Assembly (NCBI RefSeq): GCF_002531755.2
Contig: NZ_CP035001.1
Coordinates: 558,001-622,000 of the forward strand
Reading direction: 5' to 3'
DNA from: Rhizobium acidisoli
GTDB taxonomy: Bacteria > Pseudomonadota > Alphaproteobacteria > Rhizobiales > Rhizobiaceae
DNA length: 64,000 nt
The translations under genes and the position numbers were made by a program. Shown here piece after piece: positions 1-64,000 of this stretch; within the stretch, counting starts at the first letter, position 1, and the number at the start of each line of letters is the position of its first letter. The notes beneath the pieces were generated by a model that saw nothing but the letters and a program-made list of their open reading frames with translations, searched no databases and was not told the DNA's origin.

Positions 1-108
1 ACAACCATGGAGAAGTTCATCCAGTAGATACTCGAATGCCTGCAATGAATCTGCGCGTCTCGCCTGGGGAACTTCGGCGAGATGCAGTGGTTTTCCCTTG
101 ACTGTCAT
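1..108 (-). CDS. N-terminus of a divergent gene, possibly GntR-family regulator (partial)
   Basis: An open frame of 36 codons reads leftwards from an ATG at 108 and runs off the window edge. The peptide begins MTVKGKPLHLAEVPQARRA and continues into a helix-like stretch ending ADSLQAFEYLLDELLHGC. This resembles the short basic leader and first helix of GntR/FadR winged-helix regulators. It is divergent from the ABC transporter operon starting at 182, with about 73 bp between them, which is a common place for a local regulator. A weak GGGGTG lies upstream as a possible ribosome site. Too little is visible to prove the family. Confidence 0.4.
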   Translation of the reverse strand, partial: MTVKGKPLHLAEVPQARRADSLQAFEYLLDELLHGC

Positions 109-181
109 CTGCTAGACACCCCGTTTGCGGTGCGATAGTGTGCCTTAACGGGAACATAGAAGACTGGGGAATTTCATTGGT

Positions 182-2070
<1,889 letters not shown>

Positions 2071-2077
<7 letters not shown>

Positions 2078-3978
2078 CGCGTCGCACCTTTCTGAGCGGC
2101 CTTGTCGGCGCGGCAATCGCCCCCGCGGTGCTTCGGGCGGAGCCGGCCGGCGAGCCTGAGTTTCTCAAGGAGCGGCTGGCATCGGGCAGCCTGCCTGGTA
2201 TGGCCGAGCGTATTCCCGCCCGCCCGCGCATCGTCAACCTGAAGGAGATGGGGCTCGCTCCCGGCAGCTACGGCGGCACGGTGCGCACCATCATCGGCAG
2301 CCAGCGCGACATCCGCTTCATGACGATTTACGGCTATGCCCGGCTGATCGGCTACAACAAGCACCTACAGTTCCAGCCCGATATCCTCGCCGATTTCCAC
2401 TCGGAAGACGATACTATCTTCACCTTCACGCTGCGCGAGGGCCATAAATGGTCCGATGGAGAGCCGTTCACGGCCGACGACTTCCGCTACTGGTGGGAAG
2501 ACGTCATCCTGAACGACAAGCTGACGCCGGGCGGCGGCGCGCTGGAGCTTCGCCCGCACGGCAGCCTGCCGCGTTTCGAGGTCCTCGATCCGCTGACGGT
2601 CCGCTACACCTGGGAAAAGCCCAACCCGATGTTCCTGCCGACGCTGGCAGGGCCGATCCCGCTCGTCATCGTCGGGCCGGCGCATTATCTCAAGCAGTTC
2701 CATAAGAAGTTCCAGCCCGACCAGGCGAAGATGGAACAGATGATGCAGGCCAACCGCGTCAAGAAATGGCAGGACCTGCACATCAAGATGGCCCGCTCCT
2801 ACCGGCCTGAGAATCCCAACCTGCCGACGCTCGATCCCTGGCGCAACACGACGGCGCTACCGGCCGAGCAATTCGTTTTCGAGCGCAACCCGTTCTTCCA
2901 CCGCGTCGACGAGACCGGAAGGCAGCTTCCTTATCTCGACCGGTTCATCCTCAACGTCTCCTCCTCCTCGATCATCGCCGCCAAGGCGGGTGCCGGCGAA
3001 GCCGACCTGCAGGCGACCGGCATCGACTTCAACGACTACACCTTTCTGAAAGAAGCTGAGAAGCGCTTCCCGGTGAAGGTCAATCTCTGGAAGGTGGCTC
3101 GCGGTTCGCGCATCACGCTGCTGCCTAACCTCAACTGTGCCGACGAGGTATGGCGCGGTCTTTTCCGCGATGTGCGCCTGCGCCGCGCCTTGTCGCTGGC
3201 GATCGACCGGCACGAGATCAATATGGTCGCCTTCTATGGCTTGGGCACGCCAAGTGCCGATACCGTGCTGCCCGACAGCCCGCTGTTCAAGCAGGAATAT
3301 GCCGATGCCTTCGTGAAGTTCGATGCCGACGAGGCCAACCGGCTGCTCGACGAGGTCGGCCTGACAAAGCGCGGCGATGACGGCATAAGGCTGCTGCCGG
3401 ACGGGCGGCGCGCCGAGATCACCGTCGAAACTGCCGGCGAGAGCAATCTCGACACCGACGTGCTGGAACTGGTGCACGATCACTGGGCCAATATCGGCCT
3501 TGCGCTTTATACCCGCACCTCGCAGCGCGACGTCTTCCGTAACCGCGCCATGAGCGGCTCGATCATGATGTCGATCTGGTACGGCCTCGACAATGGTGTT
3601 CCCACGGCCGACATGTCGCCCTCCGGACTGGCGCCGACCCTCGACGATCAGCTGCAATGGCCGCTCTGGGGCATGCATTACCTCTCCGCCGGCCAGGAGG
3701 GCACAGCGCCCGACCTGCCTGAGGCGGCCGAACTGGTCGACCTGCTCGGCCAGTGGGGCTCGACCGCAAAATTCGAGGAGCGCCAGGTGATCTGGCACAA
3801 GATGCTGGCGCTCTATACACAGCAGGTGTTCTCCATCGGGCTGATCAACAGCACGCTGCAGCCGGTCCTTTGCGCTGCAAAGCTGCAGAACTTGCCGGAG
3901 AAAGCCCTCTACGGCTTCGATCCCACCTCCTATCTCGGCATCTACATGCCGGATGCATTCTGGTACAAGGAGGCCTGA
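2071..3978 (+). CDS. ABC transporter periplasmic solute-binding protein, family 5 (635 aa)
   Basis: Family 5 extracellular binding protein, the class that binds peptides, opines and some oligosaccharides. The N-terminus has a twin-arginine type export signal (TRRTFLSGLVGAAIAPAVLRA), so it is probably exported folded to the periplasm. The body shows family landmarks such as FTLREGHKWSDGEPFTADDF and RRALSLAIDRHEI. It is longer than classical DppA (about 535 aa). The ATG at 2071 overlaps the last codons of the ATPase gene and has an AAGGAG site 8-10 nt upstream, so the genes are translationally coupled. Permeases follow immediately. Confidence 0.9.
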
Positions 3979-3981
3979 GGC

Positions 3982-4980
3982 GTGCTCAGATACATTCTCT
4001 GGCGCGTCGCCGCCATGGTGCCGACGCTCTTCGTCATTTCGGCGCTGGTTTTCACCATCATCGAGCTGCCGCCGGGTGACTTCTTCGAGAGCCAGATCGC
4101 CGAGCTGCGCGCTTCCGGCGAGACCGCCAACCTCCAGGAAATCGAGGAGATGCGACAGCAATACGGTTTCGACAAGCCGGAAATCGTGCGCTATTTCTAC
4201 TGGGTCGGCGGCATGCTGCACGGCGATTTCGGCTATTCCTTTGAATACCAGATGCCGGTTTCCGATGTGGTCGGCGAGCGCCTGTGGCTGACGATCCTCG
4301 TCTCCTTCACGACGATCCTCCTCACCTGGCTGATTGCCTTTCCGATCGGCATTTATTCGGCCACGCACCAGTATAGCTGGAGCGATTACGGGCTGACCTT
4401 CCTCGGCCTGCTCGGCATCGCCGTTCCGAATTTCATGCTGGCGCTGATCCTGATGTATTTCGCCAATATCTGGTTCGGCATCTCGATCGGCCATCTGATG
4501 GACCAGCAATATATCTCTGCGCCGATGAGCTGGGCGAAGGCGCGCTCAATTCTCTCCCACCTGTGGATCCCCGTCATCATCGTCGGCACGGCAGGGACTG
4601 CCGGCATGATCCGGCGGCTGCGCGCCAACCTGCTCGACGAGATGCAGAAGCAATATGTGACGACGGCGCGCGCCAAGGGCCTGCATCCGATACGGGCGCT
4701 GCTGAAATATCCGCTGCGCATGGCGCTCAACTTCTTCGTCGCCGATATCGGCTCGATCCTGCCGTCGATCATCTCCGGTGCCGAGATCGTCGCGATCGTG
4801 CTGTCGCTGGAGACGACGGGGCCGATGCTGATCAAGGCGCTGCAGAGCCAGGACATGTATCTTGCCGGCTCGTTCCTGATGTTCCTCGCCTTCCTCAACG
4901 TCATCGGCGTTTTGATCTCCGACATCGCCCTCGGCTTCCTCGATCCCCGCATCCGTCTGCAAGGCAGGAGCACCAAATAA
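3982..4980 (+). CDS. ABC transporter permease (DppB/OppB type)
   Basis: Inner-membrane permease of 332 aa. An N-terminal membrane helix (IPTLFVISALVFTIIE-like) is followed by the GDF.FS-type periplasmic segment (GDFGYSFEYQ) and five further hydrophobic segments. A cytoplasmic EAA-like loop (YVTTARAKGLHP) docks on the ATPase. The start is GTG at 3982, preceded by a strong AAGGAGG at 3967-3973 that overlaps the end of the binding-protein gene. It forms the channel together with the next gene. Confidence 0.9.
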   Translation: MLRYILWRVAAMVPTLFVISALVFTIIELPPGDFFESQIAELRASGETANLQEIEEMRQQYGFDKPEIVRYFYWVGGMLHGDFGYSFEYQMPVSDVVGERLWLTILVSFTTILLTWLIAFPIGIYSATHQYSWSDYGLTFLGLLGIAVPNFMLALILMYFANIWFGISIGHLMDQQYISAPMSWAKARSILSHLWIPVIIVGTAGTAGMIRRLRANLLDEMQKQYVTTARAKGLHPIRALLKYPLRMALNFFVADIGSILPSIISGAEIVAIVLSLETTGPMLIKALQSQDMYLAGSFLMFLAFLNVIGVLISDIALGFLDPRIRLQGRSTK

Positions 4981-6152
4981 TGTCGCCCCTTCCCGCACCC
5001 GGCGCGCCGCTTCCCCATTACGTCTCGACCGCGCCGTTCGATCCGCTGGCGACCGAAACCATGACGGCGGCGCAATCGCGCATCCATCTAGCTTCGCAGA
5101 AGCAGCTGATGTGGTGGAAGTTCAAGCAGCACAAGCTCGCCTTGATCTCCGGCATCTTTCTCGCCGCCGTCTACCTGATGATCCTGATCGTGGAGTTCCT
5201 GGCGCCCTACGGCCTGCATACGCGCAATGTCGATTTCATTCACGCGCCGCCGCAGCGTGTGCATTTCTTCGACAAGGGCAATTTCGTCGGTCCCTTCGTC
5301 TATGGCCGCAGCATGACGCTCGATCTCGATACGCTGCACCGCGTCTATAAGGACAAGCCGAACGACGTACAGCCGATCCGTTTCTTCTGCCGTGGCGATG
5401 CCTATAAATTCTGGGGTATTGCCGCCTCGAACTATCATCTGGTCTGCCCGGCGATCGGCGGGCAGATGTTCCTGCTCGGCACCGACCGGCTCGGCCGCGA
5501 CGTGCTCTCGCGCATCCTCTACGGCGCGCGGATATCGCTGACGATCGGCCTGATCGGCATTTCGATCAGCTTCCTGCTCGGCATCGTCATCGGCGGCCTT
5601 GCCGGTTATCGCGGCGGCATTTTCGACCTCGTCGTCCAGCGCCTGATCGAAGTGCTGCAATCGCTGCCGAGCCTGCCGCTATGGATGGCGCTGGCCGCCA
5701 TCATGCCGGTGACGTGGAGCCCGATCGTCATTTATTTCGGGATCACCGTCATCCTCGGCATCATCGACTGGACGGGGCTTGCCCGCGCCGTGCGCTCCAA
5801 ACTTCTGGCGCTGCGCGAAGAAGATTACGTCCAGGCGGCACAGCTGATGGGCGCCAGCACGCCGCGCATCATCGGACGGCATCTGGTGCCGGGTTTCATG
5901 TCGCATCTGATTGCCTCGGCGACGATTTCGATCCCCGGCATGATTCTCGGCGAGACCGCGCTCTCCTTCCTCGGCCTCGGCCTTCGCCCGCCGATCACCA
6001 GCTGGGGCATCCTGCTGACCGAGGCAAAAAGCGTCAGCGTCATCGCCTTTTATCCTTGGCTGCTCTATCCGATCATTCCTGTTGTTCTTGTCATTTTGGC
6101 GTTCAACTTTCTGGGAGACGGCTTGCGTGATGCGGCAGATCCCTACAAATAG
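4980..6152 (+). CDS. ABC transporter permease (DppC/OppC type) with large periplasmic insert
   Basis: The second permease, 390 aa, starts at the ATG in the TAATG overlap with the previous stop; a longer frame upstream is only the overlap with the first permease. After the first membrane helix (near residues 55-75) there is a stretch of about 90 residues rich in aromatic and charged amino acids before the canonical GTDRLGRDVLSRILYGAR motif. This is longer than the loop of standard DppC. The EAA loop is EEDYVQAAQLMGAS. The insert may contact the enlarged binding protein (inference). Confidence 0.9.
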   Translation: MSPLPAPGAPLPHYVSTAPFDPLATETMTAAQSRIHLASQKQLMWWKFKQHKLALISGIFLAAVYLMILIVEFLAPYGLHTRNVDFIHAPPQRVHFFDKGNFVGPFVYGRSMTLDLDTLHRVYKDKPNDVQPIRFFCRGDAYKFWGIAASNYHLVCPAIGGQMFLLGTDRLGRDVLSRILYGARISLTIGLIGISISFLLGIVIGGLAGYRGGIFDLVVQRLIEVLQSLPSLPLWMALAAIMPVTWSPIVIYFGITVILGIIDWTGLARAVRSKLLALREEDYVQAAQLMGASTPRIIGRHLVPGFMSHLIASATISIPGMILGETALSFLGLGLRPPITSWGILLTEAKSVSVIAFYPWLLYPIIPVVLVILAFNFLGDGLRDAADPYK

Positions 6153-6252
6153 CAGAAAACCCGGCGGCGCCTTATGGTACCGCCCCCGCCACGTGGCCTC
6201 CGGACGGTGGGGGTACTAACGCATGCTGTTCACCCCGGAGGGAACACCACCC

Positions 6253-7458
6253 ATGGCCAGACGTCTCGAAGATGCGCGCATCCTCATGTACAGTCACGAC
6301 ACCTTCGGCCTCGGCCATCTCAGGCGCTGTCGCGCGATCGCCCATGCGCTGGTCGAGGATTATCGCGGCCTCAACATTCTGATCATTTCGGGTGCGACGA
6401 TCGCCGGCGCCTTCGACTATCGTGCCCGCGTCGACTTCGTGAAGATCCCGAGCGTCATCAAGCTGCGCAACGGCGAATATACCTCGCTTGCCAGCCATAT
6501 CGATCTGCACGAGACGCTGAAGATGCGCGAATCGAGCATTCGCCACACGGCCGAGACCTTCCAGCCCGATATTTTCATCGTCGACAAGGAGCCGATGGGA
6601 CTGAAGGGCGAGGTCGAGGATACGCTTGCCTATCTCAAGGCCCGCGGCACCGTGCTGGTGCTCGGCCTGCGCGAGGTGATGGACGCGCCGCATCTGCTCG
6701 ACGCCGAGTGGAAGCGGAACGGCATCATGCAAAAGATCGACCAATATTACGACAGCGTCTGGGTCTATGGTCCGCCGGATTTCTACGATCCGCTTGTCGG
6801 TCTCGACGTGCCAGCGAGCCTGCGCCGAAAGATGGATTTCGTCGGCTTCCTGCAGCGCAGCGTCTCCAAGGGCAAGAGTTCGATCAACGCCCGCAAGGAT
6901 AATTACCTCCTGGTCACGACAGGCGGCGGCGGCGACGGCTCCGATCTCGTCCACGACGTGATGAACGCCTACGAGGCCGATCCGACGCTGACGCAGAAGG
7001 CGCTTGTCGTGCTCGGTCCCTATATGCCGGCGGCCGAGCGCGCCAAGCTGGTGCAAAAGGGCGAAGCCATTCCCTATATCGAGGTGATCGAGTTCGACAA
7101 CCACATGGAAGAGCTGATCGACGGCGCCACCGGCGTCGTCGCCATGGGCGGCTACAACACCTATTGCGAAATCCTCTCCTTCGACAAGCCGGCGCTCATC
7201 GTGCCGCGCGTCAAGCCGCGCGAGGAACAGCTGTTGCGTGCCCAGCGGGCAAGCGCGCTCGGCCTCGTCGATATGCTTCTGCCGGAACAATCGGCCGATC
7301 CCACCATCATGTCCGAGGCGCTGAAACGTCTGCCTTCCCGCCTGCCGCCGTCAAAGAGCGGCAGCAACATGCATCTTGAAGGGCTGGACCACATCTCGCA
7401 GACGGTCGGGCGATGGATTGACGGCCGCGCCAGCCACCTTTCCCTCGTCGCGGAATAG
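6253..7458 (+). CDS. Glycosyltransferase, GT28/MurG-like fold
   Basis: A protein of 401 aa with the GT-B fold of MurG/UGT-like nucleotide-sugar transferases. It opens with ILMYSHDTFGLGHLRRC, the N-domain acceptor loop. The C-domain has the glycine-rich TTGGGGDGSDL and the donor-binding VVAMGGYNTYCEILSF.KPALIVPR segment. The ATG at 6253 is chosen because GGAGGG lies about 10 nt upstream; another ATG at 6223 lacks this. It follows the importer after 100 bp that hold an imperfect GC hairpin. Substrate is unknown; it probably acts on cell-surface or storage polysaccharide. Confidence 0.8.
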   Translation: MARRLEDARILMYSHDTFGLGHLRRCRAIAHALVEDYRGLNILIISGATIAGAFDYRARVDFVKIPSVIKLRNGEYTSLASHIDLHETLKMRESSIRHTAETFQPDIFIVDKEPMGLKGEVEDTLAYLKARGTVLVLGLREVMDAPHLLDAEWKRNGIMQKIDQYYDSVWVYGPPDFYDPLVGLDVPASLRRKMDFVGFLQRSVSKGKSSINARKDNYLLVTTGGGGDGSDLVHDVMNAYEADPTLTQKALVVLGPYMPAAERAKLVQKGEAIPYIEVIEFDNHMEELIDGATGVVAMGGYNTYCEILSFDKPALIVPRVKPREEQLLRAQRASALGLVDMLLPEQSADPTIMSEALKRLPSRLPPSKSGSNMHLEGLDHISQTVGRWIDGRASHLSLVAE

Positions 7459-7467
7459 GGCACAGCC

Positions 7468-8715
7468 TTGCCGCCACGCCGCAAGATCCTCGTCGTGCTG
7501 AAAGGCTATCCCCGCCTTTCGGAAACCTTCATCGCCCAGGAGCTGCTCGGCTTGGAAAAGGCCGGCTTTGACCTGACGCTGATTTCGATGCGCCGGCCGA
7601 CCGACAAGAAGCGCCACCCCGTGCATGACGAGATCAGGGCGCGGGTGGTCTACCTGCCGGAATATCTGCACGAGGAGCCGATCCGCGTGCTGAAAGGCCT
7701 GGTCGCCGGGTTCTCCAAACCCGGCTTCAAGGTCCTGATCAAACGTTTCCTCGCTGACCTCAAGCGCGACATCTCCCGCAACCGCTTCCGCCGTCTCGGC
7801 CAGGCGCTGGTGCTCGGACGCGAGTGGCCGGATGGCGGGCAATGGCTGCATGCCCATTTCATCCACACGCCGGCCTCGGTGACGGAATATGCGAGCATCC
7901 TCACCGGCACACCCTGGACCTGTTCGGCCCATGCCAAGGACATCTGGACGTCGCCGGACTGGGAGCTGCAGGAAAAACTCGGCAGCGCCCGCTGGGCCGT
8001 CACCTGCACCAGGACGGGCTATGAGCATATGCGCAAGCTGACCTCCCGCAAGGATGCGGTGCACTTGAGCTACCACGGTCTCGATCTTGCCCGGTTCGGC
8101 CATTTTGCCGGCGAGCGTTCAGAGAGAACCGGCAGCGACTCCGACGATCCCGCCTTCATCCTCAGCGTCGGCCGCGCCGTCGAGAAGAAGGGTTATGACG
8201 TGCTGCTGCGTGCACTGGCGCTGCTGCCCGCTGACCTGCATTGGCGCATGGACCATATTGGCGGCGGCGAGGAGCTTGCCAAGCTGAAGGCGCTCGCCGG
8301 CAAGCTCGGCCTCTCCCACCGCATCGTCTGGAAGGGGGCCATGGCGCAGGAAGACGTGCTCGATCACTACCGCCGCGCCGACCTTTTCGCGCTCGCCTGC
8401 CGGATCGCCGCCAATGGCGACCGCGACGGCCTGCCGAACGTGCTGGTGGAGGCTTCGAGCCAGCGGCTCGTCTGCCTCTCGACGGCGGTATCCGGCGTTC
8501 CGGAACTTCTGGAGGACGGCGAAAACGGCCTTGTCGTACCGCCGGAGGATCCGGCGCTGCTGGCCAAGGCGCTCGAGACGGCGATCCGCAACCCGGCGCT
8601 CCGCAAGCGCCTCGGCGACGCCGCCGAAAGGCGGGTGCGCGACGATTTCGATTATCACTCCAGCATCCGGCAGCTCACCGGCCTGTTCGAGGCCGAATGG
8701 CAGAAGGCGTCATGA
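7468..8715 (+). CDS. Glycosyltransferase family 4 (colanic-acid type)
   Basis: A 415-aa GT4 retaining glycosyltransferase. It shows the N-terminal loop VVLKGYPRLSETFIAQELL, the central linker SYHGLDLARF, then ILSVGRAVEKKGYDVLL and the donor-site E-x7-E region (DGLPNVLVEASSQ, then SGVPELLEDGENGLVV). The start is TTG at 7468, nine bases after the previous stop; a weaker start choice than its neighbours. It is the middle gene of a three-glycosyltransferase run, which suggests stepwise building of one glycan. Confidence 0.82.
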   Translation: MPPRRKILVVLKGYPRLSETFIAQELLGLEKAGFDLTLISMRRPTDKKRHPVHDEIRARVVYLPEYLHEEPIRVLKGLVAGFSKPGFKVLIKRFLADLKRDISRNRFRRLGQALVLGREWPDGGQWLHAHFIHTPASVTEYASILTGTPWTCSAHAKDIWTSPDWELQEKLGSARWAVTCTRTGYEHMRKLTSRKDAVHLSYHGLDLARFGHFAGERSERTGSDSDDPAFILSVGRAVEKKGYDVLLRALALLPADLHWRMDHIGGGEELAKLKALAGKLGLSHRIVWKGAMAQEDVLDHYRRADLFALACRIAANGDRDGLPNVLVEASSQRLVCLSTAVSGVPELLEDGENGLVVPPEDPALLAKALETAIRNPALRKRLGDAAERRVRDDFDYHSSIRQLTGLFEAEWQKAS

Positions 8716-9860
8716 CGGCACCGCGCATCTTCTTCTACGTCCAGCACCTGCTCGGCATCGGCCATATTGCCCGCGCCAGCCGCATCGCCAACGCGCTCGT
8801 CAAGGACGGCTTCGACGTCACGGTCGTCACCGGCGGCCTGCCGGTGCCGGGTTTTCCCGGCGACGGCGTCAGGACCGTTGCCCTGCAGCCGGTCGTCGCC
8901 AGCAATGCCGGTTTTTCCGGCCTCGCCGATGCCGAGGGCCGCCCCGCCGGCGAGGATTTCCTCAATGCCCGCCGCGATCTGCTGCTTGAGGCCTTCCACG
9001 CCGCCAGGCCCGATGTCGTCATCATCGAAGCCTTCCCCTTCGGCCGGCGGCAAATGCGCTTCGAACTGCTGCCGCTGCTTGCGGCGATCGACAAGGCGGA
9101 GCCGCGGCCGAAGCTCCTCAGCTCCGTGCGCGACATCCTGCAGGAAAACCGCAAGGCCGGCCGCGACGCGGAGACTGCGGCCCTGGTCAAGGATCATTTC
9201 GATGCGGTGCTCGTCCATGGCGACCCCGGTTTCACCAGGCTTGAGGACACTTTTCCGCTGACGGCAGAGATCGCCGACAGGCTGCGTTATACCGGCCTCG
9301 TCGCAGCGCCGCCGGCACCGGAACCGACCGAAACCTTCGACATTATCGCATCGGCAGGCGGCGGCGCGGTCGGGGCGGCGCTGATCGGCGCCGCAAAAGA
9401 GGCGGCGGCCCTCCTGCCCGGCAATCTTCGCTGGCTGCTGATAGCAGGCCCGAACCTGCCGGAAGCCGATTTCGCTGCACTGTCTGAGGATGCGGCGCCA
9501 AACGTGACGCTGGTCCGCTTCCGCAGGGATTTCCCCTCGCTGCTGCGCGGCGCCAAGGTTTCGATCTCCCAGGCAGGCTACAACACGGTCGGCGACCTGC
9601 TGCGCACCGAATGCCGGGCAGTCCTCATCCCCTTCGTCGCCGGCGGCGAAACCGAACAGACGGTGCGCGCCGAGCGGCTGCAGGCGCTTGGTCTCGCCGA
9701 CATTCTGCCGGAAACGGGACTGACGCCGGGCCATGTGAAGGAAGCCGTCGAAAAGGCACTCGCCACGCCGCGGACCGGGCCAGTCTCGCTCGATCTCGAC
9801 GGGGCTGAGAAAACCGCCGGCATCATTCGCTCCATCATTGCCGGCGACTCGAAGCTTTGA
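8712..9860 (+). CDS. Glycosyltransferase, GT28/MurG-like fold, paralogue of the gene at 6253
   Basis: A protein of 382 aa whose start overlaps the previous stop (ATGA). It opens with IFFYVQHLLGIGHIARASRIANAL, matching the family and the gene two positions upstream, and its C-domain contains SISQAGYNTVGDLLRTECRAVLIPF and a GGETEQ donor loop. The overlap implies translation coupled to the GT4 gene. Two related GT28-like enzymes flanking a GT4 enzyme suggest a repeated step or two similar acceptors. Confidence 0.8.
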   Translation: MTAPRIFFYVQHLLGIGHIARASRIANALVKDGFDVTVVTGGLPVPGFPGDGVRTVALQPVVASNAGFSGLADAEGRPAGEDFLNARRDLLLEAFHAARPDVVIIEAFPFGRRQMRFELLPLLAAIDKAEPRPKLLSSVRDILQENRKAGRDAETAALVKDHFDAVLVHGDPGFTRLEDTFPLTAEIADRLRYTGLVAAPPAPEPTETFDIIASAGGGAVGAALIGAAKEAAALLPGNLRWLLIAGPNLPEADFAALSEDAAPNVTLVRFRRDFPSLLRGAKVSISQAGYNTVGDLLRTECRAVLIPFVAGGETEQTVRAERLQALGLADILPETGLTPGHVKEAVEKALATPRTGPVSLDLDGAEKTAGIIRSIIAGDSKL

Positions 9861-9919
9861 GGATGTCGATGAGCACAGGTGGGTAACCAACGGCTTCGGC
9901 AAAGCCGCCCAAATCTTAT

Positions 9920-9938
9920 GCTGCCACTATCTGGCAGC
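9920..9938. promoter_or_regulatory. 19-bp palindromic operator upstream of the WYL regulator
   Basis: The sequence GCTGCCA-CTATC-TGGCAGC is a perfect inverted repeat with a 5-nt centre. It ends 23 bp before the regulator ATG at 9962. The same CTGCCA-N5-TGGCAG core recurs at 10659-10677 before the VOC gene, so it is very likely the regulator's own binding site (autoregulation). Confidence 0.7.
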
Positions 9939-9961
9939 AGCAAGCCTGTATAAGTTGCCGC

Positions 9962-10657
9962 ATGTCCCGCTCCGAACGCCTCCTCGACCTCCTCCAGGTA
10001 TTGCGCCGCCACCGTCGGCCGGTGAGTGGCGGGGTGCTGGCCGACGAGATAGGCGTCAGTATCCGCACCCTCTATCGGGATATCGCCAGCCTTCAGGCCC
10101 AGGGCGCGGCGATCGAGGGCGAACCGGGTGTCGGTTATATCTTGAAACCCGGGTTTCTCCTGCCGCCGCTGATGTTTCCGCCGGAGGAGATCGAAGCGCT
10201 TGTCCTCGGCTCCCGGTGGGTGGCGGACAGAGGGGACGATCACTTGCGCGATGCGGCGCGAAATGCGCTGGCGCGGATTGCCGCCGTGCTGCCGCCCGAA
10301 TTGCGCGACGCACTGGATGCATCCGCTCTCCTGGTGGGGCCTGGCGTCAAACTCCCTGTCGACCAGGTCGATCCGGCACTTCTGCGCAAGGCGATCCGCA
10401 CCGAACGCAAGCTTTTGATCTCCTATAGCGACGGAGCCGGCGTGGCGTCGGAGCGTGTGGTGTGGCCGTTCGCGCTTGCTTTTTTCGACCAGGTGCGCCT
10501 CCTCCTTGGCTGGTGCGAACTCCGCCAGGATTTCCGCTCGTTTCGCACGGATCGAATCGTGCATGCGCAAGTGCTCGACGCCCGGTATCCGAAGCGCCGG
10601 CAGGCGCTGCTGAAACAATGGCGGGAGATCCAGGGAATATCGCATCGAGACGTATGA
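9962..10657 (+). CDS. YafY/DeoR-like transcriptional regulator (HTH_11 + WYL domain)
   Basis: A 231-aa regulator. Residues 1-60 form a winged helix (RLLDLLQVLRRHRRPVSGGVLADEIGVSIRTLYRDIASLQ), and a WYL-type sensor domain follows from about residue 135 (RKLLISYSDGAGVASERVVWPFAL, then FRTDRI). WYL domains usually sense ligands or nucleic-acid derived signals. Identical palindromes occur 23 bp before its start and 1 bp after its stop, just upstream of the next gene. It therefore probably controls itself and the downstream VOC-EVE pair. Confidence 0.87.
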   Translation: MSRSERLLDLLQVLRRHRRPVSGGVLADEIGVSIRTLYRDIASLQAQGAAIEGEPGVGYILKPGFLLPPLMFPPEEIEALVLGSRWVADRGDDHLRDAARNALARIAAVLPPELRDALDASALLVGPGVKLPVDQVDPALLRKAIRTERKLLISYSDGAGVASERVVWPFALAFFDQVRLLLGWCELRQDFRSFRTDRIVHAQVLDARYPKRRQALLKQWREIQGISHRDV

Positions 10658-10658
10658 T

Positions 10659-10677
10659 ACTGCCAGAATTTGGCAGT
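10659..10677. promoter_or_regulatory. 19-bp palindromic operator upstream of the VOC gene
   Basis: ACTGCCA-GAATT-TGGCAGT is a perfect inverted repeat with a 5-nt centre. It starts one base after the WYL-regulator stop and ends 46 bp before the VOC ATG. The 17-bp core arms match the site at 9920-9938, while the centre differs. This is what is expected of two sites bound by the same dimeric regulator. Confidence 0.7.
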
Positions 10678-10723
10678 GTCTGGCCATAAGCTTCTGCTGT
10701 CCAACGAACAACAGGAGAGCCTT

Positions 10724-11098
10724 ATGACCGCCAGCAACAGCATTCTTCTCTACGTGACCGACGCCCCGACGAGCGCCCGCTTCTACACCAGCCTGCTCGG
10801 GAAGGAGCCCGTGGAGGCGAGCGCGACCTTCGCCATGTTCATCCTGCCTTCCGGCCTGGGGCTCGGTCTCTGGGGCAAAGCGGGCGTGGAGCCGGCGCCG
10901 GCAGCAGCGGGCGGCGGCTGCGACATAGGATTTAAGGTCGCGACATCAGACATGGTCGATGCGACCCATGCCGATTGGCAGGCCAAGGGCGCAAACATCG
11001 TCATGGCGCCAACCGATCTCGATTTCGGCCGAAGCTTCGTCGCCGCCGATCCCGATGGGCATCGTCTGCGCGTCTACACCGTGACCGAGGAGGCTTGA
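10724..11098 (+). CDS. VOC (glyoxalase/bleomycin-resistance) family protein
   Basis: A 124-aa single-module vicinal-oxygen-chelate protein. It starts SNSILLYVTDAPTSARFYTSLLG, the first beta-alpha-beta-beta-beta unit, and ends with the second (FVAADPDGHRLRVYTV). Such proteins act as isomerases, antibiotic-binding proteins or dioxygenases; the reaction is not predictable here. The ATG at 10724 is preceded by ACAGGAGAG. It lies behind a WYL-regulator operator and 3 bp before the EVE gene, so the two form an operon. Confidence 0.82.
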   Translation: MTASNSILLYVTDAPTSARFYTSLLGKEPVEASATFAMFILPSGLGLGLWGKAGVEPAPAAAGGGCDIGFKVATSDMVDATHADWQAKGANIVMAPTDLDFGRSFVAADPDGHRLRVYTVTEEA

Positions 11099-11101
11099 GC
11101 C

Positions 11102-11554
11102 ATGGCCAAAGCCTGGATCGCCGTCGCTTCCGCAGAGCATGTCCGCATCGGCCGTCAAGCCGGCTTCATGCAGGTCTGTCACGGCAAGGCATCACCCCTC
11201 AGGCGGATCACGCCCGGGGATCGCGTGATTTACTACTCGCCCACCGTCGTCTTTGGCGGCAAAGACCGCCTGCAGGCCTTCACCGCGATCGGCGCGGCAC
11301 GCGACGGTGCGCCTTACCAGGTGGAGATGGAAAGCGGTTTCAGGCCCTGGCGGCGCGATGTCGATTGGCAGTCGGCAGAGGAAACGCCGATCCGGCCTCT
11401 GCTCGACCGGCTTTCCTTCACACGGGTCGGCCCCAATTGGGGCTACCAGCTTCGCTTCGGCCTGTTCGGCATCAGCAATGAGGACGCCGATATGATCGCG
11501 GAAGCGATGAGCTGCTCCTATCCGAACGCCGCGCCGCGAGCGGTCGCCGCTTAA
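11102..11554 (+). CDS. EVE-domain protein (UPF0310 type)
   Basis: A 150-aa protein consisting of one EVE domain, a PUA-related fold that binds modified bases in nucleic acids in characterised members. Visible landmarks are the opening [13 protein letters not shown], the loop [21 protein letters not shown] and the closing [15 protein letters not shown]. It starts 3 bp after the VOC stop and is followed by a strong terminator at 11586, closing the WYL-controlled operon. Its cellular role in rhizobia is unknown. Confidence 0.85.
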
Positions 11555-11585
11555 GCGCGACCCCTCTTGAGATCTTCAACGACGA

Positions 11586-11612
11586 GCCCCCGGATTTTTC
11601 CGGGGGTTTCGT
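11586..11612 (+). terminator. Rho-independent terminator after the EVE gene
   Basis: CCCCCGG and CCGGGGG pair around an ATTTTT loop and are followed by TTTCGTTT. It lies about 32 bp after the EVE stop and closes the WYL-VOC-EVE operon. Confidence 0.75.
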
Positions 11613-11929
11613 TTGCCCGCAGCGCCGATCTCCGGATACTCGCCGAGCCGCCTGCCGCTGCATATCCCGTCAATCGAAATCGATTCATGGATAAAATTAT
11701 CCAGCAATTCCAAGTGTTGCGATGCCCTTTTCGCGTCTTTTCAGACGCATGGCGCTGCAATCCAAAATTCCTGTGATATAAGCAAAGTTCCGGCGAGAAT
11801 CGGCCTTTCTGCAGCCGGTCTCTTCGCCTTGTTTTCATTGCGATATCGGCGGTCCGGCTGCATGGTCCTGTTCTCAGAATTGCTCCCCATCCCGGCCCCC
11901 GGAATTTCCCAGCACGCTGACGGTTAGCC
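11613..11929. other. Intergenic region with short palindromes
   Basis: No convincing gene was seen in these 317 bp. The region holds TGGATAA-AA-TTATCCA at 11688-11703, a possible operator or hairpin, and the dispersed GCGTCT-AGACGC repeat at 11733-11748. A promoter for the ABC-like gene at 11930 must lie here but was not identified with confidence. Confidence 0.5.
11733..11748. repeat. Dispersed intergenic hairpin GCGTCT/AGACGC (copy 1)
   Basis: GCGTCT-TTTC-AGACGC forms a 6-bp stem and is followed by ATGGCGCTGCAA. The same arrangement (stem, then GGCGCTG and A-rich end) occurs at 49166-49191, so this looks like a short dispersed rhizobial intergenic element and not a private site. Confidence 0.5.
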
Positions 11930-14644
11930 ATGGAAAAAAGCCTCGCCCGCTACATCTGGAAGAACACGCGGCTGCAGCAGCTGTGGATTCTGGCTGTCGT
12001 CGCCGCCTCGATGGTGCCCTATTTCCTGTCCTTCGACCTGCCGAAGCAGATCGTCAACGGACCGATCCAGGGCGATGGTTTCGAAGGTCCCGGCGCAAGG
12101 CAGACCTTCATGCACATCGCCTACGACATTCCGCTGATCGGCCATGTCGAATTCTTTCAAGGCTTGCAGCTCAACCGCTTCCAGATGCTGATGGCCCTCA
12201 GCCTGGTGTTTCTGGCGCTGGTGGTGCTGAACGGTCTCTTCAAGTTCTATATCAACACCTATAAGGGCCGGCTCGGCGAGCGCATGCTGCGCCGTATCCG
12301 CTTCGAACTGATCGACCGGGTGCTGCGTTTTCCGCCCATCCACTTCAAGCGGGTGAAATCGGCCGAGATCGCCACGATGATCAAGGACGAGGTGGAGCCG
12401 ATGGGCGGCTTCACCGGCGACGCCTTCGTCTCGCCTGCCCTTCTCGGCGGCCAGGCGATCACCGCGCTCGCCTTCATCATCGTCCAGAATTTCTGGCTCG
12501 GCATGATTGCCGCCGGCATCGTCGGCGTCCAGGCCATCGTCATTCCCCGCATGCGCAAGCGGCTGCTGGATCTTGGCCGCCAGCGGCAGCTGACGGCACG
12601 CGAGCTTTCCGGCCGTGTCGGCGAAATCGTCGACGGCATCGGCACGATCCACGGCAACGACACGTCCAACCTCGAGCGCGCCGACATCGCCTCGCGGCTC
12701 GGCCGGATCTTTTCGATCCGCTACGACCTTTACCAGTGGAAGTTCCTGGTGAAGTTCATCAACAACTTCCTCGCCCAGGTGACGCCCTTCCTGTTCTACG
12801 CGATCGGCGGTTACCTGGCGTTGCAGGGCAGGCTCGACATCGGCCAGCTGGTCGCCGTCATATCGGCCTACAAGGACCTGCCCGGGCCACTGAAGGAACT
12901 GATCGACTGGGACCAGATGCGCCAGGACGTGCAGGTGAAGTACCAGCAGGTCTACGAGCAGTTCAACGTCGAACCGCTGATCGACAGCCGCATCCAGGAG
13001 CTGGCGACCGCCCCCGTCGGCGCGCTGACCAGCGCGCTCGTCATCACCAATCTCTCGCTCTCCGACGACAGCGGCGCTCGTCTCGTCGACCACGTCTCCG
13101 TCGAGATCAAGCCGAACGAGACGGTGGCGATCGTCGGCCCGAACGGCAGCGGTGCGGAAGCCTTCGCCGAAGCGCTCGGCCGCATGGTCTGGCCCGATTC
13201 CGGCCGCATCACCATCGACGGACGCGACCTGCTGGACCTGCCGGAATCGATCACCGGCCGGCGCATTTCCTATGCCTCGGCCGATACCTTTTTCTTTCAT
13301 GGCACGCTCGCTAGCAATCTGCTCTACGGCCTCAAGCACGCGCCGATGACCGATCCTGTCTACGACGAGAAGGAAGCGCTCGAATATAAATGGCACTCCG
13401 TCGAGGCGGTGAAGGCCGGCAATCCGACGCTCGATCTCAACAGCGACTGGGTGGATTACCAGGCAGCGGGCGCCAGCGGGCCGGAGGATTTGCTGAAAGC
13501 CATCCGGCCGGTGCTCGATGCCGTGCTGATCTCGCAGGATATCCTCGATCTGGCGCTGCGCTCGACCGTCAACACTGACGTGCATGTCGCCGTCAGCGAA
13601 CATGTCGTCGCCCTGCGCGCCTCGTTGAGAGACCGGCTGCGCGACGAAGGGCTCGACGGCATCGTCGTGCCATTCGATTTCGACGCCTATAACGCCCAGG
13701 CAACGGTCGGCGAAAATCTGCTCTTCGGCACGATGAAGCGGCCGCTGATGACCAATCGCCGGCTTGCCGCCCATCCCTATTTCCAGCAGCTGTTCCGCGA
13801 GACGGGCTTGAGCACCGACCTCTACGCCATGGGCCTTGAGATCGCCGAGAATGCCGTCGAACTCTTCCACGACCTGCCGCCGGACCATCCGTTCTTCCAG
13901 CAGCTGACCTTCATGACGGCCGACGACATCCCGACCTATCAGGCGCTGCTGCAGAAGCTGCAAAGCCGCCGCTTCGAGGATGCGACGCCCGAGGAGCGTT
14001 CGGCCATCATCCGCTTAAGTTTTGCCTATATCGAGCCGCGGCACCGCTTCGGCCTGCTGACCGACGAGTTGATGGACAAGATCGTCAGCGCCCGCAAGCA
14101 GTTCCACGAGCATATCCCGGCCGACCTCGGCGAGCTGATCGAGCGCTACGACGCCGAGCGTTTTACGCCGTCGGCAAGCCTGATGGACAATGTGCTCTTC
14201 GGTCGCATCGCCTACCAGCAGGCCGACGCCTCCGACCGCATCCGCGCCATCATGGGCGAACTTTTCGACGCGCTCGATCTTTATGACGATGTCCTGGCGA
14301 TCGGGCTGGAATTCGACGTCGGCTCCGGCGGCAAGCGGCTGACCATGGTGCAGCGGCAGAAGCTGAACCTGGCGCGTGCGCTGCTGAAACGCTCGGACTA
14401 TTTCATCTTCAACCGGCCGCTATCGGCGCTCGACCAGCGCGTTCAGGACCAGATCACCCGCAACATCGTCCAGGACCTGCACGAAGAAGGCCAGCGGCCG
14501 TCAATCATCTGGGTGCTCTCCAATGCGCGCCTTGCCGAGATGTTCGACCGGATCCTGCTCTTCGACCGCGGCGGCTTGGCCGAAGCCGGAAACTATCCCG
14601 AACTTTCCGAGAAAAACGGGATGTTCAAGGAACTGTTATCGTAA
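11930..14644 (+). CDS. ABC-exporter-like membrane protein with degenerate, expanded nucleotide-binding domain
   Basis: A 904-aa protein. The first 330 residues look like an ABC exporter membrane domain (hydrophobic segments near 20-35, 85-105, 170-205 and 275-300; coupling-helix region around 225-245). The ATPase region is unusual. Walker A reads GPNGSGAEAF, with Ala409 replacing the catalytic Lys. The signature reads GSGGKRLTMVQRQ and the Walker B end FIFNRPLSALD, with Asn828-Arg829 in place of Asp-Glu. About 330 residues separate Walker A and the signature, against about 110 normally, and the NLLYG-type motif occurs three times (near 462, 594 and 753). ATP hydrolysis is therefore unlikely. 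A cNMP-binding gene follows. Confidence 0.8.
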   Translation: MEKSLARYIWKNTRLQQLWILAVVAASMVPYFLSFDLPKQIVNGPIQGDGFEGPGARQTFMHIAYDIPLIGHVEFFQGLQLNRFQMLMALSLVFLALVVLNGLFKFYINTYKGRLGERMLRRIRFELIDRVLRFPPIHFKRVKSAEIATMIKDEVEPMGGFTGDAFVSPALLGGQAITALAFIIVQNFWLGMIAAGIVGVQAIVIPRMRKRLLDLGRQRQLTARELSGRVGEIVDGIGTIHGNDTSNLERADIASRLGRIFSIRYDLYQWKFLVKFINNFLAQVTPFLFYAIGGYLALQGRLDIGQLVAVISAYKDLPGPLKELIDWDQMRQDVQVKYQQVYEQFNVEPLIDSRIQELATAPVGALTSALVITNLSLSDDSGARLVDHVSVEIKPNETVAIVGPNGSGAEAFAEALGRMVWPDSGRITIDGRDLLDLPESITGRRISYASADTFFFHGTLASNLLYGLKHAPMTDPVYDEKEALEYKWHSVEAVKAGNPTLDLNSDWVDYQAAGASGPEDLLKAIRPVLDAVLISQDILDLALRSTVNTDVHVAVSEHVVALRASLRDRLRDEGLDGIVVPFDFDAYNAQATVGENLLFGTMKRPLMTNRRLAAHPYFQQLFRETGLSTDLYAMGLEIAENAVELFHDLPPDHPFFQQLTFMTADDIPTYQALLQKLQSRRFEDATPEERSAIIRLSFAYIEPRHRFGLLTDELMDKIVSARKQFHEHIPADLGELIERYDAERFTPSASLMDNVLFGRIAYQQADASDRIRAIMGELFDALDLYDDVLAIGLEFDVGSGGKRLTMVQRQKLNLARALLKRSDYFIFNRPLSALDQRVQDQITRNIVQDLHEEGQRPSIIWVLSNARLAEMFDRILLFDRGGLAEAGNYPELSEKNGMFKELLS

Positions 14645-14742
14645 TATTCTATAGCGGCGGCGATGGTCGGCGTTCCCGGGGGGACGCCAGGAATTGAAGG
14701 CGCCAGGTTCCAAGAACCCTGCGTCAGGGGATTGAAACGCTC

Positions 14743-15210
14743 ATGCTGTTGAGAGACGAAGTGGAAATGCTGCGCCGGGTGCCGATCTTTTCGAGGATCG
14801 CGCCAGCCAAGCTCAAGCTTTTGGCCTTCACCTCCGACCGCATGACCTATAAGGCCGGACAGAACCTCTTCCATCAGGGCGATGTCGGCGACGCCGCCTA
14901 TGTCATTCTCTCCGGCACCGCCGATATCATCGTCTCCTCGCCCGCCGGCGAGATCAAGGTCGCCGATGTCGAACTCAACTCCATCGTCGGCGAAATCGCC
15001 ATCCTCTGCGATGTCTCGCGCACGGCAACCGTTCGCGCCACCTCGCCGCTCGAGGTGCTGCGCATCAGCAAGGAACACTTCCTGAAGCTGCTCAGCGACT
15101 TTCCGGAGATGGCCGTGGAAATCATGCGGGTGCTGGCCGACCGCCTGAACCACACCACCGCGGAACTGACCGCGGCCCGCGCGGCAAAGCAGCCGCAGAT
15201 GGCGCAATAA
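14743..15210 (+). CDS. Stand-alone cyclic-nucleotide-binding domain protein
   Basis: A 155-aa protein that is essentially one cNMP-binding domain: LRRVPIFSRIAPAKLKLLAF, then FHQGDVGDAAYVILSG and the phosphate-binding cassette GEIAILCDVSRTATVRA with the conserved Glu and Arg. No helix-turn-helix follows, unlike Crp/Fnr regulators. It lies 98 bp after the degenerate ABC-like gene, across a small GC hairpin, and probably senses cyclic nucleotides for that protein or another partner (inference). A smaller number of such proteins bind no cNMP. Confidence 0.8.
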   Translation: MLLRDEVEMLRRVPIFSRIAPAKLKLLAFTSDRMTYKAGQNLFHQGDVGDAAYVILSGTADIIVSSPAGEIKVADVELNSIVGEIAILCDVSRTATVRATSPLEVLRISKEHFLKLLSDFPEMAVEIMRVLADRLNHTTAELTAARAAKQPQMAQ

Positions 15211-15219
15211 GATTTCAGG

Positions 15220-15510
15220 TCAGGATGCCGGTGGCCATTTTTGCGCGCCATGGACGAGGCGCAATATTTCCACCTGTTTGAGTTTTTGGCGGACACGATA
15301 GATCACGATAAAAGATGTGCGTGAAACGACCAGTTCGCGCGTTCCATCGATTCGTCCGGGCCGGCCGATCTCCGGCTGATCAATGAGCAAATCAGTCTGA
15401 CGCTCGATCTCATCAAGCTGGTTTATCGCGGCGCCGACATTCTGTTCGGCGATAAACTGAATTACTCTTTTGCGATCGGATGCAGCTTTCGCACTCCAGA
15501 GAAGCTTCAC
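15220..15510 (-). CDS. ParE/RelE-type toxin
   Basis: A 96-aa protein with the ParE fold pattern: MKLLWSAKAASDRKRVIQFI, the helix pair containing QTDLLIDQPEIGRPGRI, then TRELVVSRTSFIVIYRV and the closing EILRLVHGAQKWP. ParE toxins poison DNA gyrase; related RelE toxins cleave mRNA, and ParE fits better because of the GRPGR...LVV...FIVIYR pattern. Its ATG overlaps the stop of the upstream antitoxin gene by 4 nt, giving coupled translation. Confidence 0.87.
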   Translation of the reverse strand: MKLLWSAKAASDRKRVIQFIAEQNVGAAINQLDEIERQTDLLIDQPEIGRPGRIDGTRELVVSRTSFIVIYRVRQKLKQVEILRLVHGAQKWPPAS

Positions 15511-15965
15511 TTGGCCTCGCCGTTAAGCCGCGCCAGCAGTTCCGCCCGTTCCCGCGCCATCTCTTCTTCGACGACTTCGTGCGGGATCCAGACCGCGTTC
15601 GGATCGTCTGCTTCCCGGATCGCCTCTTCGACCTGTTCGCGGAACCACTTGTCGTATTCCGCCGCCTCATGGGTCCGGCGCAGAGCGGCGGCCCGATCCG
15701 GCCGCGAGGTTGTCTCGGAAACGTAATCGGCTGCATCGACATCGAACTGCGAGATGCCGACATCCTTGAGATAGGACACCAGGGTATCCATGCGCTTGAA
15801 CACCCGCACCTGCCGGCTGCGTTGGGCGGCGAGCGAGCGCTCTGATTTGCCGTAGCGGATGACGACGGACCAGCCGCCAGTTTTGCCGACGACATGCGCG
15901 GCCTCGACCGCTCCTGCATCGACAAGACGGGAAAGGGTCGCATGATCGATGGTTTCTGCGGTCAT
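15507..15965 (-). CDS. Antitoxin of the ParE-type module
   Basis: A 152-aa partner gene located directly upstream of the toxin. The C-terminal third (EYDKWFREQVEEAIREAD, then IPHEVVEEEMARERAELLARL) has the pattern of CopG/StbD-type antitoxin tails that wrap the toxin. The N-terminal 80 residues are basic and probably bind DNA, though no standard motif is recognised. AGAGAGGA lies upstream of the ATG at 15965. The 22-bp tandem repeats at 15997-16040 are likely operator sites for autoregulation. Confidence 0.75.
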   Translation of the reverse strand: MTAETIDHATLSRLVDAGAVEAAHVVGKTGGWSVVIRYGKSERSLAAQRSRQVRVFKRMDTLVSYLKDVGISQFDVDAADYVSETTSRPDRAAALRRTHEAAEYDKWFREQVEEAIREADDPNAVWIPHEVVEEEMARERAELLARLNGEAK

Positions 15966-15996
15966 GGAATATCCTCTCTCAGGCCGACAAGGATAT

Positions 15997-16060
15997 GCAT
16001 TTAATTATAGATTGCAATGCATTTAATTATAGATTGCAATGCATTCAATAATTGGAATTG
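15997..16060. repeat. 22-bp tandem repeats, likely antitoxin operator
   Basis: Two identical 22-bp units occupy 15997-16018 and 16019-16040, each running from GCATTTAATT to GATTGCAAT. A decayed third copy starts GCATTCAATAATTG at 16041. They are AT-rich in a GC-rich neighbourhood and lie 32 bp upstream of the antitoxin start. This layout suits cooperative binding of an antitoxin repressor. Confidence 0.65.
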
Positions 16061-16129
16061 CGCAGTTCGAAAACGCGGCCTGCATGATTTCCCATGGATG
16101 CCCAGACGACTGACAAAGCCGGACCAACC

Positions 16130-16225
16130 CCTCTTTCGTCATGCTCGGGCTGGTCCCGAGCATCTGCAACCGGTTGATATGTAGCAGATCCTCGGCACAA
16201 GGCCGAGGATGACGCCGAGTGAAGA
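16130..16225. repeat. RIME-like intergenic double palindrome
   Basis: Two palindromes sit side by side: ATGCTCGGG...CCCGAGCAT at 16141-16163 and ATCCTCGGC...GCCGAGGAT at 16188-16210. Together with the flanking CGTCAT and GATGACG they match my recollection of the Rhizobium intergenic mosaic element (about 100 bp, two palindromes). It lies between the toxin-antitoxin module and the MFS gene. Confidence 0.6.
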
Positions 16226-16293
16226 TCGAAGTTTGAATTATCAGCAAGCCCAGCCTGCACGGTTTCCCATGCAGGCCGTGTCTTCAAGCCCGC

Positions 16294-17625
16294 CTATTCG
16301 CGCTGTTCCAGCGCCCTGCTGAAGGCGAGCGCTGCCAGCGTGCAGATAGCGCCGGAGAGAAGGTAGTAACCGACGAAGGTCAGGCCGAAGCGGCTGGAGA
16401 GGCTGAGTGCCACCAGCGGCGCAAAGCCGGCGCCGATCAGCCAGGCGAGATCCGAGGTGAATGCAGCACCGGTATAGCGATAACCGCGGCCGAAGCGCGA
16501 CGAGATCGAGCCGGTCGCCTGGCCGAAGGACAGGCCGAGCACGCCGAAGCCGATGATGACGAAGGCGTCGTGGCCGCTGTTGCCAGAGGCGATCAGGATC
16601 GGGCCGACGAAGCTGAAGACGGCGATCAGGACGGCGCAGATGGCAAGCTGGGCGCGCCGGCCGATGCGATCGGCAATCAGGCCCGACGCGACGATGGCGA
16701 CGATGCCGACCATGGCGCCGACCACCTGCACCACCATGAAGGCGCCGATCGGCTGGTTGCCGTAAAGGCTCATCCAGCCGAGCGGGAAGATGGTGACGAG
16801 GTGGAACATCGCAAAACTGGCGAGCGGCACGAAGGCGCCGATCAGGATGTCGCGGCCGTGAACGCGCAGCACGTCGAGGATCGGTGCAGCTTCCAGCTCG
16901 TGCTGTTCCAGCAACGTGCCGAATTCCTTGGTCATGACCAGGCGCAGACGCGCAAACAGCGCCACGACGTTGATCGCGAAGGCGACGAAGAACGGATAAC
17001 GCCAACCCCAGGAGAGGAAATCCTCGCTGGAAAGATTGGCGACGAAATAACCGAACAGCGTGCTTGCCAGGGCAAAACCGATCGGCGCGCCGAGCTGCGG
17101 GATCATCGCATACCAGCCGCGGTGATTGGCCGGCGCATTGAGCGCCAGCAGCGAGGCAAGCCCGTCCCAGGCGCCGCCGAGCGCAAAACCCTGACCGAGA
17201 CGGAAGAGCGCCAAGAGCGCGATCGACCAGACGCCGATCTCCTCGTAACCCGGCAGGAAGGCGATCGAGGCCGTCGAGCCGCCGAGCAGGAAAAGCGCGA
17301 TCGTCAGTTTGGTGCCGCGCCCATACATCCGGTCGATGGTCATGAAGACGACGGAGCCGACCGGGCGAGCGAGGAAGGCGAGCGAGAAGATGGCGAAGGA
17401 ATAGAGCGTGCCCGTCAGCCGGTCTGGCGCAAAGGGGAAGACGAGCTGTGGAAAGACCAGGACGGAGGCGAGGCCGTAGACGAAGAAATCGAAGAATTCC
17501 GACATGCGGCCGATGACCACGCCGATGGCGATGCTGCCTGGCGAAACCGGTTTGTCGTCGTGAATACGCCGCGCGTCGCGTTCCAGCGACGATGACGACG
17601 GTCCGTAATGCGATGTTGTTGCCAT
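16294..17625 (-). CDS. MFS transporter, metabolite:H+ symporter type
   Basis: A 443-aa carrier with about 12 membrane segments. It has the SVVIGR.SEFFDFFVYG opening of MHS/sugar-porter-like symporters for organic acids, and cytoplasmic motifs such as DRMYGRGTKLTIALFLLGG and ADRIGRRAQLAI. The start at 17625 (MATTSHYG) is chosen because a strong AGGAGGT precedes it; the frame stays open far upstream but that extension looks non-coding. It diverges from the cyo operon. Substrate is not predictable. Confidence 0.85.
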   Translation of the reverse strand: MATTSHYGPSSSSLERDARRIHDDKPVSPGSIAIGVVIGRMSEFFDFFVYGLASVLVFPQLVFPFAPDRLTGTLYSFAIFSLAFLARPVGSVVFMTIDRMYGRGTKLTIALFLLGGSTASIAFLPGYEEIGVWSIALLALFRLGQGFALGGAWDGLASLLALNAPANHRGWYAMIPQLGAPIGFALASTLFGYFVANLSSEDFLSWGWRYPFFVAFAINVVALFARLRLVMTKEFGTLLEQHELEAAPILDVLRVHGRDILIGAFVPLASFAMFHLVTIFPLGWMSLYGNQPIGAFMVVQVVGAMVGIVAIVASGLIADRIGRRAQLAICAVLIAVFSFVGPILIASGNSGHDAFVIIGFGVLGLSFGQATGSISSRFGRGYRYTGAAFTSDLAWLIGAGFAPLVALSLSSRFGLTFVGYYLLSGAICTLAALAFSRALEQRE

Positions 17626-18003
17626 AGACACCTCCTCGTTAAGGCGCTTCCGGCAAGGCGCCCCAAGCGTGATCTTGATCAAACCCGCAGGCTTATCAAG
17701 TCCGTAAGACTGAAATAGTTGATCATCGCGGCGCAAATGAAGCGTGGATGGGAAAAATTTGCGTGATCCGGACGGTGATTTCCCCTGCAAATGCTGGCCT
17801 GGCCGGCACTTGCGGATATATTGGACTGAAACATGCGCTGGCGAAAGAATCCTTCTGGATATCCTCAGGATTTCAACGCTATAGAACAACAGCATTTACG
17901 CCGCAGTGCGGCATGCTTGCTGCACTGCGACCAAACACCTCATGTCGCGATCTGGTTCAGTGCTTTAGTCGCGGAACAAACGAAACAACAAGAGCTTAGA
18001 GAC
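17626..18003. other. Divergent intergenic region, MFS gene / cyo operon
   Basis: These 378 bp carry promoters for both directions. The frame of cyoA is open from 17833, but the peptide is arginine- and cysteine-rich without domain character, so it is taken as leader. No consensus Fnr box or EcfG box was found. The AAGGCGC...GGCGCC inverted repeat near 17641-17663 could be a regulator site or a leader hairpin. Confidence 0.4.
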
Positions 18004-19188
18004 GTGCCAAAACTCATGAAGTTTTCCCGCCTTCTATCCGTCTTGCCGCTGCTCTTCCTGGCAGGATGCAACATGGTGGTCATGGCGCCGTCCGGCGACA
18101 TCGCCGTGCAACAGCGCGATCTCATCGTGATCTCGACGGTGCTGATGCTGCTGATCATCATCCCGGTGATCTTCCTGACGCTGCTCTTTGCCTGGCGCTA
18201 CCGCCACTCCAACACGGCCGCAACCTATGCGCCGGAATGGCACCATTCGACCCGCCTCGAAATCGTCATCTGGGCGGCACCGCTGGCGATCATCATCGCG
18301 CTCGGCGCCGTCACCTGGATTTCCACCCATAAGCTCGATCCCTACCGCCCGCTCGACCGCCTCGATGCGGCGCGCGCCATCCCGGCCGATACCAAGCCGC
18401 TGACCGTTGAGGTCGTGGCGCTCGACTGGAAGTGGCTGTTCTTCTATCCCGAACTCGGCATCGCCACCGTCAACGAGCTCGCCGCGCCCGTGGACATGCC
18501 GATCAATTTCAAGATCACCTCCTCCTCGGTGATGAACTCCTTCTATATCCCCGCCCTTGCCGGCCAGATCTACGCCATGCCGGGCATGGAGACCAAGCTG
18601 CACGCCGTCATCAACAAAGAGGGCGAGTATGAGGGCTTCTCCGCCAATTACAGCGGCTCGGGCTTCTCGCATATGCGCTTCAAGTTCCACGGCCTCACCC
18701 GCGAAGGCTTCGACGCCTGGGTGGCCAAGGTCAAACAGCAGGGCACCATGCTCAACCGCGACGCCTATCTGAAGCTCGAAAAGCCGAGCGAGAAGGAGCC
18801 GGTGCGGTATTATGCCGGCGCCGATGCCGATCTCTACGACGCCATCCTCAACATGTGCGCCACACCAGGCAAGATGTGCATGAACGAGATGATGCACATC
18901 GACATGACGGGCGGCGGTGGCAAGGAAAGCGCCGAGAATCGCGACAAGCTGCAATATGACAACCGCCATGCCGACGAAGGCATCGTGGCGCCTGCCGCCA
19001 CCGTGCCGGCAACGGGTGCTCCGGCGCGCAGCGAACCGGCCAAGTCAAGCGATGGCAACAGCATGCAGCACGATATGCCCGGCATGCAGGGCATGCCCGG
19101 GATGGACATGCAGCATGACGGCCATTCCATGCCCGGCATGAACAACGGCGCCGATCCTGCGCCGGCGCAGCTCAACAACAACAATTAA
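18004..19188 (+). CDS. cyoA: Cytochrome bo3 ubiquinol oxidase subunit II
   Basis: Lipoprotein subunit II, about 394 aa. The signal sequence ends in the lipobox LAGC, and two membrane helices follow. The periplasmic cupredoxin-like domain lacks the CuA cysteines (KITSSSVMNSFYIPALAGQIYAMPGM), which marks a quinol oxidase instead of a cytochrome c oxidase. GTG 18004 is used; ATG 18016 is equally possible. The last 45 residues are rich in Met and His (QHDMPGMQGMPGMDMQHD), which E. coli CyoA lacks and which may bind copper (inference). First gene of cyoABCD. Confidence 0.92.
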   Translation: MPKLMKFSRLLSVLPLLFLAGCNMVVMAPSGDIAVQQRDLIVISTVLMLLIIIPVIFLTLLFAWRYRHSNTAATYAPEWHHSTRLEIVIWAAPLAIIIALGAVTWISTHKLDPYRPLDRLDAARAIPADTKPLTVEVVALDWKWLFFYPELGIATVNELAAPVDMPINFKITSSSVMNSFYIPALAGQIYAMPGMETKLHAVINKEGEYEGFSANYSGSGFSHMRFKFHGLTREGFDAWVAKVKQQGTMLNRDAYLKLEKPSEKEPVRYYAGADADLYDAILNMCATPGKMCMNEMMHIDMTGGGGKESAENRDKLQYDNRHADEGIVAPAATVPATGAPARSEPAKSSDGNSMQHDMPGMQGMPGMDMQHDGHSMPGMNNGADPAPAQLNNNN

Positions 19189-19230
19189 CCTGGCGCTTTG
19201 CGTCGCAAGACATAATGAACGGGTTGTTCC

Positions 19231-21234
19231 ATGTTTTCCAATCCTGACCTCCTGAAGTTCGTCTTCGGCCGGTTGACCCTCGATGCCATCCCTTATCACG
19301 AGCCGATCCTGGTCGTGACCTTCATCGGCGTCGTCATCGGCGCCATCGCGGTGCTCGGCCTCATCACCTATTTCAAGTTCTGGGGGCCGCTCTGGAACGA
19401 CTGGATCTGCAGCGTCGATCACAAGAAGATCGGCATCATGTATGTGATCCTCGCCGTCATCATGCTGTTGCGCGGCTTCTCCGACGCCATCCTGATGCGC
19501 ATCCAGCAGGCGATCGCCTTCAACGGGTCGGAGGGCTACCTGCCGCCGCACCATTACGACCAGGTGTTCACCGCCCACGGCGTCATCATGATCTTCTTCG
19601 TGGCGATGCCCTTCGTCACCGGCCTGATGAACTTCGTCGTGCCGCTGCAGATCGGCGCGCGCGACGTCTCATTCCCCTTCCTCAACAATTTCTCCTTCTG
19701 GATGACCACCGCCGGCGCGATCATCATCATGCTGTCGCTGTTCATCGGCGAATTCGCCCAGACCGGCTGGCTCGCCTACCCGCCGCTGTCGGGTGCCGCC
19801 TACAGCCCTGGCGTCGGGGTGGATTATTATATCTGGGGCCTGCAGGTGGCCGGTGTCGGAACGACGCTTTCGGGCATCAACCTGATCGCCACCATCGTCA
19901 AGATGCGGGCACCGGGCATGACCTTCATGAAGATGCCGGTCTTCACCTGGACGGCGCTTTGCACCAACGTGCTGATCGTCGCCTCCTTCCCGATCCTGAC
20001 CGCCACGCTCGCCCTGTTGTCGCTCGACCGCTATGCCGGAACGAACTTCTTCACCAATGACCTTGGCGGCAACCCGATGATGTACATCAACCTCATCTGG
20101 ATCTGGGGCCATCCGGAAGTCTACATCCTGGTGCTGCCGGCCTTCGGCATCTTCTCGGAAGTCGTCGCCACCTTCTCCGGCAAACGCCTCTTCGGTTACG
20201 CGTCCATGGTCTACGCGACCTGCGTGATCATGATCCTGTCCTATATCGTCTGGCTGCACCACTTCTTCACGATGGGCTCGGGTGCCTCCGTCAACTCCTT
20301 CTTCGGCATCACCACGATGATCATCTCGATCCCTACGGGCGCGAAGATCTTCAACTGGCTCTTCACCATGTATCGCGGCCGCATCCGCTTTGAGGTGCCG
20401 ATGCTGTGGACGGTCGGCTTCATGGTGACCTTCGTCATCGGCGGCATGACCGGTGTCATGCTCGCCGTGCCGCCGGCCGACTTCGTGCTGCACAATTCGC
20501 TGTTCCTCATCGCCCACTTCCATAATGTCATCATCGGCGGCGTTCTGTTCGGCATGTTTGCCGGCGTGAACTACTGGTTCCCGAAGGCCTTCGGCTTCAA
20601 GCTCGATCCCTTCTGGGGCAAGCTGAGCTTCTGGTTCTGGCAAATCGGCTTCTGGTTCGCCTTCATGCCGCTCTATGTGCTCGGCCTGATGGGCGTCACC
20701 CGCCGCATGAGCCAGTTTGAGGACCCGTCGCTGCAGATCTGGTTCATCATCGCCGCCTTCGGCGTCGGCCTGATCGCGCTCGGCATCGCCGCCTTCCTGA
20801 TCCAGATCGTCGTCAGCTTCATGAAGCGCGAGGAACTGCGCGACGACAGCGGCGATCCCTGGGACGGCCGGACGCTCGAATGGTCGACCGCCTCGCCGCC
20901 GCCGGACTACAACTTCGCCTTCACGCCTGTCGTGCACGACCATGACAGCTGGTACGACATGAAGAACCGCGGCTACGAGCGCCCGCTCGGAGGCTTCAAG
21001 CCGATCCATATGCCGAAGAATACCGGCACCGGCGCGATCCTCTCGGTCATCAGCGTCGCGCTCGCCTTCGGCCTGATCTGGTACATGTGGTGGCTGGTCG
21101 TCGTCTCCTTCGTCGGTCTGCTGGTCGTGGCGATTGGCCATACCTTCAACTACCGACGCGAATTCCACATCCCCGCCGAAGAGGTGACCGAAACGGAAGG
21201 CAAGCGCACCGCGCTGCTTGCCGAGCAGGTGTAA
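19231..21234 (+). CDS. cyoB: Cytochrome bo3 ubiquinol oxidase subunit I
   Basis: The 667-aa catalytic subunit that oxidises ubiquinol, reduces O2 and pumps protons. It has the quinol-site segment [14 protein letters not shown], the low-spin haem His in [22 protein letters not shown] with the Cu_B His and cross-linked Tyr, the Cu_B pair WLHHFF and the haem-ligand HFHNVIIGG. Length and motif order match E. coli CyoB (663 aa). It follows cyoA by 42 bp. Confidence 0.97.
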
Positions 21235-21860
21235 TGACCATGAGCGATCAAACCATCGACACGGCCGAAAAGCCTGAATTCTACCTGACGGAAGACCATC
21301 ATCCGGAGAACAGCACCAATCTCGGCTTCTGGCTCTACCTGATGAGCGACTGCCTGATTTTTGCGGTGCTGTTTGCCACCCACGGCGTGCTCGGCCGCAA
21401 TTATGCCGCAGGCCCCTCGCCGGCCCATCTCTTCGATCTGCCGATCGTCGCCCTCAACACCTCGATGCTGCTGCTCTCCTCGATCACCTACGGCTTCGCC
21501 ATGCTGCAGATGGAGCGCAACGCCAAGGCGGAAACTCTGTTCTGGCTTGCCGTCACCGGCCTGTTCGGCGCGGCCTTCATCGGGCTTGAGCTTTATGAGT
21601 TCATCCACCTGATCCACGATGGCGCCGGGCCGACGCGCAGCGCCTTCCTCTCATCCTTCTTCACCCTGGTCGGCACGCACGGGCTGCACGTCACCTTCGG
21701 CATCGTCTGGCTGATCACGCTGATGGTGCAGGTGTCGATGCACGGGCTGGTCGAAGCCAACCGCCGCCGCCTGATGTGCCTGTCGATGTTCTGGCACTTC
21801 CTCGACGTCGTCTGGATCGGCGTCTTTTCCTTCGTCTATCTCCTGGGAGTTCTCGGATGA
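21234..21860 (+). CDS. cyoC: Cytochrome bo3 ubiquinol oxidase subunit III
   Basis: A 208-aa five-helix subunit. It shows NLGFWLYLMSDCLIFAVLFATH at the start and FTLVGTHGLHVTFGIVWL near residue 145, both typical of heme-copper oxidase subunit III. The ATG at 21234 overlaps the cyoB stop in TAATG; a second ATG two codons on is an alternative. It stabilises the oxidase complex in the membrane. Confidence 0.95.
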   Translation: MTMSDQTIDTAEKPEFYLTEDHHPENSTNLGFWLYLMSDCLIFAVLFATHGVLGRNYAAGPSPAHLFDLPIVALNTSMLLLSSITYGFAMLQMERNAKAETLFWLAVTGLFGAAFIGLELYEFIHLIHDGAGPTRSAFLSSFFTLVGTHGLHVTFGIVWLITLMVQVSMHGLVEANRRRLMCLSMFWHFLDVVWIGVFSFVYLLGVLG

Positions 21861-22258
21861 GTTCGCAAGCACCCGCACATGAGGATGCCCACGAGGCCCA
21901 TCACGGCCACAGCCACGGCCATCAGGCCGGCCACGGCACCTTCCGCAGCTATATGACGGGCTTCGCCCTCTCCGTCGTCCTGACCGCCATTCCCTTCTGG
22001 CTCGTCATGGCAGGCGTGTTCGCCAGCCCGCTGGTGACGGCGGTGCTGGTGATGGGCATCGGCGCCATCCAGATCGTCGTCCATATGGTCTTCTTCCTGC
22101 ACATGAACCCGCGCAGCGAGGGCGGCTGGACGATGATGGCGCTGATCTTCACCATCATCATCGTCGCCATCGCGCTCTCCGGTTCCCTCTGGGTCATGCA
22201 TCATCTCAACACCAACATGATGCCGATGAGCCCCGAGATGATGAAGAACATGCCGTGA
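21857..22258 (+). CDS. cyoD: Cytochrome bo3 ubiquinol oxidase subunit IV
   Basis: A 133-aa three-helix assembly subunit (FRSYMTGFALSVVLTAIPFW, then QIVVHMVFFLHM). The N-terminus is unusually His-rich (HEAHHGHSHGHQAGHG), which could bind metal; the tail is Met-rich. The ATGA overlap with cyoC gives coupled translation. It completes the cyoABCD operon, and no cyoE (haem O synthase) follows, so haem O must come from a gene elsewhere. Confidence 0.95.
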   Translation: MSSQAPAHEDAHEAHHGHSHGHQAGHGTFRSYMTGFALSVVLTAIPFWLVMAGVFASPLVTAVLVMGIGAIQIVVHMVFFLHMNPRSEGGWTMMALIFTIIIVAIALSGSLWVMHHLNTNMMPMSPEMMKNMP

Positions 22259-22270
22259 CGATCACGGAGC

Positions 22271-22291
22271 GCCGGCGGCAGCGCCGCCGGC
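22271..22291. other. GC hairpin between cyoD and the SURF1 gene
   Basis: GCCGGCGGC and GCCGCCGGC pair with a 3-nt loop, 12 bp after the cyoD stop. There is no T-run, so it may be a pausing or RNA-stability hairpin that lowers SURF1 expression relative to cyoABCD instead of a true terminator. Confidence 0.5.
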
Positions 22292-22304
22292 ATCGGTTCA
22301 GCCC

Positions 22305-23063
22305 ATGAGCGTGGCTCCTTCGGACAAATCGCAAAGACGGCCTTCCCGGGCAAAACGGGCGTTCTTCTGCGTCTGCCTGGTGCTGCTTGCCGCAGCCCTC
22401 GCAGCGCTCGGCACCTGGCAGGTGCAGCGCCTCTCCTGGAAGCGCGACCTCATCGCCCGCGTCGATCAGCGTGTGCATGCGGCACCGGCTCCGGCGCCGG
22501 GGCAGGCCGATTGGGATAAGGTCAATGCCGCCGAGGACGAGTATCGGCGGGTGAGTGCGACCGGGACTTTGGCAAACGACAAGGAGACGCTGGTCTATGC
22601 GTCGACCGCGATCGGCCCGGGTTATTGGGTGATGACGCCGTTGGCCCTTGCCGACGGCACTGCCATTCTCGTCAATCGCGGCTTCGTACCGATGGACAGA
22701 CGCGATCCGGCCACGCGCCGCGCGGGCGAATTGTCAGGCCCGGTCGAGATTACCGGTCTGATCAGGATGACCGAACCGAAGGGATCGCTGCTGCAATCCA
22801 ACGATGCCGCGGCCGACCGCTGGTATTCGCGCGATGTCGCGGCGATCGCTGGAAAGCGCAGCGTCGGAGCGGTCGCCCCCTATTTCATCGATGCCGATGC
22901 GACCGCAAATCCGGGCGGTCTGCCCGTCGGCGGCCTGACCGTCATCCATTTCTCCAACAACCATCTCGTCTATGCGATCACCTGGTACGGGCTGGCGACA
23001 ATGGCGGTCGCCTTGCTGGTATTTATCCTTCGCGGCGAGATCGGAAGAGGCCGCCGCCAATAG
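22305..23063 (+). CDS. SURF1-family oxidase assembly protein
   Basis: A 252-aa membrane protein with one helix at each end: AFFCVCLVLLAAALAALGTWQVQRLSWK near residue 20 and YAITWYGLATMAVALLVFIL near 225. Between them is the SURF1 pattern GYWVMTPL, ILVNRGFVP and HFSNNHLVYAITWYGLA. SURF1 proteins deliver haem to subunit I of terminal oxidases. Its place directly after cyoABCD, 46 bp downstream across a hairpin, indicates a role in bo3 oxidase assembly. Confidence 0.92.
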   Translation: MSVAPSDKSQRRPSRAKRAFFCVCLVLLAAALAALGTWQVQRLSWKRDLIARVDQRVHAAPAPAPGQADWDKVNAAEDEYRRVSATGTLANDKETLVYASTAIGPGYWVMTPLALADGTAILVNRGFVPMDRRDPATRRAGELSGPVEITGLIRMTEPKGSLLQSNDAAADRWYSRDVAAIAGKRSVGAVAPYFIDADATANPGGLPVGGLTVIHFSNNHLVYAITWYGLATMAVALLVFILRGEIGRGRRQ

Positions 23064-23172
23064 TCTGAGCTCCGGCACGTGGTTGCGCCGGGCGCTTGCG
23101 CGCAACCGGATTAACACAGTGTAAAGCGATGTCCGATACTGCTTACCGGGACAGAATATTTAGAAGCTGCCC

Positions 23173-24342
23173 ATGAACCGGCCGGATTACATTCCCAGTC
23201 TCGATGGCCTGCGCGGTATCGCCGCGCTGCTGGTCGTTCTGGCGCATGTCGGACTTATCTTTCCCAGTGCATCCGAGCATTTGACCGCCATGGGCACCGA
23301 AGCCGTCGGCTTGTTTTTTGCCCTTAGCGGCTTTCTGATGGCTCATCTCTACGGTTCGCGCCCGGTGACAAAGGAAAACGTCCTGGATTTTCTGGTCAGC
23401 CGCTTTGCCCGCATCTATCCGGTTTATCTGGCTGCCGTTCTGCTCGTGGCGATACTGTCCGGCATGCAGAATCTAGACTTCGTCCAGCCGATCACCGGCG
23501 GCACCGACTTAATCCGCCATGTCCTTCTTCTGGGCTCGAGTGGCGTTTTCTGGTCAATTCCACCCGAAATTCAATTCTATCTGCTCTTTCCGATCCTGTG
23601 GCTTTGCCTAGCCCGCCCGCAGCGCTACAGCGGCCTGATTGTCGGTTTCGCGGTGGTCGTCGTTGTCGATGGCCTGCTGGAATTGCCGGGGCCTGGAATC
23701 ATGCTCCTTTCCAAGCTCCCCTATTTTCTTTTCGGCGCCCTTGCCGGGAAGATGCATTCCTACGGGGATAAATGGACGCTATCCGCCCTCACCGGCATTT
23801 TCACGCTCTTTCTTCTGGCGGCGTTCTTCACGTACAGGCATCTCGTGCCCGGTTTTTCCCCCGAATTCTGGAGCCTGCAAAGCGCCTTCGCCGCAGCGAT
23901 CATCGTTGCGCTCGTTGCTCGACAACCTCCCATCGCAGCCCATGTCCTGGCAGCTGCACCTATGCGGTTTTTAGGCACGATCAGCTTCTCACTCTATCTT
24001 TTCCACGTGCCGATAATGTTCCTGGTGCATCGGAGTTTTGAATCTCTGATGCCGGAAGCGTCGCTGATCGCCGTCGCGCTTGTCATTGCCGTGGGAGGAG
24101 CATGGTTCCTGCACGAGACGATAGAAGTCCCGAGCCGACGCCTGCTCGTCGGCCTATGGCAGCATCATCGGTGGCGCTTCACGGCACGCGACATTCCGGC
24201 TGAGCGGATCGAACAGGCGATCCTCGACCTGCAAGTGACCGAGAAGCGCCTGCTGAGCAGCGCGCCGGCAGACACAGCGGTTGAACGCCAGGAGGGAGCC
24301 GACCAAGACGGGGATAGAGGCGACCAGAAGCGTCGCGCATAG
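23173..24342 (+). CDS. Acyltransferase 3 family membrane protein
   Basis: A 389-aa OafA/NodX-type integral membrane O-acyltransferase. It begins with the signature YIPSLDGLRGIAALLVVLAHVG and contains RFARIYPVYLAAVLLV and a conserved FLGTISFSLYLFHVPIMFLVH near residue 265. About ten hydrophobic segments are visible. Such enzymes add acetyl or other acyl groups to lipopolysaccharide, exopolysaccharide or Nod factors; the acceptor here is unknown. The C-terminal 50 residues are hydrophilic and poorly conserved in type. Confidence 0.85.
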   Translation: MNRPDYIPSLDGLRGIAALLVVLAHVGLIFPSASEHLTAMGTEAVGLFFALSGFLMAHLYGSRPVTKENVLDFLVSRFARIYPVYLAAVLLVAILSGMQNLDFVQPITGGTDLIRHVLLLGSSGVFWSIPPEIQFYLLFPILWLCLARPQRYSGLIVGFAVVVVVDGLLELPGPGIMLLSKLPYFLFGALAGKMHSYGDKWTLSALTGIFTLFLLAAFFTYRHLVPGFSPEFWSLQSAFAAAIIVALVARQPPIAAHVLAAAPMRFLGTISFSLYLFHVPIMFLVHRSFESLMPEASLIAVALVIAVGGAWFLHETIEVPSRRLLVGLWQHHRWRFTARDIPAERIEQAILDLQVTEKRLLSSAPADTAVERQEGADQDGDRGDQKRRA

Positions 24343-24411
24343 CACAGCCGCTCCAGCTTTTTTCGCTTTTACGCAACTCCGGAAAACCGCTTCAATCTTT
24401 TCCAGGAATTG

Positions 24412-26340
24412 CTAAGAAGCGACCCGGCTGATCGCGTCGGCGAGCTGCGCCTGCGAGAAGGGCTTGCCGAGGCGGGGCAGATTTGCGGTGCGCGTGCCTT
24501 CCGGGAGCTCGGCGTAACCCGTTGCGAGAATGATCGGCATCTCCGGCCATTCCTCGCGGATCACCTCGGCAAGCTCCGCACCAGTCATACGCGGCATGGC
24601 ATGGTCGCAAATCACCAGATCGACCGGCTGCTTGCGCATGATTTCAAGCGCCTCGGGACCTGCCATCGCCTCGAACACGGTGTGACCAAGATCCTCCAGC
24701 ATCAGCGTCGTATTCATCAGGACCAGACCATCGTCATCGACGGCGACGATGCGCAGCCCGCGCGGCGTATTTTCCACACGTTCCGGCGGGTCGGCGGGGA
24801 CCTCGGTCGCTTGCTCGAGCGTGACGACCGGGAACCACAATTCAGCTGTCGTGCCTTCCCCGAGGCGGCTCTTCAGCATCAGGCGGCCTCCGGACTGGGA
24901 GGCAAGACCCTGCACCATGGAAAGGCCGAGACCGGTGCCCTTGCCAACACCCTTCGTGGTGAAGAACGGCGTAATTGCCTGCTCCATCGTCTTCGCATCC
25001 ATGCCCTCGCCATCATCGATCACCGCGATGCGGACATAGCGGCCGGACGGCAGCGGCCCCTTGCCCGGCGGCACTGATTCCTCGGCCGCGCGAAGCAATA
25101 TCCGCCCGCCGGACGGCATGGCGTCGCGGGCGTTGACGACGAGATTGAGGATTGCCATCTCCAGCTGGTTCGGATCGGTAAGGATCGTCGGCAGCCGGAT
25201 AGGAAAGGAGGTCTCGATCCTGGTGAGGGGGCCGAGCGAACGGCTCAGCATATCCATCATGCCGCGCACCAGGCCGGAGACGTCGATCGGCTCCATATGC
25301 AGTTCCTGCCGGCGGGAAAAGGCCAGCATGCGTTGCGTCAACGCCGCGCCGCGCTGGGCACCCTGCATGGCATTGTCGACAAGCGATGTCAGCGACCGAT
25401 CCTGCGGCATGCGTTTCTTCAGGATTTCGAGACTGCCGAGCACGGCCATCAGCAGATTGTTGAAATCATGGGCGATACCGCCGGTCAATTGGCCGATCGC
25501 CTCCATCTTCTGCGACTGGAACAGCTCTTCCCGTGCCTGCTCCAGCGCCCGTTGAGTCTCCATCTTCTCGGTGATATCGCGGGTGATCTTTGCGAAACCA
25601 AGAACCTGGCCGTCATCGTCGAGGATGGCGTCGATGACGATACTCGCCCAGAAACGAGTGCCATCCTTGCGCACGCGCCACCCTTCCCTCTCGAACCGCC
25701 CTTCGGCGCGGGCGATGCTAAGTGCGGTCTGCGGCATGCCGGCGGCGCGATCCTCTGGGGTATAGAAGGTCGAGAAATGTCGGCCGATGATTTCATCAGG
25801 CCGGTAACCCTTGATCCGCTCGGCGCCGAAATTCCAGCTGCTGACATTGCCGTCGGGATCGAGCATGTAAATCGCATAGTCGGAGACGCCCTGGACCAGC
25901 CGGCGGAACTGTTCCTCGCTCTGGCGGATTGCGTTTTCAGCGGCCCGGCGTTCGGTCAAATCACGCGTGATTTTGGCAAAACCGATAAGTTCGCCGGTGG
26001 GACGGCGGATCGGATCGACGATCACATGGGCCCAGAAGCGGCTGCCGTCCTTGCGCTGGCGCCAGCCCTCCCCTTCGAACCGGCCTTGCTCCCTGGCGGT
26101 CGCGAGTGCGCGCTCCGGAATGCCCGCGGCGCGGTCCTCTTCCGAATAGAAACGGGAAAAATGCTCGCCGAGAATTTCGGAAGGCGTGTAACCTTTGAAA
26201 CGCTGAGCCCCGGTATTCCAGCTGGTGATGATGCCTTCGGGGCTGAGCATGTAGATCGCGTAGTCGGTGATGGCATCGACCAAAAGGCGAAAACGCCCCT
26301 CGTCGTTAAGAGACGGGTCTTGTCGATTCAGCGCTTCCAT
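24412..26340 (-). CDS. Soluble PAS-PAS hybrid histidine kinase
   Basis: A 642-aa cytoplasmic sensor kinase without membrane helices. Order: PAS (about 15-130), a second near-identical PAS (about 140-255; both hold YAIYMLxPxGxxxSWNxGAxRxKGY), HisKA with phospho-acceptor IAHDFNNLL, HATPase (NLVVNARDAM, IDDGEGMD, GKGTGLGLSMV) and a receiver (VICDHAMPRMTG, phospho-Asp, around 525-640). The duplicated PAS units suggest internal gene duplication. A consensus EcfG-type promoter lies at 26369-26393, placing it in the general stress response. Confidence 0.93.
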   Translation of the reverse strand: MEALNRQDPSLNDEGRFRLLVDAITDYAIYMLSPEGIITSWNTGAQRFKGYTPSEILGEHFSRFYSEEDRAAGIPERALATAREQGRFEGEGWRQRKDGSRFWAHVIVDPIRRPTGELIGFAKITRDLTERRAAENAIRQSEEQFRRLVQGVSDYAIYMLDPDGNVSSWNFGAERIKGYRPDEIIGRHFSTFYTPEDRAAGMPQTALSIARAEGRFEREGWRVRKDGTRFWASIVIDAILDDDGQVLGFAKITRDITEKMETQRALEQAREELFQSQKMEAIGQLTGGIAHDFNNLLMAVLGSLEILKKRMPQDRSLTSLVDNAMQGAQRGAALTQRMLAFSRRQELHMEPIDVSGLVRGMMDMLSRSLGPLTRIETSFPIRLPTILTDPNQLEMAILNLVVNARDAMPSGGRILLRAAEESVPPGKGPLPSGRYVRIAVIDDGEGMDAKTMEQAITPFFTTKGVGKGTGLGLSMVQGLASQSGGRLMLKSRLGEGTTAELWFPVVTLEQATEVPADPPERVENTPRGLRIVAVDDDGLVLMNTTLMLEDLGHTVFEAMAGPEALEIMRKQPVDLVICDHAMPRMTGAELAEVIREEWPEMPIILATGYAELPEGTRTANLPRLGKPFSQAQLADAISRVAS

Positions 26341-26368
26341 CAGGCCCTCTTGATCACCAGCGCTGTAT

Positions 26369-26393
26369 AACGCGGCCGCGGCCGGATAGTTCC
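26369..26393 (-). promoter_or_regulatory. EcfG-type promoter of the PAS hybrid kinase
   Basis: Read on the minus strand, GGAAC (26393-26389), 16 bp, then CGTT (26372-26369). This exactly fits the alphaproteobacterial EcfG consensus GGAAC-N16/17-CGTT. The predicted start would be about 20 bp before the kinase ATG at 26340. Confidence 0.7.
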
Positions 26394-26409
26394 GAAGCCG
26401 CTTTAATTT

Positions 26410-27816
26410 TCAGACCGCCTTGACCTGTGGATAGAACCGCTCACCGACCCGCTCGGCAGCGGCATAGGCCTGCGAGACGATTTCCGGCACGAGATCGATA
26501 TCGGGCAAGCTGCCAAGGCCGAGCGGGCCGATGGCAAAAAGCCCGGCGATTGCCGAGCCGTCCTCGAAAAAAGGCTCGCCGCGCGCGTTCACCGCCAGCC
26601 CGAGCGAGAGCTCGTCCGGCATGGCAAGGCCGGCGGAAAACAGGCTCTGGATCAGCGGCGCCGAAAGATCCGGCGCCTGACAGCGGCAATCAATGATGCG
26701 CTCGGCATGGATGATCTCCTCGGCGGAGGAACCGGCCGGCGTGAAAAACAGGCCGCTCAGGCCTCGGCGGCCGGCCCGCCCGCGGCGCAGCACCGTGCGG
26801 CCTTCGGCAAGCTCGCGTTTCAGGCGCAAGTGCATCGCCTCCGGCAGGCGGTTGCGATGGCTGTCGTAGATTGCCCGCAAATGCCGGTTGAACTGGTGCT
26901 TGTCGCGGGCCGGCAGCGATCGCCAGAGCGAGCGGGCATGTTTCCTAAGGCCGTTCATCACAGATTGCCAGCTACGACCCTCTTCTTCAGCCTCGCGGCA
27001 GGCCTGGCGGATGAAGCGGACGATGGCGGGAAGGCTCTCGGGCAGCGCTTCGGCCGGAAACACCGGATCGGCTGAATTCGGCGTATGGCTCTGAGGCAGG
27101 AAGCCGCGTCGGGAAATGATCGTCACCTGGCCGGCATAACCGGAATCGCGCAGCTGCAGCAGCTGGTCGACGACGCGGATGCCGCTGCCGAGCAGCACTG
27201 CATGCGGCCGTGCCACGAGGCGCTGGGCCCTGACCGGCGAAGCCTGCCGCTCCCCGGCATCGGGATCGTTCAGTCCGTAGCCGGTTGCAAGAATCACCGT
27301 ATCGAATAGCGGATTGGCAGGATTGGCGCTCTCGAGCAGGAAGCGGTTGCCATGGCTCCTGCGGATTGCCACGACCGGATCGTTGCAGACCTGGACGGTA
27401 ATGTCCCTGCGCGCGGCAAGCGCTTCCGAGAAACGCTGATAGACGTAGTCGCTGAAGATTTCCTTCGGCACGAAGATCTGCCGGAAACCGGGGATGGCGG
27501 CCGGCACCGCGGCGCGGAAGGCGGCATTGCTGCAGAGCCAGTCGTTGAAATCGTCATTGTCGCCGAGTGACACCGAGAGATCGCGCACGCGGGTATTGAG
27601 GATCGTCGAGGCCCGCGCTGACGCCAGCGCCTGCCCGCCGCTGACCGACGAATTCGGATCGAACAGCTGCAAATGGAAAGGCGCGCGCAGCGTTTTCATC
27701 AAGGCGATGGCCGCCATCATGCCCGAAAAGCCGCGGCCGACGATCGCGATACGCGGCACGGCCGATATCTGTGCCGCCACATTAGCTCTGGCGGAAAAAA
27801 GTCCCTGAACCGTCAT
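26410..27816 (-). CDS. FAD/NAD(P)-binding oxidoreductase-like protein
   Basis: A 468-aa protein whose N-terminus holds a Rossmann dinucleotide motif (RIAIVGRGFSGMMAAIAL). A second segment is LVARPHAVLLGSGIRVVDQL, a further GxGxxx site for NAD(P). The pattern fits the NAD_binding_9 / HcpA-like family of FAD proteins, whose members are mostly uncharacterised. The ATG at 27816 fits, though the first 20 residues are not typical, so a start at a later Met is possible. It stands alone with about 300 bp upstream. Confidence 0.75.
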   Translation of the reverse strand: MTVQGLFSARANVAAQISAVPRIAIVGRGFSGMMAAIALMKTLRAPFHLQLFDPNSSVSGGQALASARASTILNTRVRDLSVSLGDNDDFNDWLCSNAAFRAAVPAAIPGFRQIFVPKEIFSDYVYQRFSEALAARRDITVQVCNDPVVAIRRSHGNRFLLESANPANPLFDTVILATGYGLNDPDAGERQASPVRAQRLVARPHAVLLGSGIRVVDQLLQLRDSGYAGQVTIISRRGFLPQSHTPNSADPVFPAEALPESLPAIVRFIRQACREAEEEGRSWQSVMNGLRKHARSLWRSLPARDKHQFNRHLRAIYDSHRNRLPEAMHLRLKRELAEGRTVLRRGRAGRRGLSGLFFTPAGSSAEEIIHAERIIDCRCQAPDLSAPLIQSLFSAGLAMPDELSLGLAVNARGEPFFEDGSAIAGLFAIGPLGLGSLPDIDLVPEIVSQAYAAAERVGERFYPQVKAV

Positions 27817-28113
27817 CGCAACTCCTTTGCGGCTTCATCCGCACCGTGTGTCGATCGAGGTTTCAACGCATAGAAGCGGATCATGCGTTGATGAGGCTCA
27901 TACGGCCATTTACGAACATCTGCCGCAGCATCGAGGTCCGAGCCGGAGGCCTCGACAGTGCCCGAGCGGAGCAATCACGCTCGGTCTATAGTCTATAAAA
28001 CTAGTCGTGTATCAAAGCGCTAAATCTCGCGCATGGCAAGAGCTTTCTTGCCGTGGCGATTCAAGCCATTGAAAGATAACGGGATTTAGAAGTATCGAGG
28101 CGTTTTGTCGGCT
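27817..28113. other. Intergenic region upstream of the FAD protein gene
   Basis: No gene was recognised in these 297 bp. It is more AT-rich near 27985-28080, with the direct repeat TCTATAGTCTATA around 27984. It contains the promoter of the leftward FAD gene and the tail end of the rightward spacing of the reductase gene. Confidence 0.4.
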
Positions 28114-28731
28114 TCAGCCGCCCTCGCCCGGATATTGCTTTGCATTTAGAAGGCCCGCCAGATGCGCTGTATTGCGGGCCAGCATGTCGACGGCTTTGGT
28201 CACTACTTTCGGGACCTTGTCGAGCTCGACGAAATTGGTGGAGCCCATCGCTTCGCCGACCCAGTAGGCGACGGCATTGGCCGGGATCGTGAAGCCGACG
28301 TCGTTCAGCGCCTGGTAGATCTCGGCCGACACATGATGGGCGCCATCCTCGTTGCCGACGACGGCGACCGCCGCGACCCTGCCGTAAGAGATCATGCGGC
28401 CTTGATCGTCGGTCTCGTCAAGGAAAGCATCCATGCGCTCCAGCGCCCGCTTGCAGACGCTGGAGGGCTGGCCGAGCCAGATCGGTGTCGCCATGATCAG
28501 GATATCGGCGGCGAGCAGCTTGGCGCGAATATTCGGCCAGTCATCGCCTTCGCCCTCGTCCGATGTGACGCCCGGCTTGACGTTGAAATTGGCAAGCCGG
28601 AGAACCTCCGTCTTGACGTCATAGGCCGAAAGCGCCTTGCCGATGAGACCGATCATCCGGTCGGTCGAAGACGGCGCCTTGGCATCACTTGATTTCAAAG
28701 TTGCATTGAGAGCGAGGGCTTTCAGCGGCAT
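28114..28731 (-). CDS. Flavodoxin-fold NAD(P)H-dependent FMN reductase
   Basis: A 205-aa flavodoxin-like reductase. It begins KALALNATLKSS (FMN phosphate loop region), has LLAADILIMATPIWLGQPSS, the standard flavin-site loop, and SYGRVAAVAVVGNEDGAHH after it. The start at 28731 is preceded by GGAGAG; the frame upstream looks non-coding. A weaker EcfG-like promoter lies at 28776-28800. Such reductases act in quinone or chromate detoxification and stress; the electron acceptor here is unknown. Confidence 0.82.
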   Translation of the reverse strand: MPLKALALNATLKSSDAKAPSSTDRMIGLIGKALSAYDVKTEVLRLANFNVKPGVTSDEGEGDDWPNIRAKLLAADILIMATPIWLGQPSSVCKRALERMDAFLDETDDQGRMISYGRVAAVAVVGNEDGAHHVSAEIYQALNDVGFTIPANAVAYWVGEAMGSTNFVELDKVPKVVTKAVDMLARNTAHLAGLLNAKQYPGEGG

Positions 28732-28775
28732 GGTCTCTCTCCGGAAATGATTGCCCCACGGGGGTTGTCTGCCGC

Positions 28776-28800
28776 AACCCACCCGCGCGCCGATTGTTCC
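28776..28800 (-). promoter_or_regulatory. Weak EcfG-like promoter of the flavodoxin-fold reductase
   Basis: On the minus strand GGAAC (28800-28796), 16 bp, then GGTT (28779-28776). The -35 is perfect, but the -10 has G for the usual C, so this is weaker than the other three sites. It would start transcription about 35 bp before the ATG at 28731. Confidence 0.4.
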
Positions 28801-28962
28801 CATGGGGATGCGAGGGGACCTCACGTAAAAATAACCAGTTGGTGAATTCTTTACTTGAACCCCCAAATGGAATCGGCAAAAGTGATGGTGCTATCAATCC
28901 TTTCATGGATTTGCCGTCTTTTCGGGCCAGCGTCCGATCACACATCTATTGGAAAAAATACC

Positions 28963-30816
28963 GTGAGCAGCGATGCGTTAATACGCGCGACGAAGCCTTC
29001 GGCTTCGATGGCGCTTGCAACTGCGGCAGGCTGGGGCCGAGGCCTCTTCACCTTGGTCCGCATCACCATGATGGCCTTCCGTCACCCCTGGCAATCGGGC
29101 TTTGCGATCGGCGCCACGCTCGTCGCCTCCACCTTCCAGCTGATGATCCCCCGTCTTCTCGGCCAGGCGGTCGACCACACGCAGATGGCGATGAGCGGCG
29201 GCGCGGCCGGCCAGGCGGCACAGGACGCGCTGTTGACCACGGCGCTGCTCCTGCTCGGCGCCAGCGTGCTGCGCGGCCTCTTCACCATGGTCCAGAACTA
29301 TTACAGCGAAGCCGTCGGCCATCATATCGGCTACGAATTGCGGCTGGCCTGCTACGAGAAGATCCAGCGGCTCTCCTTCAGCTTCCATGACACCGTGCAT
29401 TCCGGCGACCTGATCACCATCGGCCTGCTCGATCTCGAAGGCGTGCGCATGTATTTTTCCACGGCGCTCGTCCGGATGATCCTGCTGTCGATCCTGATCG
29501 GCATCGGCGCCTATATGCTGCTGTCGACCGATATCGTGCTCGGCCTGCTGGCGCTCTCCTTCGTACCCTTCGTCGGCTGGCGCTCCTCGGTGACGCAGCT
29601 CAGGCTGCGCGCCACATGGCTCGACCTGCAGGAGCGGCTGTCGGTGTTGACCCGCATCATGGAGGAAAATCTCGGCGGCATCCGCGTCGTGCGCGCCTTT
29701 GCCGCGCAGGACCACGAAATGTCGAAATTCGAAGCGGCGTCGAAAAACGCGCTGGCGCTCGCCCATCAGCGCGTCGGCATCCGTGTGAGCAATACCAGCG
29801 CCATGACCTTCTCCTTCTTCGCGGCGATGGGCCTGGTGCTCTTCGTCGGCGGCGGCAAGGTGATGTCGGGCGAGATCACCGTCGGCACGCTCGCCTCCTT
29901 CCTGACCTTCATGACCATTTTGCAGATGCCGGTGCGCCAGCTCGGCCTGATGGTCAATGCTTTCGCCCGCGCTTCCACCTGCGGCTCACGCCTCTTCAGC
30001 CTGCTCGACCTCGCCATCGCGATCAAGGATGCGCCGGATGCCAGGGAATTGGCGGTGACCGGCGGCGTGCTGCGCTTCGAGAATGTCAGCTTCGCCTATC
30101 CCGGCTCGGAAAAGCGCATTGTCCTCCATGATGTGTCCTTCGAAGCCAGGCGCGGCCAGACGATCGGCATCGTCGGGCCTCCGGGCAGCGGCAAGTCGAC
30201 CATCGCCCATCTGATCCCGCGCTTCTATGACGTTAGTGGCGGCAAGATCACCATCGACGGCCAGGACATCCGCAAGGCGACGCTGCAATCGCTGCGCCGG
30301 GCGGTTGCCGTCGTGCAGCAGGATTCCTTCCTGTTCACCACGACGATCGAAAACAACATCGCCTATGGCGACCCCTGGGCGAAGGAAGGCCGCATCGAAC
30401 GCGCCAGCGAGAGCGCCCAGCTGCACAATTACGTGCTCGGCCTGCCCACCGGCTACGACACCGTCGTCGGCGAGCGCGGCGTTTCGCTGTCCGGCGGCCA
30501 GCGCCAGCGTCTTTCAATCGCCCGCGCGCTGATGCTGAAGCCGGCAGTGATGGTGTTCGACGATTCGACGGCGGCGATCGACGCGGCCACCGAGCAGCGC
30601 ATCCGCAGCGCCATGCGCCGCTATGCCGCCGACCGCGTCACGATCATCGTCGCCCACCGCCTGAGTTCACTGATGCATGCCGATCAGATCCTGTTCGTCG
30701 AAGACGGCCGGATCGTCGAACGTGGAACGCACTCGGCGCTGCTGGCGCTCGGTGGGCGCTACAAGGCGCTCTACGAGCTGCAGGTGCGGCCGGGCGACGA
30801 AGTGTTGAGCGCGTAA
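28963..30816 (+). CDS. ABC exporter subunit A (degenerate-site half) of a heterodimer
   Basis: A 617-aa half-transporter with a six-helix exporter domain (about 30-330) and an ATPase domain. It shows Walker A GPPGSGKST near 405, a standard signature LSGGQRQRLS and Walker B VMVFDDSTAAID, where Asp534 stands in place of the catalytic Glu. This substitution marks the degenerate half of heterodimeric exporters such as BmrC/TM287. GTG 28963 is chosen; ATG 29008 is possible. The partner follows 74 bp downstream. Substrate (drug, lipid or peptide) is unknown. Confidence 0.9.
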   Translation: MSSDALIRATKPSASMALATAAGWGRGLFTLVRITMMAFRHPWQSGFAIGATLVASTFQLMIPRLLGQAVDHTQMAMSGGAAGQAAQDALLTTALLLLGASVLRGLFTMVQNYYSEAVGHHIGYELRLACYEKIQRLSFSFHDTVHSGDLITIGLLDLEGVRMYFSTALVRMILLSILIGIGAYMLLSTDIVLGLLALSFVPFVGWRSSVTQLRLRATWLDLQERLSVLTRIMEENLGGIRVVRAFAAQDHEMSKFEAASKNALALAHQRVGIRVSNTSAMTFSFFAAMGLVLFVGGGKVMSGEITVGTLASFLTFMTILQMPVRQLGLMVNAFARASTCGSRLFSLLDLAIAIKDAPDARELAVTGGVLRFENVSFAYPGSEKRIVLHDVSFEARRGQTIGIVGPPGSGKSTIAHLIPRFYDVSGGKITIDGQDIRKATLQSLRRAVAVVQQDSFLFTTTIENNIAYGDPWAKEGRIERASESAQLHNYVLGLPTGYDTVVGERGVSLSGGQRQRLSIARALMLKPAVMVFDDSTAAIDAATEQRIRSAMRRYAADRVTIIVAHRLSSLMHADQILFVEDGRIVERGTHSALLALGGRYKALYELQVRPGDEVLSA

Positions 30817-30890
30817 CTTTCTCCTCCCAACCGGGAAGAGAAGGCAATGAAATGCAGGCCATCCGACGTCATGGCCGCGGGAGGAATGGG

Positions 30891-32789
30891 ATGGCCGAGG
30901 AACTGGAAACCGAGCGTCCCGACGTTCGCGAAGATGGGCGCCGCCCACCGCGAGCAGTCGTCGGTTCGCATCGCGTCGAGGAGGAAATGTTCGGCAAGGC
31001 CTTCGACGGCAATATCGTCAAGCGCATCTGGGCTTTCGTTCACCCCTATCGCCGCCAGGTCGCCTGGTCGGTCGTCGCCGTCCTGACCTTCACGATGATG
31101 CAGTTGCTGATCCCGCTGATCATCCGTTACGCCATCGATCACGGCATGTCGCCGGGCGGCAGCCCTTCGGCGCTGATCTGGTCGATCGCCGCCTTCGCCA
31201 TCGCCATCCTTATCAACTATGCGGCAAGCTACGCGCAGGAGACGCTGGTCGGCGGCGTGGCCGAAGACGTGCTCTTCGATATCCGCAGGGCGATGTTTTC
31301 GCATCTCCAGCGCGTCTCGCTCTCCTTCATGGACAAAACCGAGGTCGGACGGCTGATGTCGCGCCTGCAGGGCGACGTCAACTCGATGCAGGAATTCCTC
31401 GAAACCTCGGTTCTCTCGGTCGGCGACATCGTGCTGCTCTTCGGCATCGTCTTCGTCATGCTCTATCTCGATTTCAAGCTGGGGCTGCTGACGCTCTCGG
31501 TGCTGCCGGTGCTGTTCATCGTCCGGCTGTTCTGGCTGCCGCTCGCCCGCAAATCCTTCATGGCCGCGCACGAGACCAATTCGGTGGCCAATGGTGCGCT
31601 TGCCGAAGCTATCCACGGGGTCCGCGCCGTCCAGAGCATGGATCGGCAGGGCGTCAACTTCACGCTTTACGACGACAAGGCGCATGCGAACCTCAGGACG
31701 CATCTGACGGCGGCCCGTTATGCCCAGGTGATGGTGCCGATCGTCGACAGCCTGACCGGTGTGGCGATGGCGCTCGTCATCGTCGTCGGCGGCGCCCGCG
31801 TTCTGAACCAGGCCCTCGATGTCGGCGTGCTTGTCGCCTTCCTGTTCTACATCCAGCGCTTCTTCGACCCGATCCGTTCGCTCACCTTGCAATATTCGGT
31901 GATGCAGCGCGCCATGGCTTCCGGCCAGCGGCTGACCGAGGTGCTCGACGTGCCCGTCGACATTAAGGACGCGCCCGACGCCAAAGCCCTGTCTCGCGAC
32001 ATGGACGGCTCGGTCGAATTCAAGGACGTCGTCTTCGGCTACAATCCGAAACATCCGGTGCTGAAACATGTGAGCTTCAAGGTCAATCCTGGCGAGACGG
32101 TGGCGCTTGTGGGTCCGACAGGCTCCGGCAAATCGAGCTGCATGTCGCTGATCCACCGCTTCTACGACGTGCAGCAGGGGCAGGTGCGGGTCGGCGGCCA
32201 CGATGTGCGCGAGCTGACCCAGGATTCGCTGGGTGCGCAGATCGCCATGGTGCTGCAGGAACCCTTCCTCTTCACCGGCACCGTCTTCGAAAACATCCGC
32301 TACCACAAGCTTGAGGCGACGCGTGAACAGGTGATCGAGGCGGCCAAGGCGGTCGGCGCCCATGATTTCGTCATGCGCCTGCCCGATGGCTACGACAGCG
32401 TTCTCGGCGAACGCGGCGGCAATCTTTCGCTCGGCCAGCGCCAGCTTTTGAGTTTTGCCCGCGCGCTGGTGGCGGATGCGAAGATCCTGGTGCTCGACGA
32501 GGCGACGGCCAATATCGACAGCTATACCGAGATGCTGATCCAGAAGGCTTTGGTAAAGCTTCTCGAAAATCGCACCGGTCTCGTCATCGCCCATCGCCTG
32601 GCGACCATCCGCGAGGCCGACCGCATCATCGTGCTGCAGAACGGCGAAGTCATCGAAAGCGGCGACCACCGGCAATTGATGAAGAACGGCAAGCTGTATT
32701 CTAAGCTCTATAATCTCAACTACGCCTCGTTCGACGATATTCCCGAAGACGTGCTGGAAGAGACGACCGCGACGCAATCGGCGACCTAG
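30891..32789 (+). CDS. ABC exporter subunit B (catalytic half) of a heterodimer
   Basis: A 632-aa half-transporter with six membrane helices, Walker A GPTGSGKSS, signature LSLGQRQLL and Walker B LVLDEATANID with the catalytic Glu537 intact. The signature has Leu for the usual Gly, so the degenerate site would pair this altered signature with the Asp534 of subunit A, as in known asymmetric exporters. ATG 30891 has GGGAGGA 5 nt upstream; 30852 is an alternative start. The TAG stop at 32787-32789 lies exactly at the junction with the MITE-like element. Confidence 0.9.
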   Translation: MAEELETERPDVREDGRRPPRAVVGSHRVEEEMFGKAFDGNIVKRIWAFVHPYRRQVAWSVVAVLTFTMMQLLIPLIIRYAIDHGMSPGGSPSALIWSIAAFAIAILINYAASYAQETLVGGVAEDVLFDIRRAMFSHLQRVSLSFMDKTEVGRLMSRLQGDVNSMQEFLETSVLSVGDIVLLFGIVFVMLYLDFKLGLLTLSVLPVLFIVRLFWLPLARKSFMAAHETNSVANGALAEAIHGVRAVQSMDRQGVNFTLYDDKAHANLRTHLTAARYAQVMVPIVDSLTGVAMALVIVVGGARVLNQALDVGVLVAFLFYIQRFFDPIRSLTLQYSVMQRAMASGQRLTEVLDVPVDIKDAPDAKALSRDMDGSVEFKDVVFGYNPKHPVLKHVSFKVNPGETVALVGPTGSGKSSCMSLIHRFYDVQQGQVRVGGHDVRELTQDSLGAQIAMVLQEPFLFTGTVFENIRYHKLEATREQVIEAAKAVGAHDFVMRLPDGYDSVLGERGGNLSLGQRQLLSFARALVADAKILVLDEATANIDSYTEMLIQKALVKLLENRTGLVIAHRLATIREADRIIVLQNGEVIESGDHRQLMKNGKLYSKLYNLNYASFDDIPEDVLEETTATQSAT

Positions 32790-33133
32790 AGCCTTTCCCT
32801 GGTTAGATTGAAGCATTCTGTTGGCTCAAACGGAGTCGGATGGTGACCGGCCGGCCGCGTCGTAGCCAAGCTCTACGGCCAAGCCGGCCGGTCGATCAGG
32901 CGGCCCGTTTCAGCCACCTTACCGCAGATTTGCCTGGCAAATCTGCAAGACCCTTGAATCGCCGGACGCACTTATCGCTTCGCCATAGCGAAGCGGTCCG
33001 GCCGGTGGGCCGGGCTCTCTAGCCTAGCTCAGAGGCGATCGGCTCGGACGTACCTATGCCCGTCGCCGATCGCCTCTGCCCTCACGAAAACCTGCTCCGG
33101 CAGAATCCTTCAATCTAACCAGGAAAGGCTCTA
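32787..33133. mobile_element. MITE-like element, 343 bp, with TA duplication
   Basis: Terminal inverted repeats of 31-32 bp lie at 32789-32820 and 33101-33131 (ends GAGCCTTTCC and GGAAAGGCTC), flanked by TA on both sides, as for IS630/Tc1-type insertion. Inside are more stem-loops: an 11-bp palindrome at 32924-32946 with one unpaired base, CGCTTCGC/GCGAAGCG at 32976-32995, and a 13-bp pair at 33031-33043 and 33065-33077. No transposase is present. The left junction forms the last base of the ABC subunit B stop codon. The remaining bases up to 33245 hold only the promoter of the next gene. Confidence 0.7.
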
Positions 33134-33245
33134 AGACTAAAGACGGATGACATGCATTAACGCATGTTGCAAAGTTTGAACGAACCAACGCCTTGCTGCC
33201 GCATTTCCCTCTTAATCGGGGGCCGGTACCACTGAGGAGAACATT

Positions 33246-33563
33246 ATGAAGAGAATTGTTAGCAGCCTGTTGATCGCGACGGCCCTAGTTGGATCGGCTA
33301 TTCAGCCCGCTGCCGCGCGTGACCACCATCACCACAATAATACCGGCCGCATCATTGCCGGCGGCGTCGCCGCAGGGGTTGTCGGCGGCCTGATTGGCGG
33401 CGCGCTTGCCAACGGCAGCCCTCGCTACGTCGATGAAGGCCCGCGTTATGTGGAGAGCCCACGCTATGTCGAACCGCAGCCGAGATGCTGGTACGAGGAC
33501 CGCGACGTCCGCAACCGCTATGACGGCGGCTACCACGCCGAAACCGTGCGGGTCTGCGAGTAA
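33246..33563 (+). CDS. Small secreted glycine-zipper protein, His-rich
   Basis: A 105-aa protein of unknown function. It has a Sec-type signal peptide (residues 1-24, ending AAA), then DHHHHNN, a glycine-zipper segment (IIAGGVAAGVVGGLIGGALAN, about 35-56) that could span or associate with a membrane, and three PRYV repeats. It ends with a conserved-looking CWYEDR and VRVCE; the two Cys may form a disulphide. A GGAG precedes the ATG. Similar small proteins are widespread in Rhizobiales, but no role is known to me. Confidence 0.75.
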   Translation: MKRIVSSLLIATALVGSAIQPAAARDHHHHNNTGRIIAGGVAAGVVGGLIGGALANGSPRYVDEGPRYVESPRYVEPQPRCWYEDRDVRNRYDGGYHAETVRVCE

Positions 33564-33612
33564 AGACTTAAGCTTTGGCAGCGTGATCTCATCGCCGCTG
33601 CTTTATCCCTCG

Positions 33613-33644
33613 GCCGAGGCTGCTTCCGCAGTCTCGGCTTTTCT
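33613..33644 (+). terminator. Terminator after the small secreted-protein gene
   Basis: GCCGAGGCTGC and GCAGTCTCGGC pair (one G-T wobble) around a TTCC loop and run into TTTTCT. It lies about 50 bp after the stop and separates the small gene from the LacI regulator. Confidence 0.75.
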
Positions 33645-33711
33645 CTGCAAAAAATTCCCCCGCCGCCCGCCTGTCATGCAACTGTCAGAGACGAGCAATA
33701 GCTGAGAACCA

Positions 33712-34752
33712 ATGAATGATGGTCCCGTGAACGACGGCAAAGTGCCGAAAAAAGAGCGCATGCGTTTTGTCAGCGCCGAGCAGGTGGCGCAACGGGCGGG
33801 CGTTTCGCGCTCCGCCGTGTCGCGCACCTTCACGCCGGGCGCAAGCGTTGCGCCGGCAACGCGGGAAAAGGTGCTGCGGGCCGCTGAAGAGCTCGGCTAT
33901 CACGTCAATGATCTGGCGCGCGGCGTGCTCGCCAATCAGAGCCGCCTCGTCGGCATCGTCGCGACCCGGCCGGAAGTCGGTTTTCGCGCGCATCTGGCCG
34001 CAGCCCTTGCCAAATCGCTGATCGGCCGCGGCAGCATTCCGATCCTCGTCAATACCGGCCAGACGGAAGAGGAGCTGCTCGCCGCCCAGAAGATGTTGAT
34101 CGGCCACCGCGCCGAGGCGATCATAATCCTCTCCGGCTCGCCGCCGGCAAGTTTCCTCGAACTCGCCCAGCGAAACGGCCAGCCGCTCGTCGTCATTGGC
34201 CGGTCGGAACCCGACGCCGACCACGTGCGCGCCGGCAATTCCGAAGCCTCCCGCAGGGCGGCGACGGCCTTTTACGAAAGCGGCCGCCGGCGGCTGGCGG
34301 TGATCGGCTCCCATTCGGGAACGCCTGCGATCGTCGAGCGCGAAAGCGCCTTCCTGTCGGCGGCCGAATCGCTCGGCGCATCCGTCGTTGTCGCACGCGG
34401 CGACGATTCCGATTATCAGGGCGGCGTCACCGCCGGCCGCGCGCTCTTCTCAGAAAAATTAAAGCCCGACGCCGTCTTCTGCGCCAACGACTTGATCGCC
34501 TTCGGATTGATGGATATCGCGCGCCAGGAAGCGCGGCTGCGCATTCCGGAAGATCTCGCCATCATCGGCTTCGACGACGTTCCGGAATCCGCCTGGCTGA
34601 GCTACCAGCTCACCACCTTCCGCCAGGACCCGCTTGTTATGGCGCAACGCGCCGTCGCGCTGATGGAGCGGCGGCTTGAAAACCCGGACGCTCCGCCGGC
34701 TTCCGAACGCGTCATTCCGGAACTCGTCATCCGCCAGAGCTTCAGGCCATAA
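33712..34752 (+). CDS. LacI-family transcriptional regulator (1)
   Basis: A 346-aa regulator. The N-terminal HTH (SAEQVAQRAGVSRSAVSRTFTPG, about 20-45) is followed by hinge helix ARGVLANQ and a periplasmic-binding-protein-like domain (LVGIVATR through FGLMDIARQ.. and IIGFDDVPESAWLSYQLTT). It binds a small ligand, often a sugar. GTG 33727 is an alternative start. It is followed by a second LacI gene 81 bp downstream and by an MFS carrier on the other strand, a common sugar or sugar-acid uptake setting. Confidence 0.9.
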   Translation: MNDGPVNDGKVPKKERMRFVSAEQVAQRAGVSRSAVSRTFTPGASVAPATREKVLRAAEELGYHVNDLARGVLANQSRLVGIVATRPEVGFRAHLAAALAKSLIGRGSIPILVNTGQTEEELLAAQKMLIGHRAEAIIILSGSPPASFLELAQRNGQPLVVIGRSEPDADHVRAGNSEASRRAATAFYESGRRRLAVIGSHSGTPAIVERESAFLSAAESLGASVVVARGDDSDYQGGVTAGRALFSEKLKPDAVFCANDLIAFGLMDIARQEARLRIPEDLAIIGFDDVPESAWLSYQLTTFRQDPLVMAQRAVALMERRLENPDAPPASERVIPELVIRQSFRP

Positions 34753-34833
34753 TCCCTCCCCCGACTTTTCGCAGCCGCCATCCTGTGGCAAGAAAGGACA
34801 AATGCGATCCGATCGGGAGGAAAATCGTCGGAG

Positions 34834-35871
34834 ATGAAGGGAATTCGCCAGCTCGCCGAGCATCTCGACATTTCGATCGGGACCGTGTCCCGGGCGCTGA
34901 ACGGCAAGCCCGACGTCAATGACGAAACGCGCCGGCGCGTGCTCGCTGCTGCCGAAGAGCTCGGTTATGTCGCCAACCAATCGGGTCGCAGCCTTCGCCA
35001 GGGCATGACCAACGTCATCGGGCTGATGCTCGAGGTCAGCCGCGAGACGGTCGAAAACAGCGACGACTTCTTCCTCGGCGTCACCGACGGGCTGCAGAGC
35101 GTCTTTTCCCGGCACAAGCTCGATCTGGTCATGCTGCCCTGCCCGGATGACGAGGATCCGCATGAATATCTGAAACGCATGGTGGCGCGCCGGCTTGTCG
35201 ACGCGCTGATCATCTCGGCGACGCGCCGCACCGACCGGCGCATCGAGCTTTTGGAAAAGGCCCGCGTTCCCTTCGTGGCGCTCGGCCGCAGCGCGTCCGG
35301 CGGCAGCTATACCTGGATGGATCTCGATTTCGAGGGCGTTGCGGCCCGCGGCGTCGACCGGCTGGTGGCAAAGGGCCATCGGCGGATCGCGGTCGCCGCC
35401 CCCTCCTCCGACATCAACCTCGGCTATATCTTCCTCGACAGTTACCGTCAGGCGCTGCAACGCCACGATATTGCCTTCGACCCGGCGCTGGTCATCCGCG
35501 TCAAGTCGAGCGAACAGGGCGGCTATCAGGCCGGCCACGAACTGCTGATGATCGAGGATCGGCCGACCGCGATCATCCTGATCCACGAGCTGATGGCGAT
35601 CGGGCTTTACCGCCGGCTGGCCGAGGCCGGCATCGTGCCCGGCCGCGACCTCGCCGTCGTCGGTTTCCGCGAGGAGCCGCGCACGCATTTCCTGCAGCCG
35701 TCGCTGACCTCTTTCCGCATGTCGCTGCGCGATCTCGGCGCCCAGCTCGGCGAAACCCTGCTCGCCAGCATGCCGGCCTATGCCGAGCACTATCCGCAGG
35801 GCGCCCGCAACCGGATCTGGCCGCTGGAACTCGTTCCCGGCGAAAGCGATGCTTTCACCCTTTCGCCCTAA
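34834..35871 (+). CDS. LacI-family transcriptional regulator (2)
   Basis: A 345-aa regulator with HTH IRQLAEHLDISIGTVSRALNGKPDVN and the hinge YVANQSGRSLRQG, then a ligand domain (VIGLMLEVSRE, FRMSLRDLGAQLGETLL). CGGGAGGAAAA lies upstream of the ATG at 34834. The similar neighbour at 33712 makes this a tandem LacI pair; the sequences differ throughout, so the pair is not a recent duplication. It ends 6 bp from the tail of the convergent MFS gene. Confidence 0.9.
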   Translation: MKGIRQLAEHLDISIGTVSRALNGKPDVNDETRRRVLAAAEELGYVANQSGRSLRQGMTNVIGLMLEVSRETVENSDDFFLGVTDGLQSVFSRHKLDLVMLPCPDDEDPHEYLKRMVARRLVDALIISATRRTDRRIELLEKARVPFVALGRSASGGSYTWMDLDFEGVAARGVDRLVAKGHRRIAVAAPSSDINLGYIFLDSYRQALQRHDIAFDPALVIRVKSSEQGGYQAGHELLMIEDRPTAIILIHELMAIGLYRRLAEAGIVPGRDLAVVGFREEPRTHFLQPSLTSFRMSLRDLGAQLGETLLASMPAYAEHYPQGARNRIWPLELVPGESDAFTLSP

Positions 35872-35877
35872 CGCTCC

Positions 35878-37170
35878 TCAGACCCGGCTCGGTGCCGCCG
35901 GGGGCTCCCGGCTCGACAGCTGACGTGTGACGAAGAAGACCAGGAGGGCGCCGGCGGCTAGGCAGGCGGCGAGGAAGAACATCGGCGCGATCGTGCTGCC
36001 GCTCTGATCCTTGATCCAGGGCACGACGTTCTGGGCAACGAAACCGCCGAGATTGCCGACCGAATTGATGGCGGCAAGGCCGGCGGCTGCCCCCGCACCT
36101 TTCAGGAAGCGCGAGGGCAGGCTCCAGAACACCGGCTGCGGCGCGAAGATCCCGGCGGCAGCGACGCAGAGGAAGGCAAATTGCAGCGCGTGGTTCGGGA
36201 TCAGCGCCGAGAGCAGCAGGCAGGCGGCGCCGATGAAGGCGGGGATGACGATATAGGGCGTCTTCGATTGCGCCTTGTCGGCCATCGCCGGCACGGCATA
36301 AAGCGCCACCGCCACCAGCAGCCAGGGAATGATGTTGAGGAAACCGTTGACCGTGTTGCTGACGCCAAAGGCCTTGACGATGGTCGGCAGCCAATAGCTC
36401 AGCCCGTAGGCCGACAGCGGAAAGGCGACATAGCAAAGCGCCATCAGCAGGACGCGCGGGTCGATCAGCGCCTTGAAGCCGTTTCCGGCATGTTCGCCCA
36501 TGCCGGCATTTTCCGCGGCGAGCCGACGTTCGAGCCAGTCCTTTTCCGCACCGGTCAGGAAGCTCGCATTTTCCGGCCGGCCGGGAAGATAAAAGAAGGT
36601 GACGATGCCGGCGATGATGGCGGGAATACCGGTCGCCAGGAACACCCACTCCCAGCCGGCAAAGCCGTAGAGGCCGTCGAGATCGAGCAACACGCCGCCG
36701 AGCGGCGCGCCGACGGCATTGGCGATGGCGCTGAAGATCATGAACAGCCCGACCATCCTGCCGCGATAGACCGAGGGAAACCACAGCGTCAGCAGATAGA
36801 GCACGCCCGGAAAGAAGCCGGCCTCGCAGACACCGAGCAGGAAGCGCAGGATATAGAACATTGTCGCATTCTGCGTGAAGGCGAGGGCAACGGTGACGAT
36901 GCCCCAGGAGACCAGGATGCGGGCGAACCAGACGCGGGCGCCGAGCCTGTCGAGGAAGAGGTTGCTCGGCACCTCGAAAAGAAAATAACCGATGAAGAAC
37001 AGCGAAGCGCCGAGGCCGTAGGCATATTCGCTCATACCCAGCGCATCGACCATCTGCAGCTTGGCGAAGCTGACATTCTGCCGGTCGATATAGGCGATGA
37101 GATAAAGGATGCCGAGAAACGGCATCAGCTTCCAGGTGATTTTCGAGATCAGCCGCTTCTCATCGACCAT
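35878..37170 (-). CDS. MFS transporter, ACS family (anion:cation symporter)
   Basis: A 430-aa carrier with 12 membrane segments. It opens ITWKLMPFLGILYLIAYIDRQNVSFAKLQM and shows LGASLFFIGYFLFEVPSNLFLDRLGAR, both hallmarks of the ACS family that imports sugar acids and organic anions such as glucarate, tartrate or phthalate. The large central loop (PENASFLTGAEKDWLERRL) is typical. It sits tail to tail with two LacI regulators, which may control it (inference). The 140 bp upstream (37171-37310) hold its promoter. Confidence 0.87.
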   Translation of the reverse strand: MVDEKRLISKITWKLMPFLGILYLIAYIDRQNVSFAKLQMVDALGMSEYAYGLGASLFFIGYFLFEVPSNLFLDRLGARVWFARILVSWGIVTVALAFTQNATMFYILRFLLGVCEAGFFPGVLYLLTLWFPSVYRGRMVGLFMIFSAIANAVGAPLGGVLLDLDGLYGFAGWEWVFLATGIPAIIAGIVTFFYLPGRPENASFLTGAEKDWLERRLAAENAGMGEHAGNGFKALIDPRVLLMALCYVAFPLSAYGLSYWLPTIVKAFGVSNTVNGFLNIIPWLLVAVALYAVPAMADKAQSKTPYIVIPAFIGAACLLLSALIPNHALQFAFLCVAAAGIFAPQPVFWSLPSRFLKGAGAAAGLAAINSVGNLGGFVAQNVVPWIKDQSGSTIAPMFFLAACLAAGALLVFFVTRQLSSREPPAAPSRV

Positions 37171-37310
37171 TGCGTATTCTCCGGAATGACATTGCTAGGT
37201 CGGAACGTAGATAGCGCCGCCCGTCAATATTCAATTGCGCGAGGTATTTTCTCCGATGCCGCAACCCTGATTGGTGGCCGCGCCCGGGGTTCAGGTGCGG
37301 CTTGTCCTGA

Positions 37311-38510
37311 TCATTCGGCGGCGGCAACCGCGGCACGGCGGCCGATCGTTGCCTGGGTCAGCACGAAGGCTGCGAAGGCGCAGACGGCGATGCCGGCGGC
37401 CATCGGAACGGCCGTGCCGTCGAAAAACAGGCTCGATATCACCATGGCGACGGCGGCGATGACGAAGTGAAGCGTGCCCATCAGCGACGAGGCCGTGCCG
37501 GCGATGGCGCCGTGATCCTCGAGCGCCAGCACAGCGCTCGTCGGAATGACGAGGCCGAGGAAGCCGTAGCCGATGAACAGGAAGCTCGCCATGACCGGCA
37601 GCTGGTTGAAGCCCGCCGCCATCACCACGGCCATGACGACCATGGCAAGCGCGAAGGCGCTGACCGCGATCCGCATGACGCGCACCAGACCGAAACGCTC
37701 GCCGAGCCAGCCGGTCGCCTGCGACACCGCAAAGAAGGAGACCGCGTTGATCGAGAAGGCGAAGCTGTATTGCGTCGGCGTCAGCCCGTAGTGCTGGATC
37801 AGCACGAAGGGCGAGTTGGCGAGATAGACGAGGAAGCTCGAAATGCCGAGGCCGCCGATGAAGGTCAGCGTCAGAAAATTGCGATCGGAAAGCAGCAGCC
37901 GGTAGGCCGTCATGGCGCTCTTGAGGCCGCTGCCGCTGCGCTCCTTGGCCGGCCGGGTTTCCTCAAGCTGGGTAGCGAGTAAGACAAGGCCGATGAAGGC
38001 GGCAATCGTCACCGCCCAGAACACGCCGCGCCAGCCGTAGAATTCGATGACGGCGCTGCCGGTCAGCGGCGCCAGGATCGGCGAAATCGAAAAGACCAGC
38101 ATCAGCAGCGACATCAGCCGCGCGGCCTGCACGCCGGTATGCATGTCGCGGACGATGGCGCGGGGGATGACCATCCCGGCGGCACCGCCGATGCCCTGGA
38201 CGAAGCGGAAGGCGATCAGCGTTTCGATATTGGTCGAGAGCGCGCAGCCGATCGAAGCGACGGCGAAGATGCCGATGCCGAGATAAAGCGGCATCTTGCG
38301 GCCCCACATATCCGACAGTGGACCGTAGACAAGCTGGGCGAGTGCAAAGGAGATGAAGAAGGCGAGAAGGGTCAGCTGAGTGACGTTGTTATCGGCATGC
38401 AGGTCCTGGCCGATGGAGGGCAGCGCCGGAAGATACATGTCGATGGCGAAAGGCCCGATGGCCGAGAGCAGGCCGAGAATGAGGGCCATGCGAAAGAAGG
38501 AAGCCGTCAT
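37311..38510 (-). CDS. Bcr/CflA-type MFS drug efflux carrier
   Basis: A 399-aa, 12-helix efflux carrier. The start LGLLSAIGPFAIDMYLPALPSIG and the segment YGPLSDMWGRKMPLYLGIGIF match the Bcr/CflA drug:H+ antiporter family, as does the motif C-like SISPILAPLTGSAVIEFYGWRGVFW. It is divergent from a TetR regulator 208 bp away, with two short inverted repeats between them, a typical repressor-regulated efflux pair. Confidence 0.88.
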   Translation of the reverse strand: MTASFFRMALILGLLSAIGPFAIDMYLPALPSIGQDLHADNNVTQLTLLAFFISFALAQLVYGPLSDMWGRKMPLYLGIGIFAVASIGCALSTNIETLIAFRFVQGIGGAAGMVIPRAIVRDMHTGVQAARLMSLLMLVFSISPILAPLTGSAVIEFYGWRGVFWAVTIAAFIGLVLLATQLEETRPAKERSGSGLKSAMTAYRLLLSDRNFLTLTFIGGLGISSFLVYLANSPFVLIQHYGLTPTQYSFAFSINAVSFFAVSQATGWLGERFGLVRVMRIAVSAFALAMVVMAVVMAAGFNQLPVMASFLFIGYGFLGLVIPTSAVLALEDHGAIAGTASSLMGTLHFVIAAVAMVISSLFFDGTAVPMAAGIAVCAFAAFVLTQATIGRRAAVAAAE

Positions 38511-38642
38511 AAGGGTGATCTTTCATAAAAGCGCAGCGGAAGCGCCGGATCGTCGCTCCGCCGCATGGCTCTTAAAGGTTCAATGATGATCGTTCGCGCG
38601 AAGACGAAGTTGGGAACTCATATCTTCAGCTGGGAAGCAGCC

Positions 38643-38688
38643 GTGTCAATAAATTTGGACACTGATGTAAACTAGACGCCATTGTCTA
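38643..38688. promoter_or_regulatory. Candidate TetR operators between efflux and regulator genes
   Basis: GTGTC-N10-GACAC (38643-38662 region) and TAGAC-N6-GTCTA (38673-38688) are inverted repeats located between the bcr-like gene and the tetR gene. Size and place suit TetR-family binding sites; the two differ in sequence, so only one may be the real operator. Confidence 0.45.
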
Positions 38689-38717
38689 AAAGGTCAAGAC
38701 GCCTTATCTTCGCGGTC

Positions 38718-39422
38718 ATGAAAGATCGCATGACACCGGCAGTCCGGATGGGGGGGCATACGCAGCGCGGACAATGCGCCAAGCGCATGTCGATCCTCGA
38801 TGCCGCCGCCGACGTCTTCTGCCGCCAGGGTTTTGCCGGCGCCAGCATCGACGAGATCGCCGCCGTCGCCTGCGTCTCCCGCCAGACGATCTACAATCAC
38901 TACCGCGAAAAAGAGACGCTGTTCGTTGCCGTCGTCGAGGACGTCATGACCCGCGCCAATGCCATGCTGTTCTCCGTGCTGTCGAGCTTCCCTGAGAAGG
39001 CAGACGATCTGGAGGATGGGCTGACGGCCTTTGCCGTGCGCCTCAACAAGAACTGCATCTGCAATCATGACGGAAAATTCCTGCGCAAGCTGGTGCAGAC
39101 GGAAGGTGAGCGCTATCCGCACCTGTTCGAAAGCTGGCGCCAGCAGGGCCCGGGCAAGCTGACCAATGCCCTTTCCGCGCTTCTCGCGCGGCTCGCCCAT
39201 AAGGGCGCGCTCGCCATCGACGATTTCGACATCGCCGCCCGGCAGTTCGTAGCGCTTGCCAATGCCGACCTCCAGATGATGACGCTTTTCGGCGAAACAC
39301 CCAGCGATGAAGAGCTTGATAAGGCGGCACGCAATGCCGTCCGTACGTTTCTCAAGGCCTATGGCAGGCTTGGGGCGGATATTGGCGGCCGTCCGCCGGA
39401 GCTTGCCGCCATAGCCGGCTGA
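38718..39422 (+). CDS. TetR-family transcriptional regulator
   Basis: A protein of about 234 aa. The HTH is SILDAAADVFCRQGFAGASIDEIAAVACVSRQTIYNHYREKETLF, the standard TetR DNA-binding region, followed by a TetR_C-type helical ligand domain (DGLTAFAVRLNKN to ARQFVALANADLQMMTLFGE). ATG 38718 is taken as start; ATG 38730 or 38787 is also possible because no strong ribosome site is visible. It is divergent from the efflux carrier and likely represses it. Confidence 0.85.
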   Translation: MKDRMTPAVRMGGHTQRGQCAKRMSILDAAADVFCRQGFAGASIDEIAAVACVSRQTIYNHYREKETLFVAVVEDVMTRANAMLFSVLSSFPEKADDLEDGLTAFAVRLNKNCICNHDGKFLRKLVQTEGERYPHLFESWRQQGPGKLTNALSALLARLAHKGALAIDDFDIAARQFVALANADLQMMTLFGETPSDEELDKAARNAVRTFLKAYGRLGADIGGRPPELAAIAG

Positions 39423-39447
39423 CCGGCGTCTCGGTCAGCCCTCCTGA

Positions 39448-39888
39448 TCAGGCAAAGACCATCATCTGCGAGGGCACGACCGCGAACATGCCGACGCGGC
39501 GTGCGGCAAGATAATTCACCAGCTGCTGCACGACAGAAGGCATGACCGGCTTCTGCACCACGCCGACCGCACCTTTGACGCCGTCGGCGACGACCTCCGG
39601 ATTGCCGGTCATGAAGACCACCGCAATGCCGTGCTCTTGCGCCAACCGCCGGCCGATCTCCGGTCCGGTCGGGCCGTCGGCGAGATTGATGTCGACGAAG
39701 GCGATATCGGCGAGCGGCGCCAGCCGCAGCGCCTGTTCGCGATCGCTCGCAAGGCCTGCCACCTGCATTCCCATGCCTTCGACGGTCGCCCCGAGATCCA
39801 GGGCGATGAGGAATTCATCTTCGACGATCAATACTCTCTGCTTCATGAGATCATCTCGTTGCCAGCGCCGCACGACATTGGTGGCCAT
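39448..39888 (-). CDS. Single-domain response regulator
   Basis: A 146-aa protein that is essentially one receiver domain (RVLIVEDEFLIALDL, phospho-Asp in IAFVDINLADGPTG, the Thr in VVFMTGNPE, Lys in VVQKPVMPS). No output domain follows, so it acts through partner proteins, like the single-domain regulators of the rhizobial stress pathway. The start at 39888 has AAGGGGA upstream; a shorter start at 39846 also fits. A perfect EcfG promoter lies 79 bp upstream. Confidence 0.85.
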   Translation of the reverse strand: MATNVVRRWQRDDLMKQRVLIVEDEFLIALDLGATVEGMGMQVAGLASDREQALRLAPLADIAFVDINLADGPTGPEIGRRLAQEHGIAVVFMTGNPEVVADGVKGAVGVVQKPVMPSVVQQLVNYLAARRVGMFAVVPSQMMVFA

Positions 39889-40164
39889 GATACGTCCCCT
39901 TGTTACGCCATACTTCGAAAGAGGCATCCGCTCCAGCAGCTGTCCCTGCTCGGAACTCCTTGTCGTAACGGGCAACTTGACGATATGTTCCGCGGTGGAA
40001 CGCGATTTTTCTGATTTAAGGTATTGTTAACGTTGATAAATTCTTAACAAGAAAGCCGGCGAAGAAAAACTGGCGCCGGATTGCTCTCAATCCCGAGCGC
40101 ACGTCTGGATGGTGGCGCAATGACACGATATGATTATTCCGTCGGCTTGAGATCGAGGATCACG
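39889..40164. other. Divergent intergenic region, response regulator / L,D-transpeptidase
   Basis: About 276 bp. On the minus strand it carries the EcfG promoter at 39967-39991. A second GGAAC at 39997-40001 on the plus strand has no CGTT at the right distance, so it is not counted. The 40010-40060 stretch is AT-rich, with TTAAC repeats that may promote unwinding or hold a promoter of the L,D-transpeptidase gene. Confidence 0.5.
39967..39991 (-). promoter_or_regulatory. EcfG-type promoter of the response regulator
   Basis: On the minus strand GGAAC (39991-39987), 16 bp, then CGTT (39970-39967), a perfect fit to the general stress consensus. Transcription would start near 39960, about 70 nt before the ATG at 39888. 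Confidence 0.72.
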
Positions 40165-40194
40165 TTGAGAAAATAGCTTATCGCGCTGGCCATC

Positions 40195-40704
40195 GTGATC
40201 GTCAGCCTTTTCGCCTATACGAAATTGATGGCTAGGATCGGCTCGGGCTCACCGCCTCCGGACGCCCCGCTCGCGCAACAGGCCGACCTCATCCGCGTTT
40301 ATAAGTTCGAACGCCGCATGGTCCTTCTCAAAAGGGATGTTCCGATTTCGACCTATCGGGTTTCCCTTGGGCAGGCTGCCCACGCCGGCCCCAAGCAACG
40401 GGAAGGCGACGAAAAAACACCGGAAGGGCGTTATGAAATCGACTGGCGCAATCCGAAGTCCATGGCGCATCTCAGCCTGCACATTTCCTATCCGAGCCCC
40501 GACGACCAGCGCAATGCCGAAACCAACGGCTTTCCGCCCGGCGGCAATATCATGATCCACGGGCTCCCCAACGGCTGGGGCATGTTCGGGCAAGCCCATC
40601 GGCTGTGGGACTGGACGGATGGCTGTATTGCCGTCACCAACGCCGAGATGCGCGATATCTGGGCTCGCGTCCCCGATCATACGCCCATCGACATCATGCC
40701 CTGA
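40195..40704 (+). CDS. L,D-transpeptidase (YkuD fold), possibly with a disrupted start
   Basis: A 169-aa protein ending in the YkuD active site: MIHGLPNGWGMFGQAH, then WDWTDGCIAVTN with the catalytic Cys. It links peptidoglycan stems or attaches proteins to them in the periplasm. The export sequence is the odd part. A TTG at 40165 with GAGGA upstream reads TTG-AGA-AAA and then TAG at 40174-40176, after which the frame reads LIALAIVIVSLFAYTKLM, a good membrane signal. The start is therefore GTG 40195 or CTG 40186, or the gene is damaged. Confidence 0.72.
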   Translation: MIVSLFAYTKLMARIGSGSPPPDAPLAQQADLIRVYKFERRMVLLKRDVPISTYRVSLGQAAHAGPKQREGDEKTPEGRYEIDWRNPKSMAHLSLHISYPSPDDQRNAETNGFPPGGNIMIHGLPNGWGMFGQAHRLWDWTDGCIAVTNAEMRDIWARVPDHTPIDIMP

Positions 40705-41406
40705 TCACCCCTTGGCTTTCCTGACGAGGACCGGCTCGCTGCGGTAGTCGGCGGGGAACAGCGATTTCAGGTTCTCGATCTTCGGCAGGTCGTTGTAGAC
40801 GATATAGGGATAGGTCGGATTAAGCGTCAGGAAATCCTGATGATAGGCTTCGGCCGGATAGAAGCCGGTGGTGTCCGACACTTTGGTGACGATCGGCTGG
40901 GCGAAGACATGGGCCTTGTCCAGCTGGCCGATATAGTGCTCGGCGACCTTGCGCTGCTCGGGACCGGCGACGAACAGCGCAGAGCGGTACTGCGTTCCCT
41001 GATCCGGCCCCTGGAAATTCAGCTGCGTCGGATTGTGCGCCACCGAGAAGAAGATCTGCAGCAACTTGCCGTAGCTCACCTCTTTCGGATCGAATGTCAC
41101 CTCGACGGATTCGGCATGACCGGTCGCGCCGGTGCTGACGGTTTCATATTGCGCCGTTCCCGCCTTGCCGCCGGCATAACCGGAGACGGCGCTCTTGACG
41201 CCCTTGACGTGCTGGAAGACGCCCTGGACGCCCCAGAAGCAGCCGCCGGCGAAAATGGCGGTCTCGGTCCCTGCCCCGGCGGCCTCGTCGACGGCAGGCG
41301 GCGGGATGACGACGGCGTCTTCAGCCGCGCCTGCGGCACTCGCACCGATTGAAAGAAGAGTGGCGGCCAGCGCGGCAAGGCTCCGGCGGCGGTAAGACAT
41401 GGACAT
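40705..41406 (-). CDS. msrA: Exported peptide methionine sulfoxide reductase A
   Basis: A 233-aa MsrA that reduces Met-S-sulfoxide in proteins. The catalytic motif is GGCFWGVQ, with SGYAGG and YHQDFL nearby. A signal peptide (RRRSLAALAATLLSIGASAAGAA) indicates export to the periplasm, unlike cytoplasmic MsrA. The GCFWG Cys is the only Cys in the protein, so there is no resolving Cys; recycling would need a different reductant route. It ends directly against the L,D-transpeptidase stop (TGATCA), with no intergenic spacer. Confidence 0.9.
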   Translation of the reverse strand: MSMSYRRRSLAALAATLLSIGASAAGAAEDAVVIPPPAVDEAAGAGTETAIFAGGCFWGVQGVFQHVKGVKSAVSGYAGGKAGTAQYETVSTGATGHAESVEVTFDPKEVSYGKLLQIFFSVAHNPTQLNFQGPDQGTQYRSALFVAGPEQRKVAEHYIGQLDKAHVFAQPIVTKVSDTTGFYPAEAYHQDFLTLNPTYPYIVYNDLPKIENLKSLFPADYRSEPVLVRKAKG

Positions 41407-41605
41407 GGCGCTACTCCCTGCGATCGTCCAAATCCTTGCCTATTCCTTTCGAGGCCGCAAATCACAAGGCGATCACTCACGCCGATGTGACAGCCGGACG
41501 AAAGCGTCTGTGTGAAGTTGAAACAGCCTACAACCTGAGTTGACAATCCCGTGAGGAGTGAGGAGAGTGCCGCCGGTTAGAGCCTGCATTTCCGGGGGGA
41601 ACCTT

Positions 41606-44600
41606 ATGTCCGTGCGCTCGTTCTTTGCTTTCGCGACAATCGCATTTTCCATGATCGCGGTCAGTTTTCCCGCAGCCGCTGCGGATACCAAGCGCGACAT
41701 CCAGACGATCAAGGACGCCGATTTCTTCGGCTTCGATCTTCGCACCGAGCAGAACGTCTCGCTCGATCAGTGCAAGACCTCCTGCATCGGCGATAAGAGC
41801 TGCAAGGCCTTCACCTACAATCCCAAGGTGAAATGGTGTTTCCTGAAATCCGATTTCAAGACGATGAATGCCTTCCCCGGCGCCATTGCCGGCAAGATCG
41901 TCGAAACCACCGCTCAGAAGGAGCCGGATCTCGGCGCCGCGCCGCGCCTGACCTTCCTGACCAACGACCTGATCCAGCAGGCCCGCGACTTCAAGGACAA
42001 TCTCGAGCTGACCGACGACCAGCAGGGCCAGGGCGCCGACAGCCTGACCGCCAATGCCCGTCTCGACCTCACCGCCAACAATCTGGCCGACGCGCTCAAG
42101 TCCTTCCATGGCGCGCTGTCGATCACCCCTGACGACGCCGATCTCTGGCTCGAAACCGCCCGCGCCGCAGCTTCGCTCGGCACCGCCGAGAGCGGTACGA
42201 GCGGCCAGGCCGTGCTCGACGCGCTGAACGGCTACGAGCTGACGCGCACCAAGCCCAAGCGCGCCGAAGCGCTCGCCGTCCTCGCCGACGCCCTTGACCG
42301 AAACGCCAATTACCGCCCGGCGCTCGACGCCTACAAGGCGAGCCTGGCGCTGGTTGCCTCCGATGATGTGCAGACAGCCTATCTGCAGCTGAAATCGACG
42401 CAAGGGTTCCGCATCACCGAACACACGGTCGATGCCGACAGCGCCACGCCGCGCGCCTGCGTCACCTTCTCCGAGGCGCTCGTCAAGACCACCGACTACA
42501 CGCCCTTCGTGACGCTGAACGGCGCCGCCCCCAAGGCGCTCGAAACCAAGGACAAGCAGATCTGCGTCGAGGGGCTGACGCATGGCGAGACCTACAAGAT
42601 CGCCTTCCGCACCGGCCTGCCGTCATCCGTCGACGAAGCGCTCGAAGCACCTGTCAGCATCGACGTCTATATCAAGGACCGCAGCCAGATGGTGCGCTTC
42701 ACCGGCGACAGCTTCGTGCTGCCCTCGACGGCGCGCCGCGGCATTCCGATCGTCTCGGTCAACCTGGCCTCTGCCAACCTCAAGCTCTACCGCATCGGCG
42801 ATCGCGCCATCGCCCCGCTCCTGACCAATTCGCAGTTCCTGAGCCAGCTCGACGGCTACAGCGCCCAGAACATCGAGGATCAGAACGGCGAACTCGTCTG
42901 GCAGGGTTCGATCGACATCGCCAACGAGCTCAACAAGGACATCGTCACCAGCTTCCCGGTCGACGAGGCGCTGCCCGAGCGCAAGCCGGGCATCTATGTC
43001 ATGACTGCAACCGGCCCGAACGGCCCGACGCAGGAATGGGATTCCCAGGCGACGCAATGGTTCCTCGTCTCCGATATCGGCGTCACCACCTATGCCGGCA
43101 CCGATGGCCTCAATGTCTTTACCCGTTCGCTCGCCTCGGCAAAGCCGATATCGGGCGTCGAGCTGCAGCTGCTTGCCAAGAACAATGAGGTGCTCGGCAC
43201 CGCGACCACAGACGAAAACGGCCGCGCCACCTTCACCGCCGGCCTGATCCGCGGCACGGCGGCGCTGACGCCCGCCGTCATTACCGCCAAGAACGGCGCG
43301 TCGGACTACGTCTTCCTCGACATGACGCGGGCCGGCTTCGACCTCTCCGACCGCGGCGTCACCGGCCGCGCCGCACCCGGCGCGATCGATGTGCTCACCT
43401 TCACCGAACGCGGCATCTACCGCGCCGGCGAAACGGTGCATGCCCAGGCGCTCGCCCGCGACACCGACGGCAACGCCATCGAGAACCTGCCGCTCACCTT
43501 CATCTTCAGCCGTCCCGACGGGGTCGAAGATCGGCGGATTGTCAGCCAGACCAGCAATCTCGGCGGTTACAGCATCGATTTCCCGACCCAGGAAAACGCC
43601 ATGCGCGGCACCTGGACGATGAACATCTATACCGATCCCAAGGGCAGCGCGATCGCCACCAAGAGCTTCCTGGTCGACGATTTCGTGCCGGATCGCACCG
43701 ACATGGAAATCACGACCGAGGCCAAGGAAATCGGCCCGGATACGCCGGCCACGATCAATGTTTCCGGCAAATATCTCTATGGCGCCCCGGCCGCCGGCCT
43801 GACGCTCGAAGGCAATGTCGTCGTCAAGCCGACGCGCGAGAGCGCCGCCTATCAGGGCTTCCTCTTCGGGCTTGCCGATGAGGAGGCGAGCGAGGATTCG
43901 CGCCTGTCGATCGACGGCCTGCCGGAACTCGACGAGAACGGCGAAGCCTCGACCGATCTGACCGTCGGCGACCTGCCGGCAACGACGCAGCTGCTCAACG
44001 CCACCGTCTATATCAGCATGCAGGAGGCCGGCGGCCGTGCCATCGAGCGTTCGCTCACCCTGCCGGTGAAGAATGAGCGCGCTTCGATCGGCATCAAGCC
44101 GGAATTTTCCGGCGATCTGCCCGAGAATTCGATCGCCAACTTCACGGTGATCGGCGTCAATGCCGAGGGCGAGAGGCAGGAGGCCAAAGGCCTGCGCTGG
44201 AAATTCTACAGCCTCAACCGCGAATACCAATGGTATCGCGAGGGAACGGCGTGGAAATACGAGCCAGTCTACACCGCCGAGCAAATCGCCAATGGCAGCG
44301 TCGACGCGACGGCGGACGGCGGCAAGATCTCCGTGCCGGTGAAATGGGGCCGCTATCGCCTCGAAGTGGAAAGCCCGGATGCCGACGGCCCGACCTCCAG
44401 CGTCGAATTCGACGCCGGCTGGTTCGTGGCCTCCACCTCGACCGAAACACCCGACGGGCTGGAAATCGCCCTCGACAAGGACAGCTACAAGGTCGGCGAC
44501 ACCGCCAAGCTGAAAGTCACCTCGCGCTATGGCGGCGAGCTGATGGTCATGGCCGGAACCGAAAAACTGGTTGCCGTGCAAAATGCGACGATGGGAGAAA

Positions 44601-47074
44601 CCGGCGGCGAAGTCGACATCCCCGTCACCGCGGACTGGGGTGCCGGCGCTTATGTGACCGCGACGCTCTTCCGCCCCGGCGATGCCCAGGACAGTCACAT
44701 GCCGATGCGTTCGATCGGCATCAAATGGCTGAAGGTCGATCCCGAGCAGCGGGCGCTGCAGGTCAAGCTCGACACGCCCGAAAAGATGCTGCCGCGCGGA
44801 CCTTTGAACATCGGCCTGCAGGTGGCGGGGGCGGGCGCCAATGAGGATGCCTATGTGACGGTTGCCGCCGTCGATGTCGGTATTCTCAACCTGACACGCT
44901 ACGAACCGCCGAACCCGGAGGACTGGTATTTCGGCCAGCGCCAGCTCGGCCTTGAAATCCGCGACCTCTATGGCCGGCTGATCGACGGCTCGCTGGGTGC
45001 AACCGGCAAGCTCAGGACCGGCGGCGACGGCGGTGCCATTGCGCTGCAGGCAAGCCCACCGACGCAAAAGCTCGTCGCCTTCTTCTCAGGACCGGTGAAG
45101 CTCGACGCCGAAGGCAAGGCCAATGTCTCCTTCGACATCCCGCAATTCAACGGCACGGCGCGTGTCATGGCTGTGGCATGGTCAAAGACCGGTGTTGGCC
45201 ACGGCGTCAAGGATGTCATCATCCGCGATCCCGTCGTCGTCACCGCGAGTCTGCCGAAATTCCTCGCCCCCGGCGACAAGGCCAATCTGCGCCTCGACAT
45301 CGCCAACACCGATGCGCCGGCCGGCGACTACAAGCTGCAGCTGACCGGCAATGACGCGGTCGGCATCGACCAAGCCTCCGCCGCCCAGACGATCCGTCTG
45401 GAAGCCGGGGCGAAATCCGAGCTGACGCTGTCGCTCATCGGTAAACAGCCGGGCGCCGGCAGCGTCTCGATCAACCTCTCCGACGCCTCCGGCCTCTCGC
45501 TCGATCAGACTGTCGACGTACCGGTGCGCCCGTCATCCCTGCCGATCACCGAACGCAGGGTGCTGGCGCTGAAGCCCGGGGCCAAACTCACCGTCGACAA
45601 GAACCTGCTTGCCGACAGCGTGCTGCCCGGCGCCTCGATCAGCGTCAACGTCACCCGTTCGGCCGCCTTCGATATTCCCGCCCTGCTGATGACGCTCGAT
45701 CGCTATCCCCTCGGTTGCGCCGAGCAGACCACCAGCCGGGCGCTGCCGCTGCTTTATCTCGCCGAAGTGGCGAAGCAGGCGGGCATCGAAAATGACGACG
45801 ACGTGCACAAGCGCGTGCAGGACGCGATCTACCGCGTGCTCTCCTACCAGGCCTCTGCTGGCAGCTTTGGCCTTTGGGGACCGGATTCAGGCGACGTCTG
45901 GCTCGATAGCTACGTCACCGATTTCCTGACGCGGGCTCGCGAAATGAAATATGACGTGCCGGAAAAGGCCTTCGTGCAGGCGCTCGAAAACCTGCAGAAT
46001 ACCCTCTCCTACACCACCGACATCAAGGGCCAGGGCGACCAGATCGCCTATGCCATCTATGTGCTCGCCCGCAACAAGAAGGCGGCGATCAGCGATCTGC
46101 GTTATTATGCCGATACGATGATCAACGACTTCCCGACGCCGCTTGCCAAGGCGCATATCGCCGCCGCACTGGCGCTCTATGGCGATGCCCAGCGTTCGAA
46201 GAACATCTTCGTCGACGCGCTGCAGATGTCGCAGCAATCGATGGTGTCGCGGGTGAATCTGTCGCGCACCGACTACGGCACGATCCTGCGCGATGGCGCG
46301 GCGATCCTGGCGCTCGCTGCGGAAAGCCGGCCGGTGCCGCCCGTCATCCCGGATCTTGCCAAGGCCGTCGCCAAGGAATGGGGTCGCAGCAAATACAAGA
46401 GCACTCAGGAAGAGACCTGGATGCTGCTTGCCGCGCGCGCCATTCAGGGCGGCGATGACGGGTTGAAGGTCGATGTCAACGGCGCGGCCCATACCGGCGC
46501 CTATATGGCCCGCATGAGCGGCGATGCGCTCGCCGATCATCCGCTGACGCTGACCAACCAGACGAGCGACGCAGTCTCGGCTGTCGTCACCACCGTTGCC
46601 GCCCCGACCGTGCCCCTGCCGGCCGGCGGCGACGGCTTCATTGTCGAGCGCACCTATTACACGCTCGACGGCGAAGAAGCGAATGTCAGCGAAGCCAAGC
46701 AGAACGAACGCTACGTCGTCGTCATCCATGTGCGCGAGACCAACGACTGGCCGTCGCGTATCGTCGTCACCGACCTTCTGCCGGCCGGTTTCGAGATCGA
46801 CAATCCGAACCTGGTCGACAGCGCCCAGATGACGAATTTCGACTGGATCGGCGAGATAGCGGCCGCCCATACCGAATTCCGCTACGACCGCTTCGTCGCC
46901 GCCTTCAACCGCGCCCAGGGCGACGAGCGCGAATTCAACGTCGCCTATGTCGTGCGCGCCGTCACCCCCGGCACCTACGACCATCCGGCCGCCAGCGTCG
47001 AGGACATGTACCGGCCGGAGCTTTCGGCCCGTACCGCGACCGGCAAGATGGAGGTCGTGGCAGCGCAACAATGA
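41606..47074 (+). CDS. Bacterial alpha-2-macroglobulin with N-terminal PAN domain
   Basis: A 1822-aa periplasmic protease-trapping protein. A signal peptide (1-24) is followed by a PAN/apple-like cysteine module (about 30-95, DADFFGFDLRTEQNVSLDQCKTSCIGDKSCKAF). The MG domains follow, then the thioester motif LGCAEQTTSR with Cys1371, which covalently captures attacking proteases. The C-terminal receptor-like domain ends GTYDHPAASVEDMYRPE. It starts at ATG 41606, seven bases after GGGGGGA. It overlaps pbpC (ATGA), as in other bacterial A2M-PBP1C operons. Confidence 0.93.
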   Translation: MSVRSFFAFATIAFSMIAVSFPAAAADTKRDIQTIKDADFFGFDLRTEQNVSLDQCKTSCIGDKSCKAFTYNPKVKWCFLKSDFKTMNAFPGAIAGKIVETTAQKEPDLGAAPRLTFLTNDLIQQARDFKDNLELTDDQQGQGADSLTANARLDLTANNLADALKSFHGALSITPDDADLWLETARAAASLGTAESGTSGQAVLDALNGYELTRTKPKRAEALAVLADALDRNANYRPALDAYKASLALVASDDVQTAYLQLKSTQGFRITEHTVDADSATPRACVTFSEALVKTTDYTPFVTLNGAAPKALETKDKQICVEGLTHGETYKIAFRTGLPSSVDEALEAPVSIDVYIKDRSQMVRFTGDSFVLPSTARRGIPIVSVNLASANLKLYRIGDRAIAPLLTNSQFLSQLDGYSAQNIEDQNGELVWQGSIDIANELNKDIVTSFPVDEALPERKPGIYVMTATGPNGPTQEWDSQATQWFLVSDIGVTTYAGTDGLNVFTRSLASAKPISGVELQLLAKNNEVLGTATTDENGRATFTAGLIRGTAALTPAVITAKNGASDYVFLDMTRAGFDLSDRGVTGRAAPGAIDVLTFTERGIYRAGETVHAQALARDTDGNAIENLPLTFIFSRPDGVEDRRIVSQTSNLGGYSIDFPTQENAMRGTWTMNIYTDPKGSAIATKSFLVDDFVPDRTDMEITTEAKEIGPDTPATINVSGKYLYGAPAAGLTLEGNVVVKPTRESAAYQGFLFGLADEEASEDSRLSIDGLPELDENGEASTDLTVGDLPATTQLLNATVYISMQEAGGRAIERSLTLPVKNERASIGIKPEFSGDLPENSIANFTVIGVNAEGERQEAKGLRWKFYSLNREYQWYREGTAWKYEPVYTAEQIANGSVDATADGGKISVPVKWGRYRLEVESPDADGPTSSVEFDAGWFVASTSTETPDGLEIALDKDSYKVGDTAKLKVTSRYGGELMVMAGTEKLVAVQNATMGETGGEVDIPVTADWGAGAYVTATLFRPGDAQDSHMPMRSIGIKWLKVDPEQRALQVKLDTPEKMLPRGPLNIGLQVAGAGANEDAYVTVAAVDVGILNLTRYEPPNPEDWYFGQRQLGLEIRDLYGRLIDGSLGATGKLRTGGDGGAIALQASPPTQKLVAFFSGPVKLDAEGKANVSFDIPQFNGTARVMAVAWSKTGVGHGVKDVIIRDPVVVTASLPKFLAPGDKANLRLDIANTDAPAGDYKLQLTGNDAVGIDQASAAQTIRLEAGAKSELTLSLIGKQPGAGSVSINLSDASGLSLDQTVDVPVRPSSLPITERRVLALKPGAKLTVDKNLLADSVLPGASISVNVTRSAAFDIPALLMTLDRYPLGCAEQTTSRALPLLYLAEVAKQAGIENDDDVHKRVQDAIYRVLSYQASAGSFGLWGPDSGDVWLDSYVTDFLTRAREMKYDVPEKAFVQALENLQNTLSYTTDIKGQGDQIAYAIYVLARNKKAAISDLRYYADTMINDFPTPLAKAHIAAALALYGDAQRSKNIFVDALQMSQQSMVSRVNLSRTDYGTILRDGAAILALAAESRPVPPVIPDLAKAVAKEWGRSKYKSTQEETWMLLAARAIQGGDDGLKVDVNGAAHTGAYMARMSGDALADHPLTLTNQTSDAVSAVVTTVAAPTVPLPAGGDGFIVERTYYTLDGEEANVSEAKQNERYVVVIHVRETNDWPSRIVVTDLLPAGFEIDNPNLVDSAQMTNFDWIGEIAAAHTEFRYDRFVAAFNRAQGDEREFNVAYVVRAVTPGTYDHPAASVEDMYRPELSARTATGKMEVVAAQQ

Positions 47075-49152
47075 GACTGTGGCGCAAGATCGCGATCGGG
47101 TCCGCCGCCGGCATCCTTCTTGCCGGCGCGGCCCTTTTCGCGCTCGACGCCGCCGACAAGGCCTTTCCGCCACCACTCGATAAAGCGGATTTGGTCTCCG
47201 CCGAGGTGCTCGATGCCGACGGCCAATTGCTGCGCGCCTTCGCGACCTCGGAAGGCCGCTGGCGGCTGAAGACCACGGTTGCCGACGTCGATCCGCAATT
47301 CCTGCGCATGCTGATCGCCTATGAAGACCAGCGCTTCTACGATCACGGCGGCGTCGACGCCTGGGCGCTCGGGCGCGCGAGCCTGCAATTCATCCGCAAC
47401 GGCCGCATCGTTTCCGGGGCCTCGACGCTGTCGATGCAGGTGGCGCGGCTGATTGAGCCGCGGGCCGGACGTTCGCTTTCGGCAAAACTGCTGCAGCTGG
47501 TGCGTGCCGTGCAGATCGAGCGGCGGCTGTCGAAGGAGCAGATCCTCGACCTCTATCTCACCCATGCGCCCTATGGCGGCAATCTCGAAGGCGTGCGCGC
47601 CGCAAGCCTTGCCTATTTCGGCAAGGAGCCGCGGCGCCTGACGGTCGCCGAGGCCGCCCTGCTCGTCGCCCTGCCGCAATTGCCGGAACGGCGCCGGCCG
47701 GACCGCAATCTCCAGGCGGCGCATGAGGCGCGTAAGCGCGTGCTCGAGCGCGTCGCCGTGGCGGAGGCCGTCGGCGACGGCGAGGCGACGCGGGCTGAGG
47801 TTGTCGCCATCCCGCCGCGGCGCATGCAATTGCCGGCACTGGCCGCCCATGTCGGCGAAGCGGCTCTGCGCAAGGAGCCTTCGGTCCTCAAACACCAGAC
47901 GACCTTGAAGAAGCAGGTGCAGCAGGGGCTGGAGGCGGTCGCCCGGGCGGCGGCGATGAAACTCGGGCCGAAGCTCTCACTCGCCATGGTGATGGCGGAT
48001 GCGCAGACGGGCGCGATCGTCGGCGAGGTCGGCTCGGCCGATTATTTCGACGCCAGCCGCTCCGGCTGGATCGACATGACGCGCGTCAACCGCTCGCCCG
48101 GCTCGACGCTGAAGCCCTTCATCTACGGGCTCGCCTTCGAGCAGGGTCTCGTCTCCCAGGAGACGATCATCGAGGACCGGCCGGCCGATTTCTTCGGTTA
48201 CCGGCCGCGCAATTTCGACATGAGCTATCAGGGCGATGTCACCGTGCGCGAGGCATTGCAGCTGTCGCTGAACGTACCGGCGGTCAAACTGCTCGACGCC
48301 GTCGGGCCGTCGCGGCTACTGGTGCGCTTCCGCCGCGCCGAAGTGCGCCCGGCTTTGCCACCGAACGAAACGCCGGGGCTGGCGATCGGTCTTGGCGGCG
48401 TCGGCATCACTCTGAAGGACCTGGTGCAGCTCTATACGGCGCTCGCCAATCGCGGCCAGCCGGCAAGGCTCGGCGACGGCATCACCGGTGAACCGGGCAA
48501 ACTCGACGGCGAACCGCTTTTGGAGCCGGTGGCGGTCTGGAACGTCGCCGATATTCTCTCCGGCGTCATTCCCCCCGCCGGCGCGCCGCAGCGCGGCATC
48601 GCCTACAAGACCGGCACGAGCTACGGCTATCGCGACGCCTGGTCGGTCGGCTATGACGGGCGTTATGTGCTCGGCGTCTGGGTCGGACGGCCGGATAACA
48701 GCGCCGTGCCTGGTTTGACCGGCTATGGTACCGCCGCCCCCATCCTGTTTGAAGGTTTCGCCAAATCCGGCATCGCCACGACGCCGTTGCCCCGCCCGCC
48801 GGCCGGCGCCGTGCGCATCGCCCAGTCCGAGCTGCCGATCAGCCAGCGGCGGTTTGCGCTGAATGCCAGCGGCCTGCTCGTCGCCTCCGGCCGCGAGCCC
48901 GCGCCCCAAATCGTCTATCCGCCCGAGGGTGCCCATATCGATCTCGGCGCCGACGCAGGCGACCTGTCGCCGCTGATGCTGAAGCTGCAGGGCGGCCGCG
49001 CTCCCTTCCGCTGGCTTGCCAACGGCAAGCCGCTGCCCGATCTCTCGCGCCGGCGCACGCAGCAGTGGCTGCCGGATGGCGGCGGTTACTCGAAACTGAC
49101 CGTTATCGACTCGGCCGGACGCGCCGCAAGCGTGGGCGTTTTCATCGACTAG
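47071..49152 (+). CDS. pbpC: Penicillin-binding protein 1C
   Basis: A 693-aa bifunctional peptidoglycan synthase. After an N-terminal membrane anchor comes the GT51 glycosyltransferase (Glu85 in EDQRFYDHGG; SGASTLSMQVARL), then the transpeptidase with Ser345 in SPGSTLKPF, SLN in LQLSLNVPA and the KTG at K513 (KTGTSYG). A BiPBP-C domain ends the protein. PBP1C pairs with A2M to rebuild the wall after protease or phage attack (known from other bacteria). It starts in an ATGA overlap with the A2M gene. Confidence 0.95.
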   Translation: MRLWRKIAIGSAAGILLAGAALFALDAADKAFPPPLDKADLVSAEVLDADGQLLRAFATSEGRWRLKTTVADVDPQFLRMLIAYEDQRFYDHGGVDAWALGRASLQFIRNGRIVSGASTLSMQVARLIEPRAGRSLSAKLLQLVRAVQIERRLSKEQILDLYLTHAPYGGNLEGVRAASLAYFGKEPRRLTVAEAALLVALPQLPERRRPDRNLQAAHEARKRVLERVAVAEAVGDGEATRAEVVAIPPRRMQLPALAAHVGEAALRKEPSVLKHQTTLKKQVQQGLEAVARAAAMKLGPKLSLAMVMADAQTGAIVGEVGSADYFDASRSGWIDMTRVNRSPGSTLKPFIYGLAFEQGLVSQETIIEDRPADFFGYRPRNFDMSYQGDVTVREALQLSLNVPAVKLLDAVGPSRLLVRFRRAEVRPALPPNETPGLAIGLGGVGITLKDLVQLYTALANRGQPARLGDGITGEPGKLDGEPLLEPVAVWNVADILSGVIPPAGAPQRGIAYKTGTSYGYRDAWSVGYDGRYVLGVWVGRPDNSAVPGLTGYGTAAPILFEGFAKSGIATTPLPRPPAGAVRIAQSELPISQRRFALNASGLLVASGREPAPQIVYPPEGAHIDLGADAGDLSPLMLKLQGGRAPFRWLANGKPLPDLSRRRTQQWLPDGGGYSKLTVIDSAGRAASVGVFID

Positions 49153-49165
49153 CGCATCGTGCTTT

Positions 49166-49185
49166 GCGCGTCTCAAAAGACGCGC
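49166..49185. repeat. Dispersed intergenic hairpin GCGCGTCT/AGACGCGC (copy 2)
   Basis: GCGCGTCT-CAAA-AGACGCGC forms an 8-bp stem followed by GGCGCTGTAA, matching the element at 11733-11748. It lies just after the pbpC stop and immediately before the EcfG promoter of treY, and may also help end pbpC transcription. Confidence 0.5.
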
Positions 49186-49196
49186 GGCGCTGTAAG

Positions 49197-49222
49197 GGAA
49201 CCAAACCCCCGGTACAACCGTT
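49197..49222 (+). promoter_or_regulatory. EcfG-type promoter of treY
   Basis: GGAAC (49197-49201), 17 bp, then CGTT (49219-49222), which fits the general stress consensus. Transcription would start about 30 nt before the treY ATG at 49256. Trehalose synthesis under EcfG control is well known in rhizobia. Confidence 0.72.
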
Positions 49223-49255
49223 GGAAAGGGTCTCCCTCCAACGTCAGACGGCCTC

Positions 49256-51865
49256 ATGACACTTCCGACCGCGACCTATCGGATACAATTCCGCAACGGC
49301 ATGACCTTCGATCGTGCGTGCGGCCTTATTCCCTACCTCAAGACGCTCGGCATCAGCCACCTCTACGCCTCACCGATCTTCACCGCCGTTAACGGCTCGA
49401 CCCACGGCTATGACGTCACCGACGCCAACGACATCGATCCGGCGCTCGGCGGCCGGGCGGGGTTCGAGCGGCTGACGGAAAGCCTCGCTGCGGCCGGCAT
49501 GGGCCTCATCCTCGATATTGTTCCGAACCACATGGCCGCCTCGCCGGAAAACGGCTGGTGGCGCGACGTGCTGGCATTCGGCCAACAGAGCTCATATGCC
49601 GGCCACTTCGACATCGACTGGAGCGAGCCGCTGACCCTGCCGCAGCTCGGCCAGGATTTCGAGGCGGCACTTGCTGCCGGCGAGCTGCGCATTGTGCTCG
49701 ACGAAACGCATGGCAATTTCGCCTTCGCCTATTTCGACACGCTGCTGCCGCTTAACCCCAGCAGTTACGGCGCGATCGCAAACCGGCTCGACGATCCGGT
49801 GGCAACGAGAATGGCGGAGGCTGCGGCCGTAACCTCCGGCGAGGACTTTGCCCGCACCATGCGCGACATCCTCTTCGAAGGCGGAGACCGGGCAATTCTT
49901 CGACAAAAGCTCGACGAGATCTCGGCCGATCGCGACTTCGTCAAAAGCCTGCATGAGGCACAGCACTGGCGGCTCACCCATTGGAAGGAAGCGGCGCGGC
50001 ATCTGAGCTATCGCCGTTTTTTCGAGGTCACCGGGCTTGTGGGAACCCGCGTCGAAAATCCCTCCGTGTTCGAGGACATGCACCGGCTGACGATCGAGCT
50101 AGTGCGCCATGGCAAGGTCCAGGGCCTGCGCATCGACCATGTCGACGGGCTCGCCGAACCCAAGGCCTATCTCGACCGGCTGAGGGACGCGGTTGGGCCA
50201 GACACCTATATCGTCGTGGAAAAGATCCTCGGGGCCGGCGAAGCGCTGCCGGAGAGCTGGCCGGTCTCGGGCACCACGGGATATGAATTCATCGCTGCAC
50301 TCAGCGAACTCTTCGTCGATGGCAGCGGCCTGCGCCGCTTGGACGATGCCTATCGTAGCCTCGCCGGCGAGACCGGCGATCTCGAGGAAGGCCGGCGGCT
50401 TGCCAAGCGGCTTATGGTCGAGCGCAACTTCGCCGGCGAGACCGGCAGACTGGCAACGATCGCCGCAGGGATCTTTCCCGAGATCAATACAGACGAGATC
50501 GCGACGGCGCTGACCGAGCTGCTGATCGCCTTCCCGGTCTACCGCACCTATGGCGACGGCGGTCCGCTCGCCTGGCAGGATTCAGCCGTCCTTGCTGCAA
50601 CCGCATCGCAGGTCATGGGCCGACTCGATGATCGGCGTGCCCTCGATCATGTGCTGCGGCTTCTCGAAGGCAAGGTCGACGGGGATGCCGCCCATGAGTT
50701 CCGCATCCGCTTTCAGCAATTGAGCGGGCCGGTGATGGCGAAAGCGACTGAGGATACGCTGTTCTACCGCTACAACAGGCTGCTTGCCGCAAACGAAGTC
50801 GGCGGTGAACCCGGCAAGGCGCCCGATGGCCCGGAGGGTTTTCATCGCCGCATGGCCGAGCGGGCACGGCTGCAGCCGGACGGGCTGTCGGCAAGTGCCA
50901 CCCATGACACCAAACGCGGCGAGGATGCGCGCGCCAGGCTCTATGCGCTGAGCGAAGGGGCGGATGTTTTCGCGCAGGCGGTGGCGCGCTGGCGTGAGAT
51001 GAACCGGCCATGGCTGACGGAGCTGCCGGAGGGCGCAGCACCAGAGCCGAATGTCGAATGGATGCTCTATCAGGCGCTGGCCGGCATCTGGCCGGAAGAT
51101 TTCGACCGAGGGCGAACGGAAGAACTTCACGAGCGCTTCACCGATTACGCGGTCAAAGCGGTGCGCGAGGCGAAGCTCCACACCGGCTGGATCGAACAGG
51201 ATGCCGCCTATGAAGACGCGGTGAGGGCCTATGCGGCGGCGCTGGTTTCACCCGAGAATGACGCCTTCCTCGAGGATTTCGAAAGGGTGCTGCAGCCCTT
51301 CATCGCCGCCGGTTACCTCAACAGCCTGTCGCAGACGCTCCTCAAGTTGACGGCGCCCGGCATTCCCGACATCTACCAGGGCTCCGAGGGTTTCGATTTC
51401 AGCCTCGTCGATCCCGACAATCGCCGGCCGGCCGATCACGAACGGCTCACCGCCTGGCTCGCGGAAGCCGGGCCGATCGCCAAGCTTCAGGCGGCCGCGT
51501 TGAAGCAGCGCATCGTCGCGATCGGCCTGCAGCTGCGCCAACGGCAGCCGGGGCTCTTTGCCAAAGGCGACTATCTGCCGCTGAAGGTGACGGGCAGCCG
51601 GCGCGAGCATGTGCTGGCGTTTGCTCGGGTGCACAAAGACAATTTCGCGATCGTCGCCGCACCCCGGCTGATGTTCGGCTGGCTCGACCCTGGCGTGCTC
51701 TTTGCCGGCCCGGAATTCTGGGAGGATACGGCGATCGCCGTCCCCTCCCCTCTCCATGGGCTGAAGGCGGATCTGGTGACCGGCAAGACGATCGAACCCG
51801 GCGGCAGCATTGCTGTCGCCGCCCTGCTCGGCAGCCAGCCGGTCGGGCTGATCAGCCCGATCTGA
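49256..51865 (+). CDS. treY: Maltooligosyl trehalose synthase
   Basis: An 869-aa GH13 enzyme that converts the reducing-end glucose of glycogen-derived maltodextrins to a trehalosyl end. It shows TYRIQFRNGMTFDRA, LYASPIF, HGYDVTDAND, then the nucleophile Asp in LRIDHVDGL (near 294) and the acid Glu in VVEKILG (near 322). TreZ would then release trehalose, but no treZ or treX lies in this window. The upstream EcfG promoter marks it as stress-induced. Length matches the family (about 700-870 aa). Confidence 0.93.
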   Translation: MTLPTATYRIQFRNGMTFDRACGLIPYLKTLGISHLYASPIFTAVNGSTHGYDVTDANDIDPALGGRAGFERLTESLAAAGMGLILDIVPNHMAASPENGWWRDVLAFGQQSSYAGHFDIDWSEPLTLPQLGQDFEAALAAGELRIVLDETHGNFAFAYFDTLLPLNPSSYGAIANRLDDPVATRMAEAAAVTSGEDFARTMRDILFEGGDRAILRQKLDEISADRDFVKSLHEAQHWRLTHWKEAARHLSYRRFFEVTGLVGTRVENPSVFEDMHRLTIELVRHGKVQGLRIDHVDGLAEPKAYLDRLRDAVGPDTYIVVEKILGAGEALPESWPVSGTTGYEFIAALSELFVDGSGLRRLDDAYRSLAGETGDLEEGRRLAKRLMVERNFAGETGRLATIAAGIFPEINTDEIATALTELLIAFPVYRTYGDGGPLAWQDSAVLAATASQVMGRLDDRRALDHVLRLLEGKVDGDAAHEFRIRFQQLSGPVMAKATEDTLFYRYNRLLAANEVGGEPGKAPDGPEGFHRRMAERARLQPDGLSASATHDTKRGEDARARLYALSEGADVFAQAVARWREMNRPWLTELPEGAAPEPNVEWMLYQALAGIWPEDFDRGRTEELHERFTDYAVKAVREAKLHTGWIEQDAAYEDAVRAYAAALVSPENDAFLEDFERVLQPFIAAGYLNSLSQTLLKLTAPGIPDIYQGSEGFDFSLVDPDNRRPADHERLTAWLAEAGPIAKLQAAALKQRIVAIGLQLRQRQPGLFAKGDYLPLKVTGSRREHVLAFARVHKDNFAIVAAPRLMFGWLDPGVLFAGPEFWEDTAIAVPSPLHGLKADLVTGKTIEPGGSIAVAALLGSQPVGLISPI

Positions 51866-51919
51866 GGATCGGGCGAGAGAGCGGCGGCTTCAAAAAATCG
51901 GCCTTGTCAAAATTAGCGC

Positions 51920-51950
51920 TTGACCTTCCAGTTGCTGGAAGGTGGATAAG
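51920..51950 (+). promoter_or_regulatory. CueR/HmrR-type copper promoter of the P-type ATPase
   Basis: ACCTTCC-AGTTGCT-GGAAGGT at 51923-51943 is a perfect palindrome lying between TTGACC (-35) and GATAAG (-10), with about 19 bp spacing. This elongated spacer with an internal dyad is the MerR-family activation pattern. The cognate regulator is the gene at 54515. Confidence 0.8.
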
Positions 51951-51985
51951 CCTCTCCAACTGCCCCCAGGGCATAGGAGATAGTC

Positions 51986-54511
51986 ATGAATATCAAACAC
52001 GACCACGATCACCATCACGGCCACATCAATAGCGACGATCACAGCTGTTGCGGGCATGGCCGGGAAAAGACTGCCGGCGTCATAACCCGTGATCCGGTCT
52101 GCGGCATGACCGCTGATCCGGAGGCCGGCAAGCCTTCGCTCGATCATGACGGCCGCCTTTATCATTTCTGCTCGGAAGGCTGCCGGACGAAGTTTGCGGC
52201 CGCCCCGCAGGATTACCTGACGGCAAAGGATCCCGTCTGCGGCATGACCGTCGATCGCTCGACGGCGAAACATTTTCTAAAAGTCGAGGGCGAGAAATTC
52301 TATTTCTGCTCGGCCGCTTGCCAGACAAAATTCGAAGCCGATCCCTCGGCCTATCGCGACGGCAACCGCCCGGCGGCAAAGCCGGCGCCGAAGGGCACGC
52401 TCTATACCTGCCCGATGCATCCGGAAGTCGTCAGCGACCGGCCTGGCGACTGCCCGAAATGCGGCATGGCGCTGGAGCCGATGGGCATTCCGCCTGATGA
52501 CGAAGGCCCGAACCCGGAACTTGTCGACTTCACCAGACGGCTTTGGGTCAGCGCCATCCTGGCTCTGCCGCTACTCGCCCTCGGCATGGGACCGATGCTC
52601 GGCCTGCCTCTCCGGGAGATGATCGGCGAGCCGCAGGCGACCTATCTCGAACTGCTGCTGGCAACGCCGGTGGTGCTGTGGGCGGCCCTGCCCTTCTTCC
52701 GCCGCGCCTGGGCATCTGTCGTCAACCGCAGCCCGAATATGTGGACGCTGATCGGTCTCGGCGTCGGCACCGCCTATGTCTACAGCCTCGTCGCCACGCT
52801 TGCGCCCGGCATTTTCCCGATGAGTTTCCGCGGTCACGGCGCGGCCGTTCCCGTCTATTTCGAGGCGGCCGCCGTCATCGTCGCCCTCGTTTTCGTCGGC
52901 CAGGTGCTGGAATTGAAGGCACGCGAGCGCACCGGTTCGGCGATCCGCGCTCTGCTCGATCTCGCGCCGAAGACGGCGCGCCGCATTGGTGCCGATGGCA
53001 GCGAGAGTGACGTGCCGGTGGACGAGATTGAGGCCGGCGACCGGCTGCGGGTGCGCCCGGGCGAACGTGTGCCGGTGGATGGCTCCGTTCTCGAGGGCCA
53101 GTCGACCGTCGATGAATCGATGATTACAGGCGAGCCTCTGCCTCTGGAGAAGTCAAAAGGCGACGGACTGACCGGCGGCACGATCAACAAGAACGGTTCG
53201 CTCGTCATGTCGGCCGAGAAGGTCGGCGCCGACACGGTGCTGTCGCGCATCGTCGACATGGTCGCCAAGGCGCAGCGCTCACGGGCGCCGATCCAGGGGG
53301 CGGTCGACCGGGTGTCGGCTTTCTTCGTGCCGGCCGTCGTCGCCGCGGCCATCCTTGCCTTCATCGTCTGGGCAGCGGTCGGCCCGGAGCCGAGCCTTGC
53401 CAACGCGCTGCTGGCCGCCGTCGCCGTTCTGATCATCGCCTGCCCCTGCGCACTCGGTCTTGCCACACCGATGTCGATCATGATCGCGACGGGGCGCGGC
53501 GCTGGAGAAGGTGTGCTGATCAAGGACGCCGAAGCGCTGGAACGTTTCTCCAAGGTCGATACGCTGATCGTCGACAAAACAGGCACGCTGACCGAGGGAA
53601 AGCCGAAGCTTACCGACATCGTCGCCTTCGATGGAACCGACGAAAACCGGTTGCTGTCTCTGGCCGCCAGCCTGGAGCGCGGCTCAGAACATCCGCTCGC
53701 CGAGGCAATCGTTTCCGGCGCCGAGGCGCGCGGCATCGCCTTCGTCGAGGTCACCGGCTTCGAGGCGAAGACCGGAAAGGGTGTTCAGGGCCTTGCCGGC
53801 GACACGATGGTGGCGCTCGGCAATGCGGCGATGCTCGCCGATCTCGGCATCGATTCTTCGGCGCTTGCCGAGAAGACCGAAGCCCTGCGCGGCGACGGCA
53901 AGACGGTGATGTTCGTGGTGGTCGACAGCGCGCTTGCCGGCCTCGTCGCCGTTGCCGACCGGATCAAGCCGACGACGGAAGCCGCCATCAAGGCGCTGCA
54001 CGACAGCGGCCTGAAGATCATCATGGCGACCGGCGACAATGAGCGCACGGCACGGGCCGTGGCAAAAAGCCTGGGGATCGACGAGGTCCGCGCCGACATG
54101 CTACCGGAGGGCAAGAGCGCGCTGATCGACGAACTGCGCGCCAAGGGCGCCGTCATCGCCATGGCCGGAGACGGCGTCAACGACGCGCCGGCGCTCGCTG
54201 CTGCCGATGTCGGCATCGCCATGGGCACCGGCGCCGATGTGGCGATGGAGAGCGCCGGGATTACCCTGGTGAAGGGCGATCTCACCGGCATCGTCAGGGC
54301 GCGCCGGCTGGCGGAGGCGACGATGCGCAACATCCGCCAGAATCTCGGCTTCGCCTTCGGCTACAACGCACTCGGCGTGCCGGTCGCAGCCGGCGTGCTC
54401 TATCCGATCTTCGGGCTGCTGCTGTCGCCGATGATCGCGGCGGCGGCGATGAGCCTCTCATCCGTCTCGGTGATTTCAAATGCGCTGAGACTGCGCTTTG
54501 CAAAATTATAG
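51986..54511 (+). CDS. copA: Copper-exporting P1B-type ATPase with YHS and heavy-metal domains
   Basis: An 841-aa copper pump. The N-terminus is His-rich ([10 protein letters not shown]) followed by two YHS modules (DPVCGMT at about 35 and 80) and a heavy-metal binding segment ([24 protein letters not shown]). Membrane helices carry the CPC motif (Cys486, Cys488) and the phosphorylated Asp530 in DKTGT; TGE and GDGVNDAP are also present. No CxxC HMA domain is seen. It exports Cu(I) to the periplasm. A CueR-type promoter and regulator flank it. Confidence 0.94.
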
Positions 54512-54514
54512 GAG

Positions 54515-54910
54515 ATGGCGATGAATATCGGCGAAGCATCGGAACGCTCAGGCCTGCCGTCAAAGACCATCCGCTATTACGAGGATATCGGCCTGATCCG
54601 CCCCGAAAGGGGCGGAAACGGCTACCGCGACTATGCCGCGACCGACGTTCACAAGCTGCGCTTCCTGCAGCGCTCGCGCGGTCTCGGCTTTTCCGTCGAG
54701 GAATGCCGGCAGTTGCTGGCACTCTACGAGGACAAAAGCCGGGCAAGCGCCGACGTCAAGGATATCGCCGAGACCAAACTTGCCGAGATCGACCGCAAAA
54801 TCCGCGAGCTCTCGGAACTGCGGCGCACGCTGGAGCATCTCGTGCATGCCTGCCACGGCAATGACAGGCCAGACTGTCCGATCCTCGAAGGACTTTCGGA
54901 CGGCGGTTGA
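54515..54910 (+). CDS. cueR: MerR-family copper-responsive regulator (CueR/HmrR type)
   Basis: A 131-aa MerR regulator: HTH NIGEASERSGLPSKTIRYYEDIGLI, the coiled dimerisation helix, and a Cu(I)-binding loop with two Cys (ACHGNDRPDCPILEGL, spaced 8 residues). This spacing matches CueR and HmrR, which activate a copper ATPase. It starts 3 bp after the ATPase stop with a GGAG site, so the pump and its regulator are coexpressed. Its target is the palindrome at 51923-51943. Confidence 0.92.
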   Translation: MAMNIGEASERSGLPSKTIRYYEDIGLIRPERGGNGYRDYAATDVHKLRFLQRSRGLGFSVEECRQLLALYEDKSRASADVKDIAETKLAEIDRKIRELSELRRTLEHLVHACHGNDRPDCPILEGLSDGG

Positions 54911-54938
54911 CCATGTCGGGAGACGCAGACGGCGCTGT

Positions 54939-55220
54939 TCAGGAAAGCTGCGGCATGTTCTGATTGGCGGCCAGCGCGGATGGAGTTCGCTCTCCCTCGC
55001 CGTCATCCAGCCGATGTTTGATCGCAAGCGCGTAGATCACGTCGAGGATATTGCGGTCTCGCAGATGAGGATCAATCAGGGCGAGAAGCGAGGCCCGGAC
55101 GATTTTCTTGCTGGTGGCGTTTGGACAACGCGCTTTGACAAAATCATAGAGCGCCTGATCCGTCAGCCCTTCCATGGCGCCGTCTACGAGAGCTTCGTAG
55201 ACCCGCTTCTTATCTTTCAT
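54939..55220 (-). CDS. Small uncharacterised gene, conserved-looking
   Basis: A 93-aa protein, starting MKDKKRVYEALVDGAMEGLTDQALYDFVKARCPNATSK and enriched in helices, with no membrane segment or signal. GAGGGG lies 8 nt before the ATG, and the composition differs from neighbouring shadow frames, so it looks like a real gene. It stands tail to tail with cueR and head to head with the ECF sigma gene. I do not recognise the family. Confidence 0.55.
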   Translation of the reverse strand: MKDKKRVYEALVDGAMEGLTDQALYDFVKARCPNATSKKIVRASLLALIDPHLRDRNILDVIYALAIKHRLDDGEGERTPSALAANQNMPQLS

Positions 55221-55338
55221 TCTTTATTTTCCCCTCAAATCAGCGGCGTCATGATCTGTCATGTAGTTGTCATAAACAATCGCGGATTTGAGGCGCGGCG
55301 ACGGCATCTTCGACCCTCATGATTTTTTAGCCGCGCCG

Positions 55339-55366
55339 GGAATAAAATCGGCCGCGCTTGCGTATA
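55339..55366 (+). promoter_or_regulatory. Candidate self-regulated ECF promoter (leaderless)
   Basis: GGAATAA at 55339-55345 and CGTATA at 55361-55366 are spaced as for an ECF -35/-10 pair. The -10 lies only 7 bases before the ATG at 55374, so transcription would start at or next to the start codon and give a leaderless message. No ribosome site is present there, which fits. Confidence 0.45.
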
Positions 55367-55373
55367 CTCAATC

Positions 55374-55913
55374 ATGGAACGCAAAGAACGCCCCTTCGAC
55401 GTCATCGGACAGCTTGCAGCGTTGAGGCGCTATGCTCGCTCGCTGGTGCGCAATTCGGACGAGGCGGAGGATCTGGTGCATGATGCGCTGGTGCGTGCGC
55501 TCGAGAAAAAAAAGAGCTTCCGCAGCGGCGGCAATCTGCGCACCTGGCTGCTCTCCATCTTGCACAATGCTCATATCGACCGTCTGCGCCAGAACCGGTC
55601 GCTGGCGCGCCGTCACGACGAGGCGGCGGTCGAGGCCGAGCAGTCGCTACCGGCCGGCCAAGAACATGCCGTGCGCCTGCAGCAGGTGCGCGACGCCTTT
55701 TTCGACCTGCCGGAGGAACAGCGCGAGGCGCTGCATCTCGTGGCGATCGAAGACCTTTCCTACCAGGAAGCCGCCAATGCGCTCGGCATTCCGATAGGCA
55801 CGCTGATGTCGCGCATCTCCCGCGCCCGCGCGCAATTGCGCGCATTCGAGGAGAAGACGCCGCGCAAGTCGCATCTGAGACTGATCGGAGGAGACGGCAA
55901 TGAAAGCAATTGA
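55374..55913 (+). CDS. ECF-type RNA polymerase sigma factor
   Basis: A 179-aa ECF sigma factor. Region 2 is LRRYARSLVRNSDEAEDLVHDALVRAL and region 4 is LPEEQREALHLVAIEDLSYQEAANALGIPIGTLMSRISRARAQL. A short linker without an extra C-terminal domain indicates the basic ECF layout. It is cotranscribed with an anti-sigma gene, overlapping by 14 nt. It is not EcfG, because it has its own different putative promoter (GGAATAA/CGTATA). Confidence 0.9.
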   Translation: MERKERPFDVIGQLAALRRYARSLVRNSDEAEDLVHDALVRALEKKKSFRSGGNLRTWLLSILHNAHIDRLRQNRSLARRHDEAAVEAEQSLPAGQEHAVRLQQVRDAFFDLPEEQREALHLVAIEDLSYQEAANALGIPIGTLMSRISRARAQLRAFEEKTPRKSHLRLIGGDGNESN

Positions 55914-56667
55914 TCCGATCCTCGATGCCGATCTCGACGCCTATGTCGATGGCGAACTCGATGTCGCCCGCCGCATCCAGGTGGAATCCTATCTCTCCGA
56001 CCATCCGGCGATTGCCGCCAAGGTCATGGCCGACCTCAGCGTCAAGGGCGAGCTGCGCCTGGCGCTGGCCGGAGAAAGCGCCTTCGGCCGCCCGGAGACG
56101 CGCGATGCGGCCCGCCGGCTGGAACGTGGGCTTTCCTATGGTCGCATCTTCCATTCCATGCAGCGCATTGCCGCCGTCGGCATTCTGGTGACCGCCGGCT
56201 GGGTGGCGCATAATTCCTTCGGCGCTTTCTCGGCAACCGAGGTTTCGGCATCGGTGCCGGCACCCGCCTATGTCGAGGATGCCGTCCGCGCCTTTCAGAC
56301 TGCGGCCCTGCGCCAATCGATGCCCCCGCAGACGCCGGCTACCTACAGCGCCGATGATATCCGCGCCGCTACCGCCATCGTGATGCCGGAACTGCCGAAG
56401 GACTGGAAGGTCGCCGACGTACAGATCTTCCCATCCGAATTCGGCCCGAGCGTCGAGATGGCGATCGAGCAATCGGATGGAAAGCGGCTATCGCTTTTCG
56501 CCGTCCGCCCGGGCGCCTTCGAGGTCAAGCCGGTCAGCCATCTCGCACTTGAGAAGGCCGAAGCCGCCTATTGGCAGATCGGCGAGGTCGCCTATGCGCT
56601 GATCGCCGACGAAAGCGGTCTCAATCTCGATCAGGCGGCCGAACGGCTCGCCCGTTCTCTCTATTAG
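55900..56667 (+). CDS. Membrane anti-sigma factor
   Basis: A 255-aa protein. The first 40 residues (DLDAYVDGELDVARRIQVESYLSDHPAIAAKV) match the anti-sigma N-domain of the ECF class but without the zinc-binding Cys/His. A single membrane helix near 88-105 (IAAVGILVTAGWVAHNSFGAF) is followed by a periplasmic region of about 150 residues that may sense envelope state. It overlaps the sigma gene by 14 nt, and a Bax-inhibitor gene follows 20 bp later. Confidence 0.85.
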   Translation: MKAIDPILDADLDAYVDGELDVARRIQVESYLSDHPAIAAKVMADLSVKGELRLALAGESAFGRPETRDAARRLERGLSYGRIFHSMQRIAAVGILVTAGWVAHNSFGAFSATEVSASVPAPAYVEDAVRAFQTAALRQSMPPQTPATYSADDIRAATAIVMPELPKDWKVADVQIFPSEFGPSVEMAIEQSDGKRLSLFAVRPGAFEVKPVSHLALEKAEAAYWQIGEVAYALIADESGLNLDQAAERLARSLY

Positions 56668-56687
56668 TTCAAACCGAGGAGATCAGC

Positions 56688-57398
56688 ATGAACCCGATCA
56701 ATTCCCGCTACGGCGCCGTCGCCGGCACCCAGGCCGTCTTCGACGAAGGCCTGCGCCAGCACATGCTGCGCGTCTACAATTACATGGCTCTCGGCCTCGT
56801 CATCACCGGCCTCGTCGCCTTCGTCGTCGGCTCGACGCCCGCCCTCTACGTGCCGATCTTCGGCTCACCGCTGAAGTGGGTGGTGATGCTGGCGCCGCTC
56901 GCCTTCGTCTTCTTCTTCTCGTTCCGCATCCAGACGATGTCGGCCGGCACCGCGCAAATCACCTTCTGGGCCTTCTGCGCCGTGATGGGTCTGTCGCTTG
57001 CCTCCGTCTTCCTGGTCTTCACCGGGATGAGCATCGCGCGGACTTTCTTCATCACCGCCACGATGTTCGGCGCGACCAGCCTTTACGGCTATGTGACGAA
57101 ACGTGACCTGTCGCGCATGGGCTCGTTCCTGATGATGGGTCTCATCGGCGTTATCATCGCCAGCATCGTCAACATCTTCCTGGGTTCGTCCGCGCTGCAG
57201 TTCGCCATCTCGGTGATCGGTATCGTCGTCTTCGTCGGCCTCACCGCCTACGACACGCAGAACATCAAGGAACAGTATTCGGAAAACTACGATCAGGAAT
57301 CGAACCAGAAGCTCGCCGTCTTCGGTGCGCTCTCGCTCTACCTGAACTTCGTCAACATCTTCCAGCTTCTGCTCAACTTCACGGGCGAGCGGGAATAG
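56688..57398 (+). CDS. Bax inhibitor-1/YccA-family membrane protein
   Basis: A 236-aa seven-helix protein (TMBIM/YccA family), a proposed Ca2+/H+ channel that protects against membrane stress and, in YccA, against FtsH. It begins VFDEGLRQHMLRVYNYMALGLVITGLVAFVVG and ends TAYDTQNIKEQYSENYDQESNQKLAVFGALSLYLNFVNIFQ. The ATG at 56688 is preceded by CGAGGAG. It follows the sigma/anti-sigma pair closely, so it is probably part of the same envelope-stress operon. Confidence 0.9.
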   Translation: MNPINSRYGAVAGTQAVFDEGLRQHMLRVYNYMALGLVITGLVAFVVGSTPALYVPIFGSPLKWVVMLAPLAFVFFFSFRIQTMSAGTAQITFWAFCAVMGLSLASVFLVFTGMSIARTFFITATMFGATSLYGYVTKRDLSRMGSFLMMGLIGVIIASIVNIFLGSSALQFAISVIGIVVFVGLTAYDTQNIKEQYSENYDQESNQKLAVFGALSLYLNFVNIFQLLLNFTGERE

Positions 57399-57489
57399 GA
57401 CTGCGCTTCTGGGGGCAATGGAAGCGCAAGAGCGCCTGGTCTGCAGTCTATGACAGGATGGCGGATCGGGTGCTCACTTAAAAGGAGAT

Positions 57490-57520
57490 GGCCGGGTCGA
57501 CAACCCGGCCGTTTTCGTTT
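57490..57520 (+). terminator. Terminator after the Bax-inhibitor gene
   Basis: GGCCGGGT and ACCCGGCC pair around a CGACA loop, followed by GTTTTCGTTT. It ends the sigma-anti-sigma-Bax-inhibitor transcript and may also serve the oppositely oriented gene that ends at 57520. Confidence 0.75.
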
Positions 57521-58653
57521 CAGATGATGCCCCAGGCGCGGTAGCGACCGCGGCCGGTGATTTCACGAATGCCGATCTCGTTGACAAGGTTCAGCGCCCC
57601 GCGCGGCGTAATGCGCAGATGGCGGGCAATCATCGCCGCCGAGACCATCGGCCGCGACAGGATGAAATCGGCAAGGTCGGGCAGGCTGCTATTCGAGCGG
57701 CGGCCGCGAAAGCGCAGCTCCATCTGCGTGCGGGCGAGCGATAACCGGTCGAGTTCCTTCAGTCCGGCGGCAGCCCCCAGATGCATCGCCTCAAGGAAGG
57801 CCTGCAGCCGCGTCGCCCGGTCGCGCGCCCGGCGACGTTCGTGGCGCACCAGCTTCAGCCCGCCGTAAAAAGAAAAGAGATGCGAGGCGACCTTGCCGCG
57901 GGCGCGGAGATGGCCTGCAACCAGAAGACCGCCGAGCCAGTGCTGACGCCGCAATGGCTCGATCCTTTCCCAGGCTTCGAAAAGAATGATCGCGCCGAGA
58001 ACCGGCGGCAAGCTGTCGGCCAATGGCAATAGGCCGCGCCACTCGGCAAGCCGCTGTTCCTCGTCCCATTCGTCATCCCCCAGCAGGCCGAGAGGATCGT
58101 CATTACGCCTCGCCGGGGCAGCGGCGGCCGTCTCGCTTACCGTCACCTTGCCCGTATGGATGTCGAGCAGCTTCTGCGAGCGGGCAAGCAGCGCATCGAT
58201 CTCGGCCATCTCGGCAGCCAACGGCCCGTCCTCATCCCCGCCCTCTTCGTCGGTCTCGGCCGGAACCCCCGGGCTCTTTACTTCAGGCGCCGCCCCCTCC
58301 CCTTCCCCGAGCGTCGCCGTCAGCGTCGCAAGCCCCGAGGCTCCGAGCGCCCAGGCGGGTTCTCCGGTCCAGATGCGCCGGCGGGCCCGCAGCACGGAAT
58401 GGGCGATCGTCAGTTCGTGGCTCGGCGCCCGGCTGTCCATATGCGCATCGTGCAAAACCAGATCCTCGACATGCACAAGTTCGCCGGCCACCCACAGCGC
58501 GCCGGCGGCATCGAAGAAATGACTGCGTTCGGCAAACCCCTCGCCAACCGGCGAACGCACCACCCGCTCATCCAGCCGTGCCAGCGCATCCTCTGCTGCC
58601 GCAAAGGATGAAAGCAGGGTTTGAAGCATCGCAGCGTCGATTTCGTAGCGCAT
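57520..58653 (-). CDS. RHE_PE00001-family protein (DUF1612 + HTH)
   Basis: A 377-aa protein of a family typical of rhizobial plasmids, found beside repC. The N-terminal half (AERSHFFDAAGALWVAGELVHVEDLVLHDAHMDSRAPSHELTIAHSVLRARR) is the DUF1612-type region. A helix-turn-helix near the C-terminus (ARHLRITPRGALNLVNEIGIREITGRGRYRAWGII) suggests DNA binding. Its role is unknown; its constant place next to the replication module hints at plasmid maintenance (inference). It is divergently placed with respect to nothing; it follows repC on the same strand. Confidence 0.8.
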   Translation of the reverse strand: MRYEIDAAMLQTLLSSFAAAEDALARLDERVVRSPVGEGFAERSHFFDAAGALWVAGELVHVEDLVLHDAHMDSRAPSHELTIAHSVLRARRRIWTGEPAWALGASGLATLTATLGEGEGAAPEVKSPGVPAETDEEGGDEDGPLAAEMAEIDALLARSQKLLDIHTGKVTVSETAAAAPARRNDDPLGLLGDDEWDEEQRLAEWRGLLPLADSLPPVLGAIILFEAWERIEPLRRQHWLGGLLVAGHLRARGKVASHLFSFYGGLKLVRHERRRARDRATRLQAFLEAMHLGAAAGLKELDRLSLARTQMELRFRGRRSNSSLPDLADFILSRPMVSAAMIARHLRITPRGALNLVNEIGIREITGRGRYRAWGII

Positions 58654-58672
58654 TGTTAAGCTTTACGGTTTT

Positions 58673-58837
58673 TCACAAATGGAAGCAAAGGAGACGTTTC
58701 CTTCCGCCATCTATGACATGGTTAACGGCGCATTTCAACAAAATGGTCGGGGAAGGAAGCGGTCGAGACGGCTGAGCGGCGCTCCGCATATCTTCTAGCT
58801 GGCGCAGCTGGCGCGAAACTTTTTCATCGCCGTTCAT
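58673..58837 (-). CDS. Possible small gene overlapping the repC stop
   Basis: A 54-aa frame whose ATG at 58837 overlaps the repC stop in ATGA. The product begins MNGDEKVSRQLRQLEDMRSAAQ and contains ILLKCAVNHVIDGGRKRLLCF. The overlap would couple translation to repC. No known family is recognised, and a short frame in this GC-rich context may be chance, so confidence is low. Confidence 0.3.
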   Translation of the reverse strand: MNGDEKVSRQLRQLEDMRSAAQPSRPLPSPTILLKCAVNHVIDGGRKRLLCFHL

Positions 58838-60048
58838 CCGGTTTTCCTTGCTGCCGGACCATTTGCCCGCATCAGCGCCATCAGCATGGGCCCAAGCGAG
58901 AACTCGCCACGCTCGGCCCGCCGTGTGAGGTCGCGCAGATAGCCGCCGGCCGAGTTGATATGGCCGCCCCTTTCCAGGATGCAGGCGATCACCGTCGCGG
59001 CGTTTTCCGGCCCCATCACATCGCAGGCTAGCTGATAGGCGCTCGGGCTGACGCCCAGCGTCGAACGGACTATGACGGCCGCGGCCATCAGATCCCGCCA
59101 GCTGCCGATCCCGCCGCCCGGCCCATAAGCGACGATCTCCGGGCAGGCCTGCAGCACCATGGCAAGCGGGAAGGATTTTGGCGGCTCCCGCCACGGCCGC
59201 GCTTCTTCCTCCGGCTTTTCCCCCTGCTTCGGTTCGAAGCTTGGTTCAAGTTCAGATATGTGGTTTGGGTTTGAATTATGTATGTGCCGACCGTTCTGGC
59301 TGTCATTGGCGTCTGTTTTTTCTGTTTTCGTCTTCAATTCCAGCGTCTTGACGATCAATTCGCGGAACGCTTCGAGATCGGTCAGCAGGCTTTCCATCTC
59401 GGCGGCCGAAGGGCGGCGCGGCAGGCTTGCCGAAAGCAGATTGAATTGCGTCTGCATCTCGATCCATTCGCCGGCAATTTCCTCTTCCAGGGCGATCTCG
59501 ATGAGTTTGGTGATATCACGCCGGCACAGTGTCAGCCGCTCCCGCAAACGCTTCCATTCGAGCTTGCCGGCAAGCACCTGAGCCGCCTGCGCCTCGATCT
59601 CGCCGGCGCGCACCAGGAGGGGCGCCAGGCTGAAGCCAAACGCCTCTCCAAGCCCGCCCTCGCCGTTACGGCGGGCAAAACGTTTGCCGTTCGGGCTATC
59701 CCGCCGGATAATCAGGCCGGCCTCCACCAGCGCCGCCAGGTTCCGCCGCAACGTCGTGCCGGCCATGCCATGCGTCCGCAGCGACAACTGCTCGTTCGAC
59801 GGAAAGACGACGAAACCGTTGGCCTCGGCAATCTCGTTCTTCGGATAAAAGGTCAGCAGCGCGTTGAGAACAGCGAGCGCACGGTCCGATACGCCGAACA
59901 TGTCCTTTGCTTCGCAGAGCGCGCGAAAGATCTTCCACTTGTCGACCGATGCGTCGGATTCGACCTTGCTGGCATTTTCCTGGCTTGCCAGCATGCCAAG
60001 CGTCATCGATCGCCGCCCAAAGGGCGTCGATACATATTGAGGCTCCAT
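58834..60048 (-). CDS. repC: Replication initiator RepC
   Basis: A 404-aa RepC, the initiator of repABC plasmids. Conserved landmarks include the opening MEPQYVSTPFGRRSMTLGMLASQ and an N-terminal winged-helix region (ALAVLNALLTFYPKNEI to GLIIRRDSPNGKRFARR), with the C-terminal SFPLAMVLQACPEI..GPGGGIGSWRDLMAAAVIVRSTLGVSPSAY. The ATG at 60048 follows AAGGTGAGGG; GTG 60057 is an alternative. It lies after repB with an intervening antisense RNA, and the replication origin is expected inside its own AT-rich middle. Confidence 0.95.
   Translation of the reverse strand: MEPQYVSTPFGRRSMTLGMLASQENASKVESDASVDKWKIFRALCEAKDMFGVSDRALAVLNALLTFYPKNEIAEANGFVVFPSNEQLSLRTHGMAGTTLRRNLAALVEAGLIIRRDSPNGKRFARRNGEGGLGEAFGFSLAPLLVRAGEIEAQAAQVLAGKLEWKRLRERLTLCRRDITKLIEIALEEEIAGEWIEMQTQFNLLSASLPRRPSAAEMESLLTDLEAFRELIVKTLELKTKTEKTDANDSQNGRHIHNSNPNHISELEPSFEPKQGEKPEEEARPWREPPKSFPLAMVLQACPEIVAYGPGGGIGSWRDLMAAAVIVRSTLGVSPSAYQLACDVMGPENAATVIACILERGGHINSAGGYLRDLTRRAERGEFSLGPMLMALMRANGPAARKTG
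59230..59345. other. Probable replication origin region inside repC
   Basis: The middle of repC around 59230-59345 is markedly AT-rich compared with its surroundings, encoding an Asn/Glu-rich linker (NGRHIHNSNPNHISELEPSFEPKQGEKPEEEA). In known repABC replicons oriV sits in such a region of repC (established for family members), so this is the likely location here. Confidence 0.45.
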
Positions 60049-60142
60049 GTCCCTCACCTTTTCTCAAGGCAAAAGAAGTCTACCACCCAAAAGGATGCCG
60101 AAGATGCTTGACAGCGATTCGAGGAAGTGCGATTCTCAGATT

Positions 60143-60193
60143 GTCCAGATATGAGAAAGGCTTCCGCGGCGGCAACGTTCGGAGGCTTTTTTC
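60143..60193 (+). ncRNA. repABC counter-transcribed antisense RNA (ctRNA)
   Basis: Between repB and repC, opposite in direction to the rep operon. A TTGACA at 60108-60113 and GATTCT at 60131-60136 form a promoter with 17-bp spacing, and a hairpin (AGGCTTCCG/CGGAGGCTT at 60158-60188) ending in T-runs at 60187-60193 forms the terminator. This gives an RNA of about 50 nt, the usual size of the repC-controlling incompatibility RNA. Confidence 0.7.
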
Positions 60194-60202
60194 TTTTGCG
60201 GC

Positions 60203-61198
60203 CTACTCTCCTGCTTCTAATCTACCGGCCCGATAGGCTTCGTAAAGCTCATCGAGACGACGTGAAATGTAAGCGCCGAAATCCGGCGCGTCGCCGGTTT
60301 TCAACGCGATCGTAAAGGAATTGCCGGCGCTCTTGATTCGGCCGGCAATCTTGCCGCCGCTCTTCGGCTTCCAGTCATATTCCGTGGGTTCGGGCTTCGC
60401 CTCTTTCCTGGCCAGCTCGGCAACCAGAAGCTCGAAGCGGCGGTCGCTTTCCTCAGCCGTGAACCGTTGCGAACCGACGAGCTTGGCAAGCCGCGCCGCT
60501 GTCATTCCGTTCCAGTCCTGGGCAAGCGCCATCCATTTACGACGCCCGATACCGGGTGCAGCGCCGACCGACCTGACGATATCGGCCGGGATCGCCTTGG
60601 CGACGGTGATCAGCTTCGAAAGCTCGGTCTTGTCAGTCGACAGCGCCTTCATGATAACGGGACGCTCAAAACCCTTGAGTTCGAGATTGAGGGCAAAGAC
60701 AGCCCGCTCGATATAGGAAAGGTTCCGGCGCGCCGAATTTTCGATGCCCTGGGCGATGACCACATCGACATCGTCGAGCTTGCGGACGATCGCCTGCACT
60801 TTGCGCCCGAGCAGCTTGACGGCCTGCAGGCGGCGATGGCCGTAAGCGATCTGGTAGCGGCTCTCATCATCGGGATGGCGGCGAACGAGAATCGGCACTT
60901 CCTGGCCGTTCTCGGCAATCGACCGCACTAGTTCATCCTCGATATCGAGCGGCTGATCGGCAAGGCGATCGCGGACGAAGGAAGAATCGATCAGGTCGGG
61001 ATCGAGCTCGACGATGCGTTCGCCGGAGAGTAAAGCCTCCTGCATCGCCCTGCTCTCTTCCTCCATGCGTCCAAGCGTCAACGCCATCGTCCGAACCGGC
61101 CCGGCCGATCCGCGCAAAGAGGTCTCGTCGTAGTTGGCCGCGGCCAACTCTTGCGCCGTGTCGTCGAAGAGACCTTTCAGGCGATCGCGTCTGCTCAT
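60203..61198 (-). CDS. repB: Plasmid partition protein RepB (ParB type)
   Basis: A 331-aa ParB-like CTP-switch and DNA-binding protein. It carries the ParB nuclease-like core with VPILVRRHPDDESRYQIAYGHRRLQAVKLLGRKVQAIVR (ParB boxes, GHRR), followed by a DNA-binding HTH region (SKLITVAKAIPADIVRSVG). It binds the parS palindromes at 61133 (inside its own gene) and 62507. Its ATG overlaps the repA stop (ATGA). Confidence 0.95.
   Translation of the reverse strand: MSRRDRLKGLFDDTAQELAAANYDETSLRGSAGPVRTMALTLGRMEEESRAMQEALLSGERIVELDPDLIDSSFVRDRLADQPLDIEDELVRSIAENGQEVPILVRRHPDDESRYQIAYGHRRLQAVKLLGRKVQAIVRKLDDVDVVIAQGIENSARRNLSYIERAVFALNLELKGFERPVIMKALSTDKTELSKLITVAKAIPADIVRSVGAAPGIGRRKWMALAQDWNGMTAARLAKLVGSQRFTAEESDRRFELLVAELARKEAKPEPTEYDWKPKSGGKIAGRIKSAGNSFTIALKTGDAPDFGAYISRRLDELYEAYRAGRLEAGE
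61133..61148. other. parS-type palindrome inside the 5' end of repB
   Basis: GTTGGCCGCGGCCAAC is a perfect 16-bp palindrome and is identical to the site at 62507-62522. It has the GTTNNC...GNNAAC shape of repABC parS sequences and lies about 50 bp into repB. It is therefore a second binding site for RepB within its own gene. Confidence 0.8.
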
Positions 61199-62400
61199 GT
61201 GCGGCCCCAGGCTTTGTGAATACCGGCGAGAACTTCGCCGTTGGCGGCATTGACCGATTCCAGCGCCCGATCATAGGTCGAGCGACGCACCTGCCCCTTC
61301 TCGATCTCGAAGAGCGTCTGCTTGGTCAGGCCGGCATCGGCGATCGCCGTCGATTTGAGAATGGTCGCCGTCAACACGTCATCGCTGAACAGGCTGCGCA
61401 ACAGCGCGACGATCTGCGACTGCGGGGCATCGAAAGGTTCGTGACGGGTCACGACATATTTTATGAAATCGTGCTGCAGATCGCCGCCGGCCTTGCGCAC
61501 GACCGAAAGCAGATCCGAGGTCATCAGCAGGAATTGCGACATGGAGGCAACATCGACCATCTGCGGATGGATCGTGATAAGCAGCGACGTGGCGGCACAG
61601 ACGGCGCCGAGCGTCAGGTAACCGAGCTGCGGCGGGCAGTCGATCACCACGACGTCGTAATCGGCTTCGACCTCGGCAATCGCCATGCCGACGCGGCGGA
61701 AGAACAATTCGCCGGGCCGCTGGCGATCACTGAGCGCCCGCGGCGTCTCATGCTCGAATTCCATCAATTCAAGATTGCCCGGCACTAGATCGAGACCATC
61801 GAAATAAGTCTTGCGGATAATGTCCTTCAGCGGCTTGCGATCGGCATCATAGCGAATTGCGCCATAAAGCGTATCACCATCGGAGAGATCGAATTCCGGC
61901 TGCACGCCGAGCATGGACGAGAGCGATGCCTGCGGATCGAGATCGATGGCGAGTACCCGATAACCCGCCAGCGCCAGATACTGCGCCAAATAAAGTGTCG
62001 TCGTGGTCTTGGCCGAGCCGCCCTTGAAATTGGTGACGGCAACCGTCTGCAGCTTCTCGCCGGCGCGCCGCCAGGGAAGGTAGGACAGCGCATCCTTCGG
62101 CTTCAGCTTTGCCATATAATGGCGCAATTCATTGATCTGGCCGAGCGTATAAGAGCGCCGGCCATTCTGGGAAAGTTCCGGCTGCGGCCCCTTGCCATCC
62201 AGCGAAAGCTGGCGAAGATAGCCGTCGGAGACGCCGATCATCTGGGCGGCCTCGCCTGAGGAAAATGTGCGCAGCGTCTTTTGCGACAGCGGCGGAAACA
62301 GCTTCTCGCGCAACAGCTTCAGTTGCCGCGAAAGCTGGTTCGCATGCCGCTCGATCCGCACATCTGTCGTCGATACGCTAATGTTGTCCAAAACACCCAA
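61195..62400 (-). CDS. repA: Plasmid partition protein RepA (ParA type)
   Basis: A 401-aa Walker-type partition ATPase. An N-terminal HTH region (LRTFSSGEAAQMIGVSDGYLRQLSLDG) binds operator DNA. The deviant Walker A is KGGSAKTTTT (K126-K131), followed by AIDLDPQASLSSMLG and VVVIDCPPQLGYLTLGA. RepA moves plasmid copies with RepB and represses the repABC promoter. The frame starts TTG at 62400; the next TTG at 62391 is better spaced from AAAGGA, so either may be used. Confidence 0.95.
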   Translation of the reverse strand: MGVLDNISVSTTDVRIERHANQLSRQLKLLREKLFPPLSQKTLRTFSSGEAAQMIGVSDGYLRQLSLDGKGPQPELSQNGRRSYTLGQINELRHYMAKLKPKDALSYLPWRRAGEKLQTVAVTNFKGGSAKTTTTLYLAQYLALAGYRVLAIDLDPQASLSSMLGVQPEFDLSDGDTLYGAIRYDADRKPLKDIIRKTYFDGLDLVPGNLELMEFEHETPRALSDRQRPGELFFRRVGMAIAEVEADYDVVVIDCPPQLGYLTLGAVCAATSLLITIHPQMVDVASMSQFLLMTSDLLSVVRKAGGDLQHDFIKYVVTRHEPFDAPQSQIVALLRSLFSDDVLTATILKSTAIADAGLTKQTLFEIEKGQVRRSTYDRALESVNAANGEVLAGIHKAWGRT

Positions 62401-62506
62401 TCCTTTTCGATGCGCTTTTTCGTCAACATAGCGTCAAAAAGCGTATTGAAGGTGACACGATTCGCAATTTGCGGCAACAATAGGGGCCGAGACGCATTCC
62501 GGCCCG

Positions 62507-62522
62507 GTTGGCCGCGGCCAAC
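62507..62522. other. parS-type palindrome upstream of repA
   Basis: GTTGGCCGCGGCCAAC, a perfect 16-bp palindrome, lies about 107 bp upstream of the repA start and is identical to the copy inside repB. RepB binding here helps partition and may influence the repA promoter. Confidence 0.8.
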
Positions 62523-62592
62523 TCTCTGCCATCGCCCTTGCAGAACACCGCCTTTTTCGGCAAGACCGCCGGGACTCACGGGGACTATCGGC

Positions 62593-63357
62593 TTGAAGCA
62601 CATCCATATCATCGGTATCGGCACGGGCAATCCGGAGCACGTCACCATACAGGCAATCAACGCAATGATCGCCGCCGACGTGATATTCCTGCCGCTGAAG
62701 GGCGCAGCCAAGGAAGAGCTTGCCGAGGTCCGGCGAGACATTTGCGAACGATATGCCACCCGGCCGGGGATTCGGATTTCAGAATTCGCCCTGCCGCAAA
62801 GGCAGACTGCTGACAGAAGCTACACGCAAAGCGTCGATAGCTGGCATGCCGAGATTGCCCTTATCTATAATGAGCTGATCTCCGGCCTCCCCGATGACGG
62901 CCGCGGCGCCTTTCTCGTCTGGGGCGATCCGAGCCTCTACGACAGCACCATCCGCATCATCGAACGGGTGCGGCAGGACACCGGGCTGGATTTCGATTAC
63001 AGCGTCGTTCCCGGCATCACCAGCATTCAGGCCTTGGCGGCCAGCCACAGGATCTCGGTCAACCTGGTGGGAAAGCCGGTCGAGATCACCACCGGGCGCA
63101 GGCTGGCGCGGGACGGGCTCCAGGCCTCCACGACGGTCGTCATGCTCGACGGTGAACAGGCTTTTGCGAAGATCGACGATCCCGACGCCGAAATCTTTTG
63201 GGGCGCCTATCTCGGCACCAAGGACGAGATCGTCAGAGCGGGACGGCTTGGGGATATCGCCACCGAGATTCAGGCGCTCCGCGCCGAGGCACGGCAACGG
63301 CACGGCTGGATTATGGATATCTATCTGCTGCGAAAAGGACGGGATTTCGAGGAATAG
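62593..63357 (+). CDS. cobF: Precorrin-6A synthase (deacetylating)
   Basis: A 254-aa SAM-dependent methyltransferase of the aerobic cobalamin pathway. It methylates precorrin-5 at C1 and releases acetate. It shows IHIIGIGTGNPEHVT, GAFLVWGDPSLYDSTI and VVPGITSIQALAASH, all diagnostic of CobF. The start is TTG at 62593, with CGGGGA upstream, which gives the length expected for the family (about 260 aa). It is divergent from repA and leads into cobG. Confidence 0.93.
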   Translation: MKHIHIIGIGTGNPEHVTIQAINAMIAADVIFLPLKGAAKEELAEVRRDICERYATRPGIRISEFALPQRQTADRSYTQSVDSWHAEIALIYNELISGLPDDGRGAFLVWGDPSLYDSTIRIIERVRQDTGLDFDYSVVPGITSIQALAASHRISVNLVGKPVEITTGRRLARDGLQASTTVVMLDGEQAFAKIDDPDAEIFWGAYLGTKDEIVRAGRLGDIATEIQALRAEARQRHGWIMDIYLLRKGRDFEE

Positions 63358-63427
63358 TTGGCCGGACGTTTTCCACATGTTTTGCCGCGCCGCTGCGATC
63401 ATGTAAGAAATGGTCAGAGGATCACGA

Positions 63428-64000
63428 ATGAGCAATGAGGCCACAACGACGATCGACGGGACAGGCGAGGCGGATCTGCACGGCCGCCCGGCGGTGGCGA
63501 TGCGCAGGCGCGGCGCCTGCCCCGCTCTGGCCACGCCGATGCCGACCGGTGACGGCCTGCTGGTGCGGCTGCGGCCGGCCGGCGGCTCGCTGAGGCTGCC
63601 GCAATTCGCAGCCCTTGCCCGCTCAGCCGCTGCGCATGGAAACGGTATTCTGGAAATCACCGCCCGCGGCAATCTGCAGATTCGCGGACTGCGGGCCGAG
63701 ACCGTCGGACAGCTTGCCGCCGATATCGATGCCGCCGGGATCACCGTGCCGGACGGGCCGGGGATCGAGATTTCGCCGCTGCATGGTATCGACCCGCAAG
63801 AGCGGAGCGATCCGGCCGTAATGGAAATGGCCTTGCGCCGCACGCTTCACGATCTCATCGCCTCGCCGCGGCTCGCGCCAAAACTGTCGATCGTTGTCGA
63901 CGGCGGTGGTGTCTTCGGCTTGTCGGCGCTTTCCGCCGATATCCGTGTGGTCGCGCAACCGGACACGGGTTGGCTTGTCGCGATCAATGGCGACGGTGAA
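63428..64000 (+). CDS. cobG: Precorrin-3B synthase, N-terminal part (partial)
   Basis: The first 191 residues of CobG, which converts precorrin-3A to precorrin-3B, run off the window end. It opens with ACPALATPMPTGDGLLVRLRP, then ITARGNLQIRGL, the ferredoxin-like nitrite/sulphite reductase half-domain typical of CobG. AGAGGA precedes the ATG at 63428. Its place directly after cobF indicates that the rest of a cobalamin operon continues beyond 64000. Confidence 0.88.
   Translation, partial: MSNEATTTIDGTGEADLHGRPAVAMRRRGACPALATPMPTGDGLLVRLRPAGGSLRLPQFAALARSAAAHGNGILEITARGNLQIRGLRAETVGQLAADIDAAGITVPDGPGIEISPLHGIDPQERSDPAVMEMALRRTLHDLIASPRLAPKLSIVVDGGGVFGLSALSADIRVVAQPDTGWLVAINGDGE

Follow-up and report, generated by a model that had tools for sequence, protein, structure and literature searches.

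The window, a stretch of 64,000 nucleotides of Rhizobium acidisoli DNA, encodes an ABC-exporter-like protein of 904 amino acids (P0001, 11930..14644; all features named here lie on the forward strand) that belongs to a family with a tripled segment in its nucleotide-binding domain (NBD). Key catalytic residues of a working ATP site are lost in P0001, the gene is under purifying selection, and a cNMP-binding domain with a mostly conserved pocket follows directly. We give an even chance to the proposal that P0001 is an exporter-derived pseudo-ATPase which, together with its cNMP-binding partner, would form a cyclic-nucleotide-responsive device of an envelope-glycan pathway.

Results

Domain architecture and ATP-site motifs

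Pfam matched P0001 solely with ABC_membrane (PF00664, residues 87-312, 56.9 bits) and ABC_tran (PF00005, residues 387-485, 52.1 bits), both above the cut-off and in the architecture of a type IV exporter; no peptidase or cNMP match was obtained within the protein. The membrane domain takes up approximately residues 1-345 (11930..12964), and the ABC_tran match is partial, covering NBD profile positions 2-80 of 137. With the NCBIfam MsbA model (TIGR02203) P0001 scored 182.9 bits against a cut-off of 602, which places it outside the MsbA lipid A flippases.

An earlier note, made from the sequence alone, had described a Walker A motif without its Lys, an atypical Walker B motif, an altered signature and a stretch between Walker A and signature about three times as long as normal. 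Translation and motif alignment agree on every point. The degenerate Walker A reads GPNGSGAE (residues 403-410, 13136..13159) with Ala409 in place of Lys, and Walker B (14402..14416) ends in Asn828-Arg829. Ala451 is found at the Q-loop and Ser864 at the H-loop position (14519..14521), so that the residue set of a working ATPase is absent. The signature, LTMVQ (residues 804-808, 14339..14353), retains of LSGGQ the Leu and the Gln alone. From Walker A to signature P0001 counts 395 residues versus 84-117 (median 115) in 53 distinct canonical domains encoded at the same loci, more than three times the normal span and four times that of ABCB4 (about 98 residues by our count on the alignment). Its NBD therefore exceeds the length of an uninterrupted one (about 84-117 residues between these motifs), and the alignment suggests a single ABC domain split by an insert.

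A tripled segment and a family-specific insert

NLLYG, NLLFG and NVLFG boxes had been placed near residues 462, 594 and 753 and ascribed to internal duplication; they start at 463, 596 and 754. Alignment and profile comparison delimit a first repeat of Q-loop strand and NLLYG box (residues 447-469, 13268..13336), a second with the box FD..YN..AT..ENLLFG (residues 578-602, 13661..13735) and a third with the NVLFG box, which leads into the signature region (residues 737-760, 14138..14209). The three segments match one another with profile-profile scores of 73, 40 and 34 (probabilities 97, 85 and 66%), the weakest match being that of the first with the third; the best shuffled controls reached 15, 19 and 27 (20 column-shuffled profiles per comparison). 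Profile comparison also detected three copies of a second repeat element of the VLxxV..DIY..GL type at approximately residues 525-546 (13502..13567), 615-637 (13772..13840) and 770-794 (14237..14311). A repeated unit reaching through signature and Walker B was ruled out (score 13.3, shuffled maximum 16.1). The statement that the box normally occurs once held in part: none of the 53 canonical domains, many of them importer ATPases, has more than one copy of the loose pattern, but only 6 have one and 47 have none.

Between the outer repeats lies a family-specific insert (approximately residues 479-740, 13364..14149, by family alignment), for which no Pfam or PDB relative was found. No Pfam family matched more than one of 15 members searched (best E 0.029), and a known domain within the insert was ruled out, the PDB matches having E values of 0.19 and 0.5 at best. 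Insert and boxes are kept in all 26 rows of the family alignment; since the insert served as query for 25 of these, the keeping of boxes 2 and 3 is partly by construction, while box 1 lies outside that query. The duplication is supported as a feature of the whole family, not of P0001 in particular.

The box residues Asn463, Asn596 and Asn754 rank 16, 4 and 2 of 904 in conservation, ranks which may be inflated because rows were found through patterns or profiles holding box 2 or 3. ATP-site positions 409, 829, 451 and 864 rank 616, 702, 826 and 839. Other parts of the ATP site are better kept: Gly403 and Gly408 of Walker A rank 145 and 112, Gln808 of the signature 136 and Asp835 of the D-loop 170. 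Mean conservation is 0.52 in the insert, 0.53 at the NBD start and 0.62 in the membrane domain.

Distribution and loss of the ATP site

The insert was found in 98 of 289 alphaproteobacterial genomes. A search of 299 genomes of the phylum, a sample that includes genomes of the class, was positive in 25, all of them inside the class. Rows for comparison were recruited by the insert, by patterns including box 3 or by the full profile. As rhizobial-type we took the 80 best-scoring such loci among the matches listed; they include close relatives, so the counts given for them are not independent events.

Ala409 is not peculiar to P0001: a Walker A Lys or Arg is present in none of these 80 loci (one gap), whereas all 149 other rows have one. 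The same 80 loci also lack the Q-loop Gln and the H-loop His without exception. The Walker B Glu is missing in 79 of the 80 and kept in 109/120 and 18/29 of the other rows; the Walker B Asp is replaced by Asn in 80/80, and in 102/120 and 18/29 of the others. On an 82-row tree of membrane-domain columns the Walker A Lys/Arg state changed at least six times, four of the changes being forced by starred branches, and the Walker B Glu state at least 11 times. The rhizobial clade (23 rows, starred, 99) lacks Lys or Arg at Walker A throughout (23/23). This tree omits L005, L011 and many near-duplicate rows; four of its rows, L167, L168, L169 and L171, are of odd composition and sit together on a very long branch, and the branch of L146 is long as well.

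Purifying selection is evident from dN/dS values of 0.08-0.17 in six comparisons, in all of which the membrane domain was the lowest of the regions compared (0.03-0.11). The non-hydrolysing domain suggested in the earlier note is upheld as a prediction from residues absent in the best 80 rhizobial-type loci listed. As all 149 other rows carry Lys or Arg and most the Walker B Glu, the family overall may bind or slowly hydrolyse ATP.

The copy in S. meliloti 1021 has a reading-frame break near residue 135. PMC10945364 names SMb20813 as the msbA homologue of S. meliloti, possibly this copy.

The putative cNMP-binding partner

Downstream of P0001 a stand-alone cNMP-binding domain protein of 155 amino acids is encoded (14743..15210; PF00027, 70.8 bits). 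Its phosphate-binding cassette, GE...RTA, holds the Glu and Arg that correspond to those of the CRP cassette. A cNMP-binding domain follows directly on the same strand at 120 of 120 loci, in 119 within 500 bp, and is fused to the C-terminus in seven of eight long proteins scanned. The loci comprise, besides the rhizobial-type ones, 40 loci of the class (L111-L150) hand-picked from the insert matches, with long contigs favoured and the most divergent included; G042 contributed two and G154 three. By pocket alignment, which omits L118 (cNMP domain 607 bp away), the ligand residues are mostly intact: among the rhizobial-type loci from the matches listed, readable rows keep the Glu in 75/78 and the Arg in 78/78. 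The five fused rows deviate past the pocket Arg.

Recurring neighbours

Upstream of P0001, Pfam, annotation and the neighbour survey identify a GT28-type glycosyltransferase (6223..7458, 'redA' in R. etli CIAT 652), a GT4 glycosyltransferase (7468..8715, 'redB' in the same strain) and a second GT28-type enzyme (8733..9860, a start that we chose within the longest ORF from 8241). Neighbour counts exclude L031, on a 5.7-kb contig, and rest on 79 rhizobial-type loci. The GT28-GT4-GT28 trio recurs at 89 of 119 loci (61/79 rhizobial-type among the matches listed, 28/40 others) and was not found at 18/79 and 12/40, respectively. Further upstream are Opp-type importer genes (182..6152), namely fused ATPases (182-2077), a binding protein (2071-3978) and two permeases (3982-4980 and 4977-6152).

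The window opens on the 3' end of a class III adenylate/guanylate cyclase gene (1..27), the rest of which lies outside (L188:4624-6027); the same order is found on R. leguminosarum pRLG202. With a 10 kb flank a cyclase was seen at 2/40 other loci and at at least 30/79 rhizobial-type loci among the matches listed, a lower bound because that flank would miss a cyclase placed as in R. acidisoli. A LolA gene among the neighbour clusters (8 loci) is part of an ftsK-lolA neighbourhood.

Discussion

P0001 shares with exporters of the MsbA/ABCB type (type IV) the membrane domain, the domain order and alignable flanks of one NBD, and differs from them in an insert of about 290 amino acids, the triplicated box, the altered ATP site and the cNMP partner. 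We propose that an exporter of this type was the ancestor, that in the family an NBD segment of Q-loop strand, ENLLFG box and next helix was triplicated, and that decay of the ATP site set in repeatedly and went furthest in the rhizobial clade to which P0001 belongs. With the small downstream cNMP protein, fused in some lineages, the protein would form a cyclic-nucleotide-responsive membrane complex acting alongside the GT28-GT4-GT28 enzymes encoded nearby in the building of an envelope glycan. A cyclic nucleotide, plausibly from the upstream cyclase, would in rhizobia replace ATP hydrolysis as input and switch the membrane domain between states, so that a glycan precursor is passed or glycosyltransferases are recruited and regulated. 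Lost ATP-site parts, tripled segment, cNMP neighbour and sugar-transfer genes together indicate that P0001 may be a signal-controlled switch of envelope synthesis instead of an ordinary pump. Sequence comparison shows the ancestry of the parts, the lost motifs, the triplication, purifying selection, the recurring neighbours and the conserved partner with its pocket; the physical complex of P0001 and partner, a ligand that is cAMP or cGMP, the absence of hydrolysis, the substrate, the mechanism, the glycan pathway and the direction of signalling are inferred.

CFTR, SUR and FtsEX put ABC architecture to use in gating or signalling and resemble the proposed P0001 device in this respect. These three still bind or hydrolyse ATP, and we know of no insert of the present kind in any of them; the input of P0001, in contrast, is probably a cyclic nucleotide. 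TAP, MRP1, BmrCD and Pdr5 share conserved changes in catalytic residues with P0001, but according to PMC7756269 they combine one degenerate with one canonical site, whereas in P0001 Walker A, Walker B and signature are all changed in a single half. HetC, another ABC exporter, also works with a domain of the cNMP type, which PMC10986499 describes as required for function. There the domain is N-terminal and accompanied by a C39 peptidase and an essential ATPase catalytic residue; unlike HetC, P0001 has its cNMP domain downstream, or C-terminal in fusions, no peptidase match and no Walker B Glu, and is not of the HetC type. According to the same paper the HetC domain bound ppGpp and cAMP gave no protection, so a cNMP-type domain can take other ligands.

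P0001 might instead be purely a scaffold or receptor whose insert, controlled by cNMP, would hold the glycosyltransferases or other enzymes at the membrane while nothing passes through. The survival of the boxes in members that have lost nearly all catalytic motifs speaks for this, as does the existence of ABC-derived signal transmitters such as FtsEX. The constraint on the membrane domain would then need a separate cause, and we hold such a pure scaffold possible but on balance doubtful. Somewhat less probable still is a protein that remains a transporter of a glycan lipid or some other substrate, driven by ATP binding alone or independent of hydrolysis, with insert and cNMP partner as mere regulators. 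In TmrAB nucleotide binding suffices for substrate movement (PMC7756269). Glycosyltransferases adjoin P0001, MsbA is its best curated-family match by E-value, though far under the cut-off, and the membrane domain's low dN/dS keeps ATP-independent or ligand-gated transport in play. Against a transporter stands the Walker A Lys, which is required for ATP binding and is absent, together with Q-loop Gln and H-loop His, from the best-scoring rhizobial-type loci listed; nor was an outer-membrane or membrane-fusion export partner found among 20 neighbour-cluster representatives scanned. Scaffolding and transport are the two outputs of our preferred explanation taken singly, and the probabilities attached to them overlap with its own. 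The earlier note's suggestion of a signalling protein and not a pump fared unevenly: the adjoining or fused cNMP domain and the upstream class III cyclase lend signalling indirect support, while the membrane domain's constraint leaves a pump of some kind plausible.

In a heterodimeric exporter each ATP site consists of the Walker A of one half and the signature of the other. P0001 as one half of such a pair, with a competent site supplied by a half encoded elsewhere (compare TM287/288 and TAP), is improbable: degenerate-site exporters are common and site 1 of Pdr5 has all motifs changed (PMC7756269), but neither Walker A nor signature is intact in P0001 and no second PF00664 half was found among the 20 neighbour-cluster representatives. 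A decaying, pseudogene-like exporter without present function, to which the many changes in catalytic motifs and the broken S. meliloti 1021 frame might point, has a negligible chance, contradicted as it is by purifying selection, by the lack of internal stops among the insert matches listed and by the invariable cNMP partner.

Beyond the cyclic-nucleotide-responsive device itself, we offer more tentatively the idea that an alphaproteobacterial exporter lineage gave up its energy source and took a signal in its stead. The ATP site would have been dismantled, the tripled Q-loop/box segment put in the motor's place and a cNMP switch added, giving a cyclic-nucleotide-gated membrane device that exports or makes glycan; members that retain the Lys would be intermediates.

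The family is present in about a third of the sampled alphaproteobacterial genomes, carries no label more specific than ABC transporter in the annotation records examined, and no description of it was found in a search of open-licence PMC papers. Its members form a natural gradation in which the ATP site ranges from almost canonical to altered throughout while the putative signalling partner stays constant, so that the turning of a pump into a switch could be tested on them directly. Cyclic nucleotides are abundant and poorly understood in rhizobia; if the glycan link is true, it would tie them to the cell envelope.

Domain structure and internal repeats

The gene of the exporter-like protein P0001 (11930-14644, + strand) is an open reading frame of 904 residues; its Pfam matches are limited to ABC_membrane (87-312) and, for ABC_tran, to the beginning of the domain (387-485). 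The motif calls of the earlier note are correct: the Walker A lysine is replaced by Ala409, Walker B ends in Asn828-Arg829, the signature is altered (LTMVQ, residues 804-808), and three boxes are present, NLLYG at 463, NLLFG at 596 and NVLFG at 754. The stretched distance between Walker A and signature was also found, 395 residues where 53 distinct canonical domains of the same loci have 84-117 (median 115). A loose box pattern occurs singly in 6 of these 53 domains and is absent from 47. In alignment with ABCB4, P0001 377-487 corresponds to 403-513 and P0001 783-902 to 510-627; since both flanks match adjoining parts of one nucleotide-binding domain (NBD), P0001 looks like a single NBD with 295 or so residues inserted after the first box.

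Internal duplication, likewise proposed in the earlier note, holds up in profile-profile comparison. A 230-row alignment was cut in three box segments, with 20 shuffles per pair. Segments 2 and 3 scored 73.1 (best shuffled 15.1), segments 1 and 2 39.7 (19.5) and segments 1 and 3 33.6 (27.4). A further repeated element of the form VLxxxGLxxDVYxxGL sits after each box; with 30 shuffles, copies 1 and 2 scored 31.3 (shuffled 15.2), copies 1 and 3 22.6 (16.8), and copies 2 and 3 22.0, barely over the null (20.1). Repetition of the signature and Walker B stretch was ruled out (13.3, below the shuffled 16.1). Because the segments exceed their shuffles and this stretch does not, the repeated unit, present three times, is the Q-loop strand, the box and the following helix, strand and helix being assigned by analogy with canonical NBDs.

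Searches of PDB and Pfam gave no convincing relatives of the insert, and literature searches covering open-licence PMC papers no description of the family. At class level the insert turned up in 98 of 289 genomes, at order level in 71 of 199 and at phylum level in 25 of 299, these 25 all lying inside the class; one copy is found in the window's genome. Insert and boxes are kept in 26/26 aligned rows, 25 of which were retrieved with the insert as query, so that only box 1 is unbiased.

Changes at the ATP site

Position 409 is Lys or Arg in 29/29 class rows and 120/120 profile matches and in none of the best 80 rhizobial-type loci, which show Ala (43), Gly (30), other residues (6) or a gap (1). 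Walker B Asp is Asn in all of these 80, in 18/29 class rows and in 102/120 profile matches. In the same order, Walker B Glu is retained in 1/80, 18/29 and 109/120, the H-loop His in 0/80, 13/29 and 34/120, and the Q-loop Gln in 0/80, 10/29 and 87/120. Walker A Lys/Arg is also gone in more divergent members (e.g. L140, L148, L149, L166-L169, L171, L177). A tree of 82 rows, for which only columns of the membrane domain were used, has no fewer than 6 changes of the Lys/Arg state, 4 of them forced by starred branches, and 11 each of Walker B Glu and Asp; Lys/Arg is missing throughout the rhizobial clade (23 rows, 99*). Exporters are generally held to have begun with a working ATP site, and on this unrooted tree loss as the direction of change rests on that view. 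By descent the family is an exporter, which the motifs tested place outside the working ATPases. Members from a Cypionkella MAG and a Loktanella (L096, L109), both Rhodobacterales, are nested in the rhizobial clade, which suggests horizontal transfer.

Among 904 positions (82 rows), the box Asn rank 16, 4 and 2 in conservation and the box Gly 176, 74 and 1; positions 409, 829, 451 and 864 rank 616, 702, 826 and 839. Some values do not fit so simple a contrast: Walker A Gly403 and Gly408 rank 145 and 112, signature Gln808 136, Asp835 of the D-loop 170 and position 828, in most rows Asn, 289, and mean conservation of the whole insert (0.52) is no better than that of the NBD start (0.53). The gene is not a pseudogene; its dN/dS against six relatives is 0.08-0.17, and the membrane domain is lowest in 6/6 comparisons (0.03-0.11). 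The homologue on Sinorhizobium meliloti 1021 pSymB (L186, 13598-16307) shifts reading frame near residue 135, and three more Sinorhizobium records, among the matches listed, match only from residue 134-136 onward.

The cNMP-binding partner

A cNMP-binding domain (in the window 14743-15210, + strand) is encoded directly 3' of the gene on the same strand in 120/120 loci (the window and L032-L150), with a gap of at most 500 bp in 119 and of 607 bp in L118. Pfam finds it fused C-terminally in 7 of 8 long members scanned (L143, L147-L150, L173, L178; not L137). L143 sits apart from the other fused members on the tree, which suggests that fusion arose twice. One genome carries three diverged fusion paralogues (L147, L148, L149) with almost no NBD motif left; in L137 (6647-10804) the open frame spans 1386 codons, and the 500 or so residues that it would add in front are without Pfam match. 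In the phosphate-binding cassette, the Glu and Arg expected from CRP to bind a cyclic nucleotide are present in 75/78 and 78/78 readable rows of the best-listed rhizobial-type loci, where the ATP site is altered, in 32/34 and 34/34 of other unfused loci, and in 3/5 and 5/5 fused rows, in which the residues just after deviate. Pfam detects no DNA-binding domain in the window's partner, although the R. etli annotation makes its counterpart a putative transcriptional regulator.

Gene neighbourhood

On one strand, the window holds an Opp-type importer (182-6152), three glycosyltransferases of the types GT28, GT4 and GT28 (6223-9860), a cassette with genes for a YafY/WYL regulator, VOC and EVE (9962-11554), the exporter-like gene and the cNMP gene. 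The cassette, which splits the run from the glycosyltransferases to the exporter-like gene, is a local insertion; 80% or more of its stretch is covered in four plasmid records, and it is missing from R. etli CIAT 652. Just upstream of the window lies a class III cyclase on the same strand and, farther upstream, a UDP-sugar dehydrogenase. This order recurs in R. leguminosarum WSM2304 pRLG202, whose homologue is 99.6% identical to P0001. In the window's genome the dehydrogenase is adjoined by an ORF (L188, 634-2010) that presumably resembles a group II intron reverse transcriptase/maturase.

Within the flanks available (10 kb), the glycosyltransferase trio occurs in 61/79 best-listed rhizobial-type and 28/40 other loci, and a cyclase in 30/79 and 2/40, 30 being a lower bound as the flank misses a cyclase placed like that of the window's genome. 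OppA, OppB and OppC are found in 53, 52 and 47 of the 79 and 0/40 others, a histidine phosphatase in 0/79 and 28/40, a Lactamase_B_2 hydrolase in 37/79 and 1/40, a UDP-sugar dehydrogenase in 24/79 and 1/40, and a putative polysaccharide-deacetylase-like protein (our own reading, without Pfam match) in 36/79 and 22/40. One cyclase (L092, 14426-16081) bears a 2Fe-2S ferredoxin domain (PF00111 and PF00211), which suggests redox input; relatives occur near the exporter-like gene in 13/79 rhizobial-type loci.

A possible switch

Passages of a review on degenerate sites describe transporters pairing one degenerate with one canonical site (PMC7756269). In HetC, a cNMP-type domain is likewise coupled to an exporter, one in which the ATPase residue is essential; the domain bound ppGpp and cAMP gave no protection (PMC10986499), which counts against a cyclic-nucleotide reading, since such a domain can take another ligand. 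Many members of the present family retain the Walker A Lys, and part of the loci are without cyclase or trio nearby, which also speaks against a switch. Even so, as membrane domain and boxes are kept, the ATP site is repeatedly changed and a cNMP domain is found at every locus examined, the protein is best read as a putative switch. In the working that we infer, the exporter-like and cNMP proteins would form a membrane complex that does not hydrolyse ATP; a cyclic nucleotide would set its state, and the complex would in turn pass a glycan precursor or regulate the adjoining glycosyltransferases.
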